Shown: in pieces, positions 1-64,000 of the stretch | How positions within the stretch are numbered: position 1 is the first letter of the stretch | Layout of the letters: each line of letters opens with the position of its first letter | Assembly (NCBI RefSeq): GCF_003544915.1 | Contig: NZ_CP032097.1 | Span: 2,480,001 to 2,544,000 of the forward strand | Direction: 5' to 3' | Source of the DNA: Arcobacter ellisii | GTDB taxonomy: Bacteria > Campylobacterota > Campylobacteria > Campylobacterales > Arcobacteraceae | Length of the DNA: 64,000 bases | The notes under the pieces: generated by a model | The model's input: only the letters and a program-made list of their open reading frames with translations | What the model was told of the DNA's origin: nothing | Databases searched by the model: none | Made by a program: the position numbers and the translations under genes

Positions 1-410
1 AACCAGGTAAACCAACTATTTTTGGGAAAATTAAAGACTCTTATATCTTAAATCTTCCAGGAAATCCTCTTGCATCAGCCTTAATATTTGAACTTTTTGG
101 AAGAGTTTTAATTCAAAAACTTATAGGTTCAAAAGATATATTTCATAATTTTATTTATGGAAAAATGAAAGATGATTTTAAAACAAAAAAAGGAAGAGAT
201 ACAATTATTCCAGGTTATTTTGATGGGGAATATTTTGATATATCACAAAAAAGATCTCCAGGTATGGTATCAACACTAGCTTCATGCAACTCTATGATTG
301 TAATTACAGATAAAGTTGAAAATATAAAAAAAGATAATTTTATAAAAATTCTACCAATAAACTGGAAATTTTTTAGCAATACAAATAAGGATTTTTTTAC
401 ACATGAATAA
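1..410 (+). CDS. moeA: Molybdopterin molybdenumtransferase MoeA, C-terminal part (gene cut by window edge)
   Basis: The reading frame is open from the window edge (first full codon at base 3) to TAA at 408-410. The translated start reads [10 protein letters not shown], followed by [13 protein letters not shown]; both match the conserved PGKP..FG and LPGNP motifs of the MoeA family. MoeA inserts molybdate into molybdopterin in molybdenum cofactor synthesis. The last ~80 residues fit the small C-terminal beta-barrel domain. The start lies outside the window. The stop overlaps the queC start by 8 bases, so the two genes are probably co-transcribed. The family call rests on two motifs and is fairly safe; MoeA paralogues cannot be told apart from this fragment. 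Confidence 0.8.
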
Positions 411-1083
411 TTCAACAAAAAAAGCAATATGTATTCTAAGTGGAGGAATGGACTCAACATTAGCTTCATATATAGCAAAAAATGATGGATATGAAATAAT
501 TGCTGTTCATTTTAATTATGGACAAAGAACACAAGATAGAGAATTAAAAGCATTTAGAGACATTTGTGAAGATTTAAAGATTTTAGAAAAATATGAAATT
601 GATATTCCTTTTTTTACACAAATTGGTGCAAGTGCATTAACAGATAAAACAATAGATGTCCCAACAGGTGGAATTGAAGCTGGAGTTCCTATAACTTATG
701 TTCCATTTAGAAATGGAATTTTTCTTTCAATTACAGCTGCTATTGCTGAAAAAGAAGGAGCAAGTGCTATGTACATTGGAGTTGTTCAAGAAGATAGTTC
801 AGGTTATCCTGATTGTACAGATGAGTTTATAGATAAAATGAAAAAAGCTATAAATCAAGGAACAAAAGAAGATACTCATATTGATATAATCACGCCTTTA
901 GTTCATCTAACAAAAGCACAAATCGTACAAGAAGCAATAAAATTAAATGTACCACTTGAACATACATGGTCATGTTATAAAGAAGAAAATGAAGCTTGTG
1001 GAGTTTGTGATTCTTGTAGATTAAGATTAAATGGTTTTAAAATTGCAGGTCTTAAAGACCCAATTTCTTATAAGGCTTCATAA
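403..1083 (+). CDS. queC: 7-cyano-7-deazaguanine synthase QueC
   Basis: QueC converts 7-carboxy-7-deazaguanine to preQ0 using ATP and ammonia, in the cytoplasmic pathway to queuosine. The PP-loop SGGMDST is at residues 13-19. A C-terminal zinc site is formed by C191, C199, C202 and C205 (CGVCDSC). At 226 residues the length is normal. The ATG lies inside the end of moeA, and the stop TAA shares one base with the queD ATG (TAATG), so translation is probably coupled. The neighbours queD and queE supply its substrate. No queF or folE is visible here. The call is firm. Confidence 0.96.
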
Positions 1084-1616
1084 TGCATTGGAAAATATCA
1101 AAAGAGTTTGAATTTTGTTATGGACATAGAGTTTGGTCACAAACTTTAAACACAGAATTTTCCCTTGATGGTTGTTTAAAATGCAGACATTTACATGGTC
1201 ATCAAGGAAAAATTTTAGTTTATTTAGAAGCAAGTGAACTAAAAGATGGAATGGTTACAGATTTCAAACATCTAAATTGGTTTAAACAATTTATTGATGA
1301 TGTACTTGACCATAAATTTATTTTAGATTTAAACGACCCATTATTTAACACCTTACTTCCTCATATTAATAAAGATGAACTAATAAAATTTGAAGAGAAC
1401 TATTATTTAGTAGACTTAACAAAATTCAAAGATGATGAAGTTCATATAAAAGAATTATACGAAGGTTATGTTTTAGTAGATTTTGTACCAACAAGTGAAA
1501 ATTTATCAGCTTGGTTTTTAAAAATTGTTCAAAAAAAGATGGATAAATTAAATATAAAAGTTTCACATGTTGAATTTTTAGAAACTCCCAAAAGTAAAAG
1601 TACTTTTTATGCTTGA
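1083..1616 (+). CDS. queD: 6-carboxy-5,6,7,8-tetrahydropterin synthase QueD
   Basis: QueD makes 6-carboxytetrahydropterin from dihydroneopterin triphosphate, the first committed step to 7-deazaguanine. Zinc ligands are visible as H15 (YGHR) and H38/H40 (HLHGH), and C34 sits in the catalytic-cysteine position three residues before H38. At 177 residues it is longer than the ~120-residue E. coli type because it has extra sequence in the middle and C-terminus. It sits between queC and queE and overlaps queE by 8 bases. The family is certain; the QueD subtype is inferred mainly from its neighbours. Confidence 0.93.
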   Translation: MHWKISKEFEFCYGHRVWSQTLNTEFSLDGCLKCRHLHGHQGKILVYLEASELKDGMVTDFKHLNWFKQFIDDVLDHKFILDLNDPLFNTLLPHINKDELIKFEENYYLVDLTKFKDDEVHIKELYEGYVLVDFVPTSENLSAWFLKIVQKKMDKLNIKVSHVEFLETPKSKSTFYA

Positions 1617-2373
1617 AATAAATGAAATATTTGGACCTACAATCCAAGGGGAAGGAAAACTTGTAGGAACTCCCTCAATTTTTATTCGATTTGGAAAATG
1701 TAATTTTAAATGTGAAGGTTTTCAAGTTGAATATGAAACACCAAGTGGGATTAAAAAATGTGCTTGTGATTCATATTTTGCTGTTGATACTGAATTCAAA
1801 GATACATGGACAAAATATAAATCTTATGATGAAATAGTAAAAGAAGTAGATGATTTATTATCAAGCTATCCAAATAATTATAAGATTGATATAGTAATAA
1901 CTGGTGGTGAACCTTTATTGTATTGGAATAAAATTGAATTCCAAAAACTATTAGAACATTATATTAATGATGGGCATAAGGTAACTATTGAAACTAATGC
2001 TTCTTTAAATCTAAATTTTGAATTTGATTATCAAAAAAATATTTTATTTTCAATGAGTGTAAAACTAAGCAATTCTTTGGAACCATCAAAAAAGAGAATA
2101 AATAAAGAAACACTAACAAAAATTTTGACAAATACAAAAGAGTCTTATTTAAAATTTGTAATAGGAAAAGATTTCTTAGAAAATGCAAATGAAGAAATAA
2201 ATGAAATTTTAAAAGATATCCCAAAATCTGAAGTTTATCTTATGCCTCTTGGAGATACAGCAGATGAAATCAATAAAAATTGTGAAGATGTAATTAATAT
2301 GGCAATAAAAAATGGTTTTAAATATTGTGATAGATTACATATAAGAGTTTGGAACAACAAAAGAGGCGTTTAA
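1609..2373 (+). CDS. queE: 7-carboxy-7-deazaguanine synthase QueE, radical SAM enzyme with expanded cluster loop
   Basis: QueE is a radical SAM enzyme that rearranges carboxytetrahydropterin to carboxydeazaguanine. The N-terminus (EIFGPTIQGEGKLVGTPSIF) is typical, and the SAM-binding ITGGEPLL motif follows at about residues 102-109. The 4Fe-4S loop is not the usual CX3CX2C. C31 and C35 are followed by a phenylalanine where the third cysteine is expected; the CDS signature that normally carries it comes later as C53-D54-S55, with another cysteine at C51. An insertion of about 15 residues thus splits the motif. The length (254) is in range. It overlaps queD by 8 bases. Function is well supported by the three-gene context. 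Confidence 0.93.
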   Translation: MLEINEIFGPTIQGEGKLVGTPSIFIRFGKCNFKCEGFQVEYETPSGIKKCACDSYFAVDTEFKDTWTKYKSYDEIVKEVDDLLSSYPNNYKIDIVITGGEPLLYWNKIEFQKLLEHYINDGHKVTIETNASLNLNFEFDYQKNILFSMSVKLSNSLEPSKKRINKETLTKILTNTKESYLKFVIGKDFLENANEEINEILKDIPKSEVYLMPLGDTADEINKNCEDVINMAIKNGFKYCDRLHIRVWNNKRGV

Positions 2374-2404
2374 ATATAGTCAAATACATTATTTATAAAA
2401 GTGT

Positions 2405-2413
2405 TGCTATAAT
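2405..2413 (+). promoter_or_regulatory. Extended -10 promoter of fabG
   Basis: TGcTATAAT is a perfect extended -10 element 31 bases upstream of the fabG ATG, in the only intergenic gap between queE and fabG. It suggests that fabG starts a new transcription unit separate from the que genes. The call is from sequence only. Confidence 0.75.
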
Positions 2414-2444
2414 ATACAATTAATGTAAATTAAAAAGGAAAAAA

Positions 2445-3188
2445 ATGAAATTTTCAGGTTCTAATGTATTAGTTACAGGTGCAAGTAGAGGAATTGGTGC
2501 AGAAATTGCAAAAACACTTGCAAATTTTGGACTAAAAGTTTGGATAAATTATAGAAGTGGAGCTGAAGCAGCTGAAGCTATCAAAGAAGAAATTGAAAAA
2601 GCTGGTGGAAAAGCTGCTATCATCAAAGCTGACGTAACAAATGAAGAAGAATTTTCAAATGCAATTAAAACAATTGTAGATGCTGATGGAGAATTATCTT
2701 ATTTAGTTAATAATGCGGGGATTACAAAAGATAAATTAGCATTAAGAATGAGTGTTGCTGATTTTAATGATGTAATTAATGCAAATTTAACTTCTGCATT
2801 TATTGGATGTAGAGAATCTTTAAAAGTTATGGGTAAAAAAAGATTTGGTTCAGTTGTTAATATTTCTTCAATTGTAGGAGAAATGGGAAATCCTGGTCAA
2901 ACTAATTATTCAGCTTCAAAAGGTGGGTTAAATGCAATGACTAAATCTTTTGCAAAAGAAGCAGCATCAAGAGGAATTAGATACAATGCCGTAACTCCTG
3001 GATTTATTCAAACTGATATGACTCATGAATTAAAAGAAGAAGTTAAAGCAGAATATGAAAAAAACATTCCTCTTTCAAGATTTGGTAAACCTAGTGAAAT
3101 CGCTGATGCAGTAGCATTTTTATTGAGTGATCATGCTTCATATATTACAGGTGAAATATTAAAAGTTAATGGTGGATTATACGTTTAA
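2445..3188 (+). CDS. fabG: 3-oxoacyl-ACP reductase FabG
   Basis: FabG is the NADPH-dependent ketoreductase of type II fatty acid synthesis. It is a short-chain dehydrogenase with the cofactor motif TGASRGIG at 11-18, NNAG at 89-92 and the catalytic set S142, Y155, K159 (YSASK). The length of 247 residues is typical. The start is preceded by AAAAAGGAAAAAA. The order fabG-acpP-fabF-accA confirms the pathway, but promoter-like elements in front of fabG and acpP suggest these genes can be transcribed separately. Confidence 0.96.
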   Translation: MKFSGSNVLVTGASRGIGAEIAKTLANFGLKVWINYRSGAEAAEAIKEEIEKAGGKAAIIKADVTNEEEFSNAIKTIVDADGELSYLVNNAGITKDKLALRMSVADFNDVINANLTSAFIGCRESLKVMGKKRFGSVVNISSIVGEMGNPGQTNYSASKGGLNAMTKSFAKEAASRGIRYNAVTPGFIQTDMTHELKEEVKAEYEKNIPLSRFGKPSEIADAVAFLLSDHASYITGEILKVNGGLYV

Positions 3189-3242
3189 TATAGTCTTAAA
3201 AAGTTTAAATATATAATTTAAAAGAGTTTTTAAAAACTTTTT

Positions 3243-3251
3243 TGGTATAAT
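3243..3251 (+). promoter_or_regulatory. Extended -10 promoter of acpP
   Basis: TGgTATAAT lies 30 bases upstream of the acpP ATG in the fabG-acpP gap. A dedicated strong promoter fits the high demand for acyl carrier protein. Sequence evidence only. Confidence 0.75.
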
Positions 3252-3281
3252 ACAAAGATAATTTTATAAAAGGAAATAAAT

Positions 3282-3512
3282 ATGGCATTATTAGATGATG
3301 TAAAAGCAGTAGTTGTTGAGCAATTAGATTGTGATCCAGCAGAAGTAAAAGAAGATTCAAAATTCATTGAAGATTTAGGTGCTGATTCACTAGATGTAGT
3401 TGAACTTGTAATGGCTTTAGAAGAGAAATTTGACATTGAAATCCCAGATGAAGATGCTGAAAAAATCTTAACTGTTGCTGATGCTATAAAATACATCGAA
3501 AATAACGCGTAA
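3282..3512 (+). CDS. acpP: Acyl carrier protein AcpP
   Basis: This small acidic protein carries growing acyl chains on a phosphopantetheine arm. The attachment serine is S36 in the DSL motif ([11 protein letters not shown]). At 76 residues and strongly acidic it is a canonical ACP. It lies between fabG and fabF, has its own likely promoter upstream, and a hairpin follows its stop. The call is certain. Confidence 0.98.
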
Positions 3513-3523
3513 TTTATACGCTG

Positions 3524-3550
3524 TAAATAGAAGAGAAAATCTTCTATTTA
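3524..3550 (+). terminator. Hairpin after acpP (weak terminator or processing site)
   Basis: TAAATAGAAGA (3524-3534) and TCTTCTATTTA (3540-3550) form a perfect 11-bp stem with a 5-base loop, starting 12 bases after the acpP stop. The stem is AT-rich and the following TATATTT tract is poor, so partial termination or mRNA-end protection is more likely than full termination. It would help make acpP more abundant than fabF. Confidence 0.5.
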
Positions 3551-3619
3551 TATATTTAAACTATTGAGTTTTTTGTAAAAAAATTGAATAATTCAAATAA
3601 TTAACATGGAGCATATTTA

Positions 3620-4879
3620 ATGAGAAGAGTTGTTGTAACAGGTATAGGTACTATAAATTCTACAGGACATAACGTAAAAGATTCTTTTGAAGCTGTTGTG
3701 AACGGTGTTTGTGGTATTGATACTATAACACTATTTGATGCAAGTGATTTTTCAGTACAAATTGCTGGAGAAGTAAAAGATTTTGATCCAACAACAGTTA
3801 TGGATAAAAAAGAAGTAAAAAAAGCGGATAGATTTATTCAATTAGGTATTAAAGCAGCTCTTGAAGCAATGGTAGATTCGGGATATATTACAGAAGAAAG
3901 TAAAAAAGTTGATGCATCAATTGCTGATAGATTTGGAATTATTTCAGGTTCTGGAATTGGTGGATTATCGACTATTGAAAAGAATTCAGTAGTTTGTGAA
4001 ACAAAAGGTTCAAGAAAAATTTCACCATTTTTTATTCCTTCATCTTTAGCAAATATGCTAAGTGGATTTATTTCAATTGAACATAATTTAAAAGGTCCAT
4101 CTTTATCTCATGTAACAGCTTGTGCTGCTTCAACTCATGCTTTAAATGATGCTGTAAAAACAATTATGTTAAATGGTGCAGATAGAATTCTTGTAGTAGG
4201 AGCTGAATCAGCTATTTGTGGAGCTGGAGTTGGTGGATTTGCAGCAATGAAAGCACTATCAACAAGAAATGATGATCCAAAAAAATCTTCTAGACCATTT
4301 GATATGGATAGAGATGGTTTTGTAATGGGAGAAGGTGCCGGTGCACTTGTAGTTGAAGATTTAGAAATAGCTTTAGCAAGAGGTGCTAAAATCTATTGTG
4401 AAATTATTGGTTTTGGAGAATCTGGAGATGCAAATCACATTACGTCTCCGGTTACTGATGGTCCATTAAGAGCTATGAAAGCAGCTTTTGAAATGGCTAA
4501 GAATATAACTGGTGAATATCCAAAAATCGATTATATCAATACTCATGGTACTTCTACTCCTGTTGGAGATAAAAATGAAACTGCTGCAATTAAAGAGGCA
4601 TTTGGTGGAAAAGAAAATTGTCCTCCTGTTTCTTCAACTAAAGGACAAATTGGTCACTGCTTAGGAGCAGCTGGTGCAATTGAAGCTATTATGGCTATTA
4701 AAGCATTAGAAGAAGGAATTATTCCTCCAACAATTAACGTAGAAAATCAAGATCCTGATTGTGATTTAGATATAGTTCCAAATGTTGCAAGAAAAGTAGA
4801 ATTAACAACTGTAATGAGTAATAATTTTGGTTTTGGTGGAACAAACGGTTCAGTTATTTTCAGAAAGTATATAAAATAA
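3620..4879 (+). CDS. fabF: 3-oxoacyl-ACP synthase II FabF
   Basis: FabF is the elongating condensing enzyme of fatty acid synthesis. The catalytic triad is visible as C168 (VTACAAST), H309 (NTHGTSTPVGD) and H346 (GQIGHCLGAAG), with K341 nearby. The length of 419 residues is usual for FabF. The N-terminus MRRVVVTGIG is canonical. SD-like sequence GGAG lies 9 bases before the ATG. It follows acpP after a 107-base gap and is closed by a strong intrinsic terminator. Confidence 0.97.
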   Translation: MRRVVVTGIGTINSTGHNVKDSFEAVVNGVCGIDTITLFDASDFSVQIAGEVKDFDPTTVMDKKEVKKADRFIQLGIKAALEAMVDSGYITEESKKVDASIADRFGIISGSGIGGLSTIEKNSVVCETKGSRKISPFFIPSSLANMLSGFISIEHNLKGPSLSHVTACAASTHALNDAVKTIMLNGADRILVVGAESAICGAGVGGFAAMKALSTRNDDPKKSSRPFDMDRDGFVMGEGAGALVVEDLEIALARGAKIYCEIIGFGESGDANHITSPVTDGPLRAMKAAFEMAKNITGEYPKIDYINTHGTSTPVGDKNETAAIKEAFGGKENCPPVSSTKGQIGHCLGAAGAIEAIMAIKALEEGIIPPTINVENQDPDCDLDIVPNVARKVELTTVMSNNFGFGGTNGSVIFRKYIK

Positions 4880-4900
4880 TTTAAAACTAACCTAACTATT

Positions 4901-4934
4901 AAAGAGCTAATTAAAAATTAGCTCTTTTTTTTTT
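4901..4934 (+). terminator. Strong intrinsic terminator between fabF and accA
   Basis: AAAGAGCTAATT (4901-4912) pairs perfectly with AATTAGCTCTTT (4916-4927) around a 3-base loop, and ten T's run from 4925 to 4934. The accA Shine-Dalgarno AAGGA begins at the next base, 4935. No room remains for a promoter after the terminator, so accA mRNA must come from readthrough. Confidence 0.85.
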
Positions 4935-4945
4935 AAGGAAAAACT

Positions 4946-5884
4946 TTGGCAGCTTACCTAGAATTTGAAGATAAAATCAAAAAGATTGAAGAAGATATTA
5001 TAATAGCTAAAACAAAAGCTGATGAACATGCAGTAGAAATTTTAGAAAAAAAATTAGAAAAAGAAGTAGAAAAAACTTTTAAAAATTTAAGTGACTATCA
5101 AAAACTTCAACTTGCACGTCATCCAGATAGACCTTATGCACTTGATTATATTTCAGGATTATTAACTAATTCTTATGAAATACATGGTGATAGACATTAT
5201 GTAGATGATCATGCTATTGTATGTTATTTGGGTTATATTGGAACACAAAAAGTATTAGTAATTGGTGAACAAAAAGGTAGAGGGACAAAAGATAAACTTT
5301 ACAGAAATTTTGGAATGCCTAGTCCTGAAGGATATAGAAAAGCTTTAAGAGCTGCTAAAATGGCAGATAAATTTCAAATACCAATTTTAATGTTAGTTGA
5401 CACTCCGGGTGCATATCCAGGAATTGGAGCAGAAGAGAGAAATCAAAGTGAAGCTATTGCGAAAAATCTATACGAATTTGCTGATTTAACAACTCCTACT
5501 ATTTCTGTTGTAATTGGAGAAGGTGGTTCAGGTGGAGCATTAGCTATCTCAGTTGCTGATAAACTTGCAATGATGAGATACTCTGTTTATGCTGTTATTT
5601 CGCCTGAAGGATGTAGTGCAATTTTATGGAACGACCCATCAAAAGTTGAAACGGCTGCAAATGCACTAAAAATTACAGCTGAAAATTTAAAAGAATTAAA
5701 TTTAATTGATGATGTAATTAATGAGCCTTTAATTGGAGCACATAGACAAAAAGAAGAAGCTATTTTTGCATTAAAAGAGTATTTTTTAACTTCTTTAGAA
5801 GAGTTAAAAAAATTAACTCCAGCACAAAGAGCTCAAAAGAAATATGAAAAAATTATGGCTTTAGGATCTTTCGAAGATAAATAA
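4946..5884 (+). CDS. accA: Acetyl-CoA carboxylase carboxyltransferase subunit alpha AccA
   Basis: AccA with AccD transfers carboxyl from biotin to acetyl-CoA, making malonyl-CoA for fatty acid synthesis. The N-terminal helix region and [12 protein letters not shown], the oxyanion glycines near [12 protein letters not shown] and the [19 protein letters not shown] segment are all canonical. The length of 312 residues is normal. The start is TTG at 4946, chosen because AAGGA sits 6 bases upstream and [11 protein letters not shown] matches the family N-terminus. accD is not in this window. The gene is read through the terminator at 4901-4934. Confidence 0.96.
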
Positions 5885-5910
5885 TAGACAAGATTACATA
5901 TCTTGTCTAT
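5884..5910. terminator. Convergent hairpin between accA and the HIT gene
   Basis: ATAGACAAGAT (5884-5894) and ATCTTGTCTAT (5900-5910) form an 11-bp perfect stem with a 5-base loop, overlapping the last codons of the minus-strand HIT gene. The T tracts on both sides are weak. It probably serves as a shared 3' end. Confidence 0.55.
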
Positions 5911-6238
5911 CTCTTACCAATCTTCCAACAGGTTCCCCACCTATTAAATGAAAATGTAAATGATGGACCTCTTGTCCACCATCATTTCCTATATTTGTAA
6001 TCAATCTATAACCACTTTCTCTTACGTTTAATTTTGAAGCAACTTTTTGAATAAATTCAGTCATTCCTGACATAATTTTTGGAGGAATTACATCAAATGA
6101 ATCATAATGTTCTTTTGGAATAATTAAAACATGAATTTTTCTTGTTGGATTTATATCATTAAAAGCTAAAAAATTTTCATCTTCTAAAATAGTTTGATTT
6201 GGTATTTCACCTTTTACAATCTTACAGAATATACACAT
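5894..6238 (-). CDS. HIT-family nucleotide-binding protein
   Basis: Small histidine-triad hydrolase or transferase acting on nucleotide phosphoramidates (HinT-like). The triad HLHFHLIGG is at residues 93-101 with H93, H95 and H97, and the N-terminus MCIFCKIVKGEIP carries the CxxC often seen in this family. At 114 residues it is a typical single-domain HIT protein. It stands alone on the minus strand between accA and pheS. The physiological substrate cannot be read from sequence. Confidence 0.92.
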   Translation of the reverse strand: MCIFCKIVKGEIPNQTILEDENFLAFNDINPTRKIHVLIIPKEHYDSFDVIPPKIMSGMTEFIQKVASKLNVRESGYRLITNIGNDGGQEVHHLHFHLIGGEPVGRLVRDRQDM

Positions 6239-6295
6239 TATTTTTCCTTGAATTTAATTAGTAAATTATTATAACCAAACTCTAATAAATCTTTA

Positions 6296-6303
6296 TGTAT
6301 AAT
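6296..6303 (+). promoter_or_regulatory. -10 promoter element for pheST
   Basis: TGTATAAT lies about 65 bases upstream of the pheS GTG, in the divergent gap with the HIT gene. The leader between it and pheS shows no leader peptide rich in phenylalanine codons and no obvious attenuator hairpin. Confidence 0.6.
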
Positions 6304-6368
6304 CGCAATTTCATAGAATTATATAGTTTATTTATACAGATAATTATTCAAAAAAATAGGGAGAAAAA

Positions 6369-7361
6369 GTGACACAGTGGATTGAAAAAATAACCAATGC
6401 AGAATCACTTGAAGAGTTAGAAAATTTAAGAATTGACACTTTAGGGAAAAAAGGTGTACTTACTTTAGAATTTGCTAAAATGAAAAGTGTACCAAATGAA
6501 GAAAAGAAAGCTTTTGCTGAAAACTTAAACAAACAAAAAACTTTAATAACAGAAGCTTTAGAATCAAAAAAAATTGTTTTAGAAAAAATTGCATTAAATG
6601 AAAAATTAGAAAATGAAAAAATTGATGTAACAAGATTTAATAATGAATTATCATGTGGCGCAACTCATCCAGTTGTTGAAACAATGGATAGAATAATTAG
6701 ATATTTCCAAAACTTAAATTTTGCTGTTGAAGAAGGTCCATTAGTAGAAGATGATTTTCATAACTTTGAAGCATTAAATCTTCCTAAATATCACCCAGCA
6801 AGAGATATGCAAGATACATTTTATAACAAAGATTACACTCTATTGAGAACTCATACTTCTCCTGTTCAAATTAGAACTATGTTAAGTCAAAAAACTCCTA
6901 TTAGAATGATTGCACCAGGAACTGTATTTAGAAGAGATTTTGATATTACACATACTCCAATGTTTCATCAAATTGAAGCCTTGGTTGTTGATGAAGCTGA
7001 TAAAGTTTCGTTTGCAAACTTAAAACATGTTTTAGTTGAATTTTTACAACATATGTTTGGAGATGTAGAAGTTAGATTTAGACCTTCATTTTTCCCATTT
7101 ACGGAACCATCGGCTGAAGTTGATATTTCATGTGTATTCTGTAAAGGTGATGGATGTAGAGTTTGTTCACAAACAGGATGGCTTGAAGTTCTAGGTTGTG
7201 GTGTTGTTGATGAAAATGTATTTAAAGCAGTTGGATATGAAAATAAATCTGGATATGCTTTTGGATTAGGTGTTGAAAGATTTGCAATGCTAATTCATAA
7301 TATTGGAGATTTAAGATCACTGTTTGAAAGTGATACAAGACTATTAGGACAATTCAAATGA
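6369..7361 (+). CDS. pheS: Phenylalanine-tRNA ligase alpha subunit PheS
   Basis: Catalytic subunit of the (alpha-beta)2 phenylalanyl-tRNA synthetase. Class II motif 2 lies around residues 184-203 ([14 protein letters not shown]) and motif 3 near [10 protein letters not shown]. An N-terminal coiled coil covers about residues 1-85. A zinc-knuckle-like CX2CX4CX2C (C255, C258, C263, C266) precedes the GWLEVLGCG segment, as in many bacterial PheS. The GTG start is preceded by GGGAGAAAAA. The length is 330. The stop overlaps the pheT ATG by 4 bases. Confidence 0.97.
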
Positions 7362-9679
7362 TTATTACAAAAAATTGGTTAGAAGATTTTATCGATATTT
7401 CAAAAATATCTGTTGAAGAGATTTGTAAAACATTAAACTCTATTGGTCTTGAAGTTGATAGTGTAGAAAATCTTTGTGTACCTTCAAAAGTTGTTGTTGG
7501 AAAAGTATTAGAAAAAGTTAAACACCCTGAAGCTGATAAACTAAACATTTGTCAAGTTGATTTAGGTGATAAAGTTGTTCAAATTGTTTGTGGTGCAAAA
7601 AATGTTGATGTAAACCAATATGTACCAATTGCAACTGTTGGTTGTGATTTAGGAAATGATTTTATTATTAAAGAAGCAAAATTAAGAGGTGTTGAATCAA
7701 ACGGAATGATTTGTTCATCAACTGAACTTGGTCTTCCAAAACTTAATGATGGAATTTTAGTTTTAGATAACTCTATTGGTGAATTAGTTTTAGGTAAAGA
7801 GTTAAAAGAGTACCCAAAATTAAATGACTCAGTAATTGAAATTGGATTAACTGCAAACAGAGGTGATTGTTTAAGTATTTATGGAATAGTAAGAGAATTA
7901 AGTGCATTTTATTCTCTACCATTATTAGAACTTGATAAACAAATTAATTATAATGAATTTGGAATTGGTCAAGTGTTTGAAATAGATTGTGAAAGTTGTG
8001 TTGATGCTTCTTTATCTTTCAAAGCTGTAAATTTTGAAAATTTCAAATTGAATGTATTAACAAAATATAGAACAGCAATAATTGGAAAATATCAAGACAA
8101 TAACGATATTAAAAATATTTTAACTTATGTTACACATTCAACAGGTGTAATTTTAAATGCTTATTCAAAAGAGAAAACTTTAAAAAACAACAATTTAAGT
8201 ATTTTACACGTAAAAAAAGATGAAGATGGATTTGACAACATCTATGGAATGGAACAATTAAGTAAAATTTGTGTTGAGCAAAAAGATATTGAATTAATTG
8301 GTAATGATTTTATAATTGAAGCTTCTTATATCAATCCTGAATTAATATCAAAAAAAGTTTTTGACAAAAAAATCAAAACTGGAGATGTGTATTATAAAGC
8401 TTCAAGAGGAAGTGAACCAAATATAGAATTTGGTATGGATTATCTAGCAAATTTAGTTTCAAAATCTGGTGCTTTAGTTTATAGAGGAAGTGAAACATTT
8501 ATAGAAGATAAAGAAAAATTAACTTTAGATGTTAGTACAAAAAAAATCAATTCGATAATTGGTCAAGAAATTCCTAAAATTGAGATTGAAAGAATTCTTA
8601 TTTCATTAGGATTTGAAGTAAAAGATACTGTTGATAATGTTTTAGCAATAAAAATTCCATACTACAGACATGACATAAAAAATGTTGCCGATGTAACAGA
8701 AGAGATAGTAAGAATTATTGGTATTGATAATATTATTTCAAAACCTTTAGAAATAGATGAAGTAAATAGAGTAAATAAAACTTCAATTGATTTAATCAAA
8801 AAAAATAAATTAAGATTTAAAGCAATTGAAAACGGTTTTTTTGAAACATTAACTTATGTATTTGCTTCAAAAGAAAATCTTGAAAAATATGGATTTAAAA
8901 CTGTAAAAGATGAACTTGAACTTATAAATCCTATTGTAAAAGAGTTAAATACATATAGAACAACTATGCTTTTAAATTTAGTTGAAGCATGTGCAAATAA
9001 CTTCAAAATTGGGGCAAGATCAACTGCATTTTTTGAAATTGGTACAATTTTTGATGAAAATAGAAAAGAGAGTAAAAAAATATCTTTTATTCAAACAGGT
9101 TTTTTTGAACTTGAAGAGATACAAAATGCTGGAAAACCAAAAAATATAGATTTTTTCTCTTTTGCTAAAAAGATTTTAAATACAGTTGGTAAATTTGATT
9201 TAGAAGCGATGACTACAATTGATAATCAATTTATTCATCCATATCAAAATGCAAATGTTTTAATTGATGGAAAAGTTGTTGGATTTATTTCAAAATTGCA
9301 TCCAAGTGTTTGTGAAGATTATGATTTAAGTGATACATTTATTGCTGAAATAGATTTTGAAGCAATTAAAAATGATATTATTAAAACAACATCATATTCG
9401 AAATTCCAATCATCAAAAAAAGATTTAAGTATTATTGCTCCAAAATCTTTAGAATACAAAGAGATTAAAAAAGCAATTGATTCATTAAACAATAAAAATA
9501 TTAAACAATTCAACTTAATTGATGTTTATAATGATGAAAAATTAGGTGAAAATGAAAGTTTAACAATTAGATTTGTTTTACAAAATGATGAAAAAACAAT
9601 GGAAGAAGAAGATATTACAACAACAATGAATTCAATTCTTGATGTATTAAATCAAAAATTATCAATTGGCTTAAGATAA
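7358..9679 (+). CDS. pheT: Phenylalanine-tRNA ligase beta subunit PheT
   Basis: Beta subunit that completes the synthetase and performs tRNA recognition and editing of Tyr-tRNA(Phe). Visible parts in order are an EMAP-type tRNA-binding domain at about 40-150 ([15 protein letters not shown]), the B3/B4 editing region, a B5 domain around 390-470, the catalytic-like region, and a C-terminal FDX-ACB anticodon-binding domain around 680-773. The length of 773 residues is normal. The start overlaps pheS (ATGA), which implies coupled translation and equal stoichiometry. Confidence 0.97.
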
Positions 9680-9694
9680 TAAAAAAGGGAAAAA

Positions 9695-10975
9695 GTGGAA
9701 AAATTTAGTATAAAAAAATTAGTAAAACCATTTAATATTGAAATAGATTCAATTGCAAGTGATAAATCAATATCACACAGATGTGCTATGTTTTCACTTT
9801 TTTCGTCTCAAACTTCATATATAAAAAATTATTTAACGGCTGAAGATACTTTAAATACTTTGAGTATTGTTGAACAACTTGGAGCAATTATAAAAAGAGA
9901 TGGAAGTTATGTTGAAATAACTCCAACACAAACTTTAACTGAACCATCTAATGTTTTAGATTGTGGAAACTCTGGAACTGCGATGAGACTATTTTGTGGT
10001 TTACTTGCAAGTGTTGATGGAGCATTTACACTAACAGGTGATAAATACTTAAGAAATAGACCTATGAAAAGAGTTGCAGATCCTTTAAGAAGTATTGGTG
10101 CTTTAATTGATGGAAGAGAAAATGGAAATAAAGCTCCTTTATTTATTAGAGGAGTAAAAGAACTTCAACCATTTACTTATCATTCACCTGTTGATTCTGC
10201 ACAAGTAAAATCAGCTATGATTCTTGCAGCTCTTAGAGCAAATGGAATTTCAAAATATAAAGAAAATGAACTTACACGTGATCATACTGAAAGAATGTTA
10301 AAAGGTATGGGTGCAACTTTAGAAAATGATAGTGAAGGATATATAAATATTCATCCTTTAACTGGACATTTAAAACCTCTAAATATTACAGTCCCAACCG
10401 ATCCAAGTTCAGCATTTTTCTTTGCTGTTGCAGCTGCAATTACTCCAGATTCAAGAGTTCTAATAAAAAATGTAACATTAAATCCAACAAGAGTTGAAGC
10501 TTATGAAGTTTTAAAAAGAATGGGTGTAATTGTAAACTTTATTGAAAAAGAGAATGTTTATGAACCAATTGGAGATATTGAAGTAATTTACAATGAATTA
10601 AATGGTGTAGAAGTTAGTGAAAATATCTCTTGGTTAATTGATGAATTACCTGCTCTTTCAATTGCTATGAGTTTAGCAAAAGGAAAATCAAAAGTTTCAA
10701 ATGCAAAAGAATTAAGAGTTAAAGAGAGTGATAGAATCTCAAGTGTTGTAAATAATCTTAAACTTTGTGGTGTTGAATATACAGAGTTTGAAGATGGTTA
10801 CGAAATAGTTGGTGGAACGATGAAAAAAGCTATAATAAATTCACATGGAGACCATAGAATTGCAATGAGCTTTTCAATTGCTGGATTAAATTGTGATATG
10901 GATATTGAAGATACTCAATGTATAGAAACTTCATTTCCAAATTTTAAAGAGATTGTTGACTCGTTATATAAATAA
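9695..10975 (+). CDS. aroA: 3-phosphoshikimate 1-carboxyvinyltransferase (EPSP synthase) AroA
   Basis: Sixth step of the shikimate pathway: transfers enolpyruvyl from PEP to shikimate-3-phosphate. Substrate-binding motifs are DKSISHR at 23-29, GNSGTAMR at 91-98 and [17 protein letters not shown] and the C-terminal GDHRIAMSF are also present. The length of 426 residues fits. The GTG start has GGGAAAAA upstream and lies 15 bases after pheT. The gene belongs to the pheS-pheT-aroA-ispH run. Confidence 0.96.
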
Positions 10976-10983
10976 GGTAAATA

Positions 10984-11820
10984 ATGGAAATTAAATTAGC
11001 ATCAAATTATGGATTTTGTTTTGGTGTAAAAAGAGCTATTAAAATTGCTGAAGACTATAAGAATTCGGCAACAATGGGACCACTAATTCATAATCAAGAT
11101 GAAATAAATAGATTAAAAAATGATTTTAATGTAGGTTTATATACAAATTTAAGTGATGTGAAAGAGAATGATACAGTAATCATCAGAACACATGGTATTC
11201 CTAAAAATGATTTAAAAAATTTAAGAAAATTAAATGCAAAAGTCATAAATGCAACTTGTCCTTTTGTTACTACTCCTCAACAAATAGTTAAAAAAATGTC
11301 AAGTGAAGGGTACTCTATTCTTATTTTTGGAGATGCTGATCATCCTGAAGTAAAAGGTGTACAATCATATGGAGAAGACCAAGATGATGTACATATTATT
11401 TTAGAACCATCTGATTTAGAAAAAATCACTTTTAAAAATAATAAAATTGCAACCGTTGCACAAACTACAAAAAAGAAAGAAAAGTATCTTGAAATTGTAA
11501 ATGCCTTAATTTTAAAAAATAAAGAAGTTAGAGTATTTAACACAATTTGTGATGCTACATTTGAGAATCAAGATGCAGCAAGAGAACTATCAAAAGAAGT
11601 TGATATTATGATTGTAATTGGTGGTAAAAATTCATCAAATACAAAACAATTACACTCAATTTGTATTGAAAATTGTCCCGATTCATATCTAATAGAAAAT
11701 GAAAATGAACTAGATATAAATTGGTTTTTAAACAAAAAATTGTGTGGAATAACTGCTGGTGCAAGCACGCCTGACTGGATAATTCAACAAGTAGTAAACA
11801 AAATAAAATCATTTAACTAA
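10984..11820 (+). CDS. ispH: 4-hydroxy-3-methylbut-2-enyl diphosphate reductase IspH
   Basis: Last enzyme of the non-mevalonate isoprenoid pathway, a 4Fe-4S protein producing IPP and DMAPP. The cluster cysteines C12 (GFCFGVKRA), C92 (NATCPFV) and C189 (NTICDAT) are all present, with substrate histidines H36, H70 and H120. At 278 residues it is a compact form. It starts 8 bases after aroA and precedes rpsA, an ispH-rpsA neighbourhood known from many bacteria. Other isoprenoid genes in this window are ispE and dxs. Confidence 0.97.
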   Translation: MEIKLASNYGFCFGVKRAIKIAEDYKNSATMGPLIHNQDEINRLKNDFNVGLYTNLSDVKENDTVIIRTHGIPKNDLKNLRKLNAKVINATCPFVTTPQQIVKKMSSEGYSILIFGDADHPEVKGVQSYGEDQDDVHIILEPSDLEKITFKNNKIATVAQTTKKKEKYLEIVNALILKNKEVRVFNTICDATFENQDAARELSKEVDIMIVIGGKNSSNTKQLHSICIENCPDSYLIENENELDINWFLNKKLCGITAGASTPDWIIQQVVNKIKSFN

Positions 11821-11840
11821 GAGTTTTTAAGCCTTTTTTC

Positions 11841-11848
11841 TGTATAAT
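11841..11848 (+). promoter_or_regulatory. -10 promoter element of rpsA
   Basis: TGTATAAT lies 39 bases upstream of the rpsA ATG in the 67-base ispH-rpsA gap. It gives rpsA its own promoter in addition to any readthrough from ispH. Confidence 0.7.
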
Positions 11849-11887
11849 CGTTCCATTTAATAAAACTGGTAAATATGAAGGAATAAA

Positions 11888-13540
11888 ATGGGTATCGAAG
11901 ATATTGATTTAGGTGAAGACTTTGATTTTGAGCAAATGCTTAATGAGTCTTTTGAGAATTCGGAAAATAATTCTGTGGTTGATGGTGTAATTGTTGAAAT
12001 TACTAATGAAAGAGTTTTAGTTGATGTTGGTCAAAAAATTGAAGGTCAATTATCTGTTTCAGAAATTACAATCGGTGGTGAAGTAAAATACAAAGTTGGT
12101 GATGTAATCCCTGTTATGTTAATGGGTAATAGAGGAGAAAGACCAAGTATTTCTCACAAAAAAGTTTTACAAAAAGAAAAATTTGATGCTTTTGTAAAAG
12201 CTCATGGTGAAAACTTTGAAGATGTAACTATTGAAGGTAAAATCGTTTCTGTTAAACAAAGAGGTGGTTTTATTATCGAAGATGCTGATGGTTGTGAATA
12301 TTTCATGCCTATGGCACAATCTTACCTAAAAGCACAAGGTGCAATTGGAAAAACTGTAAAAGCTAAAGTTATCAAAGTTAATAAAGCTCAAAATTCAATT
12401 ATTGTTTCAAGAAAAAAATTAATTGAAGAATCAAAAGCTGTAAAAGATAACAAAGTTACTGAAATTTTAGATAATAAAGAACCAATCAATGGTATTATCA
12501 AAAAAATTACTTCTTATGGAATGTTTGTAGATTTAGGTGGAATTGATGGTTTAGTAAACTACAATGAAATCTCTTACAAAGGTCCTGTAAATCCTGCAAA
12601 TTATTACAACGAAGGTGATGAAGTTTCTGTTGTAGTTTTATCTTATGACAAAGCAAAACAACACTTATCATTATCAATCAAAGCTGCTTTATCAAATCCT
12701 TGGGAAGAGATTAAAGATGAATTAGAAGTTGGTGATACAATTACTGTTACTGTTTCTAATTTTGAATCTTATGGGGCATTCGTTGATTTAGGAAATGACA
12801 TTGAAGGTTTATTACATATTTCTGAAATTTCATGGAATAAAAACTTAAAAAATCCAAAAGAACTTTTAACAATCGGTGAAGAAATCAATGTTGAAGTTAT
12901 TGAATTAAATGTTGAGCAAAAAAGATTAAGAGTATCTTTAAAAAATTTACAAGAAAAACCTTTCACTAAATTTACTAATGAGCACAAAGTTGGTGATGTT
13001 ATAAAAGGTAGAATTGCTACTTTAACTGATTTTGGTGCATTTGTATCAATTGGTGAAGTTGATGGTTTATTACACAATGAAGAAGCTTCTTGGGAACCAA
13101 ACGCAAAATGTAAAACACTGTTTAAAAAAGGTGATGATGTTGAAGTAAAAATCATCAAAATTGATAAAGAAAAAGAAAATATTTCATTATCAATCAAAGA
13201 AATAGCTGATTCTCCTGCAAAAAGATTCCAAGATACATATAAACTTGGTGATATTGTAAAAGGAACAGTAAAAGATACTAAAGATTTCGGTGTGTTCATT
13301 AAATTAGAAAATAATCTTGATGGATTAATCAGAAATGAAGATTTTGGACCATTAAAACCTGAAGAGATCAAAAATGGTGATGAAATTGAAGCTGTAATTG
13401 TAAATATTGATACTAAAAAAAATAGAGTTAGATTATCAGTAAAAAGATTAGAGCAACAACAAGAGAGAGAAGTTTTAAAATCTGTTAATGATGATTCATC
13501 TATGACTTTAGGTGATATTTTAAAAGATCAAATAAAATAA
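11888..13540 (+). CDS. rpsA: 30S ribosomal protein S1
   Basis: S1 helps the 30S subunit bind and unfold mRNA. The protein consists of about six tandem S1/OB-fold repeats, recognisable by recurring G-(M/A/V)-FV-(D/S)-(L/I)-G and GL(L/V)-(H/N)-(N/I)-E phrases (for example SYGMFVDLGGIDGLV, DFGAFVSIGEVDGLL). The acidic N-terminus is ribosome-binding in other species. At 550 residues it is close to the E. coli length. SD GAAGGAATAA precedes the ATG. A 200-codon antisense frame inside it is a shadow of the repeats. Confidence 0.96.
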   Translation: MGIEDIDLGEDFDFEQMLNESFENSENNSVVDGVIVEITNERVLVDVGQKIEGQLSVSEITIGGEVKYKVGDVIPVMLMGNRGERPSISHKKVLQKEKFDAFVKAHGENFEDVTIEGKIVSVKQRGGFIIEDADGCEYFMPMAQSYLKAQGAIGKTVKAKVIKVNKAQNSIIVSRKKLIEESKAVKDNKVTEILDNKEPINGIIKKITSYGMFVDLGGIDGLVNYNEISYKGPVNPANYYNEGDEVSVVVLSYDKAKQHLSLSIKAALSNPWEEIKDELEVGDTITVTVSNFESYGAFVDLGNDIEGLLHISEISWNKNLKNPKELLTIGEEINVEVIELNVEQKRLRVSLKNLQEKPFTKFTNEHKVGDVIKGRIATLTDFGAFVSIGEVDGLLHNEEASWEPNAKCKTLFKKGDDVEVKIIKIDKEKENISLSIKEIADSPAKRFQDTYKLGDIVKGTVKDTKDFGVFIKLENNLDGLIRNEDFGPLKPEEIKNGDEIEAVIVNIDTKKNRVRLSVKRLEQQQEREVLKSVNDDSSMTLGDILKDQIK

Positions 13541-13553
13541 TAGGAATTATTTA

Positions 13554-15137
13554 ATGAGTAAACATACAATTGTAGTTTGTGATCATATACATGAAGCTGG
13601 TTTACAAATTCTTCAAAATACAGAAGATGTAAACTACGTATATGCAGCAGACGTAAATAAAACAGAGCTATTAGATATTATTAAAGATGCTCATGTGGCA
13701 ATTACTAGATCTTCAACTGATGTTGATGAAAAATTTTTAAATGCTGCAACAAATTTAAAAGCACTTATTAGAGCTGGTGTTGGATACGATAATGTTGATA
13801 TTGATGGATGTAGTAAAAGAGGAATAATCGCAATGAATGTTCCAACTGCAAACACAATAGCAGCAGTTGAATTAACAATGACACATATGTTATCTTGTAT
13901 GAGAAAATTCCCATATGCTCACAATCAATTAAAAAATGATAGAGTATGGAAAAGAGAAGATTGGTATGGAAATGAACTTTATGGTAAAAAATTAGGTGTT
14001 ATCGGTTTTGGTAACATTGGACATAGAGTTGCATTAAGAGCTAAATCATTTGAAATGGATGTAGTTACATACGATCCATATATTCCTTCAACTAAAGCAA
14101 CTGATTTAGGTATCAAATACACAACAAATTTCGAAGACATTTTAGCTTGTGATATTATTACAATTCACACACCAAAAAATAAAGAAACTATTGATATGAT
14201 TTCTTTTGATGAAATTGCAAAAATGAAAGATGGTGTAATTTTAATAAATTGTGCTAGAGGTGGATTATATAATGAAGATGCATTATATGAAAACCTAAAA
14301 TCTGGAAAAATTGCAATGGCTGGAATCGATGTATTCAAAAAAGAACCTGCAACAAATAATCCTTTACTAGATTTACCAAATATAACTGTAACTGCACACT
14401 TAGGTGCAAATACAAAAGAGTCTCAAAAAGAGATTTCTATTCAAGCAGCAAATAATGCTATTGAATCAGCAAGAGGAATTGCATATCCAAATGCCTTAAA
14501 TTTACCAATTGATGAAAGTAAAATTCCTTCATTTGTAAAACCATATATTGAATTAACTCAAAAAATGGCATTTTTATTGGCTCAAATTAGTAAAAGTGAA
14601 ATTAGATCTATCAATATCTCAGCAGAAGGTAAAATCTCTGAATATTTAGACTCTTTACAAACTTTTGCAACAGTTGGTGTTTTAGCTGTAAGTTCTGGAA
14701 GTGAAGTTAATTACGTTAATGCAAACTTCATCGCAAAAGAAAAAGGTATTGAATTAACAATGTCTGAATTATCTAACTTAAGTGGATACCAAAATAAAGT
14801 TACAATCAAAATAACAACTCCAACGGGTGTTAAAACTATTTCTGGAACTGTATTTAATGACGATGTACAAAGAATTGTTGAACTAAGTGGTTTCCAATTA
14901 GACATTGAACCAAAAGGTAAAATGATTATCATGAGAAACAACGATGTACCTGGTGTTATTGGTGAAGTTGGAAAAATCTTAGGTGATAACAAAATAAATA
15001 TTGCTGACTTTAGATTATCAAGAGGTAAAGAGGGTGCATTAGCAGTTATTCTTCTTGATGAAAAACCAAGTTCAGAAGTAATTAAAAAACTTGATAATTT
15101 AGAAGCTGCAATTGCAGTTGCTTACGCTGAAATATAA
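13554..15137 (+). CDS. serA: D-3-phosphoglycerate dehydrogenase SerA, long form with C-terminal ACT domain
   Basis: First step of serine synthesis, oxidising 3-phosphoglycerate with NAD. The Rossmann motif GFGNIG is at 151-156 and the catalytic residues are R235, E264 and H282. An intervening domain spans about 315-450, and a regulatory ACT domain near 455-527 (NNDVPGVIGEVGKIL) is expected to bind serine. The length of 527 residues identifies the long type. The ATG is 13 bases after rpsA, with AGGAATT as SD. Confidence 0.95.
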   Translation: MSKHTIVVCDHIHEAGLQILQNTEDVNYVYAADVNKTELLDIIKDAHVAITRSSTDVDEKFLNAATNLKALIRAGVGYDNVDIDGCSKRGIIAMNVPTANTIAAVELTMTHMLSCMRKFPYAHNQLKNDRVWKREDWYGNELYGKKLGVIGFGNIGHRVALRAKSFEMDVVTYDPYIPSTKATDLGIKYTTNFEDILACDIITIHTPKNKETIDMISFDEIAKMKDGVILINCARGGLYNEDALYENLKSGKIAMAGIDVFKKEPATNNPLLDLPNITVTAHLGANTKESQKEISIQAANNAIESARGIAYPNALNLPIDESKIPSFVKPYIELTQKMAFLLAQISKSEIRSINISAEGKISEYLDSLQTFATVGVLAVSSGSEVNYVNANFIAKEKGIELTMSELSNLSGYQNKVTIKITTPTGVKTISGTVFNDDVQRIVELSGFQLDIEPKGKMIIMRNNDVPGVIGEVGKILGDNKINIADFRLSRGKEGALAVILLDEKPSSEVIKKLDNLEAAIAVAYAEI

Positions 15138-15146
15138 GGAGAGAAT

Positions 15147-15707
15147 ATGGCAATTGGTATGAGTGAATTAAAAAAAGGATTAAAAATCGAAGTTGATGGA
15201 ATTCCTTACAAAATTACAGAATATCAACATGTAAAACCTGGAAAAGGTGCTGCATTTGTTAGATGTAAAATCAAATCATTTTTAAATGGAAAAGTTATTG
15301 AAAAAACTTTCCACGCTGGTGATAAATGTGAAGTTCCAAATTTACAACAAAAACAAATGCAATTTTTATATGATGATGGTGAATTATTACAATTTATGGA
15401 TAACACAACTTATGAGCAAGAAGGTTTAACTTACGAGCAAGTTGGTGATGCATTTGATTGGATTATCGATGGTATGACTTGTGATATGATGTATTTTAAT
15501 GGAAAAGCAATCACAGTTGAACCACCAATGGTAGTTGAATTAAAAATTGTTGAAACTCCACCTAACTTCAAAGGTGATTCTCAAGGTGGAAGAAAACCTG
15601 CAACTTTAGAATCAGGTGCAGTTGTTCAAATTCCTTTCCATATCTTAGAAGGTGATATTATCAAAGTAGACACTAGAACTGGTGAATACTTAGAAAAAGT
15701 AAAATAG
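15147..15707 (+). CDS. efp: Elongation factor P
   Basis: EF-P rescues ribosomes stalled at polyproline. It has the three-domain, tRNA-shaped layout of 186 residues. The loop [12 protein letters not shown] places K33 at the site that is beta-lysylated in many bacteria; no modification enzymes (EpmA/B) are in this window, so modification is not shown. The C-terminal segment [15 protein letters not shown] is canonical. It starts 9 bases after serA with AAGGAGAG as SD and ends in a shared terminator. Confidence 0.97.
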
Positions 15708-15730
15708 TAGCTTTGCTACTATTTTCTTTT
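15701..15730. terminator. Bidirectional terminator between efp and ribD
   Basis: AAAATAGTAGC (15701-15711) and GCTACTATTTT (15715-15725) form an 11-bp stem with a TTT loop. T-rich sequence follows on the plus strand (CTTTTTA) and A-rich precedes it, so it can end transcription from both sides. It covers both stop codons of the convergent genes. Confidence 0.85.
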
Positions 15731-16723
15731 TAGAAACATAATCTTATCTTCTCCAATATAATTCTCATGTAATATTTCAAAGTTTATATCAATATCATTT
15801 AGAGCATTTTGACCATTTTTTATCTTCGAATTTACAATCAATATTAAAAAATCTATTCTCTCTTTTAATTTATCTAATAGTGTGTAAACACCTTCTATCA
15901 TAACAAATTTATAATCAAGTAATTTAAACAAATCATCTGAAATAATTACATTTCTATTAGGAATTCTAAATAAAGGGATATTATTATCAAATATTTTGTT
16001 TTTGCTATAGATAAAAACATCAGGAGCTCGGCCAGCAATATATCTTGCATCAAGGGTTGGTTTATCAACTCTTACACTATTTCCACCAATAACAAGTAAA
16101 TCAATTTTATCTCTTAAAGTATGAACATAAGCCAATGCCCTATTCCCAGATATTTTACCATCAATACTTCCATTTAAAGTTTGTGCCATTTTGAAAAAAA
16201 TACAACTTTTATTTTGCCAGGAAATAAAAGGTAAAAGAAGGTTTAAACCTTCTTCTTCTAATATTCCAACTGATACATCAATATTTGCATTTTTTAATGT
16301 TTCTAAGCCTCCTGCTGCAGTTTTATTTGGATCTTTGACACTAATTATTACTCTTTTTGGTTTTAACTCTTTTAGAAGATTAGCACAAGATGGAGTCTTA
16401 CCTATGTGATTACATGGTTCTAATGTTACATATATATCACAATCATTAAAAAAATCGTTATGATTCTTTAAAAAAAATTCATGAATATCACTTGAACTAC
16501 TTTTTGTTTTAACTACAGAATTTGGATTTACTTTCAAATATGCAGCTTTTAGTGCATTAATCTCTGCATGTGGCATTCCAGCCTCTTTATGAGCTTCAAT
16601 TGCAAGTAATTTTCCATCTTTAACAATTACGCAACCAACAGCAGGATTTGGATAAGTTAAAAGTTGATATTTCCATGCTTCATCAATTGCTAATTTCATA
16701 TAAAAATTATCATCTATTTTCAT
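15719..16723 (-). CDS. ribD: Riboflavin biosynthesis bifunctional deaminase/reductase RibD
   Basis: RibD deaminates and then reduces the pyrimidine intermediate of riboflavin synthesis. The deaminase zinc site is H52/E54 (HAEINAL) with C104 and C113 (PCNHIGKTPSC), after NPAVGCVIV. An insert of about 20 residues rich in Ser and Lys separates these parts. The C-terminal reductase domain begins around residue 175 (KMAQTLNGSIDGKI) with GGNSVRVDKPTLDAR. At 334 residues it is slightly short of E. coli RibD (367). It stands alone after rimP and a hairpin. Confidence 0.93.
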   Translation of the reverse strand: MKIDDNFYMKLAIDEAWKYQLLTYPNPAVGCVIVKDGKLLAIEAHKEAGMPHAEINALKAAYLKVNPNSVVKTKSSSSDIHEFFLKNHNDFFNDCDIYVTLEPCNHIGKTPSCANLLKELKPKRVIISVKDPNKTAAGGLETLKNANIDVSVGILEEEGLNLLLPFISWQNKSCIFFKMAQTLNGSIDGKISGNRALAYVHTLRDKIDLLVIGGNSVRVDKPTLDARYIAGRAPDVFIYSKNKIFDNNIPLFRIPNRNVIISDDLFKLLDYKFVMIEGVYTLLDKLKERIDFLILIVNSKIKNGQNALNDIDINFEILHENYIGEDKIMFLKRK

Positions 16724-16789
16724 TTTATAAATCGCTTTTTTAATAAATTTTAGGAAAGTAGTATATATTAAGTAGTTTTAATTAGTAGT

Positions 16790-16821
16790 TAAAAATTAAA
16801 AGAGAAAATCTCTTCTAATTT
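16790..16821 (-). terminator. Terminator of the infB-rbfA-rimP unit
   Basis: AAATTAAAAGAGA (16793-16805) and TCTCTTCTAATTT (16809-16821) pair with one mismatch around an AAA loop, touching the rimP stop. On the minus strand the stem is followed by TTTTAACT. Moderate intrinsic terminator separating rimP from ribD. Confidence 0.6.
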
Positions 16822-17249
16822 TACCATTCAAAATATGTAGATGCAGCTAAAATTGAATCATATGATAATTCATCTTCACCAAATTCGGTTTTGATTACTA
16901 TTTTTTCATCATCTGCATAAATTAATTGTCCTTTATAAACTTCTGTTGAAAAATCTTTAACTCTTACTTTTTCACCAACTGAAGCTATAAAATGTTCTTT
17001 CTTTTTTAATTTTCTTTCAATTCCTGGAGAACTAACTTCTAAAACATATTCTCCACTCATTGGTTCATTAACATCTAATATTGGAGAAATCATTCTTGAG
17101 ATTTCTGCACATTTATCTAAACTTACTCCACCTTCTGCTGTAACAGAAACTCTAAAAATATTTTTATCATGCTCTTTTACAGTAGATATATCATAAAGTT
17201 TTGCACCTAAGCTTTCAACTGCTAACTTAATTGATTCTTCTAAATTCAT
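16821..17249 (-). CDS. rimP: Ribosome maturation factor RimP
   Basis: RimP assists 30S subunit maturation. The 142-residue protein shows the two-domain pattern, with [17 protein letters not shown] and [14 protein letters not shown] as the recognisable family motifs at about 48-88. It overlaps rbfA by 4 bases and is the last gene of infB-rbfA-rimP. In many bacteria rimP precedes infB; here the order is reversed. Confidence 0.93.
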
Positions 17250-17605
17250 TCTTCACTACTCTTTGTTTTTCTAATTTGTGCAAATAGATCTTCAATATGT
17301 TTTGATTTTTCTAATGAAGTATCATTTACAAATGTAAAATTTGGACATTTATACCAACCAGTACTTGCTAATATATGAGTTTTTAATCTTCCATTAGCCT
17401 TATTCAAAGATGAAATAATCTCTTTAATTTCATTTTTATCATAGTCAGAACCATCAAAATATACTATTGCATCATATTTACCATTTTTACAGTTAACACC
17501 TGTAATTGGTAAAGAGTTGATTTTTGCATCACTTAAATTTGATAATGCTTCAGGAATTAACTCCATAAGTAATGATTCTGTTCTTTGTAAATTTATACTT
17601 TTCAT
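17246..17605 (-). CDS. rbfA: Ribosome-binding factor A RbfA
   Basis: RbfA binds the 30S subunit late in assembly and is linked to cold adaptation. The 119-residue sequence has the KH-like layout: N-terminal [19 protein letters not shown], then [17 protein letters not shown] and the C-terminal [17 protein letters not shown] motif. The start shares one base with the infB stop and the end overlaps rimP by 4 bases, so translation is likely coupled with IF-2. Confidence 0.92.
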
Positions 17606-20304
17606 TAATTATCTACAGATACTTTTTCTTCAATTTGGATAAATGTTTCGATAAAATCTCCAACTTTTATATCATTGAATTTTTCAAACATAATACCACA
17701 CTCATATCCATTTGCAACTTCTTTAACATCATCTTTAAATCTTTTTAGTGATGAGATTTTACCTGTATAAGTTACAACACCATCTCTAATAATTCTTGCA
17801 TGTCCACCTCTGATAACTTTACCATCAGTTACTAAACATCCAGCAACTGTTCCAACTTTTGGAACAACGAATGTATCTCTAACTTCAGCTTGTCCAGTAT
17901 TCTCTTCTCTAATTACTGCACTCATCATTCCAGATAATGCATCTTTAATGTCATCTATTAAATCATAGATGATTGAATAAGTATTAATAGTTATACCATC
18001 AGCTTTTGCTTTTGCTTTAATTGATCCTGTAGGTCTTACATTAAATCCTAAGATTATACAACCATCACTTGCACCTGCTAGAACTAAATCTGATTCAGTA
18101 ATTCCACCAACTGCGGCATGAATAACTTTTACTTTTACTTCATCATTTGCAATTTTTTCTAACGAACCTTTAATAGCTTCTAAAGAACCACCAACATCAG
18201 CTTTAATAATTACTGGTAATTGTTTAATTTTACCTTCTGCAATCAATCCACTCATCTCTTCTAATGAAACTTTTGTAGATTTAGATAACTCTTTAGCACG
18301 TGCGTGTTCAGCTCTTGTTGTTGCGATATCTCTTGCTTCTTTATCAGAATCCATAACTACCATGATTGAACCAGTTGTTGGAACTTCATTTAATCCTAAA
18401 ACTGTACCTGTTTCTGAAAGTCCTAACTCTTTAACTGGTCTTCCATTATCATCAGTAATTGCTTTTACTCTACCAAAAGTTGTATCACAAACAATATTAT
18501 CACCAATTCTTAGTGTACCATTTTGAACAATAATATTTGCAACTGGTCCTCTTCCTTTTTCTAATGAAGATTCAATAACTGTAGCTTTAGCTTTTGCAGA
18601 TGGATCAGCAGTTAATTCTAATAATTCTGCTTGAATTAAAATATTTTCTAATAATTCATCTATTCCTTCACCTGTTTTTGCAGATACGCCAATAAATTCT
18701 GTATTTCCACCCCAATCAATAGGAGTTAATTCTCTTTCTGCCATTTGTGCTTTAACCATATCTGGATTTGCACTCTCTTTATCCATTTTGTTCATCGCAA
18801 CAATAATTGGACAACCACTTGCTTTTGCATGAGAAATAACTTCTTCAGTTTGAGCTTTAACACCATCATCAGCAGCAACAACAATAATAATAATATCTGT
18901 TACATTTGCACCTCTTGCTCTCATAGCAGAGAAAGCAGCGTGACCTGGAGTATCAACAAAAGTGATTTTTTGTCCATTTTTTTCTACAGTATATGATGAA
19001 ATATGTTGTGTAATTCCACCAGCCTCACCAGCTGCAATTTTTGAACTTCTAATTTTGTCTAATAAAGATGTTTTACCATGGTCAACGTGTCCCATAATTG
19101 TAACAACTGGAGGTCTGGTTACAAATGATGATTCATCAACATCTTCTCCATGATAATCTTCAATATAATTAACATCTTCTAATGCATCTTTAACTGTAAC
19201 TTCAATACCAAACTCTTCACCAAGAATTTCTAACTCATCTTGTTTTAAGAAGTCATTTTTTGTAACCATCATACCTAAACTAAATAATACCGTTATAACT
19301 TCAGCAGGTGATTTTCCACAAGCTTCAGCGAACTCATATACTCTAATATCTTCAGGAATTGTAACTTCTTTAATTTCAACTACTTCATTAGTTCTTGCTA
19401 TTCTTTTCTTTCTTTTTCCTCTTTTTAAACCTTGAGGAGCATTTCCAAATGCAGCTGGTCTTGAACTTCTTGATTGTTTTGCTGGATTTTGTGGTTTTGG
19501 TTCATCAAATATTTTAAATGTATCACCTAAATCCATATCAAGTAAAACTACTTCTTCACCTAATAAAGAGTCATCTGAACTTACAAAATCATCTGAATAT
19601 TCTCTTGCAACTTCAAGTTTTTTACCATGGTCTTGTGCTTTAACAATCGTTTTCTTTTTCTCTTTTTTGATTTTAGCTTTTTTAGCTTCTTCACTTGTAT
19701 TTACAGAATAATTGTTATTATTTGATTTTTCTTCTTCTTCATTCCCACCTAAAATCTCACTTAAAGATTTCATCTGTTTTTTTGGTTGAATTTCTGAATC
19801 AATATTATTATTACTTCTAACATCTAAATCATCTTTTGCTTTTTTCTTCTTAATAATAACTAATCCTCTTCTCTTAGGAACAATTTTATTTGAGTTATCA
19901 GCATTTAATTCAGGTTTGTCAAATTCTTCTTGAGTTTTTGAAGGAGCTTTTGAAATAGGTTTAGAAATTGCTACTTTTTTTAATTCAGGTTTTCTTATTT
20001 GTTCATTATCTTTTTTTTCAATTATTTCTTCTTTTTCTTTTTTCTCAACTAAAACTTCAACTTTTTCGTTTTCTTTAGTATCTTCTTTTTTGATTGTTTT
20101 CTTTATCTTCGAAGGTGATTTATCAGAAATTTTTGAACTTTTTCCTGTCATAATATAGTTTGCAATCTCTTCAGCATCTTCAAATGATACTGCACTTTGC
20201 GGTGATTTTAGTTCTATTCCTAAATCTTTAGCTTTCGTTATAACGTCTTGGCTACTTGCTCCCGCTTCTTCTGCAATTTCATAAACTCTTACTTTATCTG
20301 ACAT
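17605..20304 (-). CDS. infB: Translation initiation factor IF-2
   Basis: IF-2 is the GTPase that places initiator tRNA on the 30S subunit. At 899 residues it has an N-terminal IF2_N module (1-55), a long charged Lys/Glu-rich linker (about 56-300), a second IF2_N-like module (about 315-380), and the G domain with GHVDHGKT at 405-412, then DTPGHAAF and NKMD. Domains II-IV follow. The start overlaps the end of ylxR by 11 bases. The linker is low-complexity and so prone to spurious antisense frames. Confidence 0.98.
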   Translation of the reverse strand: MSDKVRVYEIAEEAGASSQDVITKAKDLGIELKSPQSAVSFEDAEEIANYIMTGKSSKISDKSPSKIKKTIKKEDTKENEKVEVLVEKKEKEEIIEKKDNEQIRKPELKKVAISKPISKAPSKTQEEFDKPELNADNSNKIVPKRRGLVIIKKKKAKDDLDVRSNNNIDSEIQPKKQMKSLSEILGGNEEEEKSNNNNYSVNTSEEAKKAKIKKEKKKTIVKAQDHGKKLEVAREYSDDFVSSDDSLLGEEVVLLDMDLGDTFKIFDEPKPQNPAKQSRSSRPAAFGNAPQGLKRGKRKKRIARTNEVVEIKEVTIPEDIRVYEFAEACGKSPAEVITVLFSLGMMVTKNDFLKQDELEILGEEFGIEVTVKDALEDVNYIEDYHGEDVDESSFVTRPPVVTIMGHVDHGKTSLLDKIRSSKIAAGEAGGITQHISSYTVEKNGQKITFVDTPGHAAFSAMRARGANVTDIIIIVVAADDGVKAQTEEVISHAKASGCPIIVAMNKMDKESANPDMVKAQMAERELTPIDWGGNTEFIGVSAKTGEGIDELLENILIQAELLELTADPSAKAKATVIESSLEKGRGPVANIIVQNGTLRIGDNIVCDTTFGRVKAITDDNGRPVKELGLSETGTVLGLNEVPTTGSIMVVMDSDKEARDIATTRAEHARAKELSKSTKVSLEEMSGLIAEGKIKQLPVIIKADVGGSLEAIKGSLEKIANDEVKVKVIHAAVGGITESDLVLAGASDGCIILGFNVRPTGSIKAKAKADGITINTYSIIYDLIDDIKDALSGMMSAVIREENTGQAEVRDTFVVPKVGTVAGCLVTDGKVIRGGHARIIRDGVVTYTGKISSLKRFKDDVKEVANGYECGIMFEKFNDIKVGDFIETFIQIEEKVSVDN

Positions 20305-20569
20305 TTGTTAGCATCTCCTTAAGTTGTGTAACATACTTATCTTTATTTTTACACTCTTTACAAAGTGATTTTTCAATTTTTTTATAATCTTTTCCATTTA
20401 TATCTAAATGTAATTTTGAACTACACTCATTACAGATATAAAAACTTCTTCCAAAATTATCATAAAAAGACAATTTTTTATCTTCACATTTTAATCTTAT
20501 TAACTCTTTTTGTTCTAATTTGTTCTTACAAATAATGCAAGTTCTTAAGATTTTTTTTAAACTAGGCAA
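20294..20569 (-). CDS. ylxR: YlxR/RnpM-family (DUF448) RNA-binding protein
   Basis: Small basic protein next to infB, as in many bacteria; Firmicute homologues bind RNA and have been reported to modulate RNase P. The family signature RTCIICKNKLEQKELIRL and GRSFYIC (usually GRGAYIC) is present, with CxxC pairs at the start and near C41/C44. The length is 91. The start must be TTG at 20569 or later, because an in-frame TAA lies 6 bases upstream. No clear SD is visible, and a strong promoter overlaps the start (20572-20599), so the true start is uncertain. Confidence 0.85.
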   Translation of the reverse strand: MPSLKKILRTCIICKNKLEQKELIRLKCEDKKLSFYDNFGRSFYICNECSSKLHLDINGKDYKKIEKSLCKECKNKDKYVTQLKEMLTNVR

Positions 20570-20571
20570 AC

Positions 20572-20599
20572 ATTATACCCAAAATATACTTAATATCAA
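20572..20599 (-). promoter_or_regulatory. Sigma70-type promoter overlapping the ylxR start
   Basis: On the minus strand TTGATA (20599-20594) and a perfect TATAAT (20577-20572) are separated by 16 bases. Transcription would begin near 20562-20566, inside the assigned ylxR start. It probably drives ylxR-infB-rbfA-rimP. Confidence 0.6.
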
Positions 20600-20605
20600 A
20601 AATTA

Positions 20606-21487
20606 TCAAATTTCTATTCTCACACCAGTATTATCAAAATCTGTTATAAAAACTCTAAAATGAGGGAATTTAAGTTTTAATACTTTTTCTAAATTTTTAC
20701 TATCATCAGTATATGCTATTGAGAATAACGTTGACCCTGAACCTGATAATGTACTCATTAAAGCACCCTCTTTTAATGCTGTTTTTTGTACATCAAATAG
20801 CTCTGGCATCTGTTTCATTCTATATTTTTGATGAATTTGATCATTTGATGCATATTTTAACATTTCCCAATTTTCTGCCATAAATGCAGCTGTTAATAAT
20901 GATGAATGAGAAATATTAAATACTGTATCCTCTTTAGAATATTTAAAAGGTAAAGTTTTTCTTGATAATTGAGTTGATATTGCTCTATTTGGCACAACTA
21001 TTACTGCTTTTAAACTCTTTGGAATTGATTTATTAATATATTTAACTTCATTTTCTTGAACACAAGCAACATTAAATCCACCCATTACAGCTGGCGTAAT
21101 ATTATCAGGATGACTTTCATATGCAAGAGCTAAATTTAATAATTTATCTTTTTCAAGTTTGATTCCCTCAATTGCATAAGCACTTGCAATTGCTGAAACA
21201 ATAACAGCAGAAGAACTTCCTAAACCACGTGATAGTGGGATTTCATTTTGAAATTCAAATCTAAAATGTCTTTTTTTATTTGATAAATTATGATAAAAAT
21301 CATTAAAAATAGAGATAAACATATTGTTATCTTTTAAAGCAGGATTATTTGCCCCTTCACCTTTTAAAGATACACTATGAAATTTTGAGGGTCTGATAAT
21401 TACTTGATTTTTCATTGAGATTGCAAGACCAAGACAATCAAAACCTGGTCCTAAATTTGCACTAGTAGCTGGAACGCTTACTTTCAT
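20606..21487 (-). CDS. thrB: Homoserine kinase ThrB
   Basis: ThrB phosphorylates homoserine for threonine synthesis. It is a GHMP kinase: N-terminal [16 protein letters not shown] at 5-20, ATP loop [11 protein letters not shown] at 84-94, and C-terminal [10 protein letters not shown]. The length of 293 residues is normal. It lies 11 bases downstream of the tsaB-like gene and 36 bases upstream of ylxR. Confidence 0.95.
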
Positions 21488-21498
21488 CCATTTCCTTC

Positions 21499-21951
21499 TT
21501 AAACTGCCGGTAAATTATATATTGGCAGTGTTTCTTCATTAAAATTATATTTTTCTATACCCGTCGGTAATTCAAAGTCGTGGATTATACAATCTTTTTC
21601 TAAAAAATCTACTTTAATTTTATTTTCTTCTTTAATAAAATACTTTTTACCCAAAGCCTTAATTGGAGAATTTTTATTAAAATAAAAACCATCTATTGCA
21701 TTAAATTCTATATTTTTTGTTATACAAATTGTTTTTAAAAATATATAAGCAACTTTAATAGCCATAAATGAACCTGGGGAATTTACATAAATTATTTTTT
21801 TTATATCAAATTCTAATAAAAGATTTTCAAATAAACTTGGCAATAAATCAGATGTTTTACCATCAAGTTTATACTCTTTTATCAATTTCTTATTTTCATA
21901 AATTCCTACTAATAAAGGATTTGAAATAGTTATAACTAAAACTTCAATCAA
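21499..21951 (-). CDS. tsaB: Short TsaB-like protein (tRNA t6A synthesis partner)
   Basis: The sequence matches the N-terminal half of TsaB, the ASKHA-fold partner of TsaD in making t6A37 on tRNA: an opening beta-strand pattern ([18 protein letters not shown]) and [18 protein letters not shown], corresponding to the GPGSFTGLRxG segment of TsaB. At 150 residues it is much shorter than the ~230 of E. coli TsaB and lacks the second half. A TTG start follows the lpxC stop by 3 bases. Function is inferred from the motif and the known short form in Campylobacterota. Confidence 0.7.
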
Positions 21952-21954
21952 TTT

Positions 21955-22860
21955 TTAACTTTCAACTTTCGCATAAGCCATTTCAAATACGCTAGCTTCA
22001 CTACTTGCTTCTTCTAAATCTATTATTTCATAATTTGATTCATCTTCATAAAGTTTTTTTGTTAATAAATGATTTAGATGATGACTTCCAGCAATTGCAT
22101 CATATTCACCTACTAAAGTATATTCTAAAAGTGCCATATCACCAATCGCATCTAAAATTTTATGTCTTACAAATTCATCATCAAATCTTAAACCTTCTGG
22201 ATTTAAAACTTTTGTTTGGTCAAGTACAATTGCATTTTCCATACTTCCACCTTGGGCAAGTCCAATACTTCTTAGATATTGAACTTCATGTAAAAATCCA
22301 AAAGTTCTAGCTCGACTTATATTTTCTTTATATTCTGAAATTGAATAATCAAAGTGGAAATTTTGTTTTCCAATTGCAGGATGTTCAAAATTTATTTCAA
22401 AATCATATACAATTCTATTTGATGGCTTTAAACAAACTTTTTTTCCATCAAGAGTTGTAACTTCAACCATTTTTTTGATTTTTATAGCTTTTTTTGATTT
22501 ATCTAATTCTTTAATTCCAGCTTCTTCTATTAACATACAATAACCAGCAGAACTTCCATCAAGAACAGGAACTTCATCATTATCTATAATAATTCTTAAA
22601 TTATCAATTCCATATGCATAAACAGCAGATAATAGATGTTCTATTGTAGAAATAACTACTCCATCTTTTCCAATAACTGTTGCCATTTTTGTATCAACAA
22701 CAAACTCTTTTTTTAATGGAATTGTAACTCCAGCATCAACTCTATAAAAAACTATCCCCATATCACTATCAAGGGGTTCTAGTTTCATTTTAACTGGAAC
22801 ACCTTTATGAAGTCCAATACCAACTATTTCAACACTTTTTGCGATTGTTCTTTGTTTCAT
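21955..22860 (-). CDS. lpxC: UDP-3-O-acyl-N-acetylglucosamine deacetylase LpxC
   Basis: LpxC is the committed zinc-dependent step of lipid A synthesis. The zinc ligands H75 (STIEHLLSA), H233 and D237 (RHKILDAIGD) and the catalytic H260 (SHHLNHLL) are all present. The length of 301 residues is normal. The start overlaps the M23 peptidase stop by 4 bases. Its presence shows a Gram-negative outer membrane with lipid A. Confidence 0.97.
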   Translation of the reverse strand: MKQRTIAKSVEIVGIGLHKGVPVKMKLEPLDSDMGIVFYRVDAGVTIPLKKEFVVDTKMATVIGKDGVVISTIEHLLSAVYAYGIDNLRIIIDNDEVPVLDGSSAGYCMLIEEAGIKELDKSKKAIKIKKMVEVTTLDGKKVCLKPSNRIVYDFEINFEHPAIGKQNFHFDYSISEYKENISRARTFGFLHEVQYLRSIGLAQGGSMENAIVLDQTKVLNPEGLRFDDEFVRHKILDAIGDMALLEYTLVGEYDAIAGSHHLNHLLTKKLYEDESNYEIIDLEEASSEASVFEMAYAKVES

Positions 22861-24242
22861 TTTTTTGTTCCATCTATAATTTTAATCGAATCATTTATTG
22901 TTTTAGTAAGATTTACTTTTATCCAATCATAATCTAGCCATTCATTTGGATTTGCTTCAATTCCTTGAATTAAAATTCCAAAATGTAAGTGATCACCAAA
23001 AACTGCACCAGTTGAACCAGTATTTGCTATTTTATCACCTGTTTTTACTTCATCATTAACTTCAACATTTTGGCTACTTGTGTGTGCATATAATGAAGCT
23101 AATCCTAAACCATGGTCAACAATAATTGAATCTCCATAAATTCCTAAATAATCTTTAAAAATAACTTTTCCAGGATTTGTAACTATTACATCTGCTCTTT
23201 TTGTACTTGCCCAATCCATTCCTAAATGCCAAGCTTGGTCAATTTCTTGTTCATTATAAAAGTAATGTCTTCTTTCACCAAATTGTGCAAAAGTTGCTGC
23301 ATTTGACATTCTTGTAAATGTTTTAACATCAAATGGAATTTTTCCACTATTAGCTAAATTTTTTCTTACAACCTCTTTTATAGTTTTAACATTCTTTTCT
23401 CTTAATTCTCTATTTGTTTTTACAAATGCTTCAATAGTATCAGAAGGAACATTCATATTACTATTTTCTAAAACATGTTTACTTACACTATTTACAAATT
23501 CATCAGATACTTTAATTTGGTCAATTTTTTCTTTAAATGGTTTTATATAAAATGGAACTTTTGTTACAGTTTTATTATTTGCCATATCAATTGCAACTAA
23601 ATTTACTCTTTTAAACTCTTTAATATCAACAGGCCAAGTTATAATAGAAATATAGTATCCTTTTTTATAAAAAGGAAATAACTCAAATATCTCTTCATCA
23701 TTAAATGTTATGTAATAATCTTTTAAATTTTCGTCAGCAATTTCAACAACAATAACTCCACTTCCACCTTGTCTTAATAAATATGAGTTAGTTACAACAT
23801 TAGCAATTGGACTTCTTTTATCAATAATTATATTTGATTTTTTAGTTGCTTCATTTCCTCTAAAGAAATTCCATTTACTTGTATCAAATACATGAATTTG
23901 TAATACACCATTTGTTGGTTTATAAAATTCATCAAATACAGGTGGAACTATCTCTAAATCTAAAGAGCCATTTTCATTTTTTAAAACTTTTGTATCTAAT
24001 CTTACTTGTTTTTCCCCATCAACAAATAAAATTTCATAAGATTTAATATCTTCATCATCTGAAATATTTATTTTAATTGGCTTTTGAAAATTCCAATATA
24101 TTTGTTCTTCAACTGTAATTTTAGGTGCATTTCTCTCAAAAGTAGGAGATAAAAATAAAAAACCAACTATTCCAATTAATATAAATAGAACTACATAAAT
24201 CCATAATCCCTTAATACTATTTTTATTATTTGTAAACTTCAA
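22857..24242 (-). CDS. Membrane-anchored M23 (LytM-type) peptidoglycan peptidase
   Basis: One N-terminal membrane helix (about 13-32) anchors a periplasmic protein of 461 residues. The C-terminal LytM domain has a complete zinc site: H339 and D343 (HLGMD), H387 (LYAH) and H418/H420 (HLHFG). The region between 40 and 235 looks like beta-rich Ig-like modules, followed by a helical stretch at 240-310. Likely a DD-endopeptidase that trims peptidoglycan cross-links; in Campylobacterota such enzymes (Pgp/Csd type) affect cell shape. The TTG start overlaps the DHH gene by 17 bases. Confidence 0.85.
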   Translation of the reverse strand: MKFTNNKNSIKGLWIYVVLFILIGIVGFLFLSPTFERNAPKITVEEQIYWNFQKPIKINISDDEDIKSYEILFVDGEKQVRLDTKVLKNENGSLDLEIVPPVFDEFYKPTNGVLQIHVFDTSKWNFFRGNEATKKSNIIIDKRSPIANVVTNSYLLRQGGSGVIVVEIADENLKDYYITFNDEEIFELFPFYKKGYYISIITWPVDIKEFKRVNLVAIDMANNKTVTKVPFYIKPFKEKIDQIKVSDEFVNSVSKHVLENSNMNVPSDTIEAFVKTNRELREKNVKTIKEVVRKNLANSGKIPFDVKTFTRMSNAATFAQFGERRHYFYNEQEIDQAWHLGMDWASTKRADVIVTNPGKVIFKDYLGIYGDSIIVDHGLGLASLYAHTSSQNVEVNDEVKTGDKIANTGSTGAVFGDHLHFGILIQGIEANPNEWLDYDWIKVNLTKTINDSIKIIDGTKK

Positions 24243-25212
24243 GAATTTCCTTTAAAACTATATTTTTTGCTTTTTCAACATCAAGCATATCTAATGTACA
24301 ACCAGCGGCATTAAAATGACCGCCACCACCAAAATGACCAGCAATAGATGAAACATCAATTTTACCTTTTGAACGTAAAGATACCCTTGATACTCCATTT
24401 ACAACTCTTACAAAAAAAGCAATTTTTACTATTGCTATGCTCATCACCATATCTAAGGCATCTTCACAATCTCTATTGTGAGCACCTGTTTGTTTAAACC
24501 ACTCCTCTTTTGCTATTATAGAAGCTACTTCACCCTCTTTAAAAAGTTCAAGACTCTCTAAAACTTTTGGGATAATTCTATATTTTGCTAAAGAATCTCT
24601 TCTTAGAAGTTTATTTGCAATATCAGAAGGACTTGCTCCACATTCAACTAAAAAGTTAATTTTTTCAAATGTAATTTCATCACATCTAGCTAATGAAAAA
24701 GCTAATGTATCATCATAAATTCCAACATAAAGTGCAGTTGCTGAATTTTTTGTAATATACAAACCGTTATGTTTAAAAAATTCATATACTAATTCAGCTG
24801 TTGAACTTTTCATTGGATCAACAATATTTACAGTTCCAAATTTATTATTTGATTTATGATGGTCAAAATTTATAAGAGGAATTGATGGGTCTAATTCAAA
24901 TCCTAATCTTTTATAAGTTCCACAATCAACACTAATAGCTAAATCAAAAAATGCTGGTAATTGATCTGTTATTTTCTCAAATCTTGGAATAAAATCAAGA
25001 TTTTGAGGTAAATCAGAACTTACATTATAAACTTTATGTTTTATCTTATTTTCATGAAATAGATTTGATAAAGCCAATGCAGAACCTATTGAATCAGGAT
25101 CAGGATTTACATGAGTAATAATTAAAATATATCTACTTTTTTCAATAAGTTCCAATGCTTTTGTATATTCTGACATATCAACTTTATTACTTGTTATAAA
25201 ATCCTTTTTCAT
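24226..25212 (-). CDS. DHH/DHHA1 phosphoesterase, NrnA-like
   Basis: Predicted manganese-dependent phosphoesterase acting on nano-RNA, pAp or cyclic dinucleotide products. Motif I THVNPDPDSIGS is at 33-44, the DHH signature at 117-119, and the C-terminal DHHA1 glycine motif GGGGHFNAAGC near residue 305. At 328 residues it is close to NrnA. A strong SD (AGGAGAAGG) precedes the ATG. It is the first gene of the run M23-lpxC-tsaB-thrB. The exact substrate cannot be decided. Confidence 0.87.
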   Translation of the reverse strand: MKKDFITSNKVDMSEYTKALELIEKSRYILIITHVNPDPDSIGSALALSNLFHENKIKHKVYNVSSDLPQNLDFIPRFEKITDQLPAFFDLAISVDCGTYKRLGFELDPSIPLINFDHHKSNNKFGTVNIVDPMKSSTAELVYEFFKHNGLYITKNSATALYVGIYDDTLAFSLARCDEITFEKINFLVECGASPSDIANKLLRRDSLAKYRIIPKVLESLELFKEGEVASIIAKEEWFKQTGAHNRDCEDALDMVMSIAIVKIAFFVRVVNGVSRVSLRSKGKIDVSSIAGHFGGGGHFNAAGCTLDMLDVEKAKNIVLKEILEVYK

Positions 25213-25278
25213 CCTTCTCCTTTCTTATATTTTTTAATTTAACTAAAACTTACTAACAAAAAGTTAATCAAATATTTT

Positions 25279-26100
25279 TTAATCAAACTTCATTGAAAAA
25301 TCAAGCCAAGTTGATTGATGAATAATACTTCCACTACTAATTGCATCAACTCCTGTTGTTGCATACTCTTTTATTGTTTTTAAATTTATATTTCCACTAG
25401 CTTCAAGTAAAATATGTGGATAATTTGCATTTCTGAATTCTACAACCTCTTTTATTTGTTCAATATTCATATTATCACACATTATTATATCACCACCTGC
25501 ATGCATAGCCTCTTTTACTTGGTCAAATGTTTCACACTCAATTTCTATTTTTGTAACCCAAGATATTCTTTTTCTTGCTTTTTTTATAAATTCTTCTAAA
25601 TTATCTATTGTTCTTAAGTGTGTATCTTTTAACATCAAACAATCATCAAGTCCAAGTCTATGATTAATTGCTCCACCAACTCTACTTGCATATTTTTCAA
25701 AATCTCTTAATTGTGGTCTTGTTTTTCTAGTATCAAGTAAAACAACACCTGTTCCTTCAATCAATTTTGCATATTTATTTGCCATTGTTGCAATTCCAGA
25801 TGCATGTTGAAGCATATTTAAAAAAGTTCGTTCTGATGACAATAAAACAGAAGCTTTTCCTTCAAGTTCAGCAATTACATCACCAACTTTTATCTCATCA
25901 CCATCATTTTTTAAAAATTTACAATCAAATTTTTCAGTTCTTGCTAAAACTTTTGCATATTGAACACCTGCAAGTATTCCATCTGATTTACAAATAGCAC
26001 GTGCCGTAAATCTTCCTTTTGGAGCAACATCGAAGAATAAATCTCCTCTTCCATTATCTTCAATAATGGCATTTTTTACAAATTTTTTGATATTAATCAT
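25279..26100 (-). CDS. nadC: Nicotinate-nucleotide pyrophosphorylase NadC
   Basis: NadC converts quinolinate and PRPP to nicotinate mononucleotide. Recognisable parts are NMLQHASGIATMAN, DTRKTRPQLRDFEKYA and the C-terminal ASGNINLKTIKEYATTGVD. The length of 273 residues is normal. The start overlaps the end of nadA by 4 bases, so NadA product can pass directly to a co-expressed NadC. nadB was not found here. Confidence 0.97.
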   Translation of the reverse strand: MINIKKFVKNAIIEDNGRGDLFFDVAPKGRFTARAICKSDGILAGVQYAKVLARTEKFDCKFLKNDGDEIKVGDVIAELEGKASVLLSSERTFLNMLQHASGIATMANKYAKLIEGTGVVLLDTRKTRPQLRDFEKYASRVGGAINHRLGLDDCLMLKDTHLRTIDNLEEFIKKARKRISWVTKIEIECETFDQVKEAMHAGGDIIMCDNMNIEQIKEVVEFRNANYPHILLEASGNINLKTIKEYATTGVDAISSGSIIHQSTWLDFSMKFD

Positions 26101-27086
26101 ACTTCAAACATCCTTTCTAATGCTACTTTAGCCCACTTAGCAGTTTCATCACTTACAAATATTTCATTCTCTTTTGAAATATTATCATCTTTAATAGATT
26201 TTAAAGTTTTATAAACATCTTCTAAAGTTGTTTCATTCATAGTTGGACACTCAGGTTTTGTTGAACTTAAAATATATGTATTTTTTGTTCTTAATCTATT
26301 TACCATATTAAACTCAGTTCCAACAGCTACTTTTTGATTTTCATCTAATCCTTTTATATATGTAATAAGTTGAGAAGTTGAACCAACAAAATCAGCTTTA
26401 TCACAAACACTTGGGTCACATTCAGGATGAACAGCAATCAAAATATCTGGAAATCTTTCTCTATAAAAATCTATATCATCAGCAGTGAATTGTTGATGAA
26501 CTGAACAAAAACCATTATAACAAATAATATCAGCCTCTTTTAAATCACTTCCATCACCAACAACTGCAGATTTTAGATTTAGTGATTTAGCAAAGTTCTG
26601 CCCTAAACATCTATCTGGAACAAAAAATATTTTTTTACCAGACTCTAAACCTTTTTCAATAATCTTATAAGCATTTGAAGAAGTACAAACCATTCCACCC
26701 ATTTGTCCAACTTTTGCTTTAACTGCTGCACTTGAGTTTATATATGTTATTGGTAAAATATTTTCGTTTGGAATACCTGCTTCATTTATCTTTTTTAGAT
26801 TTTGTTCAAAGTAACCCTCATCAATCATTCTAGCCATTGCACAACAAGCAATTTTTGGCATTAAAACTCTTTTTTTGGGACTCATTACTTTTACACTTTC
26901 ACCCATAAAACCAACACCACAGAAAACTACAAATTTAGAATCAGTAAGCATTACTTTTTTTGCAAGTTCTAATGAATCTCCTGTTATGTCAGCCAACTCA
27001 AAAACTTCATCTCTTTGGTAAAAATGTGCCACTAAAGTCACATCTAACTCTTTTTTTAGTTTTATAATTTCTTCTTTTAAATCCAA
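26097..27086 (-). CDS. nadA: Quinolinate synthase NadA
   Basis: 4Fe-4S enzyme condensing iminoaspartate with DHAP to quinolinate. Conserved features are VAHFYQRDEVFELADITGDS, FCGVGFMGESVK, VCTSSNA, HPECDPSVC, and the C-terminal PECPTMNETTLEDVY carrying a cluster cysteine. The length is 329. The TTG start at 27086 has GAAGG upstream; the divergent plsY promoter region is shared. It is followed directly by nadC. Confidence 0.96.
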   Translation of the reverse strand: MDLKEEIIKLKKELDVTLVAHFYQRDEVFELADITGDSLELAKKVMLTDSKFVVFCGVGFMGESVKVMSPKKRVLMPKIACCAMARMIDEGYFEQNLKKINEAGIPNENILPITYINSSAAVKAKVGQMGGMVCTSSNAYKIIEKGLESGKKIFFVPDRCLGQNFAKSLNLKSAVVGDGSDLKEADIICYNGFCSVHQQFTADDIDFYRERFPDILIAVHPECDPSVCDKADFVGSTSQLITYIKGLDENQKVAVGTEFNMVNRLRTKNTYILSSTKPECPTMNETTLEDVYKTLKSIKDDNISKENEIFVSDETAKWAKVALERMFEV

Positions 27087-27134
27087 AATAAACCTTCAAA
27101 TTTTTATTAAATGTGAATATAACAAAAGTTTAGT

Positions 27135-27140
27135 TATAAT
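27135..27140 (+). promoter_or_regulatory. -10 promoter element of plsY
   Basis: A perfect TATAAT lies 35 bases upstream of the plsY ATG in the 89-base divergent gap with nadA. A TATATT on the opposite strand around 27117-27122 could serve nadA. Confidence 0.6.
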
Positions 27141-27175
27141 CTCATTTAATTATAGACTTTAAACAAAGGTAATAA

Positions 27176-27799
27176 ATGGATTTTTTCACAAATACAAATA
27201 TTCTATTTTTTATAGCAGCATACTTAATAGGTTCTATTCCTTTTGGTTCAATTTTAGCAAAAACATTTGCAGGTGTTGATATTACAACAGCAGGAAGTAA
27301 ATCAATCGGAGCAACAAACGTATTAAGAGTTGTAAAAGAGACTAACCCAAAATTAGCAAAAAAATTAGGAATTGCAACAGTTTTATTAGACGCACTAAAA
27401 GGAACTGTTGTTTTACTATTTGCTATGTATTATGGTGTTAGTGATTCAACTTTATGGGCAATTGCTATTCTTTCTGTTTTAGGACATTGTTACTCTATTT
27501 ATTTAGGACTTGAAGGTGGAAAAGGAGTTGCAACGGGACTTGGTGTTTATATTGTATTAATTCCATATGCAACTTTAATTGGTGCACTTGTTTGGATAGT
27601 TTGTGCAAAAGTTTTAAAAATCTCATCTTTATCATCACTTTTAGGTTTGGTTGCTGTTGTTGTTAGTGCAACTTTTATAAATAATGGATTAAATGTAGGT
27701 TCAAATGTTCCTATGTATTTAATTGCTTTTATAATCATTTATAAACATATTCCAAATATCATAAGAATCATCAAAGGTGAAGAGAAAAAAGTTATATGA
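27176..27799 (+). CDS. plsY: Acyl-phosphate:glycerol-3-phosphate acyltransferase PlsY
   Basis: Integral membrane enzyme that acylates glycerol-3-phosphate in the first step of phospholipid synthesis. The family motifs YLIGSIPFGSILAK, GSKSIGATNVLR and LEGGKGVATG are present, and the hydrophobic profile gives five membrane segments. The length of 207 residues is typical. The stop overlaps the folB ATG by 4 bases. Confidence 0.96.
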   Translation: MDFFTNTNILFFIAAYLIGSIPFGSILAKTFAGVDITTAGSKSIGATNVLRVVKETNPKLAKKLGIATVLLDALKGTVVLLFAMYYGVSDSTLWAIAILSVLGHCYSIYLGLEGGKGVATGLGVYIVLIPYATLIGALVWIVCAKVLKISSLSSLLGLVAVVVSATFINNGLNVGSNVPMYLIAFIIIYKHIPNIIRIIKGEEKKVI

Positions 27800-28110
27800 A
27801 AATACATATAAATGATTTAAACTTCAAATGTATTATTGGAATACTTGACTTCGAACGAATTAAAAAACAAAAAGTAGTAATAGATTTATCTTTTGAATAT
27901 GAGTTTTCAAAAGATAAATTCATAAACTATGCAGAGGTTTCAAAACTTCTAAAAACAACAATGAAAAAAGAAAAATTTCTTTTACTTGAAGATGCAATAT
28001 TACATATAGAAAATCTTCTCAACTCTACATATAATATATCAAACTTATATATCAAAATCTCAAAACCAAATATTTTAACAAACTGTATAGTTAGTCTTTC
28101 AAATAAATAA
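27796..28110 (+). CDS. folB: Dihydroneopterin aldolase FolB
   Basis: Folate-pathway aldolase of the tunnelling (T-fold) family. The N-terminus IHINDLNFKCIIGILDFER matches the family start, and VVIDLSFEYEF plus YAEVSKLLKTTM follow. At 104 residues it is slightly shorter than E. coli FolB (122). The call is likely but rests on a short sequence; an epimerase-type relative is possible. Overlap with plsY indicates co-transcription. Confidence 0.85.
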   Translation: MKIHINDLNFKCIIGILDFERIKKQKVVIDLSFEYEFSKDKFINYAEVSKLLKTTMKKEKFLLLEDAILHIENLLNSTYNISNLYIKISKPNILTNCIVSLSNK

Positions 28111-28163
28111 CTTTTCAAAAAATCTACAAAAAAGATATAAGAGTAAAAAAGTCCTAAAATAGC

Positions 28164-28232
28164 ATTAACACAGCATTATTTTGCTGTTAATTAAAAAATA
28201 ACTTAAATTAACAGTTAATTAACACAGAATTA
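28164..28232 (+). promoter_or_regulatory. Cluster of AATTAAC / ATTAACACAG repeats upstream of the porin promoter
   Basis: ATTAACACAGCATTA (28164-28178) and ATTAACACAGAATTA (28218-28232) are near-identical copies 54 bases apart. The first is also one arm of an imperfect inverted repeat with TGCTGTTAA (ending 28190). AATTAAC occurs at 28206 and 28217, 11 bases apart, like the cco promoter repeats. They sit just upstream of a likely -10 (TAAAAT, 28251-28256). Regulator binding is inferred. Confidence 0.55.
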
Positions 28233-28259
28233 ATGATTTTAAGAAAACTTTAAAATTTA

Positions 28260-28366
28260 GTGGTGTAGAATGGTCGCAACGGTATGTCGGAAAAGGTTTA
28301 AAACCTATGTTTTAGATGAGTTCGCGCGCTCCGGTAGACTGATAATAGATTTCGAAATTTTAGGAG
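28260..28366 (+). promoter_or_regulatory. GC-rich structured 5' leader of the porin mRNA (candidate cis-regulatory RNA)
   Basis: About 46% of bases 28261-28340 are G or C, against about 20% in the 120 bases before. CGGTATGTCGGA (28280-28291) pairs with TCCGGTAGACTG (28330-28341) over 12 positions with one A-G mismatch and three G-U pairs. Inside lie two mutually exclusive hairpins: AGGTT/AACCT (28294-28306) and TAAAAC/GTTTTA (28299-28314). CGCAA at 28275-28279 could pair with the loop around 28321-28326 as a pseudoknot. The SD AGGAG (28362-28366) is downstream. No known riboswitch consensus was recognised. Confidence 0.55.
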
Positions 28367-28371
28367 AACAA

Positions 28372-29727
28372 ATGAAAAAAATCGCAAAATTAAGTTTAGT
28401 AGCTGCTGTAGCAGTTGCAGGATTAACTTCAGCTAACGCTCAACCATTAGAAGAAGCAATCAAAAATGTAGACGTATCTGGATCTGTAGTTTATAGATAT
28501 AATGATTATAAAAATGATGTGGCTAATACAGCAAATCCAACAGCTACAAACACAAATAACTATAAAGTTGGATTAAATCTTTCTTCAAAAGTAAATGAAG
28601 ATGTTAAATTTAATTCAAGATTTGTTGTTGGTCAACCATCTAACACTGGTACTGGTGATGCTGGTTTTGCAACTTTAAATTCAAGTGATAATGCTGACCA
28701 AAATGTTGGTGTAGAGTTAACTAATGCTTATTTCGGATATACAGGTCTTGCTAATACAACTGTTAACGTTGGTAAACAAGGTTTAACAACTCCATGGACT
28801 GTTGCTTTAGATTCTGATGGAAATGAGCAAACTGGAACAGGAGTTTTAGCTCTTTCAACAGTTGGACCAGTAACTTTAGCTGGTGCATATTTCAATCAAA
28901 CAAATCTTAATGTTTCTTCAGATTCTGCAATGAATGGTGTAGCATTATATAAAAATAATAGAGCTGGAGCAACAGGAAATGGAAGTAATTTAGGTCATTC
29001 TAATGCAACTGTTGCGACTGTTATTGGTGATGATGCAGTAGATGGTTCATTAGATGTAGTAACATTAGGTGCAATTGGTACATTTGAACCAGTTACAGTT
29101 GATGCGTGGTATATTGATATAAATGATCTTGCTGATTCTTACACACTTGGTGCAAAAGCTGCTTTAGATTTATCTGGAATCAAATTTGGTGCAGATGCAA
29201 GATGGGCATCATTATCTTTAGATAAAGATGTTGCAACAGCATTAGATGTTGTTAATAATGCTACAAGCGGTACTAGTAGTGTAGTGGATACAAACACTAT
29301 GGCAAAACTTGTTCTAACAGCTGACGCAGGTTTAGTTGATGGAAAAATTGCTTATGGTATGACTGGTAAAGATGGTGGTTTAACTGCTTTAGATAATGAT
29401 GCGGTAACTACATTATTAGGTTGGAATTTAGCACTTAATGGTAAAACTGATGCTGATTATTGGCAAGCAGTATTAGGATTTGATATTTTATCAAACTTAA
29501 ACTTATCAGCTAACTATGGTAACTTACAATATATCGCTGCAGCAAATTCTACGACTGATATAGAAGAAGAAGAGGTGTATGCTCAATTATTATATAAAAT
29601 GAGTAAAAACTTCTCTACTTATGTAAGATACGGAACATATACTAAAGAAACAACAGCTGCTGGTGCTGCAACTGTTAAAGATAATGACGATACAAGAGGA
29701 AGATTACAAGTTGAATATACATTCTAA
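28372..29727 (+). CDS. Major outer-membrane porin (Campylobacterota MOMP type)
   Basis: An abundant outer-membrane beta-barrel porin. The start at 28372 was chosen because AGGAGAACA lies just upstream and MKKIAKLSLVAAVAVAGLTS begins a clear signal peptide, cleaved after ANA (residue 23). The mature 428 residues are rich in Gly, Asn, Asp and alternating beta strands, lack cysteine, and end in the outer-membrane signature VEYTF with terminal Phe. The frame stays open upstream to 28270, but that part is the structured leader. A strong terminator follows. Solute specificity is unknown. Confidence 0.85.
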   Translation: MKKIAKLSLVAAVAVAGLTSANAQPLEEAIKNVDVSGSVVYRYNDYKNDVANTANPTATNTNNYKVGLNLSSKVNEDVKFNSRFVVGQPSNTGTGDAGFATLNSSDNADQNVGVELTNAYFGYTGLANTTVNVGKQGLTTPWTVALDSDGNEQTGTGVLALSTVGPVTLAGAYFNQTNLNVSSDSAMNGVALYKNNRAGATGNGSNLGHSNATVATVIGDDAVDGSLDVVTLGAIGTFEPVTVDAWYIDINDLADSYTLGAKAALDLSGIKFGADARWASLSLDKDVATALDVVNNATSGTSSVVDTNTMAKLVLTADAGLVDGKIAYGMTGKDGGLTALDNDAVTTLLGWNLALNGKTDADYWQAVLGFDILSNLNLSANYGNLQYIAAANSTTDIEEEEVYAQLLYKMSKNFSTYVRYGTYTKETTAAGAATVKDNDDTRGRLQVEYTF

Positions 29728-29757
29728 TATTTTTAGAATTGTTTAACTTCTCTTTCG

Positions 29758-29788
29758 AAGGGTTGGGGTTTACTCCAACCCTTTTTTT
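29758..29788 (+). terminator. Intrinsic terminator of the porin gene
   Basis: AAGGGTTGG (29758-29766) pairs with CCAACCCTT (29775-29783), followed by a run of T's to 29788. GC-rich stem plus T tract: a classic strong terminator. Confidence 0.9.
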
Positions 29789-29847
29789 ATTATGATTATT
29801 TAATCTTATTATGATAAAATCTACAAATTTAAAAAAAGGATTAAATC

Positions 29848-30480
29848 TTGAAAAAAGTTATTCTTTCATCTATACTACTTCTTGGAACTACATCAATATT
29901 CGCTGAAACAACAATGTGTTTTAAAGAAAATGCTTCTATGAGTACTATTGAAAAAACTCCACTTGATGGAGGTATTTGTAATGGAAAATTATCTGTAAAT
30001 GATATGAAAGCCAAAGGTTGGAGTGTAGAAGATATAAAAATCTCTCAAAGTTCAACTGGTATGAATTTTATTTATATTCTAAAAAATGGTGTAACTGTAT
30101 CAGCTCCTACACAATCATCTCAATTTGTTGGAAATCAAGCTCAAATGGAAGCAAATATTTTAGCAAAACTTGAAGCAAAAAAAGAGGCTGAAGAAAAAGC
30201 AAAAGTTGAAAAAGAGTTAAAAGATGCAGCTGTTATAGCAAAAGAGCTTTATACAAACAAATGTCAAACTTGCCATGGAGCAAATGGTGAAAAAAGCGCT
30301 TATAACACAGCAAGACCTCTAAAAGATTTATCAGTTGAAGATATGCAAGAATCAATCAAAAACTATAAAGTTGGAAAAGTTGATTCTATGAATGCAAATA
30401 TTATGGCACCTTATGCAAACTTTGTTGATTATAAAGAGATCAAAGGTATCCACGCTTATTTACAAAGTATCAACAAATAA
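29848..30480 (+). CDS. Periplasmic monohaem c-type cytochrome
   Basis: A signal peptide (MKKVILSSILLLGTTSIFA) directs a 210-residue protein to the periplasm. The C-terminal domain has one haem motif CQTCH and a likely axial methionine in NIMAPYA. Between the N-terminal module and the haem domain is a charged Ala/Glu/Lys helix around residues 105-130. The TTG start is preceded by AAAGGA. It is probably a single-gene unit between two terminators, and may shuttle electrons to the cbb3 oxidase or the cytochrome c peroxidase encoded nearby; the partner is inferred. Confidence 0.85.
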   Translation: MKKVILSSILLLGTTSIFAETTMCFKENASMSTIEKTPLDGGICNGKLSVNDMKAKGWSVEDIKISQSSTGMNFIYILKNGVTVSAPTQSSQFVGNQAQMEANILAKLEAKKEAEEKAKVEKELKDAAVIAKELYTNKCQTCHGANGEKSAYNTARPLKDLSVEDMQESIKNYKVGKVDSMNANIMAPYANFVDYKEIKGIHAYLQSINK

Positions 30481-30512
30481 AGAAAAAGGATTTTATTCCT
30501 TTTTCTCTTCTT
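30481..30512 (+). terminator. Intrinsic terminator of the cytochrome c gene
   Basis: AGAAAAAGGA (30481-30490) and TCCTTTTTCT (30497-30506) form a 10-bp stem with a 6-base loop, followed by CTTCTTTTTT. It begins directly at the stop codon. Confidence 0.75.
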
Positions 30513-30546
30513 TTTTACTCTAATCACTCTTTATACAAACTTTAAG

Positions 30547-30552
30547 TATAAT
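30547..30552 (+). promoter_or_regulatory. -10 promoter element of prfB
   Basis: A perfect TATAAT 27 bases upstream of the prfB ATG, just after the preceding terminator. Confidence 0.65.
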
Positions 30553-30579
30553 TTCCTTTTTTAAAGGATTAAAGCTAAT

Positions 30580-31680
30580 ATGGACGCATACGAATATTCA
30601 GAACTATTAAAACTTCTAAACACAAAACTTAACAACATAAAAGGTATTTTAAAACCTGATGATTTAAACAAAAGATTAGAAGAGATACAAGAATTAGAAT
30701 CATCTCAAGATTTTTGGAATGATGTTGAAAATGCAACTAAAATTGGGATTGAAAAAAATAGAATTTTAGGAAAGCTAAATAAATTTAATAAAGCAAATGA
30801 TTCATTAAAAGGAACAAATGAGCTTTATGAAATGGCAACTGAAGAAAAAGATGAAGAGACTTTAGAAATGCTTTATGATGAAGCAACCGAACTTGAAAAA
30901 CTAATCAAATCAACAGAGATTTCAGTTATGCTTTCAAACCCTGATGATGCTTCAAATGCTATTGTTTCTATTCATCCAGGAGCTGGTGGTACTGAATCAC
31001 AAGATTGGGCAAGTATTTTATATAGAATGTATCTTAGATGGGCAGAAAGAAATGATTTTAAAGTTGAACTTCTTGATTATCAAAATGGTGATGAAGCTGG
31101 TATCAAAGATGTTTCTTTTATCATCAAAGGTGAAAATGCATATGGTTATATGAAAGCTGAAAATGGTATTCATAGACTTGTTAGAATCTCTCCATTTGAC
31201 TCAAATGCAAAAAGACATACATCTTTTTCATCTGTTATGGTAAGTCCAGAGATTGATGATAATATCAATATTGTAATAGAAGATAAAGATATTAGAATTG
31301 ATACTTATAGAGCAAGTGGTGCTGGTGGACAACATGTTAATAAAACAGAATCAGCTATTAGAATCACTCATATTCCAACAGGAATTGTTGTTCAATGTCA
31401 AAATGACAGATCTCAGCATAAAAATAAAGATAGTGCTTTTAAAATGCTAAAATCAAGACTATATGAATTTGAACTTGAAAAACAACAAGCAACAAAAGAT
31501 GGTGTTGAAAAAAGTGATAATGGATGGGGACATCAAATTAGATCTTACGTTTTACAACCATACCAACAAGTAAAAGATAGTAGAAGTAATATTGGTTATT
31601 CAAATGTTGATGCTATTTTAGATGGAGATATCACTAAAATTATTGAAGATGTATTAATAGCAACTTCTACTTCTAAATAG
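30580..31680 (+). CDS. prfB: Peptide chain release factor 2
   Basis: RF2 terminates translation at UGA and UAA. The stop-codon-recognition tripeptide SPF is at 204-206 and the catalytic GGQ at 249-251. At 366 residues it is full length in a single frame: the programmed +1 frameshift with in-frame UGA found near codon 26 in E. coli is absent, so this classic autoregulation does not operate here. Its stop lies one base from that of the convergent addB-like gene. Confidence 0.97.
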
Positions 31681-31681
31681 T

Positions 31682-34051
31682 CTATTCTCTATCACAAATT
31701 ATGTTATAGATACAATAATTACATATTGATTTATCTTCACATTTAGAAAAAGAGATTTCTTGTTTTGAAATCTCTTTTAACTCTTCAAACTTTTGATTTA
31801 AAAGTTCTAATTTACTTTCAAGTGCTATTTCAGGAATTAGTTCTGTATTATGTAAGTCATAATAATATGCCTGTATTTTATTTGTTTTAAAATACTGATT
31901 CATTGCTATATAATAAAATTCAAGTTGGAAATCATCACTTTTTTCATAGTTTTTAAGAGTATCAACACTTAAACTTGAAGAAGTTTTATAATCAATCAAT
32001 TCATATTCATCTTCAAAACTATCTATTCTATCAATTATTCCTTTTATTTTTATTCCATTAAATTCACACTCAAAATTCTTTTCTAAAGCAATAATTTTTC
32101 TATTTTTTAATCGCTCTTTATCATGTAAATAAAATTCATAAAGTTTTTTCTTCCAGATTTCCAAATCCAATATCAAAAATGGATTTGAACTTTTATACTT
32201 ACTAAATAAATTCTCAATCTTTTCAAAACTCAATTCATTTGAATTTTCATCAAGAGTGTAATAATCCTCTAAAATAGAGTGAATAATATCTCCTAATTCA
32301 TAAGGTTTAGGTTTTAATGAAATTGAGTGTTCTTTTATTTTTAAGATATTTTGTAAATAAAATTTTCTTTTGCATTGTAAAAAAGCTTTAAATGAAGTTG
32401 CCGACCATGTAAATTTTGTTAAATCAATTTTAGCAATAATCTCTTCTTCAAAGTGTGATATTTTATGATTATCATAAAGTATATGTTTATAAAAATTATC
32501 ATTTGTATCTGTTTTAATATGTTTATTAAACAGCTCATTTGCAAATCTTGAAATTTGATTTGTGTCTGAATTTACATAAGAGATGAAAACATTTTTTGTT
32601 GAAGTTATTAATCTTTTATAATAATACTTTTGTAAAGATTCTCTATCAAATTGAGTTGGGAGATTTGCCAATTGTTTTAATTTTGTTGATAAAAATTTAT
32701 CTTTTAAAGATATTTTTGGAATAAACGATTCATTAAAATCACATATAATTACTACATCAAACTCCAAAGCTCTTGTTTCTAGTAATCCTAAAACAGTAAT
32801 TTTTCCAGAATTAACATCGTCAAGAGTAATTTTTGCAAGTTTCTGTAAAAATATTTTAAATACATCTTTTAGTAAAATATTATTTTCTTTAGAAAATAGA
32901 ATAATATTTAGTTTATAAAGTAATTCATCATATTTTTCAATTAATTCTACATTACTCTCTTTTGATTTTATAAAATCTGTAATAAAAAGAAAAATATCTT
33001 TTGTAACATTTTTATTCCATAAAAATTTTAGATTTTTATCTACAAATGATTTATCAATTTCTAAAAATTTTAGATTTTCTATATTTTTAATTTCATCTTC
33101 ATTCAAATATAAATATATTGCATTTGCTATTTGATAAAGATTTGTATTTTTTATACTTTTCCCCATTGCATAGTTGAAATATTTTTCATCATCAAAAAGT
33201 TGAATATAAGAAGCAAAATTTTCATCAGGTAAAACTAAAGCAATATTTGATGGATTAATACCATTTTTTACTGATTTTTCAATACAAGATTTTATATAAG
33301 CTATTTGATTTAACCTAGAACTAAAACCTTTTGTTTCAAAAAACTCTAATTTGCTATTTATAGGTTCAATTTCAATAAGTTCATTTTTTGATAAATCATA
33401 TTTATATTTATAATCAAGTTTAATTTCTAAACCAAGATTTTTAAAAACTTCCAATGATTTCTGATTGTAAATATTTGAATAAAATAGAATTGTAATATTT
33501 ATGTATTTTGATATTTTTTCAATCATATCAAATTCTACTTTTGTAAAGTATCCTTCAAAATGTAACTCTATTGAGTCAAATTTATTCAAAAAATTTTCAT
33601 TTATTTTATAATGATTATTTATATTTATTCTATCTACATAGTGATTTTTCTCTAAAATATTTATATAATTGTTTTTTATTACTTCTAATATTTGTAAATG
33701 CTCTAAATAAAAATCATAAGTATCAACATTTTGAATTTGAGATATTTCAACTTTTTCACTTGCAAGTTCTAAAAAGAATCTATAAATATAATCACTTTGT
33801 TTTAGAAATTTTGTAAAATTATCAGAAATACCAAGCTTTTTTATATCTACATTTTTTATTGCTTCATTTAAAAAAAGAACTCGTTGTTCTTCTTCGCAAT
33901 ATTTTAGTTTATTAAGTGTTATTGATTTTTTAAAAAATTCGTCGATTGTAAGGATAAAAGGCAAAAGAGTATTTTCACTCTTTTGATTAGAAATAAAATT
34001 TCTAATAACCCTTGAAGTAGGAAAAACTAATAGTTTTTTTTTAAATAGCAT
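31682..34051 (-). CDS. addB: AddB-like PD-(D/E)XK nuclease with Fe-S cysteines
   Basis: Probable AddB subunit of an AddAB recombination nuclease. The C-terminal nuclease domain has H591, D674, D687 and K689 (GIIDRID ... DYKTS), framed by the iron-sulfur set C560 and C777/C780/C786 (CX2CX5C). The N-terminus (LLVFPTSRVIRNF) has no Walker A GKT, resembling non-ATPase AddB of proteobacteria. The length is 789. The start overlaps the FixH-like gene by 11 bases, placing it at the end of the cco operon. addA is not in the window, so the name is inferred. Confidence 0.78.
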   Translation of the reverse strand: MLFKKKLLVFPTSRVIRNFISNQKSENTLLPFILTIDEFFKKSITLNKLKYCEEEQRVLFLNEAIKNVDIKKLGISDNFTKFLKQSDYIYRFFLELASEKVEISQIQNVDTYDFYLEHLQILEVIKNNYINILEKNHYVDRININNHYKINENFLNKFDSIELHFEGYFTKVEFDMIEKISKYINITILFYSNIYNQKSLEVFKNLGLEIKLDYKYKYDLSKNELIEIEPINSKLEFFETKGFSSRLNQIAYIKSCIEKSVKNGINPSNIALVLPDENFASYIQLFDDEKYFNYAMGKSIKNTNLYQIANAIYLYLNEDEIKNIENLKFLEIDKSFVDKNLKFLWNKNVTKDIFLFITDFIKSKESNVELIEKYDELLYKLNIILFSKENNILLKDVFKIFLQKLAKITLDDVNSGKITVLGLLETRALEFDVVIICDFNESFIPKISLKDKFLSTKLKQLANLPTQFDRESLQKYYYKRLITSTKNVFISYVNSDTNQISRFANELFNKHIKTDTNDNFYKHILYDNHKISHFEEEIIAKIDLTKFTWSATSFKAFLQCKRKFYLQNILKIKEHSISLKPKPYELGDIIHSILEDYYTLDENSNELSFEKIENLFSKYKSSNPFLILDLEIWKKKLYEFYLHDKERLKNRKIIALEKNFECEFNGIKIKGIIDRIDSFEDEYELIDYKTSSSLSVDTLKNYEKSDDFQLEFYYIAMNQYFKTNKIQAYYYDLHNTELIPEIALESKLELLNQKFEELKEISKQEISFSKCEDKSICNYCIYNIICDRE

Positions 34052-34598
34052 TTGTTTTAATAAAAATATATCCTATAGTTTCATCAACTTTGAAACTACC
34101 TGTAATAATCCAGTTATTTGCCTCTTTTAATTCAAAAGTAGCATTATATGATTTTTCACTATTTGTAAAATTTTCATCTTTTAAAACAATATCACTATCA
34201 TCTGAAATTGTTTTTGAAACTACCAATTCAATATTTATATCTTTTTTTTCATTTGTATTTTTATCAAAAACTACAACTTTTAAGTTATTTTGTCCAACTT
34301 TTAATAAATTTCTATGTAAAGAATATTTTTCAATTGCTCTTTGAGATAATTTTATATCTTCTGTTGTTAAATCAAACTTTTTATCATTTAGATAAAACTC
34401 AAAATTGTATTTAGATAAAAATGCAATATTTGATTCCATCATATTATTATAATTATCATCAACATCTTGATATTTTTTCATAAAACTATGGTCTTCTATA
34501 ACTGGTACTTTTGAAGCACTCATAATAGTCCAAATAATCATTGAAAATACAAAACTAAAAATTCCTATAAAAAACAGTGGCCAATAATTTCTTTTCAT
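34041..34598 (-). CDS. FixH/CcoH-like membrane protein of the cbb3 operon
   Basis: A 185-residue protein with one N-terminal membrane helix (about 8-27) and a periplasmic beta-rich domain (from about residue 100). Features such as NYWPLFFIGIF at the start, and VDDNYNNMM after the helix, resemble the FixH/CcoH family, which stabilises cbb3 oxidase during assembly. The position downstream of ccoNOQP supports this. Similarity is weak outside these parts, so function is an inference. It starts 4 bases after the TPM-like gene. Confidence 0.6.
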   Translation of the reverse strand: MKRNYWPLFFIGIFSFVFSMIIWTIMSASKVPVIEDHSFMKKYQDVDDNYNNMMESNIAFLSKYNFEFYLNDKKFDLTTEDIKLSQRAIEKYSLHRNLLKVGQNNLKVVVFDKNTNEKKDINIELVVSKTISDDSDIVLKDENFTNSEKSYNATFELKEANNWIITGSFKVDETIGYIFIKTNAI

Positions 34599-34602
34599 AA
34601 AT

Positions 34603-35232
34603 TTACTTTCTTTTTTTTAAAATTGCATAAGTATATGCTAATAATCCTAAAACTATTAAAGTATACATTACAACTCTCCAAATAGTACTAGAAACTTTTC
34701 CTGAATTACCTATACTACTTTCAAGTTTAATATTTTTTGACTCAGCTAATGTATCAGCAATTGCAGCATAACCATTTAAAGTTGCAGCACTTACCTTTGC
34801 AAATAGTGTATTTTTATCTTTTGAAGCAAGCAATGGAACAACATATCCATCTAAAATCTCATTTTTATTAATTTGATTTTTTAAATCATCACTAAAAAGT
34901 AAATTAACATGTGTCTCTTCAACTGCAATAGTCAATAAAACATATGGTTTTTCAACATTAATAAGTATTTGATTTTCAAAGTTTTTAATTGCTTCAATTT
35001 TTTCTTTTGTTTTGATATTTTCATCTAATCCTAAAGTAGATTTTGCATATACATAAATATTAACACCTAATTTAGATTTAGCCTCATCACCTATTTGATT
35101 GATTTTATCTTTTGCTCTTTGGTCTATTAAACTATCATCATTTAATATAAAATTTTGAGCTGATAAATTTTGACAGAAAAAAAGTAGAAGTGATAAAATC
35201 ACCCCTACTCTAAAAAAAATACTTTTTTTCAT
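34603..35232 (-). CDS. TPM-domain-like protein with C-terminal membrane anchor
   Basis: A signal peptide (about 1-25, ending LSAQ) is followed by a domain with DDSLIDQRAKDKINQIGDEA and PYVLLTIAVEETHVNLLFSDDL, matching the general pattern of TPM_phosphatase/YgcG domains. One C-terminal helix (about 187-205) ends in a basic tail. TPM domains occur in photosystem II repair and in uncharacterised bacterial proteins. Here it sits in the cco operon, suggesting a role in oxidase assembly; that is inference from position. Confidence 0.55.
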   Translation of the reverse strand: MKKSIFFRVGVILSLLLFFCQNLSAQNFILNDDSLIDQRAKDKINQIGDEAKSKLGVNIYVYAKSTLGLDENIKTKEKIEAIKNFENQILINVEKPYVLLTIAVEETHVNLLFSDDLKNQINKNEILDGYVVPLLASKDKNTLFAKVSAATLNGYAAIADTLAESKNIKLESSIGNSGKVSSTIWRVVMYTLIVLGLLAYTYAILKKRK

Positions 35233-35325
35233 TTAACCAACAAACACTTTTGTAGCATCAAAGAAACCATAATATACAGTCATTACAGCTGACACTAAAA
35301 GTAAAATACCAATAATTTTTTCCAT
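35233..35325 (-). CDS. Thirty-residue single-pass membrane protein in the cco operon
   Basis: ATG at 35325 opens a 30-codon frame ending in TAA at 35233, which directly abuts the next gene's ATG at 35232. An SD AAGGGG sits 6 bases upstream of the start. The peptide begins MEKIIGILLLVSAVMTVYY and is one hydrophobic helix (about residues 4-22) with a short C-terminal tail. It fits exactly into the gap between the DUF4006 gene and the TPM-like gene. No family was recognised; small subunits are common in haem-copper oxidases. Confidence 0.7.
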   Translation of the reverse strand: MEKIIGILLLVSAVMTVYYGFFDATKVFVG

Positions 35326-35335
35326 ATTTTACCCC

Positions 35336-35578
35336 TTATTTACCATTACCAACAAGTTGGTAATGTGTATGATTATCAGAACTATTCATTTTTAAACCAT
35401 TCAAATCTTGATTGATTTTATAGAAATTACTAGCTTCATTTTGTTGTACTTTTATACCATTAATCGTTAATACAGCAAGAATAGATAATAACAGAACAAC
35501 TGCAATTAACATACCTGTAATACCATTAAGTTTAAAAATACCTCTTTCATTTTCATTCATTTGTGTATTTCCAGCCAT
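35336..35578 (-). CDS. DUF4006-family small membrane protein of the cbb3 operon
   Basis: An 80-residue protein with an N-terminal NENERGIFKLNGITGMLIA segment, one membrane helix (about 21-42) and a polar tail. This matches DUF4006, a family seen downstream of ccoP in Campylobacterota. It starts 1 base after the ccoP stop. It probably helps assembly or stability of the oxidase, but no function has been established to my knowledge. Confidence 0.75.
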   Translation of the reverse strand: MAGNTQMNENERGIFKLNGITGMLIAVVLLLSILAVLTINGIKVQQNEASNFYKINQDLNGLKMNSSDNHTHYQLVGNGK

Positions 35579-35579
35579 C

Positions 35580-36470
35580 TTACTCTCCTAAACTTCTTAA
35601 ATATGAAGCTAAAGCTTTTTCTTGAGTTTCGTTAAGTCTTCCATCAAAGCTTGGCATAGCACCTATAATACCTTTTTTACCATCTTTTAATACAGCCATA
35701 ACTAAAGCATCATCATAAGCTCTGATATTTGGAGCAACCATCTCCATACCATTTCCATCTGCACCATGACAACCAGCACAAACTGCGAAACTTGCAGGTT
35801 GTTCACCTTTGAATCCACCAGCAACATAAGAAGCTACTTCATTAATATCAGCATCTTCTGTTAACATCATTGGAGGCATTCCTGCTGGATAAGCAGTTTT
35901 TAAATTATTAGCACCATTTTTAATTACATGAACAACTTGTTCTTTTGACATTCTATGAGTAAGATTTTGAGCTTTACCTTCAATTCCTTCTCCATCAACA
36001 CCATGACAAGGTGCACATTGTACTAAGAAAATTGATTGACCCATAGCTTTTAAAGTCTCTTCAGATGGGTTTTCCCATTTTTTCTCAAATTTTGCATTGT
36101 ACTCTAAAGTCTCTTCATTCCATTGACCAATTTGAGAGAAACCATTAATTGGATAACCAACTGTAAAATACCAAAACATCCAAATAATAGCACCAATAAA
36201 TGCTAATCCCCAACCTGTAGGAATTGGATTTTTGTATTCACCGATACCATCCCATTTTTCTTCAGCTAGTTCACCACTTGCTGTATCATTTTTCATTTGA
36301 TTAACATATTTTAACGCAACAAATACAGTAATTGTAATAATTGCAACAGCACCTAACATTGTTAGGCTATTAATATAATCATCACTGTTAAAAGCATCAC
36401 CTGCTGCAAAGTAAGTTCCTGCTAATAAAGCGATGATAAGAATTATTCCACCTATAACCATAGATTTCAT
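35580..36470 (-). CDS. ccoP: cbb3-type cytochrome c oxidase subunit III (di-haem) CcoP
   Basis: Membrane-anchored di-haem cytochrome c that feeds electrons into the oxidase. Two N-terminal membrane helices (about 4-22 and 38-54) and a third (about 88-106) precede two haem motifs, C152-APC-H156 and C231-AGC-H235. The GWGLAFIGAIIWMFWYF segment is typical of CcoP. The length is 296. It follows ccoQ by one base. Confidence 0.96.
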   Translation of the reverse strand: MKSMVIGGIILIIALLAGTYFAAGDAFNSDDYINSLTMLGAVAIITITVFVALKYVNQMKNDTASGELAEEKWDGIGEYKNPIPTGWGLAFIGAIIWMFWYFTVGYPINGFSQIGQWNEETLEYNAKFEKKWENPSEETLKAMGQSIFLVQCAPCHGVDGEGIEGKAQNLTHRMSKEQVVHVIKNGANNLKTAYPAGMPPMMLTEDADINEVASYVAGGFKGEQPASFAVCAGCHGADGNGMEMVAPNIRAYDDALVMAVLKDGKKGIIGAMPSFDGRLNETQEKALASYLRSLGE

Positions 36471-36471
36471 C

Positions 36472-36696
36472 TTATTTCTCCTTATTATCTATATCTTTAT
36501 CTTTTTTTCTTTCTTCTAAAGGCATAGAAACACTTGAATCATCATGTACAAGTTTAGAATACTTCTCAAAATCTCTTTCCCCTGTCTTCTGTCTTTTATA
36601 AATAGAATAAGCATAAGAATAGAAAATTATAAAAACTGCTAAAATCAAAAAGAATTTAGCATAACCTTGCACTGTTAAAAGTGTTTCATAATCCAT
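36472..36696 (-). CDS. ccoQ: cbb3 oxidase subunit IV CcoQ
   Basis: A 74-residue protein with one membrane helix (about 10-30) and a charged tail rich in Lys and Asp. Position between ccoO and ccoP identifies it as CcoQ (FixQ), which stabilises the oxidase. Sequence motifs are limited (YGYAKFFLI-type start, YSIYKRQKTGERDFEKYS). Confidence 0.85.
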   Translation of the reverse strand: MDYETLLTVQGYAKFFLILAVFIIFYSYAYSIYKRQKTGERDFEKYSKLVHDDSSVSMPLEERKKDKDIDNKEK

Positions 36697-36705
36697 CGAT
36701 AAGCC

Positions 36706-37371
36706 TTATTTTAAAGAATTCAAATATGCAATTAATGCAACTATTTCAGGAACTTGACCATTTGCAACAGCTTGTTTAACTGACTCATTTTTCATATCAG
36801 CAGCAATTACTTTTGCCTCTTCTAAAGCAGAAGCTTTTGCTTCTTCCCATGATCCAAGTTTAGGCATTCCTTCTTGATCATAAGGTGTATTAAATACATT
36901 TTTAACAGTATATGCTTCTGCATAAGCTGTTTCAATATCAGCTATATTACTAAAATGATGTTTATAAGCTGGCATAATACTTCCAGGTACAACAGCAGAT
37001 GGTTCCCACATATGGTTTTCATGCCAATCTGTAGTTCTATAATTTCCAACTCTCATTAAATCTGGACCTGTTCTTTTTGATCCCCATAAGAATGGTCTAT
37101 CATAAGCATACTCACCAGATAAAGAATACATACCATATCTATCAGTTTCTGACTTAAATGGTCTAATTAATTGAGAGTGACAAGCATTACAAGAATCTTT
37201 TATATATACTTGTCTACCAGCTAACTCTAAAACACTGTATGGTTTTGTACCAACAGTTGGTCTACTTTGTTTTGCAAAATCTGGAATAACTTCAACAATA
37301 CCTGCAAATGCAACAAATACAAACACTAATACCGCAAAGAAAAACGGTCTTTGTTCAAACCAATGAAACAT
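36706..37371 (-). CDS. ccoO: cbb3-type cytochrome c oxidase subunit II (monohaem) CcoO
   Basis: Membrane-anchored monohaem cytochrome c. One N-terminal helix (about 8-28) is followed by the haem motif C61-NAC-H65 in KDSCNACHSQLIRPF. Downstream motifs YSLSGEYAYDRPFLWGSKRTGPDL and GSIMPAYKH (axial Met) are canonical. The length is 221. It lies between ccoN and ccoQ. Confidence 0.97.
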   Translation of the reverse strand: MFHWFEQRPFFFAVLVFVFVAFAGIVEVIPDFAKQSRPTVGTKPYSVLELAGRQVYIKDSCNACHSQLIRPFKSETDRYGMYSLSGEYAYDRPFLWGSKRTGPDLMRVGNYRTTDWHENHMWEPSAVVPGSIMPAYKHHFSNIADIETAYAEAYTVKNVFNTPYDQEGMPKLGSWEEAKASALEEAKVIAADMKNESVKQAVANGQVPEIVALIAYLNSLK

Positions 37372-37385
37372 AATTTCTCCTTTTC

Positions 37386-38855
37386 TTACGCAGCTACTGG
37401 TGTAGCATTTACTGGTTCTTTGTCAAGTACTCTACCACATCTAACTGTTTTGTAAATGTTGTAAGCAAATAAGAAGAATCCAATTAGGTATAATAAACCA
37501 CCAACTGCTCTAATTGTATAGTATGGATGTAATACAGTAACTGTATCAATAAATGAGTAAACTAATGAACCATATTCATCATAAGCTCTCCACATCATAC
37601 CTTGTGTAATACCTGCAATCCACATAGAAGTAAAGTATAATACGATACCTGTAGTTTGTAACCAGAATTGTGTATCCATTAATGATTTAGAATAAATTTC
37701 TCTTTTAAACATTCTTGGAACCATATGGAATAATGCAGCCATAATCATAAATACAACCCATCCTAAAACACCATCATGTACGTGACCTGGAATCCAGTCT
37801 GTAAAGTGTGCAATAGCATTTACAGATTTGATAGCTTGAATTGGTCCTTCGATTGTTGATAACATATAGAATGTTGAAGCTAATACCATGAATTTAATTA
37901 ATGTATTTGTTTGTAATTGTTGCCATTCACCCTTCATTGTTAAAAGCATATTAATAGCTGATCCCCATGATGGTAAAATTAAAACAACTGACATAACAGA
38001 ACCCATTGTTTGCATCCAATCTGGAACAGTTGAATAAATAAGGTGGTGTCCACCAGCCCATAAATAAACAAATAATAATCCCCAGAATGCTAAGATAGAT
38101 AGTTTATAAGAATAAACATTTTGTCCTGATTCTTTTGGTAAGAAATAATAAATTAATGCAATAATTGGAGTTGTGAAAACGAATGCAACAGCATTATGAC
38201 CAAACCACCATTGAACTAATGCATCATTAGTTCCTGCATACATAGAAACAGAGTGAATCCATGAACCATATCCAGATACTAAAGCTGTTGGAACTTCCAT
38301 ATTATTAAATAAGTATAACATTGCAACTGCGATAAATGTAGCAATAAAATACCATAATGAAATATAAAGAGTTCTTTCTCTTCTAATACCGATTATTCCA
38401 AAGATTGAAATACCCCATAATACCCACCATACAACAACTAAAATGTCGATTGGCCACTCTAACTCTGCATACTCTTTTGATGTTGTAATACCCATAAATA
38501 AAGTTACAACAGCTAATAGGATTGTAATAAAATATAAAACAAAGTGTAACTTAGCAATAGCCATTAAAAAAGGTGACTCTTTTAATGATACTTTTAAAAC
38601 TCTTTGCGAAATATAATACCATCCAGCAAAAATACCACTTAGTGCGAAACCATATGCAACACCATTTGTGTGTAAAGGTCTTAATCTACTAAATGTACCA
38701 TACTCCCCAGCTAAATAGTTTAACTGTGGGAATGCCAATTGAAACGCAAGTACAACACCAATTGTCATACCAATGATACCAAACAAAATTGTTGCAAATG
38801 TAAAGGCTTTTGCAACTGAGTAATCGTACTCAATTTGTGCACCGTTTTGCATCAA
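37386..38855 (-). CDS. ccoN: cbb3-type cytochrome c oxidase subunit I CcoN
   Basis: Catalytic haem-copper subunit of the high-affinity terminal oxidase used under low oxygen. About 12 membrane helices with the characteristic histidine motifs (WWFGHNAVAFVFTTPI, GGHHLIYSTVPDWMQ, FTDWIPGHVHDGVLGW). The length is 489. It is the first gene of the cco operon, with AGGAGGAGA as SD and a clear upstream promoter. It indicates microaerobic respiration. Confidence 0.98.
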   Translation of the reverse strand: MMQNGAQIEYDYSVAKAFTFATILFGIIGMTIGVVLAFQLAFPQLNYLAGEYGTFSRLRPLHTNGVAYGFALSGIFAGWYYISQRVLKVSLKESPFLMAIAKLHFVLYFITILLAVVTLFMGITTSKEYAELEWPIDILVVVWWVLWGISIFGIIGIRRERTLYISLWYFIATFIAVAMLYLFNNMEVPTALVSGYGSWIHSVSMYAGTNDALVQWWFGHNAVAFVFTTPIIALIYYFLPKESGQNVYSYKLSILAFWGLLFVYLWAGGHHLIYSTVPDWMQTMGSVMSVVLILPSWGSAINMLLTMKGEWQQLQTNTLIKFMVLASTFYMLSTIEGPIQAIKSVNAIAHFTDWIPGHVHDGVLGWVVFMIMAALFHMVPRMFKREIYSKSLMDTQFWLQTTGIVLYFTSMWIAGITQGMMWRAYDEYGSLVYSFIDTVTVLHPYYTIRAVGGLLYLIGFFLFAYNIYKTVRCGRVLDKEPVNATPVAA

Positions 38856-38908
38856 TCTCCTCCTACTAATTTTATATACAAGTCACAAAAATGTCACTCA
38901 TTGCGGTA

Positions 38909-38960
38909 ATCATAGCTAAGCAAAACTTAAAATCAACAAAAAAATTAACGAAAAATTAAC
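38909..38960 (-). promoter_or_regulatory. cco promoter with three GTTRATTTT direct repeats
   Basis: Reading the minus strand, GTTAATTTT (38960-38952), GTTAATTTT (38949-38941) and GTTGATTTT (38937-38929) recur at 11- and 12-base spacing. The last overlaps a -35 TTGATT (38936-38931), 16 bases from a -10 TATGAT (38914-38909). The layout fits an OmpR-type response regulator site next to a sigma70 promoter. On the plus strand the first two are AATTAAC-N4-AATTAAC, as upstream of the porin. Confidence 0.65.
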
Positions 38961-38991
38961 AAATAAAACACTATTTTTATTATAATTTTTA

Positions 38992-39026
38992 CTTATAAAT
39001 AAGATAGAAAATATCTTATTTATAAG
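38992..39026. terminator. AT-rich hairpin at the 3' end of smpB
   Basis: CTTATAAATAAGATA (38992-39006) pairs perfectly with TATCTTATTTATAAG (39012-39026) across a 5-base loop. It overlaps the last codons of smpB. No strong T tract follows on the minus strand, so it may be a weak terminator or a 3' stabilising stem. Confidence 0.5.
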
Positions 39027-39492
39027 ATTTTAATACCTGCTCAGTCTCCCTTTTTAGGGTTTTTACTTTTAAATCTTCTCTTTTATCGTGTAATTTTTTA
39101 CCTTGTGCAGTTGCAACTTCAACTTTAATCATATTTTTATCATTAAAATAAAGTTTTAAAGCAACTAAAGTGATTCCATCTTTTGTCACTTTTGAATATA
39201 ATTTATCAATTTGTTTAGAATGAAGTAATAATTTTCTTGCTCTTCTTTCATCTGGTCTATATGTTGTATGAGTTGTACTTAAATGAGAAATATGTGCATT
39301 TAATAAAAAAACTTCACCTTTTATAATTCTTACAAAAGAGTCTTTCAAATTCACTCTTCCTTCTCTTATTGCTTTAACTTCACTTCCTTCTAACATAATT
39401 CCAGCTTCCAATGAATCTAAAATCGTAAAATCATGAAATGCTTTTTTATTTTTAAAAACTAAATTTTTTTTTGTATCTTTTTTATTTGCCAT
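39016..39492 (-). CDS. smpB: SsrA-binding protein SmpB
   Basis: SmpB partners with tmRNA to rescue stalled ribosomes. The family phrases [38 protein letters not shown] and the C-terminal [10 protein letters not shown] are present. The length of 158 residues is normal. It overlaps ispE by 11 bases as the last gene of truB-ispE-smpB. The tmRNA gene itself is not in this window. Confidence 0.97.
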
Positions 39493-40258
39493 AATTTATC
39501 CTAAAAAATGAACTTCCACTTCCACTAAAAAACCAATCTTTTTTTTCATAATCACTTAGTTGTGGGTAAAGACTAAGTGCACTTTCATACAAATCATTTG
39601 CTTGTTTTATATCTAATTCTTTTAAAATATCAGTTGATTTCATATCAAGCAATTTTTTTGCTTCATCTTTAGATATTTGTTTATAAAATTTTTCTCTAAA
39701 TATTTTAAAAATTTCACCTGTATTACATTTTATTTTTGGTGTTATAGTTTTTATATCTAATATCTCTTCATCAAATTTTTCTACAATTTCACCAATTCCT
39801 GTTACATTTGCACTATCATATTCATATATAAAAAATGGAACATCAGCACCAACTTGTGAACCAATTTTACTTAATTCATCTTTTGATAAATTTAATTTAC
39901 AATATTTATTTGCCATAATCAAAAAAGTTGCGGCATTTGAACTTCCACCACCAAGTCCTGCAAACTCTGGAATATTTTTTTCAATTTTTATTTCGTGATT
40001 TAAAAAAAATTCTTCAACACCATAAAAATGTTTTATTAAATTGTATGCTTTATATACAGTATTTGAGTTAATTTCACAACCAAAATCACCTATAATTGTA
40101 ATTGCTTTCCTACTAGATTTAACAAATGATATAATGTCATACAAATTATGAACTCGTACAAATCTTGATACGAGTTCATGATAATTTTCTCTTTTATCAG
40201 CAATTTTTAGAAAAATATTTACTTTAGCATACGACTTTTCAATCATCTCATTTTTCAT
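39482..40258 (-). CDS. ispE: 4-diphosphocytidyl-2-C-methyl-D-erythritol kinase IspE
   Basis: GHMP kinase of the non-mevalonate isoprenoid pathway. N-terminal [20 protein letters not shown], the ATP loop [17 protein letters not shown] and the C-terminal FSGSGSSFF identify it. At 258 residues it is a little short (E. coli 283), as is common in this lineage. The start overlaps truB by 11 bases. Confidence 0.95.
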
Positions 40259-41105
40259 ATTTTGGTACCCTATTTACTAAATATTTTATTTCACCATCAA
40301 TTATTTCAATTATTGAAAAATAGTTTTCAGTAATTATAAGATATTTTCCATTCTCTTTTTTTTCAACATAATCTATACCTATTTTTTTACCTTGAACCAA
40401 CCACTCTTGTGTTCCAAAATATTTATTTATAGGCAAATCAATGTAATCTAAAGGATCTAACTCTTTTTCATTTTCAAAAAAGAATTTACCTTCATTTAAT
40501 CTCTCAAGATAAGATAAAGTTCCCACTCTGTTTAGTTTTTCTAATAAAATTTGTGCAAATGACCTAACATATGTTCCTTCACTAACAGTTACTTCAAAAG
40601 TAATAAAAGGATGTCTATATGAAATAAATTTCGTATTATATACATTCATCGTTGTTTTTGATAATTCAACTTCTTCACCATTTCTAGCAAGTTCATAAGC
40701 TCTTTTCCCATCAACTTTTTTTGCTGAAAATTTTGGTGGTGTATATTCAATTCTTCCATTTAACGAATTCAACTCATGAATTATTTTTTTTTCATCTACA
40801 TTATCAACTAAACTAATATCAATAATTTGTTCTATATCAAATGATTCAGATTGAATTCCCAACCAAATTACAGCTTTATATGTTTTGGGTGTTTTTGAAA
40901 TATATTTAAAAAGTTTTGCATATTGTCCAAATGCAACTATTAAACAACCTTTTGCAAAAGGGTCTAATGTCCCGCTAAACCCAGCTTTTTTATTTTTAAA
41001 TTTTCTTTTTATTCTGTTTAAATAAGAATTTGAGCTTATAAAAATTGGTTTATTTACAACCAATAATTTATTAATCTGTTCTTTTTCGTAAAATCTAACT
41101 TGCAA
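40248..41105 (-). CDS. truB: tRNA pseudouridine55 synthase TruB
   Basis: Forms pseudouridine 55 in the T loop of tRNAs. The catalytic aspartate is in GFSGTLDPFAKGCLIVAFG, and KTYKAVIWLG, PPKFSAKKVDGKRAYELAR and SEGTYVRSFAQ follow. The length is 285. The TTG start at 41105 is the first in-frame start after the helicase stop, with AGGAT nearby; a start further in is possible. Confidence 0.93.
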   Translation of the reverse strand: MQVRFYEKEQINKLLVVNKPIFISSNSYLNRIKRKFKNKKAGFSGTLDPFAKGCLIVAFGQYAKLFKYISKTPKTYKAVIWLGIQSESFDIEQIIDISLVDNVDEKKIIHELNSLNGRIEYTPPKFSAKKVDGKRAYELARNGEEVELSKTTMNVYNTKFISYRHPFITFEVTVSEGTYVRSFAQILLEKLNRVGTLSYLERLNEGKFFFENEKELDPLDYIDLPINKYFGTQEWLVQGKKIGIDYVEKKENGKYLIITENYFSIIEIIDGEIKYLVNRVPKYEK

Positions 41106-41117
41106 GAACTTATCCTA

Positions 41118-43172
41118 TTAAGCTTTTTCTACAAACGAAGATAAAATATCTCTTTTTGTTCCACCAAAATTTATTGTAAGTTTGTAATCTTTACCTGCAT
41201 TTGTAGCTTTTTCAACTCTACCCATTCCAAAAATTTTATGTTGAACTAAATCACCTTTTTTAAAACCTGATTGTTTTTCTATAGTTAAACTTCCTTTGAT
41301 AAGTCCACATTCACTTAAAAATCTACTTTTAACTAAACTTGTTCTTTTACCTTTATAAAATCTTGAGTGTACAAAAGATAATGTAAGATTATCCATTGCT
41401 CTTGTAAGTGCAACATAACCTAATCTTCTTTCCTCTTCTAAATCACAACCATCACCAGTAATAGGGAAAAATCCTTCTTCAAATCCAATAATAAAAAGTT
41501 TTTTAAATTCCAAACCTTTTGAAGCATGGATACTCATCATTGAAACAGCTTCACCACTATAATCATCATTTTCACTTTCAAGTGCAATTTCATTTAAAAA
41601 GTCTTTTAAATCTAAGTGTGGATTTTGAATAAAATAATCCCTGATATATCCATAAAACTCATCAATATTTGCTTGTCTTTCAAATCCATCAGGTAAATTA
41701 TCATATGAAGCTCTATAATCAAAGGTTTCTTCAAAACTATCTAAAAATTTCATTTTTGATTCTGATAATAACTCTTTTAAATCTAAAATAGAAGCTTCAA
41801 ATACTTTTAAAGTTCTTGAATTTTTTTTACCAACTATTGCACTTATTTCATCTGAATCTAAATTTTGGATTAAATCAAAAATTGATTTTCCTGTTTCTAT
41901 TGATTTTGCTTCAAGTTTATCAATAGTTGTTTTTCCAATTCCACGTTTTGGTTTATTGATAATTCTTTTTACAGAAAAATTATCATTAGAATTTGTCAAA
42001 ATTCTAAAATATGCAATTAAATCTTTGATTTCACTTCTTTCGTAAAACTTCATACCACCAACAAGTTTATAATGAAGTCCAGCTTTATTAAAACCTTCTT
42101 CTAAAGAACGAGACAAAGCATTTACTCTAAATAAAATAGCTATATTTTTTGGATTTTCTCCACTATCAATCAATTTTCTAATATCTTCAACTATTTTTCT
42201 AGTTTCTTCATTTTCATCTTGTGATTCATACACTTTTATAGAATCACCTTTAACTCTTGTTCCTATTAATTTTTTACCTAATCTATCTCGATTGTGTTCT
42301 ATTAATTGGTTTGCATGATTTAAAATTGTATCAGTTGATCTATAGTTTTCTTCTAATTTTACAACTATAGTATTTTCAAAATGTTCAGAAAAATTCAAAA
42401 TATTTTTAATAGTTGCCCCACGCCATCCATAAATAGATTGGTCATCATCACCAACTACACAAAGATTATTGTGGTCTGAACATAATAATCTTAATAATCT
42501 ATATTGTAATTCATTTGTATCTTGATACTCATCTACCATTATATATTGATATTTTTGGCTAATCTCTTTTGCTAAATTCTCATTATTTTTTAAAATCTTA
42601 TAAGGTAATAATAATAAGTCATCAAAATCTACTAAATTGTTTTTTTCTAAATACTCTTCATATTGTTCATAAATTTCTGCAATTTGTTGATAAAGTTTTA
42701 ATTGAGCAGCACTTTTAGCTTCAGAAGGTGTCATTAAAGAGTTTTTATATTTTGATATTTCAGAAACTAATAATGAAGTTGTAATATCTTTGTCTAATGA
42801 TTTTAAAACTCTTTTTTTATCATCAGTATCAATTATAATAAAATTGTTTTTTCTTCCTAATTCACTTATGTGAAATTTTAAAAATAGTAAACCAAATTTA
42901 TGAAATGTACATAATAAAGGTGGAGTATTTATCATTGAAGAATCTAACATATTAAATGCTCTCTCACGCATTTCACTTGCAGCTTTATTTGTAAATGTAA
43001 GTGTTAATATAGAACGTGGATCAATACCAATTGATATTAAATAAGCAAGTCTTGTAGTAATTGTTTTTGTTTTACCAGAACCAGCCCCAGCTAAAATCAA
43101 TAGTGGTCCATCTATATGTTGAGCAGCAATTCTCTGTGATTCATTTAATGATGTTAATAAATTTTCAGACAT
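41118..43172 (-). CDS. UvrD/PcrA/Rep-family ATP-dependent DNA helicase
   Basis: Superfamily 1A 3'-5' DNA helicase for repair and clearing of replication blocks. Walker A is at 29-35 (GAGSGKT), with VDEYQDTN (II), GDDDQSIYGWRGA (III), VKLEENYRST (IV) and LTRAMDNLTLS (VI). The length is 684. The C-terminal segment KKGDLVQHKIFGMGRVEK is a Tudor-like tail found in PcrA/UvrD. Whether it acts as UvrD, PcrA or Rep cannot be told. It is divergent from the LysR gene. Confidence 0.93.
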   Translation of the reverse strand: MSENLLTSLNESQRIAAQHIDGPLLILAGAGSGKTKTITTRLAYLISIGIDPRSILTLTFTNKAASEMRERAFNMLDSSMINTPPLLCTFHKFGLLFLKFHISELGRKNNFIIIDTDDKKRVLKSLDKDITTSLLVSEISKYKNSLMTPSEAKSAAQLKLYQQIAEIYEQYEEYLEKNNLVDFDDLLLLPYKILKNNENLAKEISQKYQYIMVDEYQDTNELQYRLLRLLCSDHNNLCVVGDDDQSIYGWRGATIKNILNFSEHFENTIVVKLEENYRSTDTILNHANQLIEHNRDRLGKKLIGTRVKGDSIKVYESQDENEETRKIVEDIRKLIDSGENPKNIAILFRVNALSRSLEEGFNKAGLHYKLVGGMKFYERSEIKDLIAYFRILTNSNDNFSVKRIINKPKRGIGKTTIDKLEAKSIETGKSIFDLIQNLDSDEISAIVGKKNSRTLKVFEASILDLKELLSESKMKFLDSFEETFDYRASYDNLPDGFERQANIDEFYGYIRDYFIQNPHLDLKDFLNEIALESENDDYSGEAVSMMSIHASKGLEFKKLFIIGFEEGFFPITGDGCDLEEERRLGYVALTRAMDNLTLSFVHSRFYKGKRTSLVKSRFLSECGLIKGSLTIEKQSGFKKGDLVQHKIFGMGRVEKATNAGKDYKLTINFGGTKRDILSSFVEKA

Positions 43173-43288
43173 TTTTTCTCCAATTATTATTTATTATATC
43201 ATATATTATATAAATTCATTATTTCTCTTAATTATTCTATATATAAATAAATGTTATCATTTTCATAATTTATTTTACGGAGATTATA

Positions 43289-44185
43289 ATGCTCACAGAT
43301 TTTGCCAAATTGGAAACTTTTCTAACTGTTGTTAGAGAAAAATCTTTTTCAAAAGCATCTGCAAAACTTGGTATTTCTCAACCAGCAGTTACACAACAAA
43401 TGAAATTTATTGAAGATTATTTAGATGTGCAAATTGTTGATAGAAAGAAAAACGGTATAAAATTGACTAAAGAAGGTCAAATACTTCATGGTATTGCTTT
43501 AAAAATTGAAAAATGTATTACAAATGCAGAAAAAGAATTATTAAAAATTATGAATAAAAATGTAACTTTTGTATTTGGTGCTTCATTTATAATCGGAAAT
43601 TATATTCTGCCTAGATTTTTAAATAATTTAAAAGAAAATATTCACAATGATGTATCAATAAATGTTTCTGTTTCTCATGAAGCTATTGAAGATTTATTAG
43701 ATAAAAAAATTGATATTGCTTTAGTTGAAAATTATGTTCCAAACGAAGATATAATATATAGAGAATGGATGGAAGATGAAATTGTAATTTTTTCAAATCA
43801 AAAATTACCTTTAAAAGCAAAAGCAGAAGATTTATTATCATATAAATGGGTTTGTAGAAATCCTGAATCAAATACTAGATTATTATTTAAAGAAAATCTT
43901 GAAAAAGCTAATTATCCTGATTGTGATACTTTTAATGTAACAAGTGAAGTTACAAGTGCAACAACTATAGTTCAAACTGTTTTACATTCAGATAAAAATT
44001 CAACTCCAACTGTTTCTATTGTTTCAAGAAATGCAATTGAATCATTATTAAAAGCAGGTGCTTTATATGAATCAAGAATTGGTAATCAAAAAATGATAAG
44101 AAAGTTATATATTGCATATAGAAAAGATAGAAAACACGATGCATTTATCGAAAATGTTGTTGATTATCTTCTAAAAATCAAATAA
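43289..44185 (+). CDS. LysR-family transcriptional regulator
   Basis: N-terminal winged helix-turn-helix at about 5-65 (FLTVVREKSFSKASAKLGIS), followed by the periplasmic-binding-like effector domain (about 90-295). The length of 298 residues is typical. ACGGAG precedes the ATG. It is divergent from the helicase and is followed by a bidirectional terminator, so it is transcribed alone. Target and co-inducer are unknown; LysR proteins often control the divergent gene, which is not obviously metabolic here. Confidence 0.92.
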   Translation: MLTDFAKLETFLTVVREKSFSKASAKLGISQPAVTQQMKFIEDYLDVQIVDRKKNGIKLTKEGQILHGIALKIEKCITNAEKELLKIMNKNVTFVFGASFIIGNYILPRFLNNLKENIHNDVSINVSVSHEAIEDLLDKKIDIALVENYVPNEDIIYREWMEDEIVIFSNQKLPLKAKAEDLLSYKWVCRNPESNTRLLFKENLEKANYPDCDTFNVTSEVTSATTIVQTVLHSDKNSTPTVSIVSRNAIESLLKAGALYESRIGNQKMIRKLYIAYRKDRKHDAFIENVVDYLLKIK

Positions 44186-44209
44186 ATACTAGAAAATCTA
44201 GTATTTATT
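44181..44209. terminator. Bidirectional terminator after the LysR gene
   Basis: AATAAATACTAGA (44181-44193) pairs perfectly with TCTAGTATTTATT (44197-44209) around an AAA loop. It covers the LysR stop and ends 2 bases before the stop of the convergent radical SAM gene. Confidence 0.7.
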
Positions 44210-44210
44210 T

Positions 44211-45173
44211 CTAATAATTAAATCCCTCTTTTTCTAAAGCTAATCTGATATTTTTCATTTGAGTATGTTTATCTCTACACCATTCAGGTGATAATAGTGT
44301 ATCATCATCAATTCCTGCTGTGATTCTTTGAACAGAGATATTTGAAGGTAAATTAATTATCGATTTTACCACTGTATCAATATATAATTCTTCTGAAATT
44401 GGAGTAAATTTTCCTTTTTTGTATTCGTTAGTTAAAAGAGTATTTTTAACCACATATAAAGGGTGGAATTTTATTGAATCAACATTTAATTCAATTGTTT
44501 GTTTAAAGGTTTCAAGCATCATCTCTTGAGTTTCATTAGGCAGTCCATAAATCAAATGTCCACAAACATTTAAGCCTTTTTCTTTTGTTCTTTTAATCCA
44601 ATATTTCATATTTGAAACATTGTCTCCTCTGTTTATTCTTACAAGTGTTTCATCAAAAAATGATTGAATACCATATTCAACCCAAATCTCTTTAGTTTTA
44701 GATTTTTCTACTAAAAAATCTAAAATTTCCTCAGTCACACAATCTGTTCTTGTTCCAATACTAAGTCCAATAACATTATCAAAACTCAAAGCTTTTTCAT
44801 ATAAGGCTTTTAAAGTAGGAAAAGGTGCGTATGTATTTGTAAATGATTGAAAATATACTATAAATTTTTTAGCACCAAATTTATTTTCTAATCTTTTTTT
44901 AGTAGCTAAAAATTGTAATTCTAATTGTTTTAATTGATTATCTAAATAAGGATTTTCTTTTACATTAGGATTTAATTTGAATTTAGTTTTTTTTTCTTGT
45001 AAGTTAGGGCTAAAAGAATCATTTTCACAAAATGAACATCCACCTCTTGCAACAGTACCATCAATATTTGGGCATGTAAACCCAGATATTGAGATAGGAA
45101 CTTTATAAATCTTTTCGCCAAATTTATTTTTTAAATATCTTCCAATAGTTAATACATTTTTTAATTCACTCAT
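44211..45173 (-). CDS. YhcC-type radical SAM protein (TIGR01212 family)
   Basis: Radical SAM protein of unknown substrate. The cluster cysteines are C34, C46 and C49 in TCPNIDGTVARGGCSFCEN, spaced CX11CX2C as in E. coli YhcC rather than the classic CX3CX2C. The segment KFIVYFQSFTNTYAP is conserved, and SIGTRTDCVTEEILD and IYGLPNETQEMM follow. The length is 320. The start shares one base with the purF stop. Confidence 0.9.
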   Translation of the reverse strand: MSELKNVLTIGRYLKNKFGEKIYKVPISISGFTCPNIDGTVARGGCSFCENDSFSPNLQEKKTKFKLNPNVKENPYLDNQLKQLELQFLATKKRLENKFGAKKFIVYFQSFTNTYAPFPTLKALYEKALSFDNVIGLSIGTRTDCVTEEILDFLVEKSKTKEIWVEYGIQSFFDETLVRINRGDNVSNMKYWIKRTKEKGLNVCGHLIYGLPNETQEMMLETFKQTIELNVDSIKFHPLYVVKNTLLTNEYKKGKFTPISEELYIDTVVKSIINLPSNISVQRITAGIDDDTLLSPEWCRDKHTQMKNIRLALEKEGFNY

Positions 45174-46522
45174 TATGCTTTTACGAAATAATCCCCGTTA
45201 AAACTCTCTAATGCGTAATTTCTATCATTTCCAATTGCATTTACTAAATCTTCAACACTTAAATACTCTAAAGAATCAGCTTCAATATACTTACAAACTT
45301 CATCTTTACTCATATTATTTGAAATTAACTCTTCTTTATGTGGTGTATCAATTCCATAATAACAAGGGAATTTAATCTCAGGACTTGCAACCCTAAAATG
45401 AACTTCTTTAGCACCAGCCTCTTTTAAGATTTTAACAATTCTTTTTGAAGTAGTTCCTCTTACAATTGAATCATCAATTACAAGTAAAGATTTACCTTCA
45501 ATTAAAGATTTCATTGGACTTAATTTCATTCTTACTTTTAAATCTCTCATCTCTTGTGTTGGTTCAATAAAAGTTCTTCCAACATAGTGATTTCTAATAA
45601 TTCCATACTCAAAAGGAATTCCACTTTGTGCTGCATATCCAAGAGCTGCTGGAACTCCTGAATCTGGAACTGGAATAACCATATCAACTTTAATATTTTT
45701 ATCTTTATCATTTAAAGCAAGTGCTTTACCCATATTTTCTCTAGTAACATAAACATTTTTACCATCAATTACTGAATCAGGTCTAGCAAAATAAACATAC
45801 TCAAATGCACAAGGTCTAAATTCAGGCTCAAATAGTTGAATAGATTCTGGTTCAGCTTTATCTTCATCAAAAATTAACATTTCACCAGGTATTACATCTC
45901 TAATAAACTCTGCACCAACTAAATCAAAAGCACAAGTTTCACTAGCAACAATATAACCACCACTTTTTAGTTTACCTAAAGATAAAGGTCTAATACCATA
46001 TCTATCTCTAATAACAAATTGTTTACTTCTACTTTGAACAATAAAACAGTATGCACCAATAGTTCTATTTAAAGCTTCTTTAATTCTATCTCTTAATCTA
46101 TCTTTTGTATTTTTTGCAATTAGATGAATTAAATTTTCTGTATCCATTCCTGTTTGGAAAATTGCACCTTTGTCAATCAAGTCTTGTCTTACTTCATCTT
46201 TATTGATTAAATTTCCATTATGTACAATAGAAATTTCACCTAATTTATATTTAGCATAAACAGGTTGAGCATCTAAAATAGAATCTCCTCCAGCAGTTGA
46301 ATATCTATTATGTCCAATTGCCATATTACCTTTTAAATATTGTAATGCTTCATCTGTAAAAACTTCAGAAACTAAACCTCTATCTTTTTTTGTATAGATT
46401 TTCCCATCGCATGAAGAAGAAATACCTGTTGCTTCTTGACCTCTGTGTTGCATTGCAAACAGAGCAATCGAAGCCAATCTTGCTGCATTATCATTCCCAT
46501 AAATTCCAACTATTGCGCACAT
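45173..46522 (-). CDS. purF: Amidophosphoribosyltransferase PurF
   Basis: First committed step of purine synthesis. C2 is the glutaminase nucleophile directly after the initiator Met (MCAIVGIYG), so there is no propeptide. The class II glutamine amidotransferase part (HRGQEATGISS) is followed by the PRPP-binding loop VIDDSIVRGTTSKR. The length is 449. The gene sits 12 bases after dapB. Confidence 0.97.
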   Translation of the reverse strand: MCAIVGIYGNDNAARLASIALFAMQHRGQEATGISSSCDGKIYTKKDRGLVSEVFTDEALQYLKGNMAIGHNRYSTAGGDSILDAQPVYAKYKLGEISIVHNGNLINKDEVRQDLIDKGAIFQTGMDTENLIHLIAKNTKDRLRDRIKEALNRTIGAYCFIVQSRSKQFVIRDRYGIRPLSLGKLKSGGYIVASETCAFDLVGAEFIRDVIPGEMLIFDEDKAEPESIQLFEPEFRPCAFEYVYFARPDSVIDGKNVYVTRENMGKALALNDKDKNIKVDMVIPVPDSGVPAALGYAAQSGIPFEYGIIRNHYVGRTFIEPTQEMRDLKVRMKLSPMKSLIEGKSLLVIDDSIVRGTTSKRIVKILKEAGAKEVHFRVASPEIKFPCYYGIDTPHKEELISNNMSKDEVCKYIEADSLEYLSVEDLVNAIGNDRNYALESFNGDYFVKA

Positions 46523-46534
46523 ATTTATTATTCC

Positions 46535-47308
46535 TTATAGACCTAAAGCGTCATTGATTGAGTATAATTTGGCTTCTTTACCAACTATCCATTTTGCAAC
46601 TTTAATTGCACCTCTTGAAAAAGTATTTCTTGCAGTTGCAGTATGATTTAATTCTAAGAACTCACCATCATTATATAATCCAACTGTATGACGACCAACT
46701 ATATCTCCACCTCTTAAAGCCATTACTGCTATTTCATCTTTAGTTCTAGCACCAATTTGCCCATCTCGACCTGAAATTCTTACTTCATCTAAGTCTAAAT
46801 CTCTTGCATTTGCTGCATGTTCAGCTAATGTTAAAGCCGTTCCAGATGGAGAATCAACTTTATGTCTATGATGTTGTTCAACAATCTCTATGTCAAAATC
46901 TCTTAAAGTTTTTGAAGCTAATGCTACTAATTTGTTTAATACAGCAACTCCTAAACTCATATTTGTAGCATATAAAATAGGTACAATTTTACTAGCTTCT
47001 AATAACAAATTTTGTTGGTGTTTATTTAAGCCAGTTGTTGCAATAACAAGTGGTTTATTAGCACCTTTTTCTACAACTTCAGTTAAAAGTGCTTCAGTTG
47101 CAACTGGAGCAGAAAAATCAATAATTACATCAGATGAATCAAATAAAACTTTCATATCATTTGTTACAACTGTATCAGATGGTAAAATTTTTTCAATCTT
47201 TTTAGAAACATAAACTGCAGATAATTTAGCTTCTTTGTCATTTGCTAAATCATCAATCAATAGAGTTCCAACTCTTCCAGAGCTTCCTAAAATACCTATT
47301 TTAATCAT
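46535..47308 (-). CDS. dapB: 4-hydroxy-tetrahydrodipicolinate reductase DapB
   Basis: Second dedicated step to diaminopimelate and lysine. The dinucleotide-binding loop GSSGRVG is at 8-14, and the catalytic/substrate motif [16 protein letters not shown] is complete. At 257 residues it is normal. It lies between trxB and purF on the same strand. With lysA at the far end of the window it supplies cell wall DAP and lysine. Confidence 0.96.
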
Positions 47309-47322
47309 TTATAAATTATTCC

Positions 47323-48252
47323 TTATCCTAAATATTCAATAATATTAACAGCTGCAGTTGCACCATCACCTGCGGCACAAACAACTTGTTTTGGAGCATC
47401 AATTCTAATATCCCCTGCTGCATAAAGTCCAGGTACAGAAGTTCTCATTCTTAAATCAACAATCACTTCTCCTGCTTCATTAACATCACATAAAAATGAA
47501 CCATCTTCTTGTTTTAAAGGAGCATTTAAAACATCTCTTCCTACAAATATAAATACCCCAGGAGTTGGTAAATCTCTTATCTCACCTGTCTCTTTATGTT
47601 TAACTTTTATTCCTTGAACACCACTCATGTCACCATACACTTCTTCAACAGTAACATTAGTAACTTCTTCAATATTTTGAGCATGTTTCATATGTTCAAT
47701 TGTACTTGGAGCTGCTCTATATGTGTCTCTTCTATGAACTAAATAAACTTTTGAACACATTTTTGATAAATAGATAGCTTCTTCAATAGCAGAATCTCCA
47801 CCACCAACTACAGTAACTTCTTTTCCTCTGTAGAAAAATCCATCACAAGTTGCACAAGTAGATACACCTTTTCCAAAAAATTCATTTTCACCTTTAAATC
47901 CAGCACGTCTAGGAACTGAACCTGTTGCAATTAAAACAGTTTTTGCTTCATACTCTTTTTTATCTGATGTTGTTAATTTAAAAATATCACCTACTTTTGT
48001 AACATTCTCAATTTGTGCCATTTCATGTTTTAATCCAAATCTTTGACATTGTTCTGGCCATTTCATCATTAAATCCATTCCAGATACAACTTCTATTTGT
48101 CCTGGATAATTTTCAATTTCTGATGAACTTGTAATTTGTCCTCCTGGCATACCCATTTCAAACATAACTACATTTTTTAATCCACCTCTTGTCGCATATA
48201 ATCCAGCTGTTAATCCAGCTGGTCCTCCACCAATAATTGCTAAATCTAACAT
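47323..48252 (-). CDS. trxB: Thioredoxin reductase TrxB
   Basis: FAD/NADPH enzyme that reduces thioredoxin. FAD motif [17 protein letters not shown] is at 8-24, the redox pair C133-AT-C136 (CATCDGF) and the NADPH motif GGGDSA follow, and the C-terminal YAAGDIR is present. The length of 309 residues is typical. trxA lies upstream, separated by a terminator, so it has its own promoter. Confidence 0.96.
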
Positions 48253-48410
48253 ATCAAGTCCTTATATATAATTAAGTTTATAGTTCATAAGATTTTTAAA
48301 ATCGTATGATACTAAAATATTTGTAAGTTATAGGTTAAATTATATCTTAAAATACTAAGGAAAAATTTTATCATTTAATAATTTATATCTATCTTAAAAA
48401 CTAATTTAAA

Positions 48411-48442
48411 ATAAAAAAAGGGAGAAGTAAAACTTCTCCCTT
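48411..48442 (-). terminator. Intrinsic terminator of trxA
   Basis: On the minus strand AAGGGAGAAGT pairs with ACTTCTCCCTT (48442-48418) around a TTT loop, followed by a T tract (48419-48411). It ends the trxA transcript before trxB. The remaining 48253-48410 is AT-rich intergenic sequence that should hold the trxB promoter; I see no clear consensus there. Confidence 0.9.
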
Positions 48443-48464
48443 AAATAAATTATTATTTTAATTA

Positions 48465-48782
48465 TTATAATAATGAATTAATTTTATCAGTAAATGCTTG
48501 TTTTGATGAAGCTCCAACCATTTGATCAACTACTTCACCATTTTTCATAAATAAAATTGTAGGAATTGATCTAATTCCATATTTAACTGCTAAATCTTGT
48601 TCTTCATCAGTATTAACTTTACAAATTTTAGCTTTACCTTCAAAATCTGCTGCTAATTCTTCAATAACTGGAGCAATCATTCTACAAGGTCCACACCATG
48701 GAGCCCAAAAGTCTACCATTGAAACACCTTCTTTTGTTGTTTCTTCAAAATTAGCTGCTGTTACTTCAATATATTTTCCCAT
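48465..48782 (-). CDS. trxA: Thioredoxin TrxA
   Basis: Small redox protein with the active site C30-GP-C33 (WCGPC) and the canonical SIPTILFMKNGE loop with cis-proline. The length of 105 residues is typical. It is transcribed alone, ended by a strong terminator, and divergent from alaS. TrxB downstream recycles it. Confidence 0.98.
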   Translation of the reverse strand: MGKYIEVTAANFEETTKEGVSMVDFWAPWCGPCRMIAPVIEELAADFEGKAKICKVNTDEEQDLAVKYGIRSIPTILFMKNGEVVDQMVGASSKQAFTDKINSLL

Positions 48783-48966
48783 TTTATTTCCTTATTATTA
48801 ATTTTCTATTTCTTGATTTTGTCAATATAACTTATATAAAAATATAATGTTTGATTATAACTTGTGAAAACTTAAATTTAGTTTTACAATTATTTAACTT
48901 TTTACTAATAAAGCCTAAATATTTTTTTAGATAAAATAAGAGAATTTAATTTAAAATGGATAATTT

Positions 48967-51522
48967 ATGGATATCAGAAAAGAATATTTAGAATTTTTTA
49001 GAAGTAAAGGTCATGAAGTAATATCATCAATGCCTTTAGTTCCTGACGACCCTACACTTATGTTTACAAATGCAGGAATGGTACAGTTTAAGGATATATT
49101 TACTGGTGCAATTCCAACTCCACAAAACCCAAGAGCTACTTCTTGCCAATTATGTGTAAGAGCTGGGGGAAAACATAATGACCTAGAAAATGTAGGTTAC
49201 ACAGCTCGTCATCATACTTTATTTGAGATGTTAGGAAATTTCTCTTTTGGAGATTATTTTAAAAAAGATGCAATTGCTTATGCATGGGAATTTGTTACAG
49301 TAAATTTAGCCTTCCCAACAGATAAATTATGGGTTACAGTTCATAATGATGATGATGAAGCTTTTGAAATTTGGTCAAAACACATTGATCCATCAAGAAT
49401 TATGAGATTTGGAGATAAAGATAATTTCTGGTCTATGGGAGATACAGGGGCTTGTGGTCCATGTAGTGAAATTTTCTATGACCAAGGTGAAGAACATTTT
49501 AATAGTTCTGAAGATTATATGGGTGGAGATGGAGATAGATTTTTAGAAATCTGGAATTTAGTATTCATGCAATATGAAAGAACAGCTGATGGAAAATTAA
49601 ATCCACTTCCAAAACCATCTATTGATACAGGAATGGGACTTGAAAGAGTAATTGCAATTAAAGAAGGCGTATTTAATAACTTCGATTCTTCAAACTTCAA
49701 ACCTATTATTGAAAAAATCGAAGAACTTGCAAATAAAAAAGCAACTTCTGAAAATATTGGTTCATATAGAGTAATTGCAGACCATTTAAGAGCAACTTCA
49801 TTTATGTTATCTCAAGGTATTTTATTTGGAAATGAAGGAAGACCTTACGTTTTAAGAAGAATTTTAAGAAGAGCTGTAAGACATGGTTATTTAATTGGAT
49901 TTAGAAAACCATTTATGGCACAACTTCTTGATACACTTATCAAAATTATGGGTGGACACTATACAGAACTTGTTGAAAATAAAAACTTCATAAAAGAACA
50001 ATTGACTTTAGAAGAAGATAGATTCTTTAAAACTATTGATTTAGGTATGTCATTATTTAATGAAGAGTTAGCAAATACAAAAGAGATTTTCTCTGGAGAA
50101 ATTGCATTTAAACTTTATGATACATATGGATTCCCTTTAGATTTAACGGAAGATATGTTAAGAGATAGAAATTTAAAAGTTGATTTAGCTAAATTTGATG
50201 AATTAATGAATGCACAAAAAGCAATGGCAAAAGCTGCATGGAAAGGAAGTGGTGACGCTTCAAATGATGGTGATTTCAAACAATTAATTGAAAAATATGG
50301 GATAAACGAATTTGTTGGTTATGAAAATATCACTTATAAATCAAAAATTGTTGCATTATTAGATGAACATTTTAAAGAAGTAAAAACTTTAGAAAAAGGC
50401 ACTACTGGTTGGGTAATGTTAGATAAAACACCATTTTATGCAACAAGTGGTGGACAAATGGGAGATATTGGAGCTTTAGAAGATAATAAACATGTTGCTA
50501 TTATTGAAGAGACTTCAAAATTCCATGGATTAAATCTATCTAAAGTAAAAGTAGAAAATTCTACTTTAACTCAAGGTGAAAGTGTTGATGCAGTTGTTGT
50601 AAATAGATATGAAATTGCAAAACATCATAGTGCTACTCACCTTTTACAAAGTGCATTAAAAATGGTTTTAGGAGAAAGTGTTTCACAAGCAGGTTCTTTA
50701 AATGATGCAAATAGATTAAGATTTGACTTTACATATCCAAAAGCAATGACAACTGAACAAATTGAAGAAGTTGAAGATTTAGTAAACTCTATGATTGCAA
50801 GAGGAATTTCTGGAAATATTGAAGAATTACCTATTGATGAAGCTAAAAACAAAGGTGCAATTGCTATGTTTGGTGAAAAATATGGTGATGTTGTAAGAGT
50901 TGTTAGTTTCTCAGATGTTTCAGTTGAATTTTGCGGTGGAACACACGTAAGAAATACAGCTGATATTGGAAGTTTTTATATTGTAAAAGAATCAGGTGTA
51001 AGCGCTGGTGTTAGAAGAATTGAAGCTGTTTGTGGAGCTTCAGCAATTAAATATACTAAAGATATCATTTCAAAAATGAATGAAATTCAAGCTGAAGTTA
51101 AAAATAGCGATGTAATTTCTGGAATCAAAAAATTAAAAGAACAAATTAAAGACTTAAAAAAAGAAGTTGAAGTGGCTCAAAGCCAAACTTCAACGCCAAT
51201 AAATGAAGAGTTAATTGGTGATACAAAAGTTGTAGTTGCTGTTGTTGAAAATGGTGATTTAAAGAAAATTGTTGATGATATGAAAAATGCAAATGAGAAA
51301 CTTGCAATTTTACTTTTACAAGCAAAAGATGACAAAGTTTTAATTGTTGCAGGAAGTAAAAATACAAACATCAAAGCTGGTGATTGGATTAAGAACATTG
51401 CTCCAATAGTTGGTGGAGGTGGAGGTGGAAGACCTGACTTCGCACAAGCTGGTGGAAAAGATGTAACAAAAGTTGAAGAAGCAAAAATTGCTGCTTTAAA
51501 TTATGCGAAAGAAAATTTATAA
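48967..51522 (+). CDS. alaS: Alanine-tRNA ligase AlaS
   Basis: Class II synthetase with an editing domain. The N-terminal catalytic domain (about 1-440) begins [18 protein letters not shown]. The editing zinc site is [12 protein letters not shown] with CGGTH further on. The C-terminal DHHA1-like C-Ala domain ends with [15 protein letters not shown]. At 851 residues it is normal length. The gene leads a short unit with the CopD-like gene 10 bases downstream. Confidence 0.98.
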
Positions 51523-51532
51523 GGATTAGAAA

Positions 51533-52012
51533 TTGAGTGAATTATTTAACAATTTCTCAACTTTAATTATTTTTTTACATCTTATATCTGCAATAATTTG
51601 GATTGGAGGAATGATTGTAATTAGATTTGCAGTTCATTACTCTATGCAAAATATTGAAGACCCAAAAATAAAATTAGGAAGAACTTTAGAAAATCTAAAA
51701 AGATTTTTTTCTATGGTTATTCCTTCTATTATTCTTCTTTTAATTACAGCTATTATTATGATTTTAGCTTTACAATTAAAAGAGAGTGAACTTTATAAAT
51801 ATGCAATTGCTAAAGAGCTTATTTGGACTGTAATGACTATTATTTTTATCATTATATATATGAAAAGAAACAAAGCTCAAAAAGCTTTTGATAATGGTGA
51901 TTTTGCAACAGCAAAAAATCACTTAGTTCCTTTAGCTAAGTATCTTATTCCTACAAATATAGTTTTAGGTTTAATTGCAATTATTTTAGGAATTACATTA
52001 AGAGGATACTAA
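51533..52012 (+). CDS. CopD-like four-helix membrane protein
   Basis: A 159-residue integral membrane protein with four predicted helices (about 9-28, 61-83, 92-111, 138-155). The first helix contains HLISAIIWIGGM, like the metal- or haem-linked H-x-xxA-xWIGG motif of CopD/DUF2269-type proteins. The TTG start is preceded by AAGGATTAG. It follows alaS by 10 bases and probably shares its mRNA without sharing its function. Substrate unknown. Confidence 0.6.
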   Translation: MSELFNNFSTLIIFLHLISAIIWIGGMIVIRFAVHYSMQNIEDPKIKLGRTLENLKRFFSMVIPSIILLLITAIIMILALQLKESELYKYAIAKELIWTVMTIIFIIIYMKRNKAQKAFDNGDFATAKNHLVPLAKYLIPTNIVLGLIAIILGITLRGY

Positions 52013-52022
52013 TTCCTCTTAA
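51998..52022. terminator. Convergent hairpin after the CopD-like gene
   Basis: TTAAGAGGA (51998-52006) and TCCTCTTAA (52014-52022) form a 9-bp stem with a 7-base loop over the CopD-like stop and just before the convergent lipoprotein stop. Nearly the same stem occurs again at 57915-57940. Confidence 0.6.
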
Positions 52023-52585
52023 TTATCAAACCTTTCACTTTCTCTAGAAAAATAACCTTTTATAAAATTCATTCTTACTAAACTATTAGAATAATTAGAC
52101 ATAAGTCTTAGTTTATCTAAATAGATATTTTTATACTCTTTATTAAACTCTTTTATCAAATTAGTTGAATATATACCTTTATAATCTATAATCAATAAAT
52201 CTTCAAAAACTGTATATCTATTTATTATGTTTACATAATATATATTATCTACTAAATAAGTTGATATTTCAAGATTTTTATTTTCAATCCTTTCAACTAA
52301 TTTTAATGATTTAGCTTTAATAGTATCTTTAAATAAATCTACAAAAAATCCTCTTTGTAATCCATTCCATTTACAAGAGCTATCTAATCTAATATATTCA
52401 CTAAAAATCTTTCCATATAAATTATCATCTGAATTTGAAATGTATGAAAAATTTGTACAGTTGTCAAATGTAAGAGTTTTTTTTTCATTAATTAATTTTA
52501 TTTTTTCATCTAAATTTAAGTTTTGAGACGAAACACAAGAATTTAACACAAAAATGAGTCCTAAAAATAAAAAATATTTTTTCAA
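52019..52585 (-). CDS. Predicted lipoprotein of unknown function
   Basis: I assign a TTG start at 52585 because AAGGGGGA lies just upstream and the peptide then opens LKKYFLFLGLIFVLNSC, a lipoprotein signal with lipid-modified cysteine at residue 17. The open frame extends 14 codons further to 52627, but that part carries the SD. The mature ~170 residues match no family I know; it contains two cysteines close to the middle part (NCTNFSY, SSCKWNG) that could pair. It is divergent from two NlpC/P60 lipoproteins. Confidence 0.65.
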   Translation of the reverse strand: MKKYFLFLGLIFVLNSCVSSQNLNLDEKIKLINEKKTLTFDNCTNFSYISNSDDNLYGKIFSEYIRLDSSCKWNGLQRGFFVDLFKDTIKAKSLKLVERIENKNLEISTYLVDNIYYVNIINRYTVFEDLLIIDYKGIYSTNLIKEFNKEYKNIYLDKLRLMSNYSNSLVRMNFIKGYFSRESERFDN

Positions 52586-52711
52586 ATTTTCCCCCTTAGA
52601 ATAATAGTTTATTATACTCCTAATCAATTTAGACTTGACATATTAATCATTTTTTTATATCATAAATAAAATCTTTAATAGAAAATGGCTTTATCAGGGG
52701 GAAAATAAAAT

Positions 52712-53335
52712 ATGAATATAAAAAATTTATTGATTATGTCTGTTTATATTTCCTTATTTCTGACAGGTTGTTCTTATAAAACTAGCGAAGAAAGTGTAGA
52801 TATGTCTACATACTACAAAAATAAAAACTCTATTCACTCAAATGCTTCATTTCAAGAAAGTGATTACCAAAAATACAAAAATTATAAACAACAACAACTT
52901 TCTAAAAACCATTCTAAAAGTAGCATATTTGATGAATTTACAAATACAAACTATGTAACTAAAAAAACAGCACTAAATAATGAATTATTCGATTTTTACA
53001 GTAAATGGGAAGGTGTAAGATATAAACTTGGTGGAGAATCTAAAAAAGGTATCGATTGTTCTGCTTTTATTCAAAAAGCATTTAAAGAGAAATTTGATTT
53101 AGAAATGCCAAGAACTACTCTTATGCAAGCTAATGTTGGAAAAGAGATTAAGAAAAATGAGCTTGAAATTGGTGATTTAGTATTCTTTAAAACAGGAAAA
53201 ACCAAGCACGTTGGTATTTATATAGATAATGGTAAATTTATGCATGCTTCAACTAAAATCGGTGTTACCATTTCAGATTTAGACAATGATTATTTTAATA
53301 AAAATTATTGGAAAGCCCAAAGAATAATTGATTGA
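52712..53335 (+). CDS. NlpC/P60-family peptidoglycan hydrolase lipoprotein, copy 1
   Basis: Probable DL-endopeptidase of peptidoglycan at the cell envelope. The lipobox LTGC puts the lipid on C20. A polar linker (21-95) leads to the NlpC/P60 domain with catalytic C116 (GIDCSAF), H166 (KHVGIY) and H178 (FMHAS). The length is 207. SD GGGGGA lies upstream. It is followed by a close paralogue, a tandem duplication; the two catalytic-site regions share a 35-base identical run. Confidence 0.9.
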   Translation: MNIKNLLIMSVYISLFLTGCSYKTSEESVDMSTYYKNKNSIHSNASFQESDYQKYKNYKQQQLSKNHSKSSIFDEFTNTNYVTKKTALNNELFDFYSKWEGVRYKLGGESKKGIDCSAFIQKAFKEKFDLEMPRTTLMQANVGKEIKKNELEIGDLVFFKTGKTKHVGIYIDNGKFMHASTKIGVTISDLDNDYFNKNYWKAQRIID

Positions 53336-53358
53336 TATCAATTATAAGAAGGAGAACA

Positions 53359-54012
53359 ATGATAAAAAAGTATTTAATTACAGTACCTACAATCTTATTA
53401 TTCACTGCTTGTAGTAATAATATTCAAACTTTAGATAAATCTTCAAATCTAAATAACAATCAAAATAAAACGACTCTATCTTATGATGATTATGCAAAAT
53501 TGTATGACACTAAAAATAAAACACAAAAACCAAGTGTTTTAGCAAATTATGAAACATTATTTAATCCAAAAGAGTATAAAAGCTCTAATTATAATAAAAA
53601 TCTTGAGTTATCAAATGCAAAAGATATTATAACTTCAGAAATTCCTAAACGTAAACAAGCTTTTAATGAATTCTATAATGAATGGAAAAATGTTAGATAT
53701 AAACTTGGTGGAGAATCTAAAAAAGGTATTGATTGTTCTGCATTCACACAAAGAGTATATAAAGATAAATTTGGGATAGAATTACCAAGAACAACTGTTA
53801 CTCAAGTTAATATGGGTGTAGAAGTAAAAAAAGCTGAACTAATTCCTGGTGATTTAGTTTTCTTTAAAACAAGTAAAACAGATAAACATGTTGGTGTTTA
53901 TGTAGGAAATGGAAATTTTATGCACGCATCAATTAAAGGAATCCAATATACAAGTCTTGATAAACCTTTTTACAAAAAAAATTATTGGACTTCAAGAAGA
54001 ATTATAAATTAA
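53359..54012 (+). CDS. NlpC/P60-family peptidoglycan hydrolase lipoprotein, copy 2
   Basis: Paralogue of the preceding gene. I choose the ATG at 53359, not the upstream in-frame ATG at 53332, because AAGGAGAACA lies directly before it and it opens a clean lipoprotein signal (MIKKYLITVPTILLFTAC, lipid on C18). The catalytic residues are C126, H177 and H189. The length is 217. Outside the catalytic domain the linker differs strongly from copy 1, which suggests an old duplication with different anchoring or partners. Confidence 0.9.
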   Translation: MIKKYLITVPTILLFTACSNNIQTLDKSSNLNNNQNKTTLSYDDYAKLYDTKNKTQKPSVLANYETLFNPKEYKSSNYNKNLELSNAKDIITSEIPKRKQAFNEFYNEWKNVRYKLGGESKKGIDCSAFTQRVYKDKFGIELPRTTVTQVNMGVEVKKAELIPGDLVFFKTSKTDKHVGVYVGNGNFMHASIKGIQYTSLDKPFYKKNYWTSRRIIN

Positions 54013-54023
54013 TTCTTCCTCTT

Positions 54024-54950
54024 TTAAAACCCTCCATAAATTATCAAAGCAACTGGTATATAAACAACTGAAATCAAGGTACTTAGTAATACTGTAAAAG
54101 AGGCTTTTTCTGGTCTTGCTTTTAATAATACAGCTAAAGTTACTGTATTTCCAGCAAGTGGAACTACTGAGAATAAAAACAATACTTTATAAATCTCTTC
54201 ATTTAAAAATCCAATAAAATTTCTATCTATAATTATTATTGATAAAATTACTCCTGGCCAAAAGATAAATTTATAAAAATATGCAACTTTTAGATATTTT
54301 TTATCCAAATCTTCTTTTAAATTAAAGCCTTTCATTCCCATACCAAGCATCATCATTCCTAAAATTCCATAAGCCCATTTTAAATTCTCAAAATGTGGAA
54401 TTAAAAATTCAGGTGTTCTAAATCCTAAGATATTTAAAGAAACCCCAGCAATAAAGGCATAAAGTAATGGAAGTTTAATTACTTTCATAATTGATTGACG
54501 AGCGGTAAAAGTTCCTTTTGCTGTTACATAAAAACCTGTTGTATTTTCATAAAGTAAAGATGCTAAAGTTGCAAAGATAAAAATATTTGCTGATTCAGGA
54601 CTTAATAATATCATAGCAAGTGGAATACCAAAGTATCCTGTATTTCCTGTACCACAAGTAAAAGCTAAAGTATTAATACTTGCATCATTCCACTCTTTCT
54701 TATATCTTTTAAGGATATAAAAAGCTATTGCAGAACCAAAGAAAAAAACAAATAATGGTAAGAATATTAGTTGAAGATTTATATTAATAGATAAAGTAGC
54801 AAAAAAAATTACAATTGGACCTAAAATATAAATAAGAAGTGAAGCTATCAAATCTCTTTTTACTTTAAAATAACGTGATAAAATATAACCTATTGCTATA
54901 TTCAAATATAATGGAGAGATTTTTCCTAACAAAATAAAAAATAAATTCAT
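54024..54950 (-). CDS. AEC-family transporter (auxin efflux carrier type)
   Basis: A 308-residue membrane protein with about ten helices in two pseudo-repeats. Motifs such as NIAIGYILSRYF, NTLAFTCGTGNTGYFGIPLA and VPLAGNTVTLAVLL match the AEC family, which exports or imports small organic acids in bacteria (malonate, malate and similar). The gene stands alone. The substrate cannot be predicted. Confidence 0.85.
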   Translation of the reverse strand: MNLFFILLGKISPLYLNIAIGYILSRYFKVKRDLIASLLIYILGPIVIFFATLSININLQLIFLPLFVFFFGSAIAFYILKRYKKEWNDASINTLAFTCGTGNTGYFGIPLAMILLSPESANIFIFATLASLLYENTTGFYVTAKGTFTARQSIMKVIKLPLLYAFIAGVSLNILGFRTPEFLIPHFENLKWAYGILGMMMLGMGMKGFNLKEDLDKKYLKVAYFYKFIFWPGVILSIIIIDRNFIGFLNEEIYKVLFLFSVVPLAGNTVTLAVLLKARPEKASFTVLLSTLISVVYIPVALIIYGGF

Positions 54951-55046
54951 AAAAGCTTCTTAATATAATTTAGACTAATTGTAACTAATTATAATAAAAA
55001 TAAGGTAAACATATAATTTTCAACACAGGAAGCAGAAAGGATACAA

Positions 55047-55136
55047 ATGAATGCTTATACATTTACCTTTATGAAAAGAATTTTAATAAAATCATATGAT
55101 AATTGTATGATTTTATTACATATGCAAATATTTTGA
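55047..55136 (+). CDS. Possible 29-residue peptide in a short intergenic transcript
   Basis: A perfect TATAAT at 55012-55017 is followed, about 30 bases later, by GAAAGGATACAA and an ATG opening 29 codons (start MNAYTFTFMKRILIKSY) to TGA at 55136. The end overlaps the last 7 codons of the minus-strand membrane gene, and the middle contains the hairpin at 55086-55116. The hairpin may instead only be that gene's 3' end. Weak candidate: could equally be a short antisense RNA or nothing. Confidence 0.3.
   Translation: MNAYTFTFMKRILIKSYDNCMILLHMQIF
55086..55116. terminator. Hairpin at the 3' end of the 433-residue membrane gene
   Basis: ATAAAATCATA (55086-55096) and TATGATTTTAT (55106-55116) form an 11-bp stem with a 9-base loop right at the stop codon of the minus-strand gene. 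AT-rich, with a modest T tract on the minus strand. Confidence 0.5.
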
Positions 55137-56417
55137 TAATAAAAATAGACAAAATGTACAAATAAAATACATTTTAATCGCATATACTATATTTAGTTTA
55201 AATATCTCTTTTGCACTACAATTATATCTTGATACAATTGTGAGATTTAATCCTGAAAATGGAGAAGTTGAAACTGTAGTTGACCAAGCCATCAAAAAAG
55301 TCATTGCTAATAAAGTATGATTCACTCCACTTAAAAAATCTCCAATAATTGCTATTGTAATAATTGGATGAATTCCTATAAATGCTAAAAAAACAAATAT
55401 CAAAAGTAAGATTGATGCTATTTGCCAATCAAAAACTTCAAAAGGCAAAGATAAATTTAATCCAATTAAAATAGAACTAATTGAGATACCAAACATTCCT
55501 GCAACTAAAAAAAGTGATATTTCTGATTTCATATTTGGTAATTCATCAGTAATATGAAATTTTAAAATTTTTAAAGATTCTAATATACTTTTTTTCATTG
55601 GTAAAATAACAATTGTCATTAATATAGAAAATAAAGAAATCAAAATTATCACTTTTATTTCAGGATAAAAATGATTAGTTATTAAAACTAATAAGGCAAG
55701 TAAAATTGGTAAAAAAAGTGAATCTAAAGATAAAGGATAACCATAAAACTCTTTTATGTTAAACTCTTTATTTTTTATCACATCATAATAAGTAATTAAA
55801 AAAGTTAAAACTGCTAAAACGATTCCATTTAATACAATAGTTGAAGTTTCTAATTTTGGCGCATAAGTAATTGCAGCTGCAAAAGCTACGAAAAAAGGTG
55901 ACCAATATGCATCACTTGCAAAAGCTCTTGTTAATAAAACTATTTGAGCATTTGTCAAAGGTGCTTTTTTGTACATTTTATCTGCAACTAAAATAAGTGA
56001 AGAGATATTTATAACTGAACCAAAAAGGTGTACACTCAAATATGTTTTTATAAAAGATTGTTTTCCTTTTGGTAAATCTATATTTTTATCTTTTCTTGGA
56101 ATTGCTATTAATCTTAAAAAACCAACACCTATTAATAAAGTTAATAAATATTGATTTACTGTAAATACTTTTATCAAATTTATTTGATAACTATTTATAT
56201 AACAAATAAAAAATGCAAGAATACTCAAACTCAATAATATAATAATTATACGTTTATTTTTTAGTGTAGGAAAAAGAATAAAAAAAGCCATCCAAGCCAA
56301 AATTCCAGAAATTATTAAAATATTTGCTTGAAAAAAATATGAATACAAAGTTGTTATAAATGACAAAAATATCAAAATTCCAGAGATTTTAGACAAAAAC
56401 AACATTTTATTTTTCAT
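55116..56417 (-). CDS. Multi-pass membrane protein, possible ion-transporter-superfamily permease
   Basis: A 433-residue protein with about 11-12 membrane helices. Two related phrases sit in the two halves: AFASDAYWSPFFVAFA near residue 167 and MAWSTTVSTSPFSGLNL near 385. This repeat-with-hairpin pattern is typical of the ion transporter (ArsB/NhaD/DctM) superfamily, so a secondary carrier of anions or organic acids is plausible. I do not recognise a specific family. It overlaps the EamA gene by 11 bases and is likely co-transcribed. Confidence 0.65.
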   Translation of the reverse strand: MKNKMLFLSKISGILIFLSFITTLYSYFFQANILIISGILAWMAFFILFPTLKNKRIIIILLSLSILAFFICYINSYQINLIKVFTVNQYLLTLLIGVGFLRLIAIPRKDKNIDLPKGKQSFIKTYLSVHLFGSVINISSLILVADKMYKKAPLTNAQIVLLTRAFASDAYWSPFFVAFAAAITYAPKLETSTIVLNGIVLAVLTFLITYYDVIKNKEFNIKEFYGYPLSLDSLFLPILLALLVLITNHFYPEIKVIILISLFSILMTIVILPMKKSILESLKILKFHITDELPNMKSEISLFLVAGMFGISISSILIGLNLSLPFEVFDWQIASILLLIFVFLAFIGIHPIITIAIIGDFLSGVNHTLLAMTFLMAWSTTVSTSPFSGLNLTIVSRYNCSAKEIFKLNIVYAIKMYFICTFCLFLLSKYLHM

Positions 56418-57294
56418 CTTTTTTTAGAAAAATTGATAAATAAATTCCAAAGGCAATTAAAATTATTCCTACAATATGGTAAGTTTGTAAGACTTCTCCT
56501 AAAAAGAAATATGCTAAAACTGCACCAAATATTGGCATTAGATGAGTAAACTGACCAGCTTTATTTGCTCCAATTTCAAGAATTGCCCTATTCCAAAAAT
56601 AAAAAGATAAAATTGAAGGAAAAATCACAATATAAATCAAAGAATATAAAACTTCATTTTTTTCTAAAAAACTAAATTCTATACTGTAACCTTGGAAAAT
56701 AAAAACTAGATATAAAATTGTTGTTCCAAGAAGTGTTGTTATAGAAAAAAACTCCATAGGTTCTAACTCTTTTGGTTTATATCTTAAAAGAACAGTATAT
56801 AAAGCCCAATCAATGCAAGCACCAATTATCCATAAATCTCCAATAGTAAATTTTAGTTCAAAGATATGATTTATTTCCCCTTTTAAAATCAAATAAATAA
56901 CTCCTAAAGTTGAAAAAAGAACTCCAATAAATTGTATTTTTGTAATAGTTGTTTTAAAAATTAATGCTGATAAAATTATTATAAATATTGGGATACTCGA
57001 ATTAATCAATAAAGCATTTGTTGCTGTTGTTGTTTGTAAACCATAATATAAAAAGGTATTAAAACCTGAGATTCCTAAAGTTCCTAAAATCAAAAGTGAA
57101 ATATACTTTTTTCTAAACACACTAAATATATTTTTATAATGAATTACAATATAAGGTAATAATATTATAAGTACAAAAAACCATCTAAAAAATGATAATT
57201 GCATAGGTTCAATACTTGTAGATACTAAACGTCCAAAAATAAAGTTTCCTGACCAAAAAAGTACAGTCAACACTAAAAAAACATAATACTTCAT
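56407..57294 (-). CDS. EamA-family (DMT) transporter
   Basis: A 295-residue protein with ten helices in two EamA repeats. The start YYVFLVLTVLFWSGNFIFGR and the second-repeat phrases PSILSFYFWNRAILEIGANKA and LMPIFGAVLAYFFLGE are characteristic of drug/metabolite transporters. It is the first gene of a two-gene run with the following permease-like protein. Substrate unknown. Confidence 0.88.
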   Translation of the reverse strand: MKYYVFLVLTVLFWSGNFIFGRLVSTSIEPMQLSFFRWFFVLIILLPYIVIHYKNIFSVFRKKYISLLILGTLGISGFNTFLYYGLQTTTATNALLINSSIPIFIIILSALIFKTTITKIQFIGVLFSTLGVIYLILKGEINHIFELKFTIGDLWIIGACIDWALYTVLLRYKPKELEPMEFFSITTLLGTTILYLVFIFQGYSIEFSFLEKNEVLYSLIYIVIFPSILSFYFWNRAILEIGANKAGQFTHLMPIFGAVLAYFFLGEVLQTYHIVGIILIAFGIYLSIFLKKDEK

Positions 57295-57369
57295 AATTAA
57301 CTTTCAAATCTTATTTTTAAAAATTTATTATATTCAAATTGAGTATAATCCAAATAAAAAAGGACAATT

Positions 57370-57915
57370 TTGATAAGACTTGGTTCAAATTCACCAACAA
57401 GAGCACTATTATTAAAAAATTTTGGAATAGATTTTATTCAAAATGGTGGAAATTTTGATGAAGATTCAATAAAAACAACAAATCCAAAATCTTTTTGTTA
57501 TGAAGCAACACTTGGAAAATTTCAAGAACTTTATAAAAAATATGGAATCGAAGATATGCCTTTACTTGTCGCTGATTCTGTAGTAACTTGTGAAGGAAAA
57601 CTTTTAAGAAAAGCAAAAGATTATAATGACGCTAAAGCTATGCTTGAACTTCAAAGTGGAAATAAAACTTCTGTTATTACTTGTATGATTTATAAATCAA
57701 AAAAAATTGAACTTATAGATATTTCTATTACCTCTTATGAGTTTGAAAAATTTGATGAAAAAGATGTAAAAAATTATTTAGATTCTGGAGTTTGTTTTGG
57801 AAAAGCAGGAGCAATAATGGTAGAAGGTTTTTGTAAACCTTATATTAAAAACGTTGTTGGATATGAAAGTTGTGCAATGGGATTGTGTGTTGAAAAATTA
57901 AAAATGTTTTTTTAA
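57370..57915 (+). CDS. maf: Maf-family nucleotide pyrophosphatase
   Basis: House-cleaning enzyme that hydrolyses non-canonical NTPs; overexpression inhibits septation in other bacteria. The N-terminal GSNSPTRALLLKNFGIDF matches the S-SPRR-LL motif, and LLVADSVV matches the ADT-V motif. The length of 181 residues is normal. The TTG start has AGGACAAT upstream. It ends in a bidirectional terminator facing the cytochrome c peroxidase gene. Confidence 0.87.
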   Translation: MIRLGSNSPTRALLLKNFGIDFIQNGGNFDEDSIKTTNPKSFCYEATLGKFQELYKKYGIEDMPLLVADSVVTCEGKLLRKAKDYNDAKAMLELQSGNKTSVITCMIYKSKKIELIDISITSYEFEKFDEKDVKNYLDSGVCFGKAGAIMVEGFCKPYIKNVVGYESCAMGLCVEKLKMFF

Positions 57916-57945
57916 TTTAAGAGGATATTTCCTCTTAAATTTTTA
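57915..57945. terminator. Bidirectional terminator between maf and cytochrome c peroxidase
   Basis: ATTTAAGAGGA (57915-57925) pairs with TCCTCTTAAAT (57930-57940) around a 4-base loop, with T's after it on the plus strand and A's before it. It serves both convergent genes. The core TTAAGAGGA/TCCTCTTAA repeats that at 51998-52022. Confidence 0.8.
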
Positions 57946-58965
57946 GTTAAATGTTGGTTTTTCAGTTTCCATTGTAGATTCTGGAAGTTGTGGGTAGATA
58001 ATTTGTGGTTTGTCACCTTTTAATGATTTTAAGAAAGTTACAATTTTTGCTGAATCTTCATCAGAAATATTAATTCCTAATTGAACTGAACCCATCTCTT
58101 TTACAGCTTCATTTAAAGACCAAATTTGTCCATTATGGAAATATGGTGCTGTTTCTGTAATATTTCTTAATGTTGGTGTTTTAACCATACCATTTGCATC
58201 ACCTTTAAAATCACCTACATTTGTAAATTTATATTGTGAAGCCACTTGGAATGGTTGCATTGTTCCACCAAGAGCTATTCCACTATGACAAGCCGTACAA
58301 CCTTTGTCAATAAATGTATTTAATCCCTCTTTTTCCTCTTTTGTTAAAGCTTTTTCATCACCACTTAAAAACTTATCAAATCTTGATGGAGTTACTAAAG
58401 TTTTTTCAAAAGTTGCAATTGTTGCTGTAATTTTTGCAAAATCAACTTTTACATCTTTTCCATATGCTGTTTTAAATTCATTCACATATTCTGGAATAGA
58501 ATTTATTCTTTGCTCAACAAGTGCAGGAGGTGCAGCCATTTCAGGTCCTGCTTGAACTGGTCCTTGAGCTTGATCTGCTAAGTGAGGACTTCTTCCATCC
58601 CAAAATTGTGCTTTAAAAAATACAGAGTTATAAACTGTTGGTGAATTTAGATGATGAGGATTTGCTGTCCATCCATGTCCAATTGCAGCAGGAACTCCAT
58701 CTGCTCCACCTAAAGCTAAATTATGACAAGTATTACATGAAATTAATCCACTTCTTGAAAGTCTTGGATCAAAATACAATTTTTTACCAAGTTCAACTTT
58801 TTCTTTTGTAATTGGATCATTTTTATCATCAATCATCTTCATTAATTTTGTTTTATCAGCTGGTATTGCTTCTAAACCACTATTTTTAGCTTTTTCAACT
58901 AAAGTTGTTCCAAATAATGAACTTGCTCCCAATAAACAAATTGCTAATGATGTTACAATTTTCAT
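57943..58965 (-). CDS. Di-haem cytochrome c peroxidase
   Basis: Periplasmic enzyme reducing hydrogen peroxide with electrons from c-type cytochromes. The start is the ATG at 58965, preceded by AAAGGAGTGTTT; the frame opens two codons earlier (GTG) but too close to the SD. A signal peptide (MKIVTSLAICLLGASSLFG) is followed by haem sites C77-NTC-H81 and C223-TAC-H227. The FDPRLSRSGLISCNTCH, FWDGR and KTPTLRNITETAPYFHNG segments are canonical. The mature length fits. Confidence 0.95.
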   Translation of the reverse strand: MKIVTSLAICLLGASSLFGTTLVEKAKNSGLEAIPADKTKLMKMIDDKNDPITKEKVELGKKLYFDPRLSRSGLISCNTCHNLALGGADGVPAAIGHGWTANPHHLNSPTVYNSVFFKAQFWDGRSPHLADQAQGPVQAGPEMAAPPALVEQRINSIPEYVNEFKTAYGKDVKVDFAKITATIATFEKTLVTPSRFDKFLSGDEKALTKEEKEGLNTFIDKGCTACHSGIALGGTMQPFQVASQYKFTNVGDFKGDANGMVKTPTLRNITETAPYFHNGQIWSLNEAVKEMGSVQLGINISDEDSAKIVTFLKSLKGDKPQIIYPQLPESTMETEKPTFN

Positions 58966-59063
58966 AAACACTCCTTTAAATTAATAATTTTAACTATAGG
59001 ATAATTATTATTAAATGAAAATTAATTTTATACTATTTTTTTTATAATTTTTTCTTATAATTT

Positions 59064-59124
59064 AAGATAAAAAATATCCTATTTAATGGGATTTATTAGA
59101 TTAATTTAGGATATTTTTTATCTT
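59064..59124. repeat. Long perfect inverted repeat upstream of the peroxidase gene
   Basis: AAGATAAAAAATATCCT (59064-59080) and its exact complement (59108-59124) are separated by 27 bases, in the 188-base gap between the 157-residue gene and the peroxidase. It could be the 3' end of the dxs unit or an operator for the peroxidase. No T tract follows on the minus strand, which weakens the terminator reading. Confidence 0.6.
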
Positions 59125-59153
59125 GATTGAACTTATAAAGATATAAATATTTT

Positions 59154-59627
59154 TTATTTAAGTAGATTTTTTATTATAGAATTTATACCAATATGAAGAT
59201 TATAAATAGATATTGGGAAGTCTAAAATATCTTCATCTGAAATATTTATTCTATTTGAGTAAAGATAGTTTTCTAATTTTTCTATATTGATTATTTGGTA
59301 GGTTTTATTTTGATACCCTGTTCTTAACAGTTGTTGTTTTTCATTACTTTGTTTGATTATAAAATATAAAATTCTTAAACAAACTAAATCACTCCATCTA
59401 AAAAATAGAGTACTATCTAACTTTTCTACAATTTTCCCTTCAGGATTAAAAAGTAAATTTTGTTCTTTTAAAGGCAACAAAACAGATAAAACTGCTTCAA
59501 AAAAAGGTATTGTTTTTTCTCTCCAAAAATCTGCTTCATTACTTTGGATAATCTCTTTTTCTAAAAGAGTTGATAACTCTTCTAAAGATGAATTATTTAA
59601 TAAGTTTGTGAAATTATCTTTTATCAT
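59154..59627 (-). CDS. Hypothetical 157-residue protein downstream of dxs
   Basis: A soluble, mostly helical protein with no signal peptide. The segment ADFWREKTIPFFEAVLSVLL recalls a helical stretch found in conjugative coupling ATPases of the TraD/TraG type, but no ATP-binding motif is present. The family is not recognised. Its ATG overlaps the dxs stop by 4 bases, so it is translated together with dxs, although a role in isoprenoid synthesis is not implied. Near-neighbour codon use looks the same as the host's. Confidence 0.7.
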   Translation of the reverse strand: MIKDNFTNLLNNSSLEELSTLLEKEIIQSNEADFWREKTIPFFEAVLSVLLPLKEQNLLFNPEGKIVEKLDSTLFFRWSDLVCLRILYFIIKQSNEKQQLLRTGYQNKTYQIINIEKLENYLYSNRINISDEDILDFPISIYNLHIGINSIIKNLLK

Positions 59628-61438
59628 TTTATTTTTTTTACTAATTGAGAAGGTAATAAACCTAGACTCTCTTCAACTTGTTTTGTGTCACCATGTTCGA
59701 TAAAACTATCTTCATATTCAAAAGATGTTAGTTGTACGTTATGAATTTTTTCATCATTTAGAACTTCTAAAATAGCACTTGATACTCCACCTTGTTTTTG
59801 TGAATCACTAAATACATACCAATCATCATATTTTTTTGAAAGTTCAATCAAACTATTTTTATCTATTGGTTTTACAAATCTTAAATCTAAAATTGATATA
59901 TCTTCTTCATGTAAAGCTTCTGTTTCAATAGCACGACTTACTCCTGCCCCATAACCAATAAAAAGTTTATTTGATTTTCCCTCTTTTAAGATTTCAGCTT
60001 TACCTAATTCAAATTGTGTAGATAAATTACTTAACTCTTTAAAATTTCCTCTTGGATACCTGATTGCACAAGGACTTTGTAAACCATAAGCAAATTCTAG
60101 ACCTAATTCTAAAGTTTTATTATCTCTTGGAGCAAATAAAACCATATTAGGAATAAATCTTAAATATGAAATATCAAATGCACCTTGATGTGTTTCTCCA
60201 TCATTTCCAACAATTCCAGCTCTATCCATTGCAAAAACAACTGGTAAATTCATCAAACAAACATCATGGATTATTTGGTCAAATCCTCTTTGTAAAAATG
60301 TTGAATAAATTGTAATATATGGTTTAAATCCCTCTTTTGCCATTGCTGCCATTGAAGTAATTGCATGTTGTTCTGCAATTGCAACATCCCAAAATCTTTC
60401 AGGAAACTTATCCATAAGTTTATTTATTCCTGTACCACTTGGCATCGCAGCAGTTACACCCACAACATTTTCATATTTTGTTGCAAGTTCAACTAAAGCA
60501 TCAGCAAAAACAGCTGTTGCTGATTTTGGAGCTATTTTTTTTACAAATTCACCATCTTCAATGTTAAATGGTCCTACTCCATGCCACTCTTCGTGTTGAC
60601 CTTCTGCTATTTTATAACCTTTTCCTTTTATTGTATGAGCATGAACAATAACAGGTTTTTGCATAGCTTTTGCAATTTCTAAAGTTTCAATTACCTCTTC
60701 TAAATCATGTCCATCAATAGGACCTATATAATCAAGTCCCATCTCTTCAAATAAAATTCCAGGAGTAATAAGTTTCATAGCCTCTTCCATACGTTTAGCT
60801 ATATATGTAGTACCTTCAGGCATATTATTTCTTATAAATTTATCAACTTTTGATTTAAAACCTTGATAATATTTTCCAGCAAGAAGTTTTGAAAGATATT
60901 TTGAAATTGCACCAATTGGTTTTGCAATACTCATTTCATTATCATTTAAAATAATCACAACAGGAAGTTTTAAATCACCAAGCTCATTTAAAGCTTCATA
61001 AACCATTCCTGCTGTCATAGAACCATCACCAATCATAACAACTGGAATTCTATTTTCATTTTTTAATTTTATTGATTTTGCTGCACCAACTGCAAGTGAA
61101 ATTGATGTCGAACTATGCCCTGCTACAAAATAATCTGCGACAGATTCATTTGGTTTTGTAAAACCACTTAAGCCACCAAATTGTCTTATAGTTTCAAACT
61201 CTTCCCAACGTCCAGTTAATAATTTATGTGGATAACATTGATGGGATACATCAAAAATAAAAGGGTCACTATATGCATCAAACACATAATGCATACCAAG
61301 AGTTAACTCAACTGCACCAAGTGTAGATGAAAAGTGTCCACCCTTTCTTGATACAACATCAATGATTCTTTCTCTTATTTCGCAAGAAAGTTCTTTTAAC
61401 TCTTCTAGTGATTTATCTTTTATTTCCATTTCAAACAA
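59624..61438 (-). CDS. dxs: 1-deoxy-D-xylulose-5-phosphate synthase Dxs
   Basis: Thiamine-diphosphate enzyme that starts the non-mevalonate isoprenoid pathway. The cofactor motif GDGSMTAGMVYEALN and the catalytic glutamate in AIAEQHAI are present, as is GPIDGHDLEEVIE. The length is 604. The frame opens with TTG at 61438, four codons upstream of an ATG at 61429; no clear SD decides between them, and the ATG is plausible. It lies 3 bases after hisC. Confidence 0.96.
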   Translation of the reverse strand: MFEMEIKDKSLEELKELSCEIRERIIDVVSRKGGHFSSTLGAVELTLGMHYVFDAYSDPFIFDVSHQCYPHKLLTGRWEEFETIRQFGGLSGFTKPNESVADYFVAGHSSTSISLAVGAAKSIKLKNENRIPVVMIGDGSMTAGMVYEALNELGDLKLPVVIILNDNEMSIAKPIGAISKYLSKLLAGKYYQGFKSKVDKFIRNNMPEGTTYIAKRMEEAMKLITPGILFEEMGLDYIGPIDGHDLEEVIETLEIAKAMQKPVIVHAHTIKGKGYKIAEGQHEEWHGVGPFNIEDGEFVKKIAPKSATAVFADALVELATKYENVVGVTAAMPSGTGINKLMDKFPERFWDVAIAEQHAITSMAAMAKEGFKPYITIYSTFLQRGFDQIIHDVCLMNLPVVFAMDRAGIVGNDGETHQGAFDISYLRFIPNMVLFAPRDNKTLELGLEFAYGLQSPCAIRYPRGNFKELSNLSTQFELGKAEILKEGKSNKLFIGYGAGVSRAIETEALHEEDISILDLRFVKPIDKNSLIELSKKYDDWYVFSDSQKQGGVSSAILEVLNDEKIHNVQLTSFEYEDSFIEHGDTKQVEESLGLLPSQLVKKIK

Positions 61439-61441
61439 ACT

Positions 61442-62548
61442 TTATTTTAAATTTTCTAATACTTCGTCTAATTGTTCAAATACTTTTGTATTTTGTTCAG
61501 TTCTTCCTATTGTAATTCTAATTGCATTTTGACCATAACCAGTTAAATCTCTTACAATTACTCCACGTTCAAGAAGTTTTTGTGCTACAACTTTTGATAC
61601 AAATTTATCTGCAAATCTAATTGTTATAAAATTTGTATACGAAGGAATATATTCAAATCCTTTATTTGTTGCATACTCTTCATATCTTTTCATCTCTTCA
61701 AAGTTTTTAGCAATACACTCATTTACAAACTCTTCATCTTTTAATGCTTCAATAGCTGCCGCTAAAGTCAAAGTTGTAATATTAAATGGAGCTCTTAATT
61801 TATATAAAGTTTGAATAATATCAGCTTGCGCGATACCATAACCAACTCTCATTCCACCAAGTGCATAAGCTTTAGAAAAAGTTCCTAAATAGATTGCATT
61901 TGGGAACTTTGTAATTAAATCTTTTGCTACAATTCTTTTTTTCTCATCTTTAAAAGAAGCATACTCTTGATAAGCTCCATCAACAACTACTAAAGTTTCA
62001 GGACTAACCGTTTGCAAAAATGCATAAACATCATCTTTATCTACACATTCACCTAAAGGATTATTTGGAATACATAAGAAGATTACATCAGCACCATGTT
62101 CTTTATATAGTTTTGAGAACTCTTCAAGATTGTGTTGTTCAGAATCTGTTTTAATAATAGTTGCACCAGTTTGTTTTCCATAAATTTCATACATAGCAAA
62201 AGTTGTTTTTGCCATTAAAATTTTTGAACCTTTTTCACATTTTGCATGAACACAGAACTCTAAAATTTGGTCACTTCCAGAACCTATGATTACATTTTTA
62301 CTATCAACTTCAAATTTATTTGCTAAAGCTTCTTTTAATTCATACATTGAATCATCTGGATAAACAAACATATTTTTTGCTAATTCTTGAATCTTTGCTA
62401 CAACTTTTGGAGATGTTCCATAAGGATTTTCATTTGAAGCTAATTTGATTACATTTTCAGGTTTAACCCCATACTCTCTTACAACTAATTCGATTGGTTT
62501 TCCTGCTTCATATGTTGAAACATTTTCTAATACTTTATTAAATTCCAT
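61442..62548 (-). CDS. hisC: Histidinol-phosphate aminotransferase HisC
   Basis: Class I/II PLP-dependent aminotransferase. The PLP lysine is K226 in [16 protein letters not shown], with ASNENPYG at 37-44 and [10 protein letters not shown]. The length of 368 residues is typical. The placement between pheA and dxs suggests that it may also act on aromatic keto acids or imidazole acetol phosphate; HisC-type enzymes can do both, which is an inference from position. Confidence 0.93.
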
Positions 62549-62561
62549 AATATTTCCTATT

Positions 62562-63641
62562 TTATATATCGTTTACTTCTTTTACGTAAGAACCTAAGAT
62601 TTTTACACTATTTTTGTGTTTTTCTAAAACTTTTTTCACATTTTCATCATCTTTATGACCATCAAAATCTATAAAAAAGATTGAATTTCCTTCAACAATA
62701 TGTGATTTTATTTTTGTTAAATTTATTTTTGCATCATTAAAATCATTTAAAAATCTAACAAGTGCACCTTGTTCATTTGGAAATTTTACTAAAATTGATG
62801 TTTTGTCATTTCCACTTGGAGCATTTTCAAAATCACTAATTATAAAAAATCTTGTTTTATTGTTATCTTTATCTTCAATATTTTCAAATAATATTGGAAG
62901 ATTGTATAGTTTTGCACCAACATGAGGACAAATTGCTGCACTATTTGGTTCACTTGCAGCTATTTTTGCTGCTTTTGTTGTTGATTCTATTGGAATTAAT
63001 TCCGCTTCATCTAAACCAAAATTTGTTAAAAATCTTCTACATTGGTCAAATGCAATATCTTTTGAATAAATTTTTTTAATATCAGTTATTTTATCGCAAG
63101 TTGAAGCTAAAGTGTGATGAATATCAAGTACAACTTCTGCAATAATTTTTAAATTATATTTACTAAACCCATTGATTGTATCATTTACAATTCCATTTGA
63201 AGAGTTTTCTATAGGAACAACTCCAAATTTAACTTTTTTTGTATCAACCTCTTTAAATACACCTTTGATTGAACTAATTGGAATATAAGAACTCATCGCA
63301 CCAAATCTAGCTTCTGCTGCTTGGTGTGTAAAACTTCCTTCAGGTCCTAAATAACCAATATTTTCAGGTAATTCTAAATTTCTTGAAATTGCAAAAATCT
63401 CTAAAAAAAGTGCTTCAATTGCACTTTTATTTAATAAACCTTTTTTTTCTTGATTTATTTTTTCAAGTCTTTCAATAATTGCTTTTTCTCTTTCAGGTCT
63501 ATAAATTGCTCCACCACTTTTGGCTTTTAAGGCTCCAACTTTATGAACAATTTGCATTCTTTCATTAATTAAATCTAAAAGTTTATTATCAATTGTATCT
63601 AATTGGTTTCTTAGTTCCAATAATCCATTTTCATCACTCAT
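62562..63641 (-). CDS. pheA: Bifunctional chorismate mutase/prephenate dehydratase PheA
   Basis: Makes phenylpyruvate from chorismate. An AroQ-type chorismate mutase occupies about 1-90 ([20 protein letters not shown]), the prephenate dehydratase about 96-275 ([13 protein letters not shown], with the NKTRFFI motif), and a C-terminal ACT domain about 280-359 for phenylalanine feedback. The length is 359. It is 10 bases after lysA. Confidence 0.96.
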
Positions 63642-63651
63642 AATGACCTTT

Positions 63652-64000
63652 CTATTTTATAAACTCTTCTTCTAAAGCAATTAAATCTTCAAAAGTTTCT
63701 CTTCTTCTAATTAATCTATCTTGTCCATTTTCAATAGCAATTTCAGCAACTTTTCCTCTTGTATTATAGTTGCTTGACATCGTAAATCCATAAGCTCCAG
63801 CACTATAAATAGCAACTAAATCATTATGTTGTGTTTTTGGTAATTCAATATTTTTTGCAAAAAAATCTCCACTTTCACAAACAGGACCAACTAAATTACA
63901 ATCAGAGAACTCTTGATTATCATTTAACACTTCAATTTTATGATAAGCATTATATAAAGCTGGTCTAATTAAATCATTCATAGCTCCATCAACAATAACA
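63652..64000 (-). CDS. lysA: Diaminopimelate decarboxylase LysA, C-terminal part (gene cut by window edge)
   Basis: PLP enzyme producing lysine from meso-diaminopimelate. The frame is open through the window edge: the edge-most codons read VIVDGAMNDLIRPALY, the family motif before the C-terminal domain, then VGPVCESGDFFA with the conserved active-site cysteine and AGAYGFTMSSNYN. The ATG at 63981 is internal, not the start. It is the first visible gene of lysA-pheA-hisC-dxs. Confidence 0.93.
   Translation of the reverse strand, partial: VIVDGAMNDLIRPALYNAYHKIEVLNDNQEFSDCNLVGPVCESGDFFAKNIELPKTQHNDLVAIYSAGAYGFTMSSNYNTRGKVAEIAIENGQDRLIRRRETFEDLIALEEEFIK

Follow-up and report, generated by a model that had tools for sequence, protein, structure and literature searches.

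The E. coli ompA mRNA carries a stem at its extreme 5' end, and a less structured region with the Shine-Dalgarno (SD) sequence follows it. Stem-loops of the ompA type are the E. coli precedent for 5' structures that stabilize an mRNA (PMC7509114). In Helicobacter pylori, the vacA mRNA is stabilized by a stem-loop in its 5' untranslated region (UTR), and disruption of this stem-loop cuts the half-life of the mRNA (PMC4843948). The RppH of Bacillus is described in a review as requiring at least two unpaired bases at the 5' end and as preferring three or more (PMC3997798). In addition, intergenic regions of Arcobacter sp. L were previously screened by GC content and length. According to the main text of that work, 38 regions were selected, of which 23 overlapped ORFs and one was an SRP RNA, while most other candidates were left unnamed because of their rarity and their restriction to the genus (Stav et al., 2019; PMC6429828).

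The leader studied here precedes the major porin gene in a 64,000-nucleotide stretch of the Arcobacter ellisii genome (the window). A genome-wide Pfam search showed that this porin, of the Campylobacter major outer membrane protein (MOMP) family, is the only PF05538 match in the 2.8-Mb genome. The leader (28278–28371) is 94 bases long when counted from the first of two predicted starts. At 93–94 nt, it is long compared with the 5' UTRs of C. jejuni, whose lengths were reported as 30.6 nt on average with a range of 0 to 158 (PMC3847290). Its parts are given in Table 1. The GC content of 28261–28340 was 46.25%, compared with 19.3% for the 150 bases upstream (28111–28260) and 27.7% for the whole window. 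At least this GC content was found in 133 of the 63920 80-nt segments of the window, which were grouped in six islands. Thus, the GC-rich stretch in AT-rich surroundings noted in the preliminary description was confirmed by measurement. Its 12-position stem, here called P1, was also present as described, including its single A.G mismatch and its three G-U pairs, and was found to be conserved.

Table 1. Features of the porin locus (positions in the window).
Feature	Position	Strand	Basis
Promoter repeat TTTAAG-N5-TTTAAA, HP1043/CosR-type direct repeat at the -35 position	28238–28254	+	Sequence
-10 element TAGAAT	28266–28271	+	A TANNNT chosen ahead of every one of the 54 leaders
Predicted transcription start (A or A)	28278–28279	+	Inferred from -10 spacing; 1–2 bases before P1
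P1 5' strand, 5'-terminal stem	28280–28291	+	RNAalifold on 17 leaders, pair counts, strand-swap test
Internal-loop core, 5' strand AAAG	28292–28295	+	First column A in 54/54 distinct leaders
Hairpin P2 (28296–28304 with 28309–28317, loop 28305–28308)	28296–28317	+	Two-sided changes in 9/9 pairs, 54 leaders
Internal-loop core, 3' strand GUUCGCGCG, nearly invariant	28320–28328	+	Counts over 54 distinct leaders
P1 3' strand	28330–28341	+	As for P1 5' strand
ATTTCGAAAT palindrome in AU-rich spacer	28349–28358	+	In most leaders; replaced or absent in some
Shine-Dalgarno AGGAG	28362–28366	+	Sequence; AGGAGA invariant in 57 rows of A4
Major porin (Campylo_MOMP, PF05538)	28372–29727	+	Pfam match, E 3e-33

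A DNA search (E ≤ 0.001) against 60 related genomes yielded matches in 42 of them. In 17 of these 42, with the own genome counted in separately, nearly the whole region was covered, and many of the others matched at the gene start or promoter only. Seventeen close leaders, including that of the own genome, were aligned with MAFFT without regard to structure (A1). With no structure supplied, RNAalifold recovered from A1 both P1 (CGGU.UGUCGGA with UCCGGUA.ACUG) and the hairpin P2. Of the A1 pair cells, 97.3% were paired, 3 pairs showed two-sided changes (13 of 500 shuffles reached 3), and the covariation score was 0.131 versus 0.112 for shuffled alignments (9/500). These counts are only suggestive of a conserved structure. 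A covariance model built from A1 (R1, cut-off E ≤ 0.01) matched 70 of 104 Arcobacteraceae genomes, representing 14 of 20 genera, through full or reduced leaders that included the clade 2 forms. There was one such place per genome, except for G016, whose second place does not resemble the leader.

The larger alignment, A4, comprises 57 leaders, of which 54 are distinct, and is fitted to the structure of the model. L080, which is cut by a contig end, as well as L088, L091, L093, L094, L095, and the clade 2 rows, were excluded before counting. Among the 54 distinct leaders, 93.0% of 1033 pair cells were paired. The preliminary description had proposed that the porin is preceded by a structured leader RNA that acts in cis, to be checked by covariation in other Arcobacteraceae; such compensatory changes were found in the related porin leaders of A4, as 16 of the 20 pairs showed two-sided changes. 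The cells with two-sided changes numbered 151 versus 37.5 for shuffled alignments, the further pair types 47 versus 36.0, and the covariation score was 0.436 versus 0.189; none of these measures was reached by any of 500 shuffles. When the partners were slid by 1–3 columns, the covariation score did not exceed 0.101. The second P1 pair was G-U in 53 of the 54 leaders. A start codon and an N-terminus resembling a signal peptide, similar to that of the window porin, came after each of the 57 leaders; in 56 of them the frame ran on for 100 codons or more within the locus, while that of L053 stopped after 29.

Because A4 is fitted to the model structure, a strand-swap test that counts no pairs was added. 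The mean duplex energies of the strands from the same leader were -11.16 kcal/mol for P1 and -5.30 kcal/mol for P2, compared with -8.15 and -2.09 kcal/mol, respectively, for strands of different species. In a permutation test with strand limits taken from the A4 columns and relatedness left uncontrolled, none of 10000 permutations was as stable as the cognate strands for either helix. In a structure-blind alignment of 30 leaders (A6), the subgroups were shifted against one another at the P1 3' strand, and A6 was therefore excluded from the counts. In the structure-blind A1 and in A2 (see below), covariation was weaker than in A4, yet present. On this comparison of sequences, P1 and P2 exist as RNA helices.

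HP1043 of Helicobacter binds two TTTAAG repeats with 5 bases between them, which replace the -35 box (PMC5253667). CosR is its relative in C. jejuni, and a homologue exists in Arcobacter (PMC3139631). The porin promoter (28238–28271) resembles such a target, with the direct repeat for the -35 box and TGTAGAAT as the -10 element. TTTAAG or NTTAAG, followed by N5 and TTTA, was found within 60 bases upstream in 47 of the 54 distinct leaders. The distance from the -10 element to the A of ACGG was 7 bases in 50 leaders, 6 in 3, and 4 in one. Given this nearly fixed spacing and the conservation of the HP1043/CosR-like repeat upstream, transcription very likely starts at 28278/28279, so that just 1–2 bases would protrude before P1. 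If the HP1043/CosR-type promoter is real, the main porin would be under an essential orphan regulator. Farther upstream, 28203–28224 (TTAAATTAACAGTTAATTAACA) contains more AT-rich direct repeats with an 11-base period, which are present in close relatives and absent from L024, L025, and L028. At the other end of the gene, a strong hairpin followed by a T run, similar to an intrinsic terminator, lies directly 3' of the porin (29757–29784). As this hairpin adjoins the gene end, the porin mRNA is probably a single-gene transcript.

The leaders of the family are not uniform. R1 had no match in 34 family genomes, of which 32 were inspected. Five of these had clade 2 leaders, eleven had a sister form (group B), two (G090 and G062) had the group A form, and G099 had another 5' hairpin; G064 was uncertain, the leader of G034 was not recognizable, and in the remaining eleven no MOMP gene was detected. 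The outer stem of group B is formed by AACAUUGUG with CACAAUUGUU, with variants in L174 and L181, and most group B leaders possess a further inner stem, e.g., CUGGA with UCCAG. L178, L180, L183, and L185 contain P2 and a core that reads UUGCGC(A/G)UCC, while the others have near forms or, in the case of L184, none. TANNNT was found 7–9 bases ahead of ACATTGT in 10 of the 11. By our reading of architecture and core rather than by a model score, group B appears to be homologous to group A.

The leaders of clade 2 are shorter, lack P2 and the core, and possess a 5' stem of other sequence at the same place. In a MAFFT alignment of 12 of them (A2), from which L021 was omitted as it is identical to L020 in the stretch used, 92.7% of the cells were paired, 3 pairs had two-sided changes (41/500), and the covariation score was 0.233 versus 0.153 for shuffled alignments (2/500). 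A 5' stem is kept even without core and P2, as in L184, clade 2, and L093. Full, sister, and reduced leaders all have a stem at the predicted 5' end, after which come an AU-rich spacer and the SD; 5' stabilizers such as that of ompA have this design. Within the spacer, most of the Arcobacteraceae MOMP leaders seen carry the ATTTCGAAAT palindrome directly before the SD, and part of genus g33 has ACAAATTTGTAA in its place.

A covariance model from A4 (R3) was used in a search of 398 genomes of the order, with strict filters and E ≤ 0.05. It matched 36 genomes, of which 34 are Arcobacteraceae. The two matches outside the family (G216, E 0.011; G250, E 0.040) are at about chance level, were followed by genes that by our reading are not porins, and were rejected. 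The exact sequence pattern was found in 30 stretches of a wider contig collection, of which R3 confirmed 16, while the other 14 fit the pattern and not the model. Fifteen of the confirmed stretches were labelled Campylobacterota and one just "bacterium"; they include records of Aliarcobacter, Arcobacter caeni, and Poseidonibacter. Read by eye, the MOMP genes of other families (L143–L159), by our reading largely of Campylobacter/Helicobacter type, mostly had no such leader, and mostly had a -10-like box about 25–45 bases before the start codon. Three of them (L143–L145) have a short inverted repeat around AATTTCGAAATT ahead of the MOMP SD. Exact matches to AATTTCGAAATT numbered zero in the A. 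ellisii genome, whose palindrome reads GATTTCGAAATT.

No match to Rfam 15 at the gathering threshold was found in the window or in 8 loci with diverse leaders, in agreement with the earlier statement that the leader matches no familiar riboswitch consensus. At E up to 10, a search of 28170–28420 gave two matches, both far below the gathering scores. By title and abstract, no recognizable paper on the porin leader was found among the papers searched, and it may be listed in the supplements of Stav et al. (2019). Their unnamed Arcobacter sp. L candidates are likewise intergenic regions of an Arcobacter genome, chosen as possible structured RNAs by GC content and length, and they may include the porin leader (PMC6429828). 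We file the leader as an RNA family absent from Rfam, of a known kind and with an unusual core.

This core is an asymmetric internal loop between P1 and P2. The loop has an A-rich 5' strand and, in 50 of the 54 distinct leaders, a 3' strand with the sequence GUUCGCGCG; GTTCGCGCG was present in 50, TTCGCGCG in 51, and TTCGCG (UUCGCG) in 53. GTTCGCGCG occurs once in the own genome. The position right after the core is a single-base indel, with C in 34 leaders, T in 3, and a gap in 17. In 3 of the 54 leaders, an A takes the place of the final G of the core, and L090 reads UUCGCACA; a homodimer formed through the CGCGCG palindrome was considered and dropped on these grounds.

Folding of the window sequence by itself gave no signal. 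For 28278–28390, 150 of 200 dinucleotide shuffles folded at least as well (z +0.70), and for 28260–28371, 115 of 200 did (z +0.27). In the minimum free energy structure predicted by RNAfold for the window sequence, P1 was replaced by other pairing, and the mean pair probabilities were 0.01 for P1 and 0.99 for P2. Mean pair probabilities above 0.5 were obtained for P1 in 43 and for P2 in 49 of the 54 leaders. The predicted openness of the SD was moderate at most, with a mean unpaired probability of 0.55 and values below 0.5 in 29 of the 54 leaders.

The preliminary description had also suggested a switch between two mutually exclusive hairpins and a possible pseudoknot. Of the hairpins, that at 28299–28314 is the inner part of the conserved P2, but that at 28294–28306 was not conserved, as 73.3% of its 75 cells were paired and none showed two-sided changes. 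The fold preferred by RNAfold, in which the core pairs with the P1 5' strand, was likewise rejected: its covariation was at shuffle level (0.121 versus 0.117; 101/500), and one of its pairs was broken in 33 of the 54 leaders. No terminator-like site was listed between the leader and the porin gene. An anti-SD strand was not kept, as the P1 3' strand beside the core reads UCC, CCC, UCU, or UUC, and CUCC upstream of the SD was found in 33 of the 54 leaders. The two-fold switch was thus not supported. Nor was the proposed pseudoknot: most of its arm (28275–28279) falls upstream of the predicted start, and the first bases of this arm vary among relatives.

Among the alternatives named earlier, a stability element fits best. 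We consider it about an even chance that the leader is a 5'-terminal structure that stabilizes the porin mRNA, with the core providing, in addition, a place for a trans factor to dock. In the proposed mechanism, the closed 5' end, with 1–2 bases protruding before P1, would hinder pyrophosphate removal and the entry of RNase J from the 5' end. The blocked entry would keep the abundant porin mRNA stable. The factor bound by the invariant core, more probably a protein or small molecule than an antisense RNA, would adjust mRNA stability or translation, and the lineages without the core would carry a plain stabilizer. Given that the RppH of Bacillus requires at least two unpaired bases, a stem that leaves 1–2 would be expected to hinder the RppH step. 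RNase J is present in the own genome (646.9 bits), and RNase E/G was not detected there. For a stabilizer speak the conserved helix found in the 5' UTR, with the pair counts of A1 and A4 and the strand swaps, as well as the position of P1 at a nearly fixed distance from the -10 element (7 bases in 50/54) and hence at the predicted 5' end, and the stems of other sequence found there in clade 2 and group B. Against a stabilizer alone stands the core, which a plain stabilizer does not need and which is left unexplained; because the core exceeds this need, we infer a bound factor. In addition, the other fold predicted by RNAfold for the window sequence and the moderate predicted openness of the SD argue against a stabilizer, and the other-family MOMP genes and G034 do without a recognizable leader.

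Similar to the ompA 5' UTR, the porin leader belongs to the mRNA of a major outer-membrane protein and is proposed to protect it from 5'-end-dependent decay; the likeness is one of design. Different from it, the porin leader has a nearly invariant internal loop and lies in a genome with RNase J and no detected RNase E/G. The vacA stem-loop is alike in being a 5' UTR stem-loop of a campylobacterotal mRNA; it belongs to another gene and family (PMC4843948). The porin leader is a structured RNA that extends through most of one bacterial family and belongs to the gene for the main surface pore protein, in organisms in which post-transcriptional control has received little study. Its full, sister, and reduced forms are a natural set of variants for asking which partner the nearly invariant core binds and whether abundant mRNAs are guarded by 5' stems in bacteria with RNase J, as they are in those with RNase E.

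Tentatively, and with rather less than even probability, the leader might instead be a sensor RNA of a new class, in which the AAAG/GUUCGCGCG loop binds a metabolite, an ion, or a dedicated protein that reports the state of the outer membrane or of nutrients, and gates the access of RNase J to the 5' end of the porin mRNA without a terminator or an SD-sequestering platform. That a site for an RNA-binding protein, such as a post-transcriptional porin repressor, is the main function rather than stability seems unlikely. The same core and stem features, and the single target gene per genome in nearly all genomes, would suit such a site, but no candidate protein was identified. GGA is the motif of CsrA-type proteins. 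That in the P1 5' strand was not kept, as L076 and L078 read CAAGAAAG.

A riboswitch or other ligand sensor, in which a metabolite or ion bound by the core alters how open the 5' end or the ribosome site is, seems unlikely too. The nearly invariant loop between two covarying helices (TTCGCG in 53/54) looks like a binding pocket, and the absence of the core from some lineages resembles the loss or late gain of a regulatory input. A conserved expression platform was not found, however, given that terminator, competing fold, and anti-SD were all negative, and the leader precedes one gene per genome in nearly all genomes.

Leaders of porin mRNAs are common targets of small RNAs in other bacteria, and the core is GC-rich. 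A target site for a base-pairing small RNA, which had been named before as an alternative, is nevertheless improbable here. A search of the own genome for the reverse complement of GTTCGCGCG found none. With only perfect complements counted, TTCGCGCG had 82 matches over the 52 genomes searched of the 104 in the family, which after subtraction of the leader in 46 left 36. The reversed control pattern had 62, so that the core showed no overall excess of perfect 8-nt complements elsewhere. The 62 control matches came mostly from several GC-richer genomes, and the 11 core-bearing genomes of the own genus had 7 further TTCGCGCG matches versus 4 of the control. An antisense RNA thus seems the less likely partner of the core. 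Finally, it is highly improbable that the conservation reflects a translated leader peptide instead of RNA structure. In 27 of the 54 leaders, an ATG precedes the core by at most 3 nt, and an ORF of at least 8 codons spans the core in 31. However, 23 have no such ORF, and the core falls into different frames (24, 10, and 3 cases, with two in some leaders). In addition, the one-base indel directly follows the core, the helices covary, and no start codon and frame were conserved over the 54 leaders.

One further occurrence was seen in G116, where a second porin-like gene is associated with a weak R3 match (L109, 497–591; E 0.019) that contains a hairpin, GCGCG, and AATTTCGAAATCTAGGGAG. This may perhaps be a diverged second copy of the leader.
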